The position numbers and the translations under genes are program-made. From a virus, in the IMG/VR virus record IMGVR_UViG_3300031839_001100, positions 1 through 28,273 of that record: a stretch of 28,273 nucleotides of DNA; one strand, 5' to 3'. Shown here in pieces: positions 1-28,273 of the stretch (within the stretch, counting starts at the first letter, position 1; every line of letters begins with the position of its first letter). A model generated the notes under the pieces. The model was not told the DNA's origin, did no database searches, and saw only the letters and a program-made list of their open reading frames with translations.

Positions 1-2
1 GC

Positions 3-254
3 ATTGGCTGGTCGCCGGCCGAGATCCACCACATCACGGAGTGCGGCCGGACGATCAGTCAGGACCACACCATCGGGCTCTGTTCCTGGCATCACAGGGG
101 CATCAGCCAATACGGCCGCGAGCAGGCCACCCGCATCTACGGCCCCGGCCTCGCGCATGGCAGCAAGCCATTCCGGGCCTATTTCGGCACCAATGACGAA
201 CTGCTGCAGCAGCAGAACACCGCCCTGAGGATGGCTGGCTATGCAGATCACTGA
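3..254 (+). CDS. Ref-like RecA-dependent HNH nuclease, 5'-truncated by window edge
   Basis: The open frame enters from the left edge and ends at TGA 252-254, leaving 83 C-terminal residues. Visible are an IHHI segment near the start, a GRTIS..HT..LC.WHHRG block and a C-terminal GS.PFRAYFGTNDELL segment. This arrangement (His-His near the start, C..HH metal site, HG..F...FGT..ELL tail) is that of P1 Ref-type nucleases, which cut DNA bound by RecA filaments and are common in phage recombination or replication modules. The frame overlaps the next ATG by 14 nt, so it belongs to the same transcript. The N-terminal part, including any Cys pair, is outside the window. Family assignment is from motif pattern only. 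Confidence 0.72.
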   Translation: MGWSPAEIHHITECGRTISQDHTIGLCSWHHRGISQYGREQATRIYGPGLAHGSKPFRAYFGTNDELLQQQNTALRMAGYADH

Positions 255-459
255 GCGCGAGCGGGAGTTGCTGGAGCGGGCGTTGGACACGATGTGGGAT
301 CACTGCGAGCCCGATCAACTGCCGCTTTCTGATCTGTACTGCCAAGCCATCAGCATCGTGCGCGAGCGCCCGGATGACGTGCGCCGGCTGCGCAGCGACT
401 TCAACCAGCGGCGACCAACCCCGCAGGCCGATATGCCGCTACACCGGAGGCAATCATGA
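241..459 (+). CDS. small phage protein of unknown function
   Basis: A 72-residue, charged, probably helical protein rich in Glu and Arg (ITERERELLERAL at the N-terminus) with no signal peptide or membrane segment. It starts inside the end of the nuclease gene and its TGA overlaps the ATG of the RuvC-like gene (ATGA at 456-459), so it is translationally coupled on both sides. I do not recognise a domain. Its tail is basic and Pro-rich and looks unstructured. The tight packing is the main reason to accept it as a real gene. Confidence 0.6.
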   Translation: MQITERERELLERALDTMWDHCEPDQLPLSDLYCQAISIVRERPDDVRRLRSDFNQRRPTPQADMPLHRRQS

Positions 460-965
460 CGTTTCGGATCACCATCGGAATCGACCCCGGCCAAACCGGC
501 GCGCTGGCAGTCATCGCCGACGGCGCATGGGCAGGCTTCCACGACATGCCGACGATGCCGCGACCGGGCGGGAATGGCCTGCACGTGAACGGTGCCGCTT
601 TGGCTGAGGCACTGCGCGATGTGATTGCCGCTCACCCTGGCGCCGACGTGCTGGCAGTGCTGGAGGAGGTCGGCGCGATGCCCAAGCAAGGGGTAACCAG
701 CACATTCCGGTTCGGGGAGGGCTACGGCGTCATCCGGGGCGTTCTCGGGGCACTGCGAGTGCCGTTTGTCACTGTGCGACCGGATCGCTGGAAGCGCGAC
801 CTGCGGCTGGCAGGGCTGGCGAAGGACAGCGCTCGCACTGCCGCTATCCAGCGATTCCCGAGTGCCGCTTGCCAACTCGCCCGAAAGAAGGACGGCGGCC
901 GTGCTGATGCCCTGCTGATCGCCCACTGGGCGCACGCCACTGAGCAGATCGGGGAGGCCGCATGA
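456..965 (+). CDS. RuvC-like Holliday-junction resolvase / RNase H-fold nuclease
   Basis: 169 residues. The N-terminal GIDPGQTGALAV strand carries the first catalytic Asp. A VLEEVGAMPKQG segment supplies the Glu, and a C-terminal KKDGGRADALLIAHWA segment supplies the last acidic pair, which is the layout of RuvC/RNase H-fold resolvases. Phage versions cut branched DNA arising from replication and recombination before packaging. The start at 456 has a good Shine-Dalgarno (CCGGAGG at 444-450) and overlaps the upstream stop. Length (about 170 aa) is normal for the family. It stands among small early genes beside a Ref-like nuclease, consistent with a recombination role. Specificity for four-way junctions cannot be read from sequence. 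Confidence 0.85.
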   Translation: MTFRITIGIDPGQTGALAVIADGAWAGFHDMPTMPRPGGNGLHVNGAALAEALRDVIAAHPGADVLAVLEEVGAMPKQGVTSTFRFGEGYGVIRGVLGALRVPFVTVRPDRWKRDLRLAGLAKDSARTAAIQRFPSAACQLARKKDGGRADALLIAHWAHATEQIGEAA

Positions 966-1195
966 GGACGCACGCCCAGGAGATCGCAAGCGCGCTCACC
1001 GGACCCGAGGCACGCCAGGTGGTTGAGGCCTTCCTGAGGGCAGTTGAGAGACTGGACAAGCACCGACGCCCGGAGCGGTTCGTAGCAGACGTCCAGAGTG
1101 CCGTTTGGGATGCCACGAAAATGGCCTACATGGGAAAAGTGCCGCCAGAGGTTGCGCCGGCCTCGCCTGACTGCCGCTTGCAGATTGCCGCCTGA
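962..1195 (+). CDS. small phage protein of unknown function
   Basis: 77 residues, starting at an ATG that overlaps the stop of the resolvase gene (ATGA) and ending at TGA 1193-1195, whose A is the first base of the next ATG. The composition suggests a helical soluble protein (EARQVVEAFLRAVERLDKH). No known motif, signal or membrane segment is seen. Coupled translation between known phage genes is the support. Confidence 0.6.
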   Translation: MRTHAQEIASALTGPEARQVVEAFLRAVERLDKHRRPERFVADVQSAVWDATKMAYMGKVPPEVAPASPDCRLQIAA

Positions 1196-1416
1196 TGCGA
1201 CAGGGCCGCATCCAGTTCTCTGACGACGCCGACGTGAGCGCGCACCTCGCGGAGTGCCAGGCCGCCCTTGATGACGCGCTTGCGTGGACGCTGGCCCAGC
1301 TTCCCAGCAACGCCGAGCGGGCAGAACGGCTGCAGGCCATGGAGCATCGCCGTGGCAGTGCCGCTACCGACCGGATCAGATCACTCACATGGGGGCACAT
1401 GCGCAATGCCGCGTAG
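1195..1416 (+). CDS. small phage protein of unknown function
   Basis: 73 residues, starting at ATG 1195 directly on the stop of the preceding gene. It begins with a beta-like RQGRIQFSDDADVSAHL stretch followed by helical Glu/Ala/Arg-rich sequence. Its last 11 nt overlap the start of the Q-like gene at 1406. I recognise no domain. It probably belongs to the same early transcript and could be an accessory of the late regulator, but that rests on position only. Confidence 0.5.
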   Translation: MRQGRIQFSDDADVSAHLAECQAALDDALAWTLAQLPSNAERAERLQAMEHRRGSAATDRIRSLTWGHMRNAA

Positions 1417-1876
1417 AACACGCAAAGCCGAAGACCGTTTGATCGATGCCGCTCTGCACTCTTGGGCAGAGTGGCTGATGGCGGAGTTCTATGACCGGCG
1501 GTCGCCAGTGCGGTCGAACGCCGATAACAACGAGGAAGGGGAGCGGGTATGGGAGGTATTCGCAAGCCGCATCCGCAGCAACATTGATCACTCCGACCCC
1601 GTGCTGGCCCGGCTGTGCGAGGAGGAGTCGCAGGCCCACTTCTGGCCCGCCGGCGTGAACACCATCATCATGCAGATGCCGGAGCCCTGGAGGATGCTGC
1701 TGCTGTGCCGCGCTGCTGGCATGAACCAATCCGAGACCGCCGCCGAGATGGGGCTTTCACAGCAGCACGTCAGCGCTGAGCTATCCCGCGTTAAGGCGGT
1801 TTTCGTGCCGCGCTTGATGATGCTGGCAGGCACTGCCTCAAGGCTGAAACGTCTTGTGGAGCGGGCCCAAGTTTGA
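1406..1876 (+). CDS. Q-like late antiterminator / sigma-region-4-like HTH regulator
   Basis: 156 residues from ATG 1406. The same frame stays open upstream to 1268, but that extension lies under the preceding gene, and MPRRTRKAEDRLIDAA fits a short basic phage N-terminus. The C-terminal third (MLLLCRAAGMNQSETAAEMGLSQQHVSAELSRVKAVF as a unit) is a helix-turn-helix of the sigma-70 region 4 type, as in phage Q-like, ArpU/RinA-like and small sigma-like late regulators. The gene is last in the early operon and is followed at once by a promoter and terminators (1886-2345), as in lambda Q-pR'-tR'. Terminators inside the late operon fit processive antitermination. Whether it is a true Q or a transcription activator is not settled by sequence. 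Confidence 0.6.
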   Translation: MPRRTRKAEDRLIDAALHSWAEWLMAEFYDRRSPVRSNADNNEEGERVWEVFASRIRSNIDHSDPVLARLCEEESQAHFWPAGVNTIIMQMPEPWRMLLLCRAAGMNQSETAAEMGLSQQHVSAELSRVKAVFVPRLMMLAGTASRLKRLVERAQV

Positions 1877-1885
1877 GGGGGGGGC

Positions 1886-1913
1886 TTGCGCACCCGTAAA
1901 AAGTGCCGATAAT
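1886..1913 (+). promoter_or_regulatory. putative late (pR'-like) promoter
   Basis: A TTGCGC hexamer at 1886-1891 and GATAAT at 1908-1913 are separated by 16 nt. The -10 matches the sigma-70 consensus at five of six positions, the -35 only at three. The expected start lies at about 1920-1921, on the ATG of the next ORF. A run of eight G residues precedes it (1876-1883). The site is directly downstream of the Q-like gene and upstream of a chain of hairpins, the position of pR' in lambdoid phages. It is the only convincing -10 in this segment. Confidence 0.5.
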
Positions 1914-1920
1914 TACTAGC

Positions 1921-2190
1921 ATGGCATCGCTGTCACTAAATCAGAGCCTCTACATCCTTGAGAGAAAGGTCTGTGCCTACCAGAACTTTCACGACGTCGT
2001 GGATGTCTTGACGGAAACTCTGATTGATGAAAGACCCTCGATGATGCGGAGCAGGCTTAAATTCGAGCGCGAAGCGTTTGAGGCTGAGTTGGCCGCAATT
2101 GATCGAGAACGAGAGGTTTTGCTTGAGATCGAGTCTGGATTGAGCTGGCAGCAACGAATTAAGCGATACCTCGGATTCCCAACATATTGA
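1921..2190 (+). CDS. moron-like small protein of unknown function
   Basis: 89 residues from ATG 1921. A GTG at 1903 would add six residues, but it lies inside the predicted promoter spacer, so I prefer 1921. No Shine-Dalgarno precedes it, and with the predicted transcription start at about 1920 the message could be leaderless. Base use is visibly more AT-rich than all neighbours. The protein is helical and charged, with a Glu/Arg-rich middle (EREAFEAELAAIDREREVL), probably a coiled coil, and an aromatic C-terminus. It has its own promoter and is closed by a hairpin that starts at its stop codon. Position between the late regulator and terminase is a common site for lysogenic-conversion genes, but function is unknown. 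Confidence 0.55.
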   Translation: MASLSLNQSLYILERKVCAYQNFHDVVDVLTETLIDERPSMMRSRLKFEREAFEAELAAIDREREVLLEIESGLSWQQRIKRYLGFPTY

Positions 2191-2212
2191 GCCCCGCCCG
2201 TCGGGGCTTGTA
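2190..2212 (+). terminator. hairpin at the end of the moron-like gene
   Basis: AGCCCCG (2190-2196) pairs with CGGGGCT (2202-2208) over a five-base loop. The stem begins in the stop codon of the preceding gene. The following TTGTACGTTT is only moderately T-rich, so it may be an attenuator rather than a full terminator. Confidence 0.55.
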
Positions 2213-2220
2213 CGTTTCTG

Positions 2221-2245
2221 GCCCTGCGTTGGTTTGGCGCAGGGC
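2221..2245 (+). repeat. perfect 8-bp inverted repeat (hairpin)
   Basis: GCCCTGCG at 2221-2228 and CGCAGGGC at 2238-2245 form an 8-bp perfect stem with a nine-base loop. No T tract follows, so this is more likely an RNA structural element or protein site than a terminator. Confidence 0.5.
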
Positions 2246-2297
2246 ATTCGAGACTGCACAAAGGTGCGCCCAGTGCAGCCGCCGGGAGTCATGACCC

Positions 2298-2313
2298 GGT
2301 GTTGATCAACACC
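2298..2313. repeat. 16-bp perfect palindrome, possible operator
   Basis: GGTGTTGATCAACACC is fully self-complementary. It sits between a CCGGG/CCCGG hairpin (2282-2299) and the next terminator stem (2311-2340), sharing bases with both. A dimeric DNA-binding protein site or a structural switch is possible. No regulator gene in the window can be matched to it. Confidence 0.5.
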
Positions 2314-2348
2314 CCGGCCTCTCGCCTGCGATGCCGGGGTTTTCGTTT
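2311..2348 (+). terminator. rho-independent terminator (tR'-like)
   Basis: ACCCCGGC (2311-2318) pairs with GCCGGGGT (2333-2340) over a 14-base loop and is followed by TTTCGTTT. It lies about 400 nt after the putative late promoter and before the structural genes, so late transcription must pass it. This supports an antitermination model. Confidence 0.65.
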
Positions 2349-2378
2349 CCCGTGTCCTGCACCCTGAGCGCGACGGGC

Positions 2379-2400
2379 GCCCCGCTTGCGGGGCATTTAT
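2379..2400 (+). terminator. GC-rich hairpin, terminator-like
   Basis: GCCCCGC at 2379-2385 faces GCGGGGC at 2388-2394, realistically a 5-6 bp stem with a small loop, followed by ATTTAT. It ends five bases before the tRNA-like element and could separate the two transcripts or act in RNA processing. Confidence 0.4.
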
Positions 2401-2404
2401 CAAC

Positions 2405-2476
2405 TGCGATGCCAGGTCGGCCGCAGCGGCTCATAACCGCCAGCGGGCCCGGTTCGACGTCCGGCCATCGCTACCA
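2405..2476 (+). tRNA. tRNA-Met(CAU)-like element with degenerate D arm
   Basis: A 72-nt element with several tRNA hallmarks in register. GCGATG (2406-2411) pairs with CATCGC (2466-2471), and the outermost position is a T-T mismatch (2405/2472), recalling the unpaired 1:72 of initiator tRNAs. The anticodon loop CTCATAA (2430-2436; anticodon CAT 2432-2434) sits on a GCGG/CCGC stem. A GGTTCGA T-loop motif is at 2451-2457, and ACCA is encoded at 2473-2476. The 2412-2425 segment is too short for a normal D arm and the T stem is imperfect, so it may be a decayed tRNA, a tRNA mimic or chance. Phage tRNAs in this position (between late promoter and late genes) are known in lambdoid phages. It ends 9 nt before the next start codon. 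Confidence 0.42.
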
Positions 2477-2485
2477 ACTGATCCC

Positions 2486-3049
2486 ATGAGAGCCATCATC
2501 CTCGGCGGGGCTGCGTGTGTCTGGACAGACCTGCAGCAGCTCGGGCCGTGGCCGGCGGACATCATCGGGATCAACGAGGCAGGCCGGGACTACACCGGCA
2601 GGCTGGCCCACTGGGTCACGCTGCACCCCGAGAAGCTGGGGCGCTGGCGGGCTGGGCGAGCAGGGAATCAGGACTACACGGCTCACGCGCACCGACGGCA
2701 TTCAGGCTGCGGTCCTGTAGTGCTGCACAACCACTGGGGCGGATCGTCCGGGCTGTTCGCCGTAAAGGTCGCCCTGGAGCTGCAATACACAGAGATCGTG
2801 CTGTGCGGCGTCCCCATGGACCCACAGCCTCACTACCACCGGCCAGGCCGATGGACAGCCCACCGGCTCTATCGTCGGCATTGGATCAAACACAGAGAGC
2901 GGATCGCCCCATACGTGCGGAGCATGTCAGGGTGGACGCGGGAGCTACTGGGAGGGCCTGATGGCTGGATCGAAGAGGAAGGCGGGCCGTCCGAGCATAC
3001 AAACCCCCGAGATCATCGACGAGATCATGGAGCGACTGTCAGCGGGTGA
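2486..3049 (+). CDS. Rossmann-like phage protein, first member of the GFDM-type family
   Basis: 187 residues. It starts with a hydrophobic strand and Gly-rich turn (AIILGGAAC), then GINEAG, a WVTLHPEKL segment, GGSSGLFAVKVALEL, and EIVLCGVPMD followed by His-rich sequence. The same order appears in the genes at 11613 and 14359, so the three look like distant paralogues with a nucleotide- or nucleotide-sugar-binding fold of the DUF115/GT42 type (tentative). No Shine-Dalgarno precedes the ATG, which follows the tRNA-like element by 9 nt. The last 29-30 codons run out of frame under the terminase small-subunit gene (89-nt overlap) and look non-conserved, so an earlier stop may have been lost. 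Function unknown. Confidence 0.65.
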   Translation: MRAIILGGAACVWTDLQQLGPWPADIIGINEAGRDYTGRLAHWVTLHPEKLGRWRAGRAGNQDYTAHAHRRHSGCGPVVLHNHWGGSSGLFAVKVALELQYTEIVLCGVPMDPQPHYHRPGRWTAHRLYRRHWIKHRERIAPYVRSMSGWTRELLGGPDGWIEEEGGPSEHTNPRDHRRDHGATVSG

Positions 3050-3449
3050 GCCGCTGGCCCAAATCTGCCGCAGTGAGCATATGCCGGGGCTGTCGACGGT
3101 CTATGACTGGGTGGAGGCTGATACCGAGATATCCGGAAGGTTCGCGCGCGCACGGTTGGCAGGGTTCGACGTCATTGCAACCGAGGCGCTGAGGATTGCG
3201 GATACCCCGTGTGATGGGCTGACCGAGGAGCTGGAGCCCGGCGAAGGCGGCGACATGCGCGTGATCAAGCGCAAGCGCGAGGACATGCTGGGGCACAGGA
3301 AGTTGCAGGTTGAGACCCGACTCAAGCTGCTGGCGAAGTGGGACCCGAAGCGGTACGGGGAGCTACTGCGGCAGGAGCACAGCGGCCCCGGCGGCACGCC
3401 GTTGCAGTTCCAGAAGATCGAGCGGCGCATTGTCGACTCTGCAGATTGA
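2961..3449 (+). CDS. terminase small subunit (Sf6/P22-like DNA recognition)
   Basis: 162 residues. A basic N-terminus precedes a helix-turn-helix-like region (EIIDEIMERLSAGEPLAQIC, then STVYDWVE), a central segment with ARLAGFDVIATEALRIAD, and a C-terminal LKLLAKWDPKRYGELL, characteristic of Sf6 gp1-type small terminases. It binds the packaging site and hands DNA to the large subunit. The ATG overlaps a TGA in another frame and has GGGAGGG (2950-2956) as ribosome site. The end overlaps the large subunit by 20 nt, as is usual for terminase pairs. For this terminase type packaging is usually headful with pac in or near this gene, but no pac site can be recognised. Confidence 0.88.
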   Translation: MAGSKRKAGRPSIQTPEIIDEIMERLSAGEPLAQICRSEHMPGLSTVYDWVEADTEISGRFARARLAGFDVIATEALRIADTPCDGLTEELEPGEGGDMRVIKRKREDMLGHRKLQVETRLKLLAKWDPKRYGELLRQEHSGPGGTPLQFQKIERRIVDSAD

Positions 3450-4623
3450 GACCCCTCGGGTATTCAAGCCCCTGCTGGGGGATGCGAGGTACAAAGCGGC
3501 GCATGGGGGGCGCGGGTCGGCGAAGAGCCGGTTTTTTTCCGGGTCCCTGATCGAGCGGGCCTTGGTGCAGCCCGGCCTGCGGTGGGTCTGCATCCGCGAG
3601 GTGCAGAAGTCGCTGGAGCAGTCGGTCAAGCGGCTGCTGGAGGATGACATCGAGCGCTTCGGCGCCGGTTCGGCGTTTCGGGTGCTGAACTCTGAGATCC
3701 AGACCCCTGGCGGTGGCGTGATCATATTCCAGGGCATGCAGAATCACACTGCGGAGTCGATCAAATCGCTGGAGGGATACGACGGCGCATGGGTCGAAGA
3801 GGCGCAGACGCTGAGCCAGCGCAGCCTTGACCTGCTTCGCCCTACGATCCGAAAGCCCGGCTCGGAGATCTGGTTCTCGTGGAACCCGGCGCATCCCACC
3901 GACCCGGTGGACGCCTTTTTCCGTGGGGCAGAGAAACCGCCAGGTGCGGTGGTGGTGGAGGTGAACTGGCGGGATAACCCGTGGTTCCCCGACGTACTGC
4001 GGGCAGACATGGAGTGGGACCGCAAGCGCGACCCCGACAAATACGCTCACATCTGGGGCGGCGGGTACCTGCGCAACTCCGAGGCTCGGGTGTTCCGCAA
4101 CTGGCGGGAAGAGGCGTTCGAGACGCCCGCAGATGCCCGGTTCTACTTGGGTGCCGACTGGGGGTTCTCGGTAGACCCCACCGTGCTGATTCGCTGCTTC
4201 ATCAAGGGCCGGACGCTGTTCGTTGATCAGGAGGCCTATCAGGTCGGCTGCGAGATCGACAAGACGCCGGATCTGTTCAGGCGAATCCCCGATTCTGATC
4301 GGTGGCCGATCACGTCGGACTCCGCCCGGCCGGAGACCATCAGTTACATGCAGCGGCACGGGTTCCCCCGGATTGCCGCGGCAAAGAAAGGCGCCGGCTC
4401 CGTCGAGGACGGCATCGAGTTCCTGAAATCACACGACATCGTGGTGCATCCGCGGTGCCGGCACACGATCGATGAGCTCACGCTGTACAGCTACACGACC
4501 GACAAACTCACCGGAGAGGTGCTCCCTGTGCTCGAAGACAAAAAGAATCACGTCATCGATGCGCTGCGGTATGCCCTGGAAGGGACGCGCCGGAGCAATT
4601 ACACGCTTGCAGGGGTCGGGTGA
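3430..4623 (+). CDS. terminase large subunit (packaging ATPase-nuclease)
   Basis: 397 residues if translation begins at TTG 3430. There is no ATG or GTG near the conserved TLQIETPRVFKPLL start, and GAGCGG at 3419-3424 can serve as ribosome site. Walker A is HGGRGSAKS (about 25-33), Walker B is DGAWVEEA (about 118-125), followed by FSWNP (about 149-153). The RNase H-like nuclease Asp residues are visible in ADWGF (D243), SDSARPE (D297) and NHVIDALRYAL (D377). It pumps DNA into the prohead through the portal and cuts the concatemer. Length is close to the Sf6/P22-like family. The stop overlaps the portal start. Confidence 0.95.
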   Translation: MSTLQIETPRVFKPLLGDARYKAAHGGRGSAKSRFFSGSLIERALVQPGLRWVCIREVQKSLEQSVKRLLEDDIERFGAGSAFRVLNSEIQTPGGGVIIFQGMQNHTAESIKSLEGYDGAWVEEAQTLSQRSLDLLRPTIRKPGSEIWFSWNPAHPTDPVDAFFRGAEKPPGAVVVEVNWRDNPWFPDVLRADMEWDRKRDPDKYAHIWGGGYLRNSEARVFRNWREEAFETPADARFYLGADWGFSVDPTVLIRCFIKGRTLFVDQEAYQVGCEIDKTPDLFRRIPDSDRWPITSDSARPETISYMQRHGFPRIAAAKKGAGSVEDGIEFLKSHDIVVHPRCRHTIDELTLYSYTTDKLTGEVLPVLEDKKNHVIDALRYALEGTRRSNYTLAGVG

Positions 4624-5942
4624 TGGGCAAGATGACCGCATTCGCCGACAGCCTGCGCAACCTCGTTGCGAACCTCGGCACTGCCCGGGACAAGGCGGCC
4701 GCCACCGGCTACGTCGATACCGACCTCAGTGATGATGATCTCGTCGCCATGTACCGCGGCGCTTGGCTTCCGCCCAAGATCGTCGACCTGCCGGTGCAGG
4801 ATGCCTGCCGGCGGTGGCGGAACTGGCAGGCCGAGAGCCTGGACATCAGCGCCATCGAGGCCGAGGAGAAGCGGCTCAACCTACGCGGCAAGGTGCAGCA
4901 GGCGTGGATAAGTGGCCGGCTCTACGGCGGCGCCGCCCTGTATATCGGGACCGGCGACCCCGACCCATCGCAGCCACTGAACCCTGATGGGGTGAAGAAG
5001 GGCGGGGTGAAGTTCCTCTCCGTGCTGAACCGCCGGGCACTGTCGGTTGTTGAACTCGAGCGCGACCCGCTGAGCCCGTACTACAACCAGCCCAAGGCCT
5101 ACCAGATCACTGCGGCGAACGCCGGTGTGAACGAGATTCACCCCAGCAGACTGGTCCGATTCATCGGCCACCAACATCCCGACCCAGAGCTGGCCGTCGG
5201 ATTGTCGTTCGGCTGGGGCGACAGCGTGCTGAATCGTGTTGTGGATGCGGTGAAGAACGCGGACTCAGGTGCTGCGAACGTGGCCTCCCTGCTGTTCGAG
5301 GCCAAGGTCGACGTGCTGAAAATCCCGAACTTCATGTCGGGTTTGTCTGATCCTGACTACGAGGCCCAGGTGCTGAAGCGCCTTCAGCTCGCGGCGGTGG
5401 CGAAAGGCATCAACGGCGCGCTGATGCTCGATTCCGAAGAGGACTACCAGCAAAAGAACGCCAGCTTCTCCGGTCTCGACAAGGTGATCATGACCCTGAT
5501 GCAGATCGCCAGCGGAGCGGCAGACATCCCCATGACGCGCCTGCTCGGCCAGTCCCCGGGCGGCCTACAGGCCACCGGCGACAGCGACATGCGGAACTAC
5601 TACGACGCCGTTCAGGCCGGCCAGGAGACCGTGCTTACGCCGTCCATGAGCGTCCTCGACGAGTGTCTGATCCGCTCTGCGCTGGGCTCGCGCCCGAAAG
5701 ACATCTACTACGACTGGGCGCCCCTGTGGCAGCCCAGCGCGAAGGAACGCGCGGACATCGGCAAGGCCACCGCCGACACGATCAAGGTGCTGTCCGATAC
5801 CGGCCTCATCCCCGAAGAGGCCATGAGCAAGACAGCGGTGAACATGCTCACGGAGGCCGGCGTGGCGCCTGGGCTCGAAGCGGCTGTTGCCGAATACGGC
5901 GCTGAGCTACCTGACGACGACGAGCCACCGCTGGAGGAATGA
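4623..5942 (+). CDS. portal protein (DUF1073 type)
   Basis: 439 residues from ATG 4623, which shares its A with the terminase stop. The segment GAADIPMTRLLGQSPGG followed by ATGDSDMRNYYDAVQAGQE is the signature of DUF1073-type portals. An early VDLPVQDACRRWRNWQ block and a C-terminal Asp/Glu-rich tail also fit. Twelve copies form the ring at one capsid vertex through which terminase loads DNA and to which the neck attaches. Length is normal to slightly short. A GTG at 4620 is possible, but the ATG is preferred. Confidence 0.92.
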   Translation: MGKMTAFADSLRNLVANLGTARDKAAATGYVDTDLSDDDLVAMYRGAWLPPKIVDLPVQDACRRWRNWQAESLDISAIEAEEKRLNLRGKVQQAWISGRLYGGAALYIGTGDPDPSQPLNPDGVKKGGVKFLSVLNRRALSVVELERDPLSPYYNQPKAYQITAANAGVNEIHPSRLVRFIGHQHPDPELAVGLSFGWGDSVLNRVVDAVKNADSGAANVASLLFEAKVDVLKIPNFMSGLSDPDYEAQVLKRLQLAAVAKGINGALMLDSEEDYQQKNASFSGLDKVIMTLMQIASGAADIPMTRLLGQSPGGLQATGDSDMRNYYDAVQAGQETVLTPSMSVLDECLIRSALGSRPKDIYYDWAPLWQPSAKERADIGKATADTIKVLSDTGLIPEEAMSKTAVNMLTEAGVAPGLEAAVAEYGAELPDDDEPPLEE

Positions 5943-5946
5943 CCCC

Positions 5947-7077
5947 ATGAATCTCTACGACGCCGTGCAAGCGACCGGCGTGCGGCGCACTGCGGACGGC
6001 TATCTGGTGGCCGATGTCCGGGTGGCGCGCACCGGCATTCAGGAATACCTCGGTTCGGAGGTCGGACGGCCGGATCTGGCGTTCGTCCGCGTATACCGGC
6101 CGGAGGCTGAGGTGTTCAGCAAGGACGCGATGCACAGCTACGCGCACCGTCCGATGACCAACAACCACCCCGGCTCACCGGTCACAGCCGAGAACTGGAA
6201 GGACGTCGCCATCGGACAGACCGGCGACGAGGTTATCCGCGACGGCGAGTTCGTCCGCGTGCCCCTGGTGCTGATGGATGCGGCGGCGATCAAGCAGTTC
6301 GAAGACGGCAAGCGCGAACTGTCGATGGGGTACAGCGCCGAGATCGTGTTTCAGGACGGCACAACGCCCGATGGCCAGCACTACGACGCTGTGCAAACGC
6401 AGCTCCGCATGAATCACCTCGCCCTGGTCGACAAGGCCCGGGGCGGGGACAAGCTACGCATCGGGGATGGGCGCACCCCCGGTGAAAAGGATCGCGCCGA
6501 CACCCCTCCCACGGAGAAATCTGAAATGAGTGACACCAAGACCCGGACGATCCTGGTTGACGGACTGTCGGTGGAAACCACCGATGCCGGCGCCCAGGCC
6601 ATCGCCAAGCTGCAGGGCCAGATCAAGGACGCCGACGCGGCGCGCCAGACGCTGGAAGACGCCCATGCCAAAGCCATCGCGGCAAAGGACGCTGACCTCG
6701 CCAAGAAGGACGCCAAGATCGACGAACTCCAGAAGAAGGTGCTGAGCGATGCCGATCTCGACAAGCGCGTGAAGGAGCGCTCGGACCTGATCGCCACGGC
6801 CAAGTTGATTGCCGATGCCGACTACACCGGCAAGAGCGAAGCCGAGATCCGCAAGCTGGCTGTCAGCACAAAGCTTGGCGATTCGGCCATCGCCGACAAG
6901 GCCGAGGCCTACATCGCCGCCCGCTTCGACATCCTGGCCGAAGACGACGCCAAGACCGACCCCGTGCGTTCCGCTCTGATGACCGGCCCCGCCCGGCAGG
7001 CAGTGCAGGACAACGGCTATGCGGCTTCGGTCAACGACCTCGACTACCGCACCCGCAACGCGAAGAAGGAGGCCTAA
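5947..7077 (+). CDS. DUF2213 prohead protease fused to scaffold
   Basis: 376 residues from ATG 5947, chosen because GGAGGA at 5933-5938 is well placed; the frame is open further upstream only under the portal gene. Residues 1-170 match the DUF2213 region (SYAHRPMTNNHP, ELSMGYSAEI, MNHLALVDKARGG), a predicted capsid maturation protease. After a charged linker the rest is a long Ala/Lys/Asp-rich coiled coil (about 200-275) and a tail typical of capsid scaffolds. The protease would remove scaffold during head maturation. An internal start inside the gene (see separate entry) would yield scaffold alone. Catalytic residues cannot be assigned with certainty; the conserved His and Ser in the blocks above are candidates. 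Confidence 0.85.
   Translation: MNLYDAVQATGVRRTADGYLVADVRVARTGIQEYLGSEVGRPDLAFVRVYRPEAEVFSKDAMHSYAHRPMTNNHPGSPVTAENWKDVAIGQTGDEVIRDGEFVRVPLVLMDAAAIKQFEDGKRELSMGYSAEIVFQDGTTPDGQHYDAVQTQLRMNHLALVDKARGGDKLRIGDGRTPGEKDRADTPPTEKSEMSDTKTRTILVDGLSVETTDAGAQAIAKLQGQIKDADAARQTLEDAHAKAIAAKDADLAKKDAKIDELQKKVLSDADLDKRVKERSDLIATAKLIADADYTGKSEAEIRKLAVSTKLGDSAIADKAEAYIAARFDILAEDDAKTDPVRSALMTGPARQAVQDNGYAASVNDLDYRTRNAKKEA
6526..7077 (+). CDS. nested scaffold protein from internal start
   Basis: An in-frame ATG at 6526 (Met194 of the protease-scaffold) is preceded by ACGGAG (6511-6516), ten bases upstream of the ATG. The linker before it is Pro/Thr-rich and the coiled coil follows directly. Translation from here gives a 183-residue scaffold lacking the protease domain, the same economy as lambda C/Nu3. 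The site is seen in the sequence; its use is inferred. Confidence 0.5.
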   Translation: MSDTKTRTILVDGLSVETTDAGAQAIAKLQGQIKDADAARQTLEDAHAKAIAAKDADLAKKDAKIDELQKKVLSDADLDKRVKERSDLIATAKLIADADYTGKSEAEIRKLAVSTKLGDSAIADKAEAYIAARFDILAEDDAKTDPVRSALMTGPARQAVQDNGYAASVNDLDYRTRNAKKEA

Positions 7078-7080
7078 GCC

Positions 7081-7518
7081 ATGGCACTTCAGACGACCTA
7101 CAACGAAACGCTGAGCGCGGCTGTTGCCGGCGCCCAGGCCACCGAGATCCCGGCGACCGTACTGTCCCGCACCGTGGAAACGGCGGCGGGCATCGGCTTT
7201 GGCATTGCTGTGGAGCAGGGCGCCCAGGACAAGGGCTGCGCGCTCTTCGACGGGGGCACGGTTCTCGGCATCACCCTGCTGGACCGCGGCGCCACCGGCG
7301 AAGACAAGTATGTGCAGTACGAGTCCGCCCGCGTCATGACCAAGGGTGACATCTGGGTGCTATGCACCACCGGCTGTTCCGCCGGCGACCCGGTGTACGT
7401 GCGCCCGTCAAACAACACCTTCCAGAACTCGTCCGCGAATTCCGGCGTTCAGATTGCCAATGCCCGCTGGGAGACCAGCGCCGGTGCCGGCGCTCTCGCC
7501 GTCGTCCGCCTGGCGTAA
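7081..7518 (+). CDS. capsid cement / decoration protein
   Basis: 145 residues, beginning three bases after the scaffold stop, with GGAGG (about 7066-7070) as a strong ribosome site. The pattern is that of the phage structural-cement family near DUF2190: an Ala/Thr-rich start, GIAVEQGAQDKGC, VLGITLLDRGA, Y.SARVMTKGDIWVL, and CSAGDPVYVRPSNNTF. It is beta-rich with no signal peptide. These proteins sit on the outside of the expanded capsid and stabilise it. Position directly before the major capsid gene agrees. Confidence 0.82.
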   Translation: MALQTTYNETLSAAVAGAQATEIPATVLSRTVETAAGIGFGIAVEQGAQDKGCALFDGGTVLGITLLDRGATGEDKYVQYESARVMTKGDIWVLCTTGCSAGDPVYVRPSNNTFQNSSANSGVQIANARWETSAGAGALAVVRLA

Positions 7519-7530
7519 GGAGACCACACC

Positions 7531-8463
7531 ATGAGTCAGCAAATCCTCGACGCACAGGACGCATACGCCTTCGCGATCAAGCAGGCCAGTATCATCGAGC
7601 CGACCGTTTATGCGACCCGCTACCCCGACATCCAGTACCGCGATCTGGTACCGGTGGATACCACGGGCAGCGAGTTCGCCACCTCGGTCACCTATTTCTC
7701 GTCCGACCACTACGGCAAGGCCGGATGGGTGAACGGCAACTCGGATGACATCCCGAAGGCCGGCTCCACCCGCGCCAAGCACGAAACCGCGGTGCACACC
7801 GCCGGGATCGGTTACGGCTGGGGCTGGGAAGAGCTCGGTCGCGCGCAGATGCTTGGGGTGAACCTCCCGGCTGAAGACGCCATGGCCGCCCGCCGCGCTG
7901 CCGAAGAGATGGTCGATCGCGTTACGCTGTCCGGTGACGCCGAGAAGAACTTCGAAGGCCTGTTCAACAACAGCGCGGTGACCGCCGCGGCTGCCACGAA
8001 CGGCGACTGGAGCAGCCTCAGCACCACCGGCCCGCAGATCGCTCAGGACATCAATAACGCGATCCTGAACATCTTCAACGGCACCAACACGGTGTCGATC
8101 GCGGACCGGCTGTTGCTGCCGTATTCGAAGTTCCACGTCATCTCGACCCGGCAGTTCTCGTCGGCCTCCGATCTGACCATCCTGGAATGGATCCGCCGAA
8201 ACAACGTCTACACGGCACAGACCGGGCAGCCGCTGATGATCCGTGGCCTTCGCGGTCTCGACACCGCCGGCGTGTCCGGCACGGCGCGGATGATCAGCTA
8301 CCGGTACGACCCCAACGTGCTGAAGCTGCACATGCCCATGCCGCACCGGTTCCTGCCGGTTTGGCAGGCAGGCCCGACGCGCTGGGATGTTCCGGGCCTG
8401 ATGCGCCTGGGCGGACTCGATATCCGCCTGCCGAAGGAAGTCGTCTACGTCGACGGCATCTGA
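7531..8463 (+). CDS. major capsid protein (DUF2184 / encapsulin-like fold)
   Basis: 310 residues. The N-terminal arm has LVPVDTTGSEFATSVTYFSSDHYGKAGW, followed by GIGYGWGWEELGRAQMLG, AARRAAEEMVDRVTLSGD, and later ADRLLLPYSKFHVISTRQF, together a DUF2184-type HK97-fold capsid protein. Length is close to the family norm. A TAAGGAG ribosome site precedes ATG 7531. It is followed directly by a strong hairpin (8469-8501). It forms the icosahedral shell with scaffold and cement. Confidence 0.92.
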   Translation: MSQQILDAQDAYAFAIKQASIIEPTVYATRYPDIQYRDLVPVDTTGSEFATSVTYFSSDHYGKAGWVNGNSDDIPKAGSTRAKHETAVHTAGIGYGWGWEELGRAQMLGVNLPAEDAMAARRAAEEMVDRVTLSGDAEKNFEGLFNNSAVTAAAATNGDWSSLSTTGPQIAQDINNAILNIFNGTNTVSIADRLLLPYSKFHVISTRQFSSASDLTILEWIRRNNVYTAQTGQPLMIRGLRGLDTAGVSGTARMISYRYDPNVLKLHMPMPHRFLPVWQAGPTRWDVPGLMRLGGLDIRLPKEVVYVDGI

Positions 8464-8468
8464 GCCAC

Positions 8469-8501
8469 TGGGGGCGGACTGGATCACCGCCCCCACCTTT
8501 T
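8469..8501 (+). terminator. strong hairpin after the major capsid gene
   Basis: TGGGGGCGG (8469-8477) pairs perfectly with CCGCCCCCA (8487-8495) over nine bases and is followed by CCTTTT. It lies six bases after the capsid stop codon and 13 before the next ATG. It likely acts as partial terminator and mRNA 3'-end stabiliser for the most abundant virion protein. Confidence 0.7.
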
Positions 8502-8513
8502 GAGGATCACCCC

Positions 8514-8867
8514 ATGATTGAACTGAAGAACACCTCGCGCAGCCCACTGGGCCTGCCCAACGGCCGCCTGCTGGAGCCGCGCGCAGTCATCTCGCTACGC
8601 CCTGCGGAATGGGATGCCATGAAGGACAACAAGATTGTTGTGGCCTGGCAGAAGAACGGGATGCTGGCCTCCAGCGTGCCGCCCGCAACGTCGCCGGTGA
8701 AGCCGCCGGCCGACAACGAAAAAGCCGAAGTGCTGGCAAAGCTGGAAGCCCTCGGCATCAAGAAGGACAAGCGAACCTCGCTCGAGAATCTGCAGAAGGC
8801 GCTCGCCGAAGCTGAGGCCGCCGCTGACGAGTCCGAAAAGGATTCCGGCGAGGATGAGCAGGACTGA
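8514..8867 (+). CDS. head-associated protein with C-terminal HeH/LEM-like domain
   Basis: 117 residues from ATG 8514 with TGAGGA (8501-8506) upstream. The N-terminal half is a small beta-rich region (NTSRSPLGLPNGRLLEPRAV). After a Pro-rich linker, residues about 70-100 (EVLAKLEALGIKKDKRTSLENLQKALAEA in pattern) look like a HeH/LEM helix-extended-loop-helix, often found in small phage head or neck proteins. The C-terminus is strongly acidic. Function is unknown; a head-completion or DNA/capsid-contact role is suggested only by position after the capsid gene. Confidence 0.65.
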   Translation: MIELKNTSRSPLGLPNGRLLEPRAVISLRPAEWDAMKDNKIVVAWQKNGMLASSVPPATSPVKPPADNEKAEVLAKLEALGIKKDKRTSLENLQKALAEAEAAADESEKDSGEDEQD

Positions 8868-8870
8868 TCC

Positions 8871-9392
8871 GTGGCCGACTTCTACGGCACCATCGAGGGC
8901 GCAGACACCTACCACGAAGACCGCGGCAACGCGGCATGGACGGGCGCCGATGCCGTGAAGACGGCGGCATTGGTCCGGGCGTCCGCCTACATCGATGGGC
9001 GGTACCGCTGGCGGCTGAAGTCTGGCCGCTGGCAGTCCATGTTCCGTGGCATGCGCGCTGCGGGCCGGGACCAGGCCCTGGAGTGGCCGCGTACCGGTGC
9101 TACCGATTACGAGGGCAACGAACTGCCTGACGACGAGGTGCCCGACGAGGTGATGCAGGCCACCTATGAGGCGGCACTCCGGGAACTGGTATCGCCTGGC
9201 AGTCTGAGCCCGGACTACACCGCAGCCGATCAGGTGACCAAAGAGAAGGTCGGCCCCATTGAGGTGCAGTACGCGGAAGCCAAGGCCGGCGACAACAGCC
9301 TGCCCAACCGGCCGGTGATTCCAACGATTGACGAGATCATCGCGCCGGTTGTGTTTCGGCCGTATGAGTTCCCGGCCGTGAGGGTGGTGTGA
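8871..9392 (+). CDS. DnaT-like head-tail connector protein
   Basis: 173 residues from GTG 8871, four bases after the previous stop. Features are YGTIEGADTYHEDRG, AALVRASAYIDGRYRWR, LEWPRTGATDY and DEVMQATYEAALREL, the set seen in phage proteins annotated as DnaT-like. Despite that name, their place beside capsid genes fits the helical adaptor (head-completion) family that docks on the portal. The stop overlaps the next ATG. GTG is taken because no ATG lies near the conserved N-terminus. Confidence 0.75.
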   Translation: MADFYGTIEGADTYHEDRGNAAWTGADAVKTAALVRASAYIDGRYRWRLKSGRWQSMFRGMRAAGRDQALEWPRTGATDYEGNELPDDEVPDEVMQATYEAALRELVSPGSLSPDYTAADQVTKEKVGPIEVQYAEAKAGDNSLPNRPVIPTIDEIIAPVVFRPYEFPAVRVV

Positions 9393-9745
9393 TGGTCGCC
9401 GCGCTCTACACCCGGCTCGAAGCCACCGCAAAGCGGCTGATTGCCAAGTACGGCAAGGCAGCAGTGTTGGTGCGTGAGACCAAGACAGGCCCCGCGCACG
9501 ATCCATCTGTCGTTGAGACGCCGTATTCCTGCATGGTCGCGGATATCGGCTACAGCATCACCGACCGTGACGCCTCGCTGGTTCAGGTCGGCGACAAAGT
9601 AGGGCTGATGTCGACAGCTGTCGAGGTGACACCGGAAAAGGGCGACAAGCTGCAGATCGATGGCGGGACGTATTCGTTCGTCGATCTGAAGCCGCTCAAC
9701 CCTGGCGGGCTGGTGCTGCTCTACGAGTACCACGCGAGAAAGTAG
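9392..9745 (+). CDS. probable head-closure / neck protein
   Basis: 117 residues from ATG 9392, which shares its A with the preceding stop; GTG 9389 is an alternative. Predicted as helix at the start (LYTRLEATAKRLIAKYG) followed by beta-strands ending VLLYEYHARK. This size, layout and position (after the DnaT-like adaptor, before the F-like gene) are those of phage head-closure or stopper proteins. I do not recognise a specific signature, so the call is from context. Confidence 0.55.
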   Translation: MVAALYTRLEATAKRLIAKYGKAAVLVRETKTGPAHDPSVVETPYSCMVADIGYSITDRDASLVQVGDKVGLMSTAVEVTPEKGDKLQIDGGTYSFVDLKPLNPGGLVLLYEYHARK

Positions 9746-10803
9746 TGGCCGCCACCCCGCGGGACGTGCTCCAGGAGATGGACCGGCTGGAGCCGCTGAT
9801 TGCAGCCGCCTTTCTCGCCGAGATCCGCACCATTGTGGGCGATGCCCGCGTGAGCGAGTTGGAGGAACTGATCCGGCGCGGTAGCGTCGCCGAGATTGCG
9901 GCAGCGTTGGGTATCAGCGCCTCTGCCCTGGTGGGGCTGCAAGAGGCTGTGCGGTCCACCTATCTGCGCGGCGGCCAGTTTGAGGCGAAGGCTATGCCGG
10001 TGCTGCGCCGCCCCAACGGGGCACGGCTGCGGCTGAACTTCGACATTCGCTCGGTGAGGGCGGAGAACTGGCTGCGCGCCCATTCCAGCCAGATGGTGGT
10101 TGAGCTGCAGGCAGGTCAGTTGGAGGTCATCCAGCAGGCGCTGTCGGAAGGCGCTCGGGCAGGGTGGAACCCGCGGCGCACTGCGCTGGAACTGGTGGGG
10201 CGCGTGAGCCCCCAGACAGGCCGGCGGACTGGTGGCCTGATCGGCCTTTCGAGCCAGCAGTCCGAATGGGTGCTGACGGCTCGCGAACAGCTGCTCAGCG
10301 GCGACCCCGCCAAGATGCGGCGCTATCTGTTGCGACAGCGACGCGACCGACGCTTTGACGGCATCGTGAACCGAGCCATCGCCGCCGGCAGGCCGGTTGC
10401 GGTGAAGGACGTTGACCGGATTGCCGGCCGCTACGCGGATCGTCTGTTGAAGCTGCGAGGCGACAACATCGCCCGCACCGAAACGTTGGCCGCCTTCAAC
10501 GAGGCGCGGGATGAGACCTACCGGCAGGCCATCGATATGGGTCTGAACCCGGAGAACGTCACCAAGGGCTGGAACACCATCAACGATGGCCGGCAGCGGC
10601 ACACGCACGGGGCCATGCACAAGCAGCGCAAGCGATTCGACGAGCCGTTCGTTTCTCCATCAGGGGCACGCCTCATGCACCCGGGCGATACCAGCCTCGG
10701 CGCAGGCGCCTCCGAGATCGTGAATTGCCGGTGCGTGCACACCATGAAGATCGACCATCTTGCGGAGGCGATGAATGGCCCGAACGTTCTCGGCATCCGT
10801 TGA
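9745..10803 (+). CDS. head morphogenesis protein (Mu F / SPP1 gp7-like)
   Basis: 352 residues from GTG 9745, overlapping the preceding TAG by one base. The C-terminal region has the family hallmarks: NIARTETLAAFNEARDE, W.TINDGRQRHTHGAMH, then HPGD and a final NCRCVHTM with a Cys pair. The N-terminal half is helical. These minor head proteins enter the capsid with the portal and help assembly or ejection. Its place after the completion genes rather than next to the portal is slightly unusual. The last 29 nt overlap the next gene. Confidence 0.85.
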   Translation: MAATPRDVLQEMDRLEPLIAAAFLAEIRTIVGDARVSELEELIRRGSVAEIAAALGISASALVGLQEAVRSTYLRGGQFEAKAMPVLRRPNGARLRLNFDIRSVRAENWLRAHSSQMVVELQAGQLEVIQQALSEGARAGWNPRRTALELVGRVSPQTGRRTGGLIGLSSQQSEWVLTAREQLLSGDPAKMRRYLLRQRRDRRFDGIVNRAIAAGRPVAVKDVDRIAGRYADRLLKLRGDNIARTETLAAFNEARDETYRQAIDMGLNPENVTKGWNTINDGRQRHTHGAMHKQRKRFDEPFVSPSGARLMHPGDTSLGAGASEIVNCRCVHTMKIDHLAEAMNGPNVLGIR

Positions 10804-11194
10804 CGCGTTCGTCCGCAAGTCGAAGCGGCGCACGACAGCCGTGTTCCGCGAGAGTGTGCAGCGGCTCGGAGAAGAGGCCCAGACCCTCCGGGTGGAGGGG
10901 GGCAACATGCCCTACGACACAGGTTTCCTGCGTGCCAGCTACATGGTCTCGCTGGACGGTGTGCCCTTTGGTGACGGGGTGAATCCCGACCGCAAGGGCC
11001 AGTACCCGTACAACCCCGCTCCCATAGAGCTGGTGATCGCCACAGCGCAGTACGGCGACGTCCTCTGGGGCGGGTGGGTCGCTGTGTATGCCAAGTACAT
11101 GGAGCACCGCTACGGCTATCTCCGCAGCGCGGTTCAGAACTGGCAGTCAATCGTTGATGGGGTGGTGACCGAAATGAAAGTGAGGTTCCCGTGA
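10775..11194 (+). CDS. HK97 gp10-like neck / tail-completion protein
   Basis: 139 residues. The MPYDTGFLRASY segment, a central P.ELVIATAQYGDVL, and VYAKYMEHRYGYLRSAVQNWQSIV are typical of HK97 gp10-like proteins acting at the head-tail joint. The start overlaps the F-like gene by 29 nt, and its end overlaps the next GTG (GTGA). A soluble basic protein with no signal peptide. Confidence 0.8.
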   Translation: MARTFSASVDAFVRKSKRRTTAVFRESVQRLGEEAQTLRVEGGNMPYDTGFLRASYMVSLDGVPFGDGVNPDRKGQYPYNPAPIELVIATAQYGDVLWGGWVAVYAKYMEHRYGYLRSAVQNWQSIVDGVVTEMKVRFP

Positions 11195-11607
11195 ACGATG
11201 CCGACATCTGGAATGCCTTCAGCCTGGCTGTCGAGGCATTCGCGAACTCACAGTCACCGGCTGTTCCGCTGATCGCTCAAGGCGTTGGGGGCGAGCCGCC
11301 GAGTGAGGGCCTGTGGATCGAGACCAAGTTTTTCCCCAACAAGTCGGAGAACTACGGTCTGGCAGCGAGAGGCCCGACGATCCTCAAGGGGTTCTGTCAG
11401 GTCTCCATCGGCTGTCGGCCGGGCGTTGGGGTGATGGACAGCTACGAAATGGCCGACCTGGTGTCGGCTTCGTTCAAGAAGGGCACCGTTCTGGGGCCGG
11501 CAAGAGTTGAGGTGGAACCTTGGAACTCGTCCCCGCTGGAGGAACCGGACCGCGTCTATGTGGCCATCACCATCCGGTATCGAGCCAGCGTGACGAGAGA
11601 CGACTGA
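11191..11607 (+). CDS. tail terminator / completion protein (DUF4128-like)
   Basis: 138 residues from GTG 11191. It begins with a helix (IWNAFSLAVEAFANSQ), then IETKFFPNKSENYGLA, a QVSIGCRPGVGV strand, and VEVEPWNSSPLEEPDRVYVAITIRYRA at the C-terminus, as in DUF4128-type tail terminators. It caps the tail tube and joins it to the neck. In related phages the tail-tube gene usually follows directly; here 3.4 kb of glycosyltransferase-like genes intervene. Confidence 0.78.
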   Translation: MNDADIWNAFSLAVEAFANSQSPAVPLIAQGVGGEPPSEGLWIETKFFPNKSENYGLAARGPTILKGFCQVSIGCRPGVGVMDSYEMADLVSASFKKGTVLGPARVEVEPWNSSPLEEPDRVYVAITIRYRASVTRDD

Positions 11608-11612
11608 AGTGG

Positions 11613-12188
11613 GTGATCTGCGCATCGGGGCCATCGATCCTGAATACGGACTTCACCCATCTTCGGCGGTTCCGGTCGTGGAACTTCATGGTCGTGAACA
11701 ACACCTGGGAGTTGCTTCCCTGGGCCGACGTTCTTTATGCCGGCGACCTGCAATGGTGGGACCGATACGGCGCCGCCGCCTCGGCCTTCACTGGGGAGAA
11801 GTGGACGCGCGAGGAACTGGCTGCCGCCCGGTACCGACTTCGGCAGGTGAGGCCACGCAAGGGCAGGGGCCTTTGCACTGAGCCCGGGGTGGTCCACACC
11901 GGAGGCAACAGCGGATACCAGGCTATCAACCTGGCGTACCACCTCGGCGCCCGGCGGATTGTTCTGCTCGGCTTCGACATGCACCGGCAGCGCGGCGGGC
12001 ACTGGCACGGCGAGCACGTCGGCATGCTGAGCGCCCCTGATTCGCACATCCGGGTTTGGATCCGCCACTTCCGGCAGCTCGCCAGAGACCTTCGGCGCGC
12101 TGGCGTCGTCGTCACCAACTGCACACCAGGGAGCGCGCTCACGCACTTCCCGTGTGCTCCACTGATGGAGGCATTGCGATGCTCGTAG
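11613..12188 (+). CDS. GFDM-family Rossmann-like protein, putative glycosyltransferase
   Basis: 191 residues from GTG 11613; a CTG at 11604 giving an MKWVICASGPS start is the alternative. The order is ICASGPSI near the N-terminus, VVNNTWELLPWADVLYAGD with WW, GGNSGYQAINLAYHLGA, RIVLLGFDM, and HWHGEH. The layout (GPS turn, Asn after strand 2, Asp in YAGD, GNSG helix, LGFDM strand) resembles DUF115/MptE-like and GT42 sialyltransferase-like Rossmann folds. That is inference by pattern, not a confirmed family. It opens the five-gene cassette and overlaps the next gene by 10 nt. The closest relative in the window is the gene at 14359. Confidence 0.65.
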   Translation: MICASGPSILNTDFTHLRRFRSWNFMVVNNTWELLPWADVLYAGDLQWWDRYGAAASAFTGEKWTREELAAARYRLRQVRPRKGRGLCTEPGVVHTGGNSGYQAINLAYHLGARRIVLLGFDMHRQRGGHWHGEHVGMLSAPDSHIRVWIRHFRQLARDLRRAGVVVTNCTPGSALTHFPCAPLMEALRCS

Positions 12189-12883
12189 GCATCACCCGAG
12201 TCCGGGATGAGGCGCTGATCCTGGAGGACACGCTGCAGCACTTCCTGGCCCGCGTGGACCGGGTGCTGCTCTACGACGACTGTTCGACCGACAACAGCGT
12301 CGAGATTGCCCGTTCGTTTGACCGCGTCCAGGTGATTGAGGGTGACGAATGGCGGGTTGACCGCGTAGCCGAGAACACCCGGCACCGGCGAATTCTTCTG
12401 GATGCGGCCGTCGGCGCGGACTGGTGCCTGTGTTTTGATGCCGACGAACGACTGGAGGGCGATCTGCCGGAAATGACCGGCGATGCCTTTGCCTTTCGGC
12501 TGTTCGACGGCTACCTGACACCGGAATGCGCTGATCCGTACCGCGGCGGCGAACTTTCGGAGCTCCGCCGGATGTGGGGCCCCGAGTATCGCGACATCGT
12601 GATGCTGTTCCGGGTGGCTGCTGCACAGTACGACCGGCCCGGCCAACGGGCGCCGACAATCAGGGGCGTTCAGCAGCTCGCCGATGTTCGGGTGCGCCAT
12701 TACGGCAAATGCCTAAGCGTCGAGCACTGGGAGGAAACCTGCCGGTACTACGCCGATAACTTCCCGGCCCGGTTCGCCGAAAAGTGGCGTGATCGCATGG
12801 GAAAGGCCATCCACACTGCCAGCGACTTCGGTCGCCCGCTCGTGGCCTGGGATGGACTGCCGGCAGTGGAGGTGGCGCTGTGA
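12179..12883 (+). CDS. GT2-type (GT-A fold) glycosyltransferase
   Basis: 234 residues from ATG 12179, with GGAGG just upstream. The N-terminal GITRVRDEALILEDTLQHFL and LLYDDCSTDNSVEIA give the nucleotide-binding strands. FDADERL is the DxD-like metal site (about residue 85). These are the marks of Glyco_tranf_2_4-type GT2 enzymes, which move sugars from nucleotide-sugars. The C-terminal half (VRHYGKCLSVEHWEETCRYY) is the probable acceptor region. No membrane segment is present, so it is a soluble cytosolic enzyme. It overlaps its neighbours on both sides, which means coupled translation. Donor and acceptor are unknown. Confidence 0.85.
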   Translation: MLVGITRVRDEALILEDTLQHFLARVDRVLLYDDCSTDNSVEIARSFDRVQVIEGDEWRVDRVAENTRHRRILLDAAVGADWCLCFDADERLEGDLPEMTGDAFAFRLFDGYLTPECADPYRGGELSELRRMWGPEYRDIVMLFRVAAAQYDRPGQRAPTIRGVQQLADVRVRHYGKCLSVEHWEETCRYYADNFPARFAEKWRDRMGKAIHTASDFGRPLVAWDGLPAVEVAL

Positions 12884-13668
12884 AGGTGCTGCTGGCAGGT
12901 AAGTACGTTCCCAACGGTGCACGGCCAATAGGCGGTGTGCAGTCGTGGATCGGCACGGTAGCGGTCGCCATGCGGCGGGCCGGCCATGAGGTGACGGTGT
13001 GGGGGCCGGAGTTCGGCGCGCTGCGTGGGCGGTTCGATGTCGGCGTGATCGCCAACACGATGCACACCGGGTCAGCGCTGGCGCACTGCGAACGAGTAGT
13101 GGTGGTGTCGCACGGGATCATCCCGGATGAGCGCCCCCCGGACGGCGTGCCGGTGGCGTTCACCAGCGAGGGAGTGCGCGCTCACTGGGGTGGTTCCGGA
13201 CCTGTCATCCGGCAGCCGATCGACCTCGAGTTCTGGCGGGATGCCGGGAAGCCGCGGGCCGGGATACTGCGGTACAGCTACCGCGCTGGCCTGCCGTGGC
13301 TGGAGCGGGTCGCACGCGACATGGGCATGGGTTACCAGCACCTGCGCAGCGTGAGCCATGAGCGGGCTCGGGATGCCATGCAATCGGCAGCCTGTGTGCT
13401 GGCGACTGGAAGGGCTGCACTGGAGGCGATGGCCTGCGGCGCGCCGGTGGTGATCATCGACCACCGGGCGGCCTATCAAGGCCCGCTGATGGACGTCGAC
13501 ATCGCCACGGCAATGGAGCGGAACTACAGCGGGCGAGGTGGCGTTCCCCCGAGCCCCAATGGCGTGCGCCGCGCCATCACCCGCGCGATGGAGGAAGGCA
13601 GCCTCCGGGCACACGTTGAACAGCACCACAACGCCGACCGGATAGCAGCCGACCTGCTGCGCCTGTAG
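12880..13668 (+). CDS. GT-B fold (GT4/GT1-like) glycosyltransferase
   Basis: 262 residues from GTG 12880 (overlap GTGA with the previous stop). It begins KVLLAGKYVPNGARPIGGVQSW, the Gly-rich acceptor loop of GT4 enzymes. In the C-terminal half VLATGRAALEAMACGAPVVII is the donor-site motif (E..ACG.PVV). At 262 residues it is shorter than typical GT4 proteins (350-400), so loops or the linker are reduced. No signal peptide or membrane helix is seen. It belongs to the same coupled run as the GT2 gene before it and the GT-A gene after it. Confidence 0.82.
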   Translation: MKVLLAGKYVPNGARPIGGVQSWIGTVAVAMRRAGHEVTVWGPEFGALRGRFDVGVIANTMHTGSALAHCERVVVVSHGIIPDERPPDGVPVAFTSEGVRAHWGGSGPVIRQPIDLEFWRDAGKPRAGILRYSYRAGLPWLERVARDMGMGYQHLRSVSHERARDAMQSAACVLATGRAALEAMACGAPVVIIDHRAAYQGPLMDVDIATAMERNYSGRGGVPPSPNGVRRAITRAMEEGSLRAHVEQHHNADRIAADLLRL

Positions 13669-13675
13669 GAGACCC

Positions 13676-14359
13676 ATGATCTACATCATCACCCCGACCG
13701 GAGGCCGGGAGGAAGGCCTGCGCCTGCTCGCCGGATACCTGAACGCACAAACCTACGCCGGCCCGATCACCTGGGTGGTGGTCGATGACTGCGATCCCGT
13801 CACCGAGATTCCGCCCATGCGGCCGGGGATCGCGGTGGTGAGCGTGGTCCCGGACTGGACATGGAAGCCCGGCGACAACACCCAGTCGCGGTGCATGGCT
13901 GAGGCGCTGGCCCATTGCCAGGACGATGCTGTCGTGGTGGTGATGGAGGACGACGACGCTTACCTGCCGGGGCACATCGAGAACGTTGTGGGGGCGCTGG
14001 GTTCCGCCAACCTGGTGGGTGAGCGGGTCAGCACCTACTACAACGTGGCAACTCGCCGCTGGCGGCTGCTGCCAGGCCGGTACCACGCCAGCCTTTGTTC
14101 GGTGGCCTGCAAGGGCTCTGCACTGGCGATGCTCCGCGAGATCTGCGCCGTCGGCAGCCGGACCATCGACATGGACCTGTGGAAGCGGTACCGCGGCCCG
14201 TCGAAGCTGCTGGAGACCCGCAATGTGGTCGGCATAAAGGGGTTGCCCGGCCGGGCCGGCATCGGCGTCGGGCACCGGCAGACATTTGGTGACCCGGACC
14301 CCGAAGGCGCTGTGCTGAAGAAGCTGCTGGGGCCGATGGCTGATCAATACCTGGGGTGA
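13676..14359 (+). CDS. GT-A fold glycosyltransferase, second GT2-like
   Basis: 227 residues, with TAGGAG (13667-13672) as ribosome site. YIITPTGGREEGLRLLAGYL and WVVVDDCDP give the GT-A nucleotide-binding half. VVVVMEDDDAYLPGHI holds the acidic metal-binding motif. Later come a Ser/Cys/Ala-rich strand, IDMDLWKRY (a candidate catalytic Asp region) and GLPGRAGIGVGH. No membrane segments. It differs clearly from the GT2 gene at 12179, so the cassette has two independent GT-A enzymes. The stop overlaps the next ATG. Confidence 0.8.
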   Translation: MIYIITPTGGREEGLRLLAGYLNAQTYAGPITWVVVDDCDPVTEIPPMRPGIAVVSVVPDWTWKPGDNTQSRCMAEALAHCQDDAVVVVMEDDDAYLPGHIENVVGALGSANLVGERVSTYYNVATRRWRLLPGRYHASLCSVACKGSALAMLREICAVGSRTIDMDLWKRYRGPSKLLETRNVVGIKGLPGRAGIGVGHRQTFGDPDPEGAVLKKLLGPMADQYLG

Positions 14360-14949
14360 TGATGACGACAACCATCATCCTTGCCTCTGGTCCCAGCATG
14401 ACGGCGGAGGACGCAGCAGCGACCCGCGGCGCCGGCCAGACCATTGCCATCAGCAACACGGTGAACTTGGCGCCCTGGGCGGAAACGCTCTACAGCGGCG
14501 ACCCGGCGTGGTGGTGGTACTACCGCGAATCGCTGACGTGGTTCTGCGGGCGACGTGTTTGCCTGTCGCACGAGACGTGGACGCCGCCGGGGGGCGTGAA
14601 GCCGTTCGCGCGTGAGCATGGTGACGGACTGGGCCATGCCGGCATCCGCGCCAACGGCAACTCCGGGGCTCAGGCCATCAACCTGGCGGTGCTGGAAGGC
14701 GCCACCAACATCGTGTTGCTCGGCTTCGACATGCAGCACACCAACGGCCAGCGCCACTGGCACCCGGACCATCCGGCTCCGCTGGGGAACTTCGCCCCCG
14801 GGATGCCGGAACTATGCAGGACCAAGTTCGACATCCTGGCTGCTGACCTATCGGCGGCCGGCATCCGCGTGATCAACGCATCACGCAACACCGCATTGAC
14901 CTGCTTCGAGCGCATGCCCATTCGGAAGGCGCTGGAGGCGGTTTCCTGA
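14359..14949 (+). CDS. GFDM-family Rossmann-like protein, paralogue of 11613 gene
   Basis: 196 residues from ATG 14359 (ATG 14362 and GTG 14356 are alternatives). The order IILASGPSM, AISNTVNLAPWAETLYSGD with WWWYY, GNSGAQAINLAVLEGA, NIVLLGFDM, then HWHPDH repeats the motifs of the gene at 11613 almost step for step, with moderate overall identity. A duplication inside the cassette, or two captures of the same family, is likely. It is the last gene of the cassette and is followed by a strong terminator. Activity unknown; see the 11613 entry for fold options. Confidence 0.65.
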   Translation: MMTTTIILASGPSMTAEDAAATRGAGQTIAISNTVNLAPWAETLYSGDPAWWWYYRESLTWFCGRRVCLSHETWTPPGGVKPFAREHGDGLGHAGIRANGNSGAQAINLAVLEGATNIVLLGFDMQHTNGQRHWHPDHPAPLGNFAPGMPELCRTKFDILAADLSAAGIRVINASRNTALTCFERMPIRKALEAVS

Positions 14950-14950
14950 A

Positions 14951-14993
14951 TCCGGTTCGCCGGATGTAACGCCCGCCCTCGGCGGGTTTTTTT
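14951..14993 (+). terminator. terminator closing the glycosyltransferase cassette
   Basis: A TCCGG-TTCG-CCGGA hairpin (14951-14964, UUCG-type loop) is followed by the main stem CCCGCC (14972-14977) with GGCGGG (14981-14986) and seven T (14987-14993). Only 23 nt separate the T tract from the tail-tube ATG, so no promoter fits between. Confidence 0.85.
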
Positions 14994-15016
14994 ATGCCCA
15001 AAGAGAGGACATTCCC

Positions 15017-15484
15017 ATGTCTGACGCATTCAGCCATAGCGGCGACAAGCTTTACATCAGCACCACTCCCCAGAACGACGACCTCACCGATCACGTGAGC
15101 GAGGGGTTCCCCAGCCTCAGCTACACCGAGGTGAAGAAGATTGGCTCGGTCGGCGAGTACGGCATCAACACCAACGTCATCAGCTACGACACCTGGGGCC
15201 GCGACGTGAACCTCAAGGCCAAGGGCACTACCAATGCCGGTGACCCGGCCGTGGAGTGCGCGCGCGATGACACCGATGCCGGGCAGATCGCCATGCGTGC
15301 GGCCGGCGCCCCGACCAACAAGAACAGCTACGCCTTCAAGGTCGAAAAGCAGGACGGCTCCATCGACTACCTGCGCGGCTTGGTCATGGGTCCCAACAGC
15401 CCGTCAGGCCGTAACGAGGACTTCGACCTGCACGTGTTCACGCTGGGCCTGCAGCAGGCACCGGTCCACATCGTCGCCCCGTAA
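15017..15484 (+). CDS. major tail tube protein
   Basis: 155 residues with GAGAGGA (15003-15009) upstream. The protein is beta-rich: SGDKLYIST, YTEVKKIGSVGEYG, VISYDTWGRDVNLKAKGTTN, NSYAFKVEKQDG and a FDLHVFTLGLQ end, as expected for a siphovirus tail tube protein. It stands directly before the chaperone and tape-measure genes, the canonical order. Its length is normal. Weak terminator-like hairpins follow. Its transcription must read through the terminator 23 nt upstream or start inside the preceding gene. Confidence 0.85.
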   Translation: MSDAFSHSGDKLYISTTPQNDDLTDHVSEGFPSLSYTEVKKIGSVGEYGINTNVISYDTWGRDVNLKAKGTTNAGDPAVECARDDTDAGQIAMRAAGAPTNKNSYAFKVEKQDGSIDYLRGLVMGPNSPSGRNEDFDLHVFTLGLQQAPVHIVAP

Positions 15485-15511
15485 GGGGTTCACCAGTTCT
15501 GGCGGGATAGG

Positions 15512-15548
15512 GCTTGCCTGACAAGCGCGGCCTGATCCGACCGCGTTT
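15512..15548 (+). terminator. weak terminator-like hairpins after tail tube gene
   Basis: GCTTG/CAAGC (15512-15526) is followed by CGCGG (15526-15530) pairing with CCGCG (15541-15545) and TTT. These share one base and cannot both form fully. The placement after a highly expressed structural gene matches the capsid gene hairpin. Confidence 0.45.
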
Positions 15549-15588
15549 CCCGCTGGATTCATTTTCGGATCGATCACGAGGATCACTC

Positions 15589-16008
15589 ATGGATATTTCA
15601 ACCATCGCGCCTGTTGGGCGCCCCATCGAAATCAAGCATCCGGCGACCCATCAGCCGACAGGCCTGGTGCTGCATCTGCTGCCGTTCACTGACCCCAAGG
15701 TGAAGGCGGTGCAGCGCAAGATCACCAACGCCCGGCTCAACCGCCGAAACCAGAAGCTGACCGCCGAGCAGATCGAAGCCAACTCGATCGAGATCGCGAT
15801 GGCGGCGGTTTCCGGCTGGGAATGGAAGGGCGACGCCAGTTTCAATGGCCAGAAGTTGGCCTTCGATCGCGACAACCTCCGCACCGTCCTGTCGGTGGAC
15901 TGGATTCGCTCGCAGGTCGATGAAGAGCTGGGAGACGAGTCGGGTTTTTTCGAAGCATCTCCGCAGCCCTCTGCGACTGCATCGAGTTCCACTGTCGGTA
16001 CCGCGTAG
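15589..16008 (+). CDS. tail assembly chaperone (gpG-like, unshifted product)
   Basis: 139 residues from ATG 15589 with ACGAGGA (15577-15583) upstream. The N-terminal beta region (GRPIEIKHPATHQPTGLVLHLLP), a charged helix (VKAVQRKITNARLNRRNQKL) and VSGWEWKG then DRDNLRTVLSVDWIRSQVDEEL are typical of tape-measure chaperones. After the slippery site at 15945 the zero-frame tail is a Ser/Ala-rich low-complexity end, as expected for the G product. It coats the tape measure protein during tail assembly and is absent from the virion. Confidence 0.85.
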   Translation: MDISTIAPVGRPIEIKHPATHQPTGLVLHLLPFTDPKVKAVQRKITNARLNRRNQKLTAEQIEANSIEIAMAAVSGWEWKGDASFNGQKLAFDRDNLRTVLSVDWIRSQVDEELGDESGFFEASPQPSATASSSTVGTA

Positions 16009-16334
16009 CCGACGAGAACGGCGAGACGCGGCTGGAACGGAACCTTCGGTTCGGGCAGGAGAACCCGCCCGAGCCGGAGGTGCCATTTCAGGTTGATCAC
16101 GTCTGGTCGTGGTTCTGGGAAATCTGCCGCCGGCGCCGGAAAGGGCCGGAGGCCTTCACCCATGCCGACATCCTGGCCTGGGCCGAGGCGACCCAGACCG
16201 ACATCAACCCCCAAGAGATCCAGATGATCACCGACATGGATGACGTCTGGATGGCCACAACGTCCGCCGAGATCGCCGCCTACCACGAGCGGCAGCGGGC
16301 CAAGTCAGCCACCAAAACCCCCCGGAAGAGGTAG
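15589..16334 (+). CDS. tail assembly chaperone frameshift product (gpGT-like)
   Basis: A -1 shift at 15945-15951 joins the first 121 codons to a downstream frame open to TAG 16334, giving about 248 residues. The added part contains ALCDCIEFHCRYRV, VDHVWSWFWEICRRRRKGPEAFTHAD and EIQMITDMDDVW, a conserved-looking domain without its own good start (the first ATG at 16080 would delete a third of it). This is the standard G/GT arrangement before the tape-measure gene. The T part recruits tail-tube protein to the tape measure. The shift efficiency is unknown. Confidence 0.82.
15945..15951 (+). other. -1 ribosomal frameshift slippery heptamer T_TTT_TTC
   Basis: In the zero frame the codons read GGT TTT TTC. 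Both tRNAs can slip one base back onto TTT TTT, which continues in the frame that stays open to 16334. It is a perfect X_XXY_YYZ site in the expected place. I did not identify a convincing downstream stimulatory structure by eye. Confidence 0.85.
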
Positions 16335-16336
16335 CC

Positions 16337-19300
16337 ATGGACATTGCAGAGATCGGATTTCGAGTCGACAGCAAGCCACTGGATGCTGCCGCTTCCAGCT
16401 TGGACAAGATGGCTTCATCGTCAACAAAGACCGAGACGGCATCCAGCCGCCTCAACAGTCGATTCGACCAGATGATGAAGCTTCTTGGCCCGGTTGGGAC
16501 AGGGATTCGCTCGATCGATCAGGCCATGGTCAGCGTTGCGGGCGACATGCGAGCTGTCACGACTGCAACACAGCGCTACGAGCAGCATTTGATGCGGCTT
16601 GAATCTCAGTTGGTGGAGGTGACGGCCGAGCAGCGCCGGACCAGTTACGTCATCGCGCAAGCCGCCAACGCCCAGGTCGACGCGTCCCGAAAAGCGGAAT
16701 CACAAGTCGCCAGGGTCAATGCACAGTACCAGCGGCAGACGGACATTCTCGGTGGGCTTCGCCGTGCCTACGGGTTCCTGCTGACGGGGGTCGCCGGATA
16801 CGGTGGGGCGCGTGTTGTCAGCGAGCTGACCCGAGTCAACGATCTCTATACCTCCCTCGAAGGCCGGCTGCGGCTGGTGACACGGGAGACGGAGAGCCTT
16901 GCTGATACCCAGGCGCGACTGTTCCAGGTGGCGCAACAGACCACCACCGCCTACGAGGCGACAGTCAACCTCTATACCCGGCTGACCCGCGGCGCGAAGG
17001 ACGTCATCACCAGTCAGGAAGACATGCTGCGGATCACCACCGCAGTGAATCAGAGCTATCTCGTCAGTGGGGCGACGGCCCAAGAGGCCGCGGGCTCGCT
17101 GATTCAGTTCACCCAGGCCCTGCAGTCCGGCGTACTACAGGGCGAAGAACTACGCTCCATCCGCGAGGGCGCGCCCCGTCTGTTCGAGGCCATCATCCAG
17201 GGCGCACAGGAGACGTCGCCGTGGCTTGAGGTAACCCGCCAGAATTTCCGTGACCTCGCCGCCGAAGGGAAGATCACCACCGAGGTGATCGCGCGTGCGC
17301 TGCTCAGCCAGGCGGACGCAATCGACCGCGAATACTCCACCCTGCCCATGACGGTTGAACGGGCGATGACCCGGGTTCGGAACGTGGTCGCAGACTCGTT
17401 TGCTGATGCAGACCTCGGCCCGCTGATTGCCTCGATCGAAGAGCTGGGAGAAACCCTCAGTGATCCAGCCGTACAGCAAGGCCTGGTCGGAATGGCAACT
17501 GGTATCGCCAATGTGACGGCCGCATCTGTAAGTGCAGTTTCGTGGATTGCTCGGCTCAATACAGAGTTCACGCAGCAAGTGAAGGACGCTTGGGAAAACG
17601 CCAACATTCTTGAACGTCTCACGCTGATCTCGTTTCCCTATCAGAAGATCGGCATCTTCTCTGACACGTTGGCCGGCATGAATCGGAACCTTCACGAAAC
17701 TGCCAACGCGGCAGTGGAGGTGAATGCCGCAATTGCGCCGATGTTCTCCCAACTGGAACGCATCATCAACGGGCCCTCTTCGGGGCTCCCGCTGGTTCTG
17801 AAGGAGGTGGGTCAGTCCTTCTTTGAATGGGGCCGTGGCGTCGTTCCTGTTTCGCAGGCAACCGAAACGCTCAACGAGAAGGTGCAGGCACAGATCAAGC
17901 TGCTGGGGCTCACCCTCGAGTACATGAGCGCCGGCGCATCGGCTGCCGATGCGGAGACCCGCGCCAAGTACAAGCTGGCCGGCGCCACCGATGCCGAGAT
18001 CGATGCATTGCTCGGCATGGAAGCCCGCAAGGCCCGCATGATCGACCTGCGCGAGGGCGAGACTGCGGCGATCAATGACCAGATCGCCACCTTGCAGCGC
18101 GAAAACCAGCTCATGCGGCAAGGGGTCGATGCTGACGAGGCGCGGTACCGGGCGCAGCTTGAGGGGTCATCTGCCCTCGAGCAGCAGCTCATGGCCGAGC
18201 AGCGAGCGAACGACCAGCTTCGCGAAAGCCAAGAGCAGCGCCGGCAGGTGATGGACGACATCACCAAGGCCCAAGGCATCTACAACAACATGCTGGCCGG
18301 CATGAGTCGGCAGGACGCCGTGTGGCTGGCCGACTACGAAGCCGCTGACCAGTACCAGCGCAAGCTGATGGAGCTGACCCGCGCCATCGAGGACACCGAG
18401 GCCGGCCGACTCCAGGCGCTCGAAGAAGACAAGGCGATTGCCAAGGCCATGGCTGATCAGCTCGACGAAACCCAACAGGCCATCGACCAGTTCCTGAACA
18501 CGGATTCATTCGCCACCCGCGCTGCAGAGATTCGCGATGCACTGGGCTCCATTGGTGACCCCATCGTCGGTCTCATCGATGGCTTCGAGACGATGGCCCG
18601 GGCCGCCGACCAGTATCAGGAAGCACTCGGCAAGATCGCAGACAGCGTCGATAAAAAGTTCCTATCTGAGGACGACGCAGACGTCGAGCGCCTGAAACTA
18701 CAGGGCAAGATGCTCAAGCAGCAGATCGGCATCTATGGCGACCTTGCCGGCGCTGCCGCCAACTTCTTCGAGGAAGGCTCCACGGGGTACAAGACCCTTG
18801 AATCGGTTTCGACCGCGTTTTATGCGGTAGAGCTCGCGATGATGGCGGCGAACGTGGCCGAGAAGCTGGGCCTGATCGGCACTGACGTTGCGCAGACGGT
18901 TGCCGGAGAGACTGCGAAACAAGGCGCACTGGCAAGCACCGCCATGGCCCAGGCGATTGCGGCATTGCCCCCGCCATTCAACTCTCCATTGATCGCCGCC
19001 ACAGCAGCGGCGCTGGCTGCCTTCGGCGTGGCGAACAGCTTCTCCGGCAGCGGCGGCGGCGGTGGCCTCGGCCGTCTCCCCAGCGAGTCGCGCGGAGTCG
19101 GCACCGTTTTTGGTGACCCTGAGGCGACGAGCGAGAGCATCGTCAATGCCATCGAGATGCTGGTGGATGTCAACGAGGAGGGCCTGCGCATCAATCAGGC
19201 CATGCTCAACAGCCTGCAGGCGATTGAACGCGGATTCAACGGCATTGCGCCTACGCTGATCAGTGAGTTGGGGGTTAGGACGGGAACGTTCAACCGCATG

Positions 19301-22015
19301 CCTGACCTTCTGTCCTTCCAGGGCGTGTCCAGTTTTGCGGACTTGGCGGCCGGTGACTTCTCGGCTGAGTTCACCAGTCGGCGCGAGCGCGCGTGGGGGG
19401 CGCCTGGCAATCAGGCGTCCGAGCAGCTGGTGGCTGGGATTGCCCACAGCTTCCAGCAGGTAGCAGATGCAGCGGTCGACGCTGCTGCGGTTCTCAGCGG
19501 GCAGTCGCCAAGCAGCCTCCGGTCGCAGTTGCAGGCCCTGGAGGTTGCGGCGACTGACATCAACTTCAGCAATCTGTCACCGGAAGAGCAGGCCGAGCGC
19601 TTCGCTGACTTCATGAACTCGGTTGCAGACCGGGCGGCTGAGGCGCTGGTGCCTTTGTCTGGTGAGCTGCAGCAGCTGGGGGAGGGGGCGTTCGAAACGC
19701 TTGTGCGGCTTGCCACTCAGGTGGACGTGCTCAACGACTTCACGTCCCAGTTCGGGATCGCCCTGTCGGGAGATCTGGATCCTGTGCGCCTCGCGAACGA
19801 TCTGTCATTGCTTGCGGGCGGCGTAGAAGAGCTATCTGCCAACGTTGCCGGGTTCTTCGCTTTCGCTTTGAGTGATGACGAGAAGTTCGCCCGCATGGGC
19901 ACGTTGCTGGGCGACGTTTTTGGGCAGTTCGACCTTGCGCTGCCGGGAACGCGGGACGGGGTCCTGGATCTTGTGAAGGGGCTTGACCAGACCACGGAGT
20001 CCGGGCGGGCGGCTTTCACTGCCATCACTGCGGCGTCCGATCTGATGGCGGACTACTTCGACGAACTTGAGGAGCGTGAGCGCGAGCGTCTGGGGTTCAT
20101 GGACATGGTGCGGGATCGCACCGAGGAACTGACGCTTTCGGCTGAGGATCTTGCGGCAGTGCGGCTTGAGCGCCAGATCGAAGAGTGGCGCAAGGAGGCG
20201 GAGCGCCTTGGGCTCGATCAGTCAGTCATCGACCCGCTTATCGCCCTGGAGCGCGCAGCGCTGAATGCTGGCGAGACGGTGCAATCGCTGGCAGATGAGA
20301 TGGAGGCCTTCAACCAGCGATTTGCCACCCAACTGGCACGGCAGGGTCTTGCTGGTCAGGAACTGGAGCTTTTCGATCTGACCCAGCGGTATGAGCAGGA
20401 CCTGGCGGAAGCCGAGCGACTCGGGGCGGACATCGCGCAAGTGGAGGCCTACTACGCGAATGAGCGGCTGAGCATCATCGAGAAATATGCCGAACAAGCC
20501 CTTGTGGCTGCTGAAGCGGCCGAGGCCCGCCGGGTGGACTTCCTCACCGGTGTGGAGCGCCAGATCGCCGGCTTCGGCCTTGAGGGCCTGGAGCTGGAAC
20601 TGTTCAACGTCGCCACCCAGATGAACGCCTTGCGCGAGCAGGCTGCGGCCGCCGGCGCCGACACCGCCCTGGTGGACCAGCTGGAAGCCCTGAAGATCGG
20701 CGCAGCCGAAGCCGCCGAAGCCCTGCGCCAGCAGGAGGCAGCGCAGGACCTGCTGAACCGGCAGAACGATTTCTTGGGCGGCATTCAGTCTCGTATCGAC
20801 GAGTTCGGCATCGACAGCGAGTTGCAGCGCATCGAGCGGGACATGCATGCGCTTCGCGAACAGGCCGTGGCGCTGGACCTTGAGACGACGCTGGTGGACC
20901 AGCTGGAATCGCTCACGATTGCTGCATTGGATTCCGCCCGAGCGTTGGAGCAGGGAAGTTTCCTGTCGGACCTGCAAATGCAGATTGAAGACTTTGGACT
21001 TGAGGGGGTTGCAGCGGAGGTCCGTTCTGTCGAGCGCGACATGGCAACGCTGCGGGACCGTGCTGCGGAGCTTGATCTCGACACGACGCTGGTCGATCAA
21101 CTGGAAGGCCTGCGCCTGGGCGCCATCGAAGCCGCCGAAGCCCTGCGGCTGCAGGCCGAAGAGAACGAGCGCCTTGCCGCCATTGCGGACTTCGACCGCG
21201 GCATCGGTGACCGAATCGCCCGCATGGGCCTCAGCGGGCAGGCGCTGGACATCTTCAATCTCGACCGCGAGTTCGAAGGCCTGCGTGACCAGGCGGAGGA
21301 GCTGGGCGGCAACCTGTTGGCGGTGGAAACGGCCTACTGGCTGGAACGTGAGGCTATTGCCTCGTCCTACCTCGAGCAGAGCAACGAGAACCTGCGCCGC
21401 GCCTATGAGACGCAGGCCTCCGAGATACAGCGCACCGTTGAATCGTGGATGGAGTCGGCTGATCGACTGCGAGAGTTCCGCCAAGAGCTACTGACCGGTG
21501 ACGCGGCCCGCCTGTCCCCGCTGGACCAGTACCAGGCGCAGGCAGAGCTGTTTGACCAGACGTCACGCCTTGCCAGCCTGGGCGATATGGACGCGCAGCA
21601 GCGGCTTGAAGGAGTTGGGCGCAGCTTCCTCGACGCCAGCCAGACGGTCAACGCATCCGGCACTGCCTACTTCCGGGACCTGGAGCGCGTGCTGTCCGAG
21701 GTGGATGCGGCCATCGGCTCGGCTGAGTTCGAGGCCAGCATGGCCCAGCAGCAGCTCGACGCCACGCAGAACAGCCTGACGCAGTTGATCGACCTCAACG
21801 CCAGCAACAACAGCATCGAAGAGGCGTTGAAGCAGCTCAAGGAAGCCACGGAGCGAGCGGCCGAGCTCACCCTGCAGGCCAACGGCGAACAGACCGCCCA
21901 TGCCAACAAGGTGAACGCCACCGGGTTCACTGAACTGGTGAATGCCATCCAGTCGCTGCAGGTTGAGGTCGCCGAGATCCGCGCCAAGATCGACCTGGCA
22001 GACGCGGGGGCCTGA
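16337..22015 (+). CDS. tail tape measure protein
   Basis: 1892 residues with GAGG ten bases upstream. The N-terminal region has the tape-measure domain (VSELTRVNDLYTSLEGRLRL, QQTTTAYEATVNLYTRLTRGAKD, LQSGVLQGEELRSIREGAPRLFEAI). Two hydrophobic stretches are visible, RAYGFLLTGVAGYGGARVV (about 140-158) and AALPPPFNSPLIAATAAALAAFGVA (about 880-905), followed by a poly-Gly stretch. The rest is largely helical. From about residue 1325 to 1690 there are about five degenerate repeats of 63-77 residues. The protein fixes tail length and helps DNA entry; at about 0.15 nm per residue it predicts a tail near 280 nm. It begins two bases after the chaperone stop and ends on the next ATG. Confidence 0.95.
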   Translation: MDIAEIGFRVDSKPLDAAASSLDKMASSSTKTETASSRLNSRFDQMMKLLGPVGTGIRSIDQAMVSVAGDMRAVTTATQRYEQHLMRLESQLVEVTAEQRRTSYVIAQAANAQVDASRKAESQVARVNAQYQRQTDILGGLRRAYGFLLTGVAGYGGARVVSELTRVNDLYTSLEGRLRLVTRETESLADTQARLFQVAQQTTTAYEATVNLYTRLTRGAKDVITSQEDMLRITTAVNQSYLVSGATAQEAAGSLIQFTQALQSGVLQGEELRSIREGAPRLFEAIIQGAQETSPWLEVTRQNFRDLAAEGKITTEVIARALLSQADAIDREYSTLPMTVERAMTRVRNVVADSFADADLGPLIASIEELGETLSDPAVQQGLVGMATGIANVTAASVSAVSWIARLNTEFTQQVKDAWENANILERLTLISFPYQKIGIFSDTLAGMNRNLHETANAAVEVNAAIAPMFSQLERIINGPSSGLPLVLKEVGQSFFEWGRGVVPVSQATETLNEKVQAQIKLLGLTLEYMSAGASAADAETRAKYKLAGATDAEIDALLGMEARKARMIDLREGETAAINDQIATLQRENQLMRQGVDADEARYRAQLEGSSALEQQLMAEQRANDQLRESQEQRRQVMDDITKAQGIYNNMLAGMSRQDAVWLADYEAADQYQRKLMELTRAIEDTEAGRLQALEEDKAIAKAMADQLDETQQAIDQFLNTDSFATRAAEIRDALGSIGDPIVGLIDGFETMARAADQYQEALGKIADSVDKKFLSEDDADVERLKLQGKMLKQQIGIYGDLAGAAANFFEEGSTGYKTLESVSTAFYAVELAMMAANVAEKLGLIGTDVAQTVAGETAKQGALASTAMAQAIAALPPPFNSPLIAATAAALAAFGVANSFSGSGGGGGLGRLPSESRGVGTVFGDPEATSESIVNAIEMLVDVNEEGLRINQAMLNSLQAIERGFNGIAPTLISELGVRTGTFNRMPDLLSFQGVSSFADLAAGDFSAEFTSRRERAWGAPGNQASEQLVAGIAHSFQQVADAAVDAAAVLSGQSPSSLRSQLQALEVAATDINFSNLSPEEQAERFADFMNSVADRAAEALVPLSGELQQLGEGAFETLVRLATQVDVLNDFTSQFGIALSGDLDPVRLANDLSLLAGGVEELSANVAGFFAFALSDDEKFARMGTLLGDVFGQFDLALPGTRDGVLDLVKGLDQTTESGRAAFTAITAASDLMADYFDELEERERERLGFMDMVRDRTEELTLSAEDLAAVRLERQIEEWRKEAERLGLDQSVIDPLIALERAALNAGETVQSLADEMEAFNQRFATQLARQGLAGQELELFDLTQRYEQDLAEAERLGADIAQVEAYYANERLSIIEKYAEQALVAAEAAEARRVDFLTGVERQIAGFGLEGLELELFNVATQMNALREQAAAAGADTALVDQLEALKIGAAEAAEALRQQEAAQDLLNRQNDFLGGIQSRIDEFGIDSELQRIERDMHALREQAVALDLETTLVDQLESLTIAALDSARALEQGSFLSDLQMQIEDFGLEGVAAEVRSVERDMATLRDRAAELDLDTTLVDQLEGLRLGAIEAAEALRLQAEENERLAAIADFDRGIGDRIARMGLSGQALDIFNLDREFEGLRDQAEELGGNLLAVETAYWLEREAIASSYLEQSNENLRRAYETQASEIQRTVESWMESADRLREFRQELLTGDAARLSPLDQYQAQAELFDQTSRLASLGDMDAQQRLEGVGRSFLDASQTVNASGTAYFRDLERVLSEVDAAIGSAEFEASMAQQQLDATQNSLTQLIDLNASNNSIEEALKQLKEATERAAELTLQANGEQTAHANKVNATGFTELVNAIQSLQVEVAEIRAKIDLADAGA
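20315..21420 (+). repeat. about five degenerate tandem repeats in tape-measure gene
   Basis: Units begin at roughly 20318, 20532, 20767, 20958 and 21187. Each has a hydrophobic-plus-Gly start (GFGLEG, EFGID, DFGLEG, RMGLSG), a LREQA-like helix, TxLVDQLExL, and an Ala-rich EAAEALR helix. Units 2 and 4 share an identical 20-bp stretch at 20708-20727 and 21128-21147, pointing to real duplication. Confidence 0.7.
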
Positions 22016-23577
22016 TGCGCATCTGGCTACTCGAGATCGACGCCCTGGATGACGCAGGGGCGGAGGTGACGCTGCGCTACTCATCTGCCGAGTACCGCGG
22101 CGAAGCCCCCTTTGAAGTGCGCGTTCGGCAGCCTGCGCTCTACACCATTCGGGCATCGGGACTGCCCTTCGGTGGCGGCAGCCGGTCCGGTTTCGGTGAG
22201 GCGGTGCTGGTCAACAAGGACGGGGGGCTCGACTTCCTTGCGGACTATGCGGTCGACGGCCGGGAATGCCGGCTCACGCTCTACTCGGAAACCGAGACCT
22301 TCGCCGAATCCGACGCATGGGCGGTGCTGGCGGTAGACGGTGACGGCAACACCCTGGCCGTGGATGGTGATGACAACGAACTGTTGGTGGATGCGTCATC
22401 CACCTACGTGTTCTTCGGCACGGTCACCAAGCTGGTGGATGGTGACGGCACGCTTTCGGTGCGGCTGCGCGACTTCCGCGAGGCCCTTTCGGAGCCGCAC
22501 CCGCACAACGTCTATGCCGGCACCAACAGCCTGCCCAGCGGTGTCGAAGGGGTAGAGGCCGACATCAAGGGCCGGATGAAGCCGCGCGTCTACGGCAGCG
22601 TGAGCAACGCCACCCCGGTGCTGGTGAACACCGCAAGGCTCATCTACCAGTTCCATGACGGCGGCAGCGTGGTGGTCACTGCCCTGCGCGACCGCGGCGT
22701 GGTGCTCACCGACGACGGCGAGCAAGCCAGCCTCACTGCCCTGGAACTGGCGACCTCGCCGGACCCCGGCCACTACATCCGCTTCCAGGGCTATGTGCGG
22801 CTCGGCGCCATTCCCACCGGTGAGGTGACCGGCGACATCGAGTCCACCATTGCCACCCAAGCCGGCGACGTGTTCAGCCTCATTGCCGGTGAGGCCGGTT
22901 ACAGCATCGTCTCCGGCGAGGCCGCAGCCATCAACGATGCCGGTGTCGTCGGGCTCCACATCACCAACGAGACCCCCACAGCAGACCTGCTGGACCGCAT
23001 CACCCGCTCCATCGGCGGGTATTGGGCCATCACCCAGTCCGGTGAACTCACCGTGCGGCGCCTGTTCGCACCCTATGCGCCGTCGGTACTGATCACCGAC
23101 GCCGAGATCATCAGCATGACGCGATCGGCCACCGGCACCGGTGACAACGGCCTGCCGATCTGGCGCGTCATTGTGCAGGGCGACCGGGTGGAAACGGTGC
23201 AGAACGAGGTCGCCGCCACTGCGCCGGCGTCTATTGCTGCCCGGGTTTCGGCCCAGTACCGGCAGGCCATCGATGAAGACCCATCGGTGAAGTACCGACA
23301 CCCGCTGGCCAGCGAGCTGACCATCGAAGGCGTGCTGCGCGACCTCGACGACTGCGCCGACGTGGCCGAGCGCCTGGGCGACCTGTTCGGCGTGCGTCGG
23401 GACATCGTGGAAGTCACCGCACGGCTGGAGCCCAACGTGCTCGAAGCCATCCGCCTCGGGACCGAAATCACCGTGCGCAGCTATCGCTACGGCTACACCC
23501 AGGGCCGGGACTTCATCGTCCTCGGCCACACGCTCGATGCAAGGCTCGGGCGCGCCACACTCTTCCTCTGGGGCTGA
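22015..23577 (+). CDS. tail tip / baseplate hub protein
   Basis: 520 residues, ATG sharing its A with the tape-measure stop. The first 100 residues are beta-rich (distal-tail-like). About residues 104-126 hold a short duplicated acidic motif, AVDGDGN then AVDGDDN, resembling Ca-binding DxDxN loops. The middle and C-terminal parts are beta-rich, with ITRSIGGYWAITQSGELTVRRLFAP and a final GRDFIVLGHTLDARLGRATLFLWG, which recurs in siphovirus hub proteins. Position after the tape measure supports a tail-tip hub. No peptidase or lysozyme motif is seen. Confidence 0.7.
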   Translation: MRIWLLEIDALDDAGAEVTLRYSSAEYRGEAPFEVRVRQPALYTIRASGLPFGGGSRSGFGEAVLVNKDGGLDFLADYAVDGRECRLTLYSETETFAESDAWAVLAVDGDGNTLAVDGDDNELLVDASSTYVFFGTVTKLVDGDGTLSVRLRDFREALSEPHPHNVYAGTNSLPSGVEGVEADIKGRMKPRVYGSVSNATPVLVNTARLIYQFHDGGSVVVTALRDRGVVLTDDGEQASLTALELATSPDPGHYIRFQGYVRLGAIPTGEVTGDIESTIATQAGDVFSLIAGEAGYSIVSGEAAAINDAGVVGLHITNETPTADLLDRITRSIGGYWAITQSGELTVRRLFAPYAPSVLITDAEIISMTRSATGTGDNGLPIWRVIVQGDRVETVQNEVAATAPASIAARVSAQYRQAIDEDPSVKYRHPLASELTIEGVLRDLDDCADVAERLGDLFGVRRDIVEVTARLEPNVLEAIRLGTEITVRSYRYGYTQGRDFIVLGHTLDARLGRATLFLWG

Positions 23578-23579
23578 TC

Positions 23580-24398
23580 ATGCTCACCAACAACATCGCC
23601 CTGTGCTGGCCCAACTACCTCGACAACGCCGACCTCACCGTGCTGTCCGGCGGCGAATGGGATGATGACGAACCCCTCGCCAACCTGGTGCGCACACCGC
23701 TGTCCACCAAGGCCAAGTCGGCAGGGCTGGATGACGTGCACTTCGCCGCCACCCTGCCCACCGCACGACGGCTCCAGGCCTTTGCGCTGGCCGGCCACAA
23801 CCTCAGTCTCGATGCCACCTGGAAGGTCACGCGCTACTCCGGCAACGGCCTCACCGGCTACATCGATGACACCGGATGGGTGCCGGCATGGCTCACCGAT
23901 GATGCCGACGTGGCGGCAAGGCACGCCCCACTCGCGGCCGTGTTTGTCGATTCCGATGCGCTCGTGAAGAGCGTGCTCATCGAGATCGAAGACGACGCCA
24001 ACGTCGATGGCTTCGTCACCATCGGCTACGCATTGGCAGCGCCGGCCATCCAGCCTACCTTCAACATGAACAACGGCGCCGAACTCGGCCGGCGTATCGC
24101 CACCGAAGTGGAAGCCGCCATTGATGGCGTCAGCGAGTATTTCGACGTCAAGGTTCCCCGGGCAGAGCTGACCTTCGGCCTGTCCGGGCTCCAGCAGGAT
24201 GAAGCCTTCGCCCAGCTCGATGACCTGGCGCTGACCATGGGCCTGCACAAACCCCTGCTGGTCGCATGGGATCAAGACAGCGACCACCCCGCCTACATCA
24301 ACCGAACCTTTCTCGGCCGGCTTTCGCAGGTCAACCCCATCACCGCTGCGCTGTTCAACGACAGCCGCGGCACCGTGAATATCCTCCAGGTGAGGTAA
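23580..24398 (+). CDS. minor tail / baseplate protein
   Basis: 272 residues starting two bases after the hub stop. Contains ALCWPNYLDNADLTVLSGG, a jelly-roll-like region (LQAFALAGHNLSLDATWKVTRYSG) and a C-terminal EAFAQLDDLALTMGLHKPLLVAWDQD. The layout suggests a beta-sandwich, galactose-binding-like module followed by a baseplate attachment part. I do not recognise a named family with confidence. Adjacent placement between hub and fibre genes indicates a structural role at the tail tip. Confidence 0.6.
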   Translation: MLTNNIALCWPNYLDNADLTVLSGGEWDDDEPLANLVRTPLSTKAKSAGLDDVHFAATLPTARRLQAFALAGHNLSLDATWKVTRYSGNGLTGYIDDTGWVPAWLTDDADVAARHAPLAAVFVDSDALVKSVLIEIEDDANVDGFVTIGYALAAPAIQPTFNMNNGAELGRRIATEVEAAIDGVSEYFDVKVPRAELTFGLSGLQQDEAFAQLDDLALTMGLHKPLLVAWDQDSDHPAYINRTFLGRLSQVNPITAALFNDSRGTVNILQVR

Positions 24399-24402
24399 CG
24401 CC

Positions 24403-25332
24403 ATGGCCATCAAACGACTCGGCATCCTCCCGGTTGCCGACAGCCCCTTGCTGGGCACCGATCAGTTCCCGGTCAGCCGCGACGGCACCAACGTCAAGCG
24501 CGCGCCTATCAGCGCCGTCGTCAGCCTCATCACCGCAGACCTGAACCTGGGTGACGTAGCGCAGGCAGAAGACGCCAGCGGCGTGCCCTACAACCCTGGC
24601 AACCCCGGCAACTGGTTCACCACCGCCCCGGACGACGTGGCCGAGGGCCTCGACAAACTGGCCGCGCAGGATGTTGGCCTCGACAGCCGTATCACTGCGC
24701 TCGAAGGCGCGCCAGACCCCACCTACAGCGCCAACGAGATCAGCTACACCGTCAGCACCAGCGCGCACTGGTCCCCAGACCCCACCGAGGTGGCGGCCGC
24801 CCTCAACCAGCTGGCCAGCCGCGTCAGCACCGTCGAAAGCTCTGGCGCCGATGGCAGCTACGACCCCGACTTCCCCGAAGACTGGCCCAGCCCGGTGCCG
24901 GAATTCGTCACCGAGGGCCTGGACATCCTCGCCGCCCGTGCAACCGACCTGGAAGAGCGCGTCACCGATCTGGAACAGATGAGCGGCGGTGCCTCGCCGT
25001 CAGGGGGCGGTGGGGGCAGTTGCAGCGCCGTCAGCGTCAACGACAGCGGCACCACCTACGACGTCGCCGCCACCCATGTATGCGTCTACCGCCGGTTCAC
25101 CAACAGCGGCACCAAGACCGTCAACGTGCGCCCCAACAGCACCGAGGCCCTGCCGGATGACGGCGAGTGGCACTTCCGCAATGTCGGTGCCGGTGCCCTC
25201 ACCATCGCCGAGGGATCAGGCGTCACCGTCACTGCACCGGCGGGCGGCTCGCTCGTTGTGCCGCAGGGCGGGACCGTCACGCTCAAGCGGGTGGGGCTGA
25301 ACGAGTTTGACCTGTTTGGGGTGACGTCGTGA
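24403..25332 (+). CDS. tail fibre with three coiled-coil repeats
   Basis: 309 residues. The N-terminal region (LPVADSPLLGTDQFPVSRDGTN) looks like a fibre attachment motif. Three related segments follow, centred on AEGLDKLAAQDVGLDSRITALE, VAAALNQLASRVSTVES and TEGLDILAARATDLEERVTDLE: short heptad coiled coils that would trimerise. A poly-Gly hinge (about 198-204) leads to a C-terminal beta domain with Gly- and Val-rich strands. Coupling to the LamG-like gene (overlap GTGA) suggests the two work together at the tail tip. Confidence 0.72.
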   Translation: MAIKRLGILPVADSPLLGTDQFPVSRDGTNVKRAPISAVVSLITADLNLGDVAQAEDASGVPYNPGNPGNWFTTAPDDVAEGLDKLAAQDVGLDSRITALEGAPDPTYSANEISYTVSTSAHWSPDPTEVAAALNQLASRVSTVESSGADGSYDPDFPEDWPSPVPEFVTEGLDILAARATDLEERVTDLEQMSGGASPSGGGGGSCSAVSVNDSGTTYDVAATHVCVYRRFTNSGTKTVNVRPNSTEALPDDGEWHFRNVGAGALTIAEGSGVTVTAPAGGSLVVPQGGTVTLKRVGLNEFDLFGVTS

Positions 25333-26015
25333 TTCCAGGGATTACTGCTGGGCGACGGTTCTCAGCCAATTACTATGCAGAGGTATTGGCCGATACTCCC
25401 GTTGCGTACTGGAGACTTGGAGAATCATTGCTTTCAGAGCCAATGGCGGATGAAGTCGGCGGCAATGACGGAACCTACAGCGGAGGAACACTGGGATTTC
25501 CTGGAGCAATTTTAGGGGACCCGAACACTGCATATAGGCCCGGCACGTCCGGTTATGGCGTAGTCCCGCACGTAAGCGCTCTCGCGCTGGTCTTTCCATT
25601 CAGTATTGAATTTTGGTTTAAGCACACTCTAATCTCAAATGTTGTAATGATGGACAAAAACGCAAATGCGGGGATATCAATCCAACGATCTGCGTCAGGT
25701 GAACTTATTATGAATCTCGGCGGCACCGGAAGCGCTAACAGAATATCAACCTCAGGGGCCTTCAATGACGACGAGTTTCACCATTGCGTCTTCATAGCGG
25801 ACCCCATGGGGGTCGGAAATATGGCTTTCGTGGATGCCGTTGACGACACCGGCGACGATGGAAATACCGCGAATAACGTAAACATTGGCAGCTGGTACAT
25901 AGGAAGCCGCGCCGGCTCTTTCGGTTACGAAGGAATAATTGACGAAGTCGCTTTCTATAACTACGCCCTGAGCCCCGAGAGAATCGCCGCACACTATGCT
26001 GCAGGGACAGGCTGA
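25329..26015 (+). CDS. LamG/concanavalin-like lectin, likely receptor-binding protein
   Basis: 228 residues from GTG 25329. The pattern is AYWRLGES near residue 26, DEVGGNDGTY, an IEFWFKH strand, EFHHCVFIAD, and WYIGSRAGSFGYEGIIDEVAFYNYALSPERIAAHY at the end, which is the LamG_3 (concanavalin A-like) fold used to bind glycans. Codon and base use is clearly more AT-rich than the flanking genes, so it probably came from elsewhere. In tail loci such domains bind surface sugars. It follows the fibre gene and ends at a terminator. No catalytic motif for depolymerisation is recognised. Confidence 0.78.
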   Translation: MIPGITAGRRFSANYYAEVLADTPVAYWRLGESLLSEPMADEVGGNDGTYSGGTLGFPGAILGDPNTAYRPGTSGYGVVPHVSALALVFPFSIEFWFKHTLISNVVMMDKNANAGISIQRSASGELIMNLGGTGSANRISTSGAFNDDEFHHCVFIADPMGVGNMAFVDAVDDTGDDGNTANNVNIGSWYIGSRAGSFGYEGIIDEVAFYNYALSPERIAAHYAAGTG

Positions 26016-26061
26016 TCCGAAGCAACCCTTTCAATCGGCGGAGGTCATCGTCGTTTCTAAC

Positions 26062-26083
26062 AACCGCCTCCGGGCGGTTTTTT
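26062..26083 (+). terminator. rho-independent terminator between tail and lysis genes
   Basis: AACCGCC (26062-26068) pairs with GGCGGTT (26073-26079) over a TCCG loop, with six T from 26078. It is 34 nt before the ATG of the first lysis gene, so lysis genes need readthrough or a promoter inside the lectin gene. Confidence 0.85.
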
Positions 26084-26117
26084 ATTGCCCATTCACTTCA
26101 AACCACGAGGCTGATTT

Positions 26118-26432
26118 ATGGATGCCGAAGCCATCAACGCACGTCTGAAGAATCTCGAAGACCTCAGCGTGCAGACACAAGCCGCCGTCAACCGCATGGC
26201 CACATTGCTGGAGAGCATCGTCCGCATGGAAGAGCGGCAGGTCGCACTAGGCGAGAGCCTGAAGCGCGCGCATAAGCGGATCGACGGGCTGGATACCAAC
26301 AACCGGGAGTGCGAGCGCTGGCGCAACCAGCGTGACGGCGCGGCATGGCTGACCGGGAAGTTCGCCGCGCCGTTGTGGGCCGCTGCTGCATCTGCCGCGA
26401 CCGCGGCCGCCATGCACGCGGTGCTGGCATGA
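26118..26432 (+). CDS. holin-associated / XhlA-like membrane protein
   Basis: 104 residues. The N-terminal two thirds is a charged heptad-bearing helix (INARLKNLEDLSVQTQAAVNRM, then MEERQVALGESLKRAHKRIDGL). The C-terminus has a single Ala-rich membrane segment (APLWAAAASAATAAAMHAVLA). This coiled-coil-plus-one-TM layout, directly before a multi-span membrane gene and endolysin, is that of XhlA-type holin partners. No signal peptide. The stop overlaps the next ATG (ATGA). Confidence 0.65.
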   Translation: MDAEAINARLKNLEDLSVQTQAAVNRMATLLESIVRMEERQVALGESLKRAHKRIDGLDTNNRECERWRNQRDGAAWLTGKFAAPLWAAAASAATAAAMHAVLA

Positions 26433-26782
26433 AACGCGAGATCCAACGATTCGCCGAGTTCATCGGCTGGCTGCCGCTGCAGGTCGCACTGGCCATCATG
26501 GGCGTGGTGGTGCTGGGCGGCATGGCCCGCGGGCTGGGGCCGGACCTGCTCGCATGGCTGGCGGAGCTGCCGATCTATCTGGCCTTCGCCTTCGCGGCGC
26601 TTGGCATCAGCTATCTGGCCTGGCGGCGGTGGCGGATGCCACTGGACGAAGCCCGCAAGGCTGAACTGTGGGAGCGGTTGATGGCCGGCGAGCGCGGGGC
26701 TGTCGTGGTCTATGTCGTCAACGCTGTGTTCTGGGTTGCTGTGCTGTGGTTGGCGCTCGACTTCTTCCGGCCTGCGCGCTGA
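26429..26782 (+). CDS. putative holin (three membrane segments)
   Basis: 117 residues from ATG 26429; the frame is open from 26345, but that part is the shadow of the gene before. Three hydrophobic segments are visible: LQVALAIMGVVVLGGMA (about 17-33), LPIYLAFAFAALGISYLAW (about 47-65), and VVVYVVNAVFWVAVLWLAL (about 93-111). A charged loop (RRWRMPLDEARKAELWERL) precedes the third. Class I holins have three such segments. Position before the lysozyme gene supports a timing pore. Its end overlaps the lysozyme start by about 37 nt. Confidence 0.65.
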   Translation: MKREIQRFAEFIGWLPLQVALAIMGVVVLGGMARGLGPDLLAWLAELPIYLAFAFAALGISYLAWRRWRMPLDEARKAELWERLMAGERGAVVVYVVNAVFWVAVLWLALDFFRPAR

Positions 26783-27507
26783 TTCTGGCCGGGTGCAGCG
26801 AGGCTGCGCCGCTGGCAGATGCGCAGGCGGCCGTTGCCGCCACGGTGGCCCCGGCGGTGGTGGCAGTGCGGGAGATCGTGCCCGAGCTGCCCGCCCCGGT
26901 GCCGCCTACTATCCACCCGGCCGCCGTCGACCTGATAGTCGAGTTTGAGGTCTCGTCGCCGGCCTACTACCGGTCCCGGCTGTCCGGGGTGTACTGGCCG
27001 GGCGGGGCGAGCGGTCCCACCTGGGGCATCGGCTACGACGGCGGCCACCAGACGCGAACGCGCATCCTCGACGACTGGCAGACCCATGAGGCGCGGCAGC
27101 GGCTGGCCGAGACGGCCGGCCTCACCGGCAACACCGCCCGCGACCGCATCCCCGACTGGCGGGACATCACCACCCCCTTTGCCCTCGCGTCCAACGTGTT
27201 CGCGCACGCATCCCTGCCCGAGTACCTGCGCAGGGCAGAGCGTGCCTTCGGCCCATCGATCGACAACGTGCCCGCCACGGCCGAGGGCGCATTGGTGAGC
27301 CTGGTCTACAACCGCGGCGGATCCATGACAGGCAACGCGAGGCGGGAAATGCGCGCAATCCGCGACCGCTGCTTGCCTGCCGGGGATGTCGATTGCATCG
27401 CTGCCGAACTCAGGGCCATGTGCCGCCTGTGGGAAGGCACCCCCAACGGCCCCGGCCTGTGCCGCCGCCGCAACGCAGAAGCCGACCTCGCGGAGACACC
27501 CCCATGA
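26746..27507 (+). CDS. endolysin (GH24-like lysozyme) with apparent lipobox
   Basis: 253 residues if started at GTG 26746, which gives a short Arg-bearing N-region, a hydrophobic stretch and LAGC (residues 14-17) with Ser at +2: a lipoprotein signal pattern. Ribosome-site support is weak, and later GTGs (about 26850-26885) would remove it. A Pro/Ala-rich linker follows. The catalytic region has VEFEV (E68 candidate), GPTWGIGYDGGHQT (T92 plus Tyr/Asp), and a C-terminal ATAEGALVSLVYNRGGSM. The E...T.GIGY pattern is lysozyme-like (GH24/phage muramidase). It cleaves peptidoglycan at lysis. The signal implies export by Sec rather than through the holin. Confidence 0.72.
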   Translation: MVGARLLPACALILAGCSEAAPLADAQAAVAATVAPAVVAVREIVPELPAPVPPTIHPAAVDLIVEFEVSSPAYYRSRLSGVYWPGGASGPTWGIGYDGGHQTRTRILDDWQTHEARQRLAETAGLTGNTARDRIPDWRDITTPFALASNVFAHASLPEYLRRAERAFGPSIDNVPATAEGALVSLVYNRGGSMTGNARREMRAIRDRCLPAGDVDCIAAELRAMCRLWEGTPNGPGLCRRRNAEADLAETPP

Positions 27508-28058
27508 ACAACCTCGAATCATCCCTGCTGCTGGTTTTGCTCATCGTCGTCGCCGGCCTTGCCGGCACGGTCGGCTACACCCTGGGCGCCGCCGACGCCC
27601 CGGTGCACGAGGTTGTGCGCTACATGCCCGCGGTGCGCCAGCCAGACCAGTCCCTGATCGCCGAGCGCGTGCCAGACCCTGACCCGCCCCCGCCGCCTCA
27701 CAGGCTGCCAGCGGGCACGCAGGAGGTCCGCAGGGTGGCCACTACGGCCCGGCCGCATGAGGGCACCACCGATGTCCGCATCAACTGGTCCCTGATCCGA
27801 GACGACGCCGGCGGTCAGCGCGTGGTGGTGAGCAGCCCGGATGCCGCTATCCTCGGCGCGATCGATACCCCAATCATCCCCGCGCTGATCCCGGCACCGC
27901 CCCGGCTGTGGGCGGCCGGTGTCAGCTACGACCCGGCCCACGACCGGCCTGGGGCATGGGTGGAGAGGGATCTGGGGCCGATCCGGGTTGGTGCCGACGT
28001 GCTGGCTGCCGAGCATGGGGGCGTCCGGGCGCTGGTCAGGGTGGGGTGGCGGTTCTGA
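27504..28058 (+). CDS. membrane-anchored Pro-rich protein, possible spanin equivalent
   Basis: 184 residues, ATG with CGGAGA upstream and a 4-nt overlap with the lysozyme stop. The N-terminal membrane segment (SLLLVLLIVVAGLAGTVGYTLG, about 7-28) is followed by a Pro-rich region (PDPDPPPPPHRLP) and a beta-rich C-terminus with AAGVSYDPAHDRPGAWVERDLGPIRVG ending in GWRF. Position after endolysin suggests a lysis role such as spanin. The C-terminal aromatic is unusual, recalling outer-membrane beta-strand ends. No lipobox or embedded Rz1-type frame was noticed. Alternatively it is an unrelated lysogenic-conversion protein. Confidence 0.5.
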   Translation: MNNLESSLLLVLLIVVAGLAGTVGYTLGAADAPVHEVVRYMPAVRQPDQSLIAERVPDPDPPPPPHRLPAGTQEVRRVATTARPHEGTTDVRINWSLIRDDAGGQRVVVSSPDAAILGAIDTPIIPALIPAPPRLWAAGVSYDPAHDRPGAWVERDLGPIRVGADVLAAEHGGVRALVRVGWRF

Positions 28059-28182
28059 TTGCGGCAGCCGCTGAAAACCTTCACAATATCGAAAGACGGC
28101 GCTTTGATTTCATTGGGGTTTTTCGGCACCCCAGTATTCAGAAAATCAGGCCTAAGTCGTTGAATAGTGGCGCTATCCGTGG
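28059..28182. other. non-coding spacer to attachment site
   Basis: About 120 bases with no supportable gene. It is visibly AT-richer than the phage genes. A TGGGG/CCCCA inverted repeat (28114-28133) surrounds a T-rich loop. It may hold integrase arm-type sites, but none can be recognised by eye. Confidence 0.4.
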
Positions 28183-28230
28183 TGACTCTTAATCAGTAGG
28201 TTCGGGGTTCGAGTCCCTGGCAGCCCACCA
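28183..28230 (+). other. attachment site core: 3' part of tRNA-Lys(CUU)
   Basis: The sequence starts within the anticodon arm, loop CTCTTAA (28186-28192, anticodon CTT 28188-28190), continues through variable loop, GGGGTTCGAGTCCC T arm and GCAGCCC acceptor strand to ACCA (28227-28230). No D arm or 5' acceptor strand precedes it, and base 28182 (G) does not pair with G at 42, so identity with the host tRNA most likely ends about here. This is the standard signature of a prophage end after integration in a tRNA gene. The intact tRNA copy should lie at the other prophage end. Confidence 0.85.
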
Positions 28231-28241
28231 CTCGATACGTC

Positions 28242-28266
28242 AGCCCGGCTCATGCCGGGCTTTTCG
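28242..28266 (+). terminator. host tRNA terminator
   Basis: AGCCCGGC (28242-28249) pairs with GCCGGGCT (28254-28261) over TCAT, followed by TTTTCGT. It is the native downstream terminator of the tRNA-Lys transcript, so bases after about 28231 are probably host chromosome. Confidence 0.8.
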
Positions 28267-28273
28267 TATCAGC

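Follow-up and report, generated by a model that had tools for sequence, protein, structure and literature searches.

A glycosyltransferase gene cassette in a phage structural operon that recurs at several sites in the capsid-to-tail-tube interval: a candidate module for virion protein glycosylation

The 28,273-base IMG/VR virus record analysed here (the window), which has no completeness estimate and is probably a fragment, carries a cassette of five tightly packed ORFs on the same strand, designated GFDM1, GT2, GTB, GTA and GFDM2, within a siphovirus-type structural operon. Related cassettes recur in the capsid-to-tail-tube interval of other viral contigs and have been exchanged between phages. 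The best explanation, which we favour with rather better than even confidence, is that the cassette is a mobile module that glycosylates virion proteins during assembly. Because closely similar gene sets and gene orders recur in independent viral contigs, the cassette is more than a chance assemblage.

The operon includes genes for TerL, portal, protease, decoration protein, MCP, Ad1, Hc1, MuF, Neck1 and the tail terminator, followed by the cassette and then by genes for the tail tube, the tail assembly chaperone and the tape measure, the last of which was assigned by size and position. On its left the cassette is flanked by the tail terminator gene (11191..11607, + strand; PF13554, E 1.2e-12; PHROG 179, E 5e-17), and on its right by the gene for the major tail (tube) protein (15017..15484, + strand; PHROG 158, E 3.4e-16). 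A sequence-only reading of the window had placed a five-gene cassette between these two genes, and the five ORFs were found there. It had described them as overlapping; they are tightly packed, but GTB and GTA are separated by a 7-nt gap. A strong terminator was also reported after the cassette. A terminator-like stem-loop is indeed present 3' of the last gene (14971..14987, + strand) and has a stem of 7 pairs, 6 of them G-C, followed by a T-run; 6 terminator-like sites were observed in the scanned region as compared with 3.7 +/- 2.1 by chance, so the site is a plausible terminator though, by this comparison, an unexceptional one. No sigma-70-like promoter was found within positions 9500-16500.

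GT2 (12179..12883, + strand) is confidently assigned from its sequence to the family 2 glycosyltransferases. Its match to PF13704 (E 1.3e-10) lies above the cut-off and is accompanied by the acidic metal-binding motif FDADE (DXD), as expected for a GT-A enzyme of the Pfam GT2 type. The solved structures nearest to the GT2 profile are those of SunS (E 5.5e-8) and GmaR (E 4e-7), both protein glycosyltransferases. GTB (12880..13668, + strand) appears to be a GT-B type glycosyltransferase of group 1/4. Its Pfam GT1/GT4 matches (PF00534/PF13692) were all below the cut-off; its profile matched tetrahydrobiopterin glucosyltransferase (E 3e-4) across the C-terminal motif, and this GT4-type motif, GR.A.E..AC..PV...D.R, is conserved in relatives. 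GTA (13676..14359, + strand) matched PF00535 just under the cut-off. Its AF2 model (pLDDT 91) matches the GT-A enzyme SpsA (E 1.4e-7, prob 1.00) and EDDD is invariant in 8 sequences; the fold match together with this motif identifies a GT-A fold glycosyltransferase, though one that is sub-threshold in Pfam. The three motifs singled out earlier, FDADE, EAMACGAPVV and EDDD, are thus present in the window and kept in relatives. Loss of catalytic motifs across relatives, which had been named as grounds for abandoning the proposal, was not seen, save that FDADE is gapped in one row of the GT2 alignment (L012).

The outermost genes, GFDM1 (11613..12188, + strand) and GFDM2 (14362..14949, + strand; alternative starts possible at 14356 or 14359), encode proteins that are 36% identical in alignment and match PHROG 4603 ('alpha-2,3-sialyltransferase') at E 5e-50 and E 3e-43, respectively. 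GFDM, taken for a family name in the sequence-only reading, is absent from the libraries and serves here as a label for proteins with an MptE-like/DUF115-type fold. The GFDM family profile matched GT42 Cst-II (E 9e-4 over about 50 residues), and profile alignment revealed GPS, SG and G-D motifs in common with GT42 and MptE-like proteins. In BFVD, the GFDM1 AF2 model (pLDDT 95.6) matched viral MptE-like folds with TM 0.6-0.84, several of them named MptE-like. By contrast, a Foldseek comparison of the model with the PDB gave no fold match, meaningless ones alone, and PF01973 (MptE-like/DUF115) remained sub-threshold on GFDM at 21.2 bits (cut-off 34.6). As there is no PDB fold match, the putative transferase activity of the sialyltransferase-like GFDM1 rests on weak sequence similarity; GFDM proteins are likely to be sugar transferases. 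Asp122 and His130 of GFDM1 are conserved. The GT42 enzymes that they resemble include a lipooligosaccharide sialyltransferase. The DUF115/MptE-like grouping includes Maf. Maf is a glycosyltransferase that acts on flagellin (PMC4065374).

None of the five cassette proteins has a transmembrane segment (maximum KD19 1.34), none is a flippase, and none matches the Gtr model of a membrane glycosyltransferase plus flippase (GtrA/GtrB/GtrC). Judged by these sequences, the cassette does not belong to the Gtr-type serotype-conversion clusters; what it contains is several sugar-modifying enzymes encoded on the same strand within a virion structural operon.

Scans of viral contigs found GFDM in 218, GT2 in 31 and GTB in 36 contigs. 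The GTA gene family was present in at least 384 contigs of IMG/VR, usually accompanied by GFDM. Alignments were needed as queries, and scans with MuF or with a single GTA sequence were empty. The survey of neighbours covered the top 80 GTA contigs and 65 GTA genes less than 90% alike; neighbouring genes were assigned from tblastn matches at E 1e-3. The neighbours of 60 of these 65 non-redundant genes were consistent with the MCP-to-tail-tube interval, in which five slots are used: MCP|Ad1 or MCP|Hc1 (12 genes), Ad1|Hc1 (5), Hc1|Neck1 (12), Neck1|tail terminator (10) and tail terminator|tail tube (3, in contigs L171, L172 and L188, plus the window). For the remainder of the 60, one side is missing or a gene was undetected. 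The set was fetched by sequence and not by position; hence the placement is not a selection artefact. The spread over five slots rules out position as a unique feature of the cassette, and the earlier suggestion that its location makes it a distinct version is not supported, since three contigs share the slot and four other slots are used elsewhere. In non-redundant GFDM loci with enough flank, a structural gene lies within 3 kb upstream in 26/34 and on some side in 27/34, with 0 on the opposite strand.

A GFDM gene is nearby in 49 of the 65 GTA genes. Where both neighbours are known (n=45), GFDM is nearby in 41, GTB in 21 and GT2 in 7. Because most relatives carry both GFDM and GTA with no detectable GT2, these two are taken from the gene counts to be the core of the cassette. 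A similar cassette in the same slot as in the window (L171) lacks GT2, and some cassettes also include a methyltransferase. GTA-GFDM sets are carried by prophage contigs such as L251 and L205. With the GTA profile at E 1e-20, 0 matches were found in 754 sampled bacterial genomes, whereas the profile was positive in 7/7 virus records used as control; hence GTA is, as far as this sampling goes, a phage gene family. Among 50,697 cultured phage records, GT2, GTB and GTA had no tblastn match, and the same was true in cultured phages of two more distant GTA relatives. The DNA of the cassette interval likewise had no match in cultured phages.

The empty site is represented by the cultured phages CUB19 and PSA-2T, whose portal proteins are 53-55% identical to that of the window. 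In these cassette-free phages the tail terminator and tail tube genes are directly adjacent, 12 and 64 bases apart, respectively, in keeping with the earlier statement that they are normally neighbours. In L005, whose MCP is 60% identical to that of the window, the whole cassette lies one gene earlier, at Neck1|tail terminator, and the terminator and tube genes are again adjacent. The cassette GT2 genes, including that of the window, form one clade (support 100/99), in which the window groups with L003/L004 and not with L005; L004, which bears the label 'virus' in the tree, is one of the cassette contigs. The head genes of L003/L004 have no relation to those of the window detectable by tblastn. 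Since the GT2 clade disagrees with the head genes, the phylogeny indicates that the module moves between phages. In addition, L008 has GTA and GFDM fused in a single ORF, and L018 likewise joins GFDM to GTB, so the enzymes of each pair probably act together. An apparent joint Neck1-GFDM ORF in L013 was rejected, as the Neck1 and GFDM matches do not share a reading frame.

Action during virion assembly, proposed in the sequence-only reading with tail or capsid proteins, DNA and the host surface as targets, is likely, and within that range the evidence favours virion proteins. Four features point to such a reaction in the cytoplasm: the placement with late structural genes, a cassette free of membrane proteins, the likeness of GT2 to glycosyltransferases that act on proteins, and the modelled MptE/DUF115-like fold of GFDM. 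It would proceed ahead of assembly or while assembly is under way. We infer the enzyme activities, order of action, donor sugars and acceptor as follows. The five soluble enzymes would be made late, alongside the head and tail proteins, and would draw on host nucleotide sugars to build a short glycan on at least one abundant virion protein (capsid, decoration or tail-tube protein). The first sugar may be transferred by GFDM or GTA, by analogy with Maf and flagellin; GTB and GT2 would extend or branch the chain, and the second GFDM could add a further residue or serve another acceptor. When cassette-bearing and cassette-free phages are compared, no Ser/Thr-rich insertion that could serve as an acceptor signature is obvious in the MCP, the tail tube or the decoration protein. 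This result was counted against virion protein glycosylation, together with the missing PDB fold match of GFDM1, with the O-antigen-type setting of the cellular cousins of GT2 and with more distant viral GT2-GTB pairs that lie elsewhere, near PhoH, exonuclease and helicase genes.

In three of the genomes that were examined, the cellular cousins, 38-47% identical to GT2, are neighboured by ABC transporters of the Wzt-like O-antigen type and by a GT-B gene; hence GT2 and GTB may originate from surface-polysaccharide pathways. The GT2 scan of bacteria revealed no phage structural neighbours beside the cellular relatives. This setting, along with the similarity of GFDM to the GT42 enzymes, one of which is a lipooligosaccharide sialyltransferase, would fit a late alteration of a host surface glycan (LPS, capsule or S-layer) that aids progeny release or blocks re-adsorption to debris. 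Such a role is unlikely, as the cassette has no membrane protein, flippase or lipid-linked glycosyltransferase, 60/65 GTA genes lie in the capsid-to-tail-tube interval and not in moron or lysis regions, and GTA is absent from the sampled bacterial genomes. A quite improbable alternative is that the target is a dedicated accessory or minor virion protein (a fibre, a decoration protein or one encoded in the cassette), swapped between phages, rather than a major protein. It would account for the missing acceptor signature in the major proteins and for extra ORFs with no glycosyltransferase match in some cassettes, such as one weakly T4 gp9/10-like and one LRR/DUF285 ORF in L250 and one of unknown kind (547 aa) in L179; the window's own cassette, however, includes no such ORF. 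Glycosylation of modified bases of phage DNA ahead of packaging is highly improbable: phage glycosyltransferases are well known to act on phage DNA and packaging is late, but no thymidylate-synthase/dCMP-hydroxymethylase homologue (PF00303) was found in the window record or in seven cassette records with positive controls, and a Tet/JBP search, whose control was uninformative, was also empty. Because the window is a fragment, such an absence falls short of proof.

For virion protein glycosylation by a structural-operon cassette, mycobacteriophage Corndog is the precedent. Its gp35-gp38, an O-methyltransferase and three glycosyltransferases, are encoded between the portal and protease genes, and its capsid peptides were strangely scarce by mass spectrometry (PMC4351075). 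Glycosylation of capsid and tail-tube proteins by phage glycosyltransferases has been reported for mycobacteriophages, with virion glycosylation in Corndog, Che8 and Myrna (Freeman et al. 2023, cited by PMC12363180 and PMC12691614). As in the window, the Corndog block lies inside the structural gene region; it was proposed to modify the capsid, and virion glycosylation is experimentally reported. It differs in location (portal-protease) and in including an O-methyltransferase, and no sialyltransferase-like pair has been described there; the tblastn searches of cultured phages gave no match between its glycosyltransferases and GT2, GTB or GTA. Tetraselmis viridis virus S20 (NC_020840) has, between its MCP region and Hc1, two sialyltransferase-annotated genes together with genes for a methyltransferase, a GT2 and a GT-D enzyme, but the enzyme families and the slot are different and the genes are uncharacterised. 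Pseudomonas phages D3 (orf7, orf12, orf13) and PAJU2 (gp10-gp12) encode in their capsid-to-connector region a GFDM homologue (33-41% identity), accompanied by a methyltransferase and a protein of unknown kind; they differ in using other slots and in lacking a GT2, GTB or GTA homologue by tblastn. Multi-enzyme cassettes in structural operons are thus already present in Corndog, PAJU2 and virus S20, and, contrary to the earlier suggestion, the multi-enzyme content does not set the window apart.

What is new, with no description found in the literature searched, is the breadth and regularity with which a GFDM-GTA core roams five gene boundaries in unrelated phages. We tentatively suggest, at slightly less than even confidence, that this core is a widespread, unrecognised protein O-glycosylation system that is exchanged as a unit by many unrelated tailed phages and inserted at any of the five capsid-to-tail-tube boundaries, with GT2, GTB, the methyltransferase and the second GFDM as swappable add-ons that tune the virion glycan coat. 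If so, glycosylated virions would be common in phages far outside the mycobacteriophages. Glycans on phage particles have a reported effect on antibody recognition, and adsorption and stability may be affected too. An EDDD GT-A gene and a sialyltransferase-like gene near a capsid gene would serve as a genomic marker. No functional study of phage sialyltransferase-like or pmgO virion genes was found in the literature searched; part of the system is present in the cultured phages D3, PAJU2 and P1 and is therefore directly testable.

In phage P1, pmgO is the GFDM homologue (33%) and lies near pmgP and the glycosyltransferase gene pmgQ, but outside the capsid-to-tail-tube interval. It is non-essential by CRISPRi, which is neutral with regard to virion glycosylation.

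Among the retrieved relatives of the cassette, two carry fused genes: a single ORF joins GTA and a GFDM-type putative sugar transferase in contig L008 (positions 9463-10665), and another joins GFDM and GTB in L018 (4307-7369), suggesting that the enzymes united in each case serve a single pathway. The cellular cousins of GT2 are adjoined by genes for Wzt-like ABC transporters and a GT-B gene in three of the genomes examined (L124, 6611-9964; L154, 5880-11046, which also includes an ABC-2 membrane subunit; and L161, 6739-10186), hinting that the GT2-GTB pair was drawn from surface-polysaccharide clusters.

One cassette, in L251 (5730-8463), occupies two slots, with GFDM behind MCP and GTB-GTA behind Hc1; the cassette of Pseudomonas phage D3 is likewise divided over two slots. 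Additional cassette ORFs without a glycosyltransferase match were found in L250 (5619-7004; one weakly T4 gp9/10-like, another of LRR/DUF285 type) and L179 (4427-6070; 547 aa), and these could be dedicated acceptors.

The recorded host of Tetraselmis viridis virus S20 (L122; NC_020840), which has a large GT/methyltransferase cassette, is a green alga. However, its gene order and proteins are of the tailed-phage type; the real host is probably an alga-associated bacterium.

Downstream of the tail genes, at 25000-26500 of the window, the G+C content falls to 0.56-0.57, as compared with 0.60-0.71 elsewhere; this stretch was possibly acquired recently.
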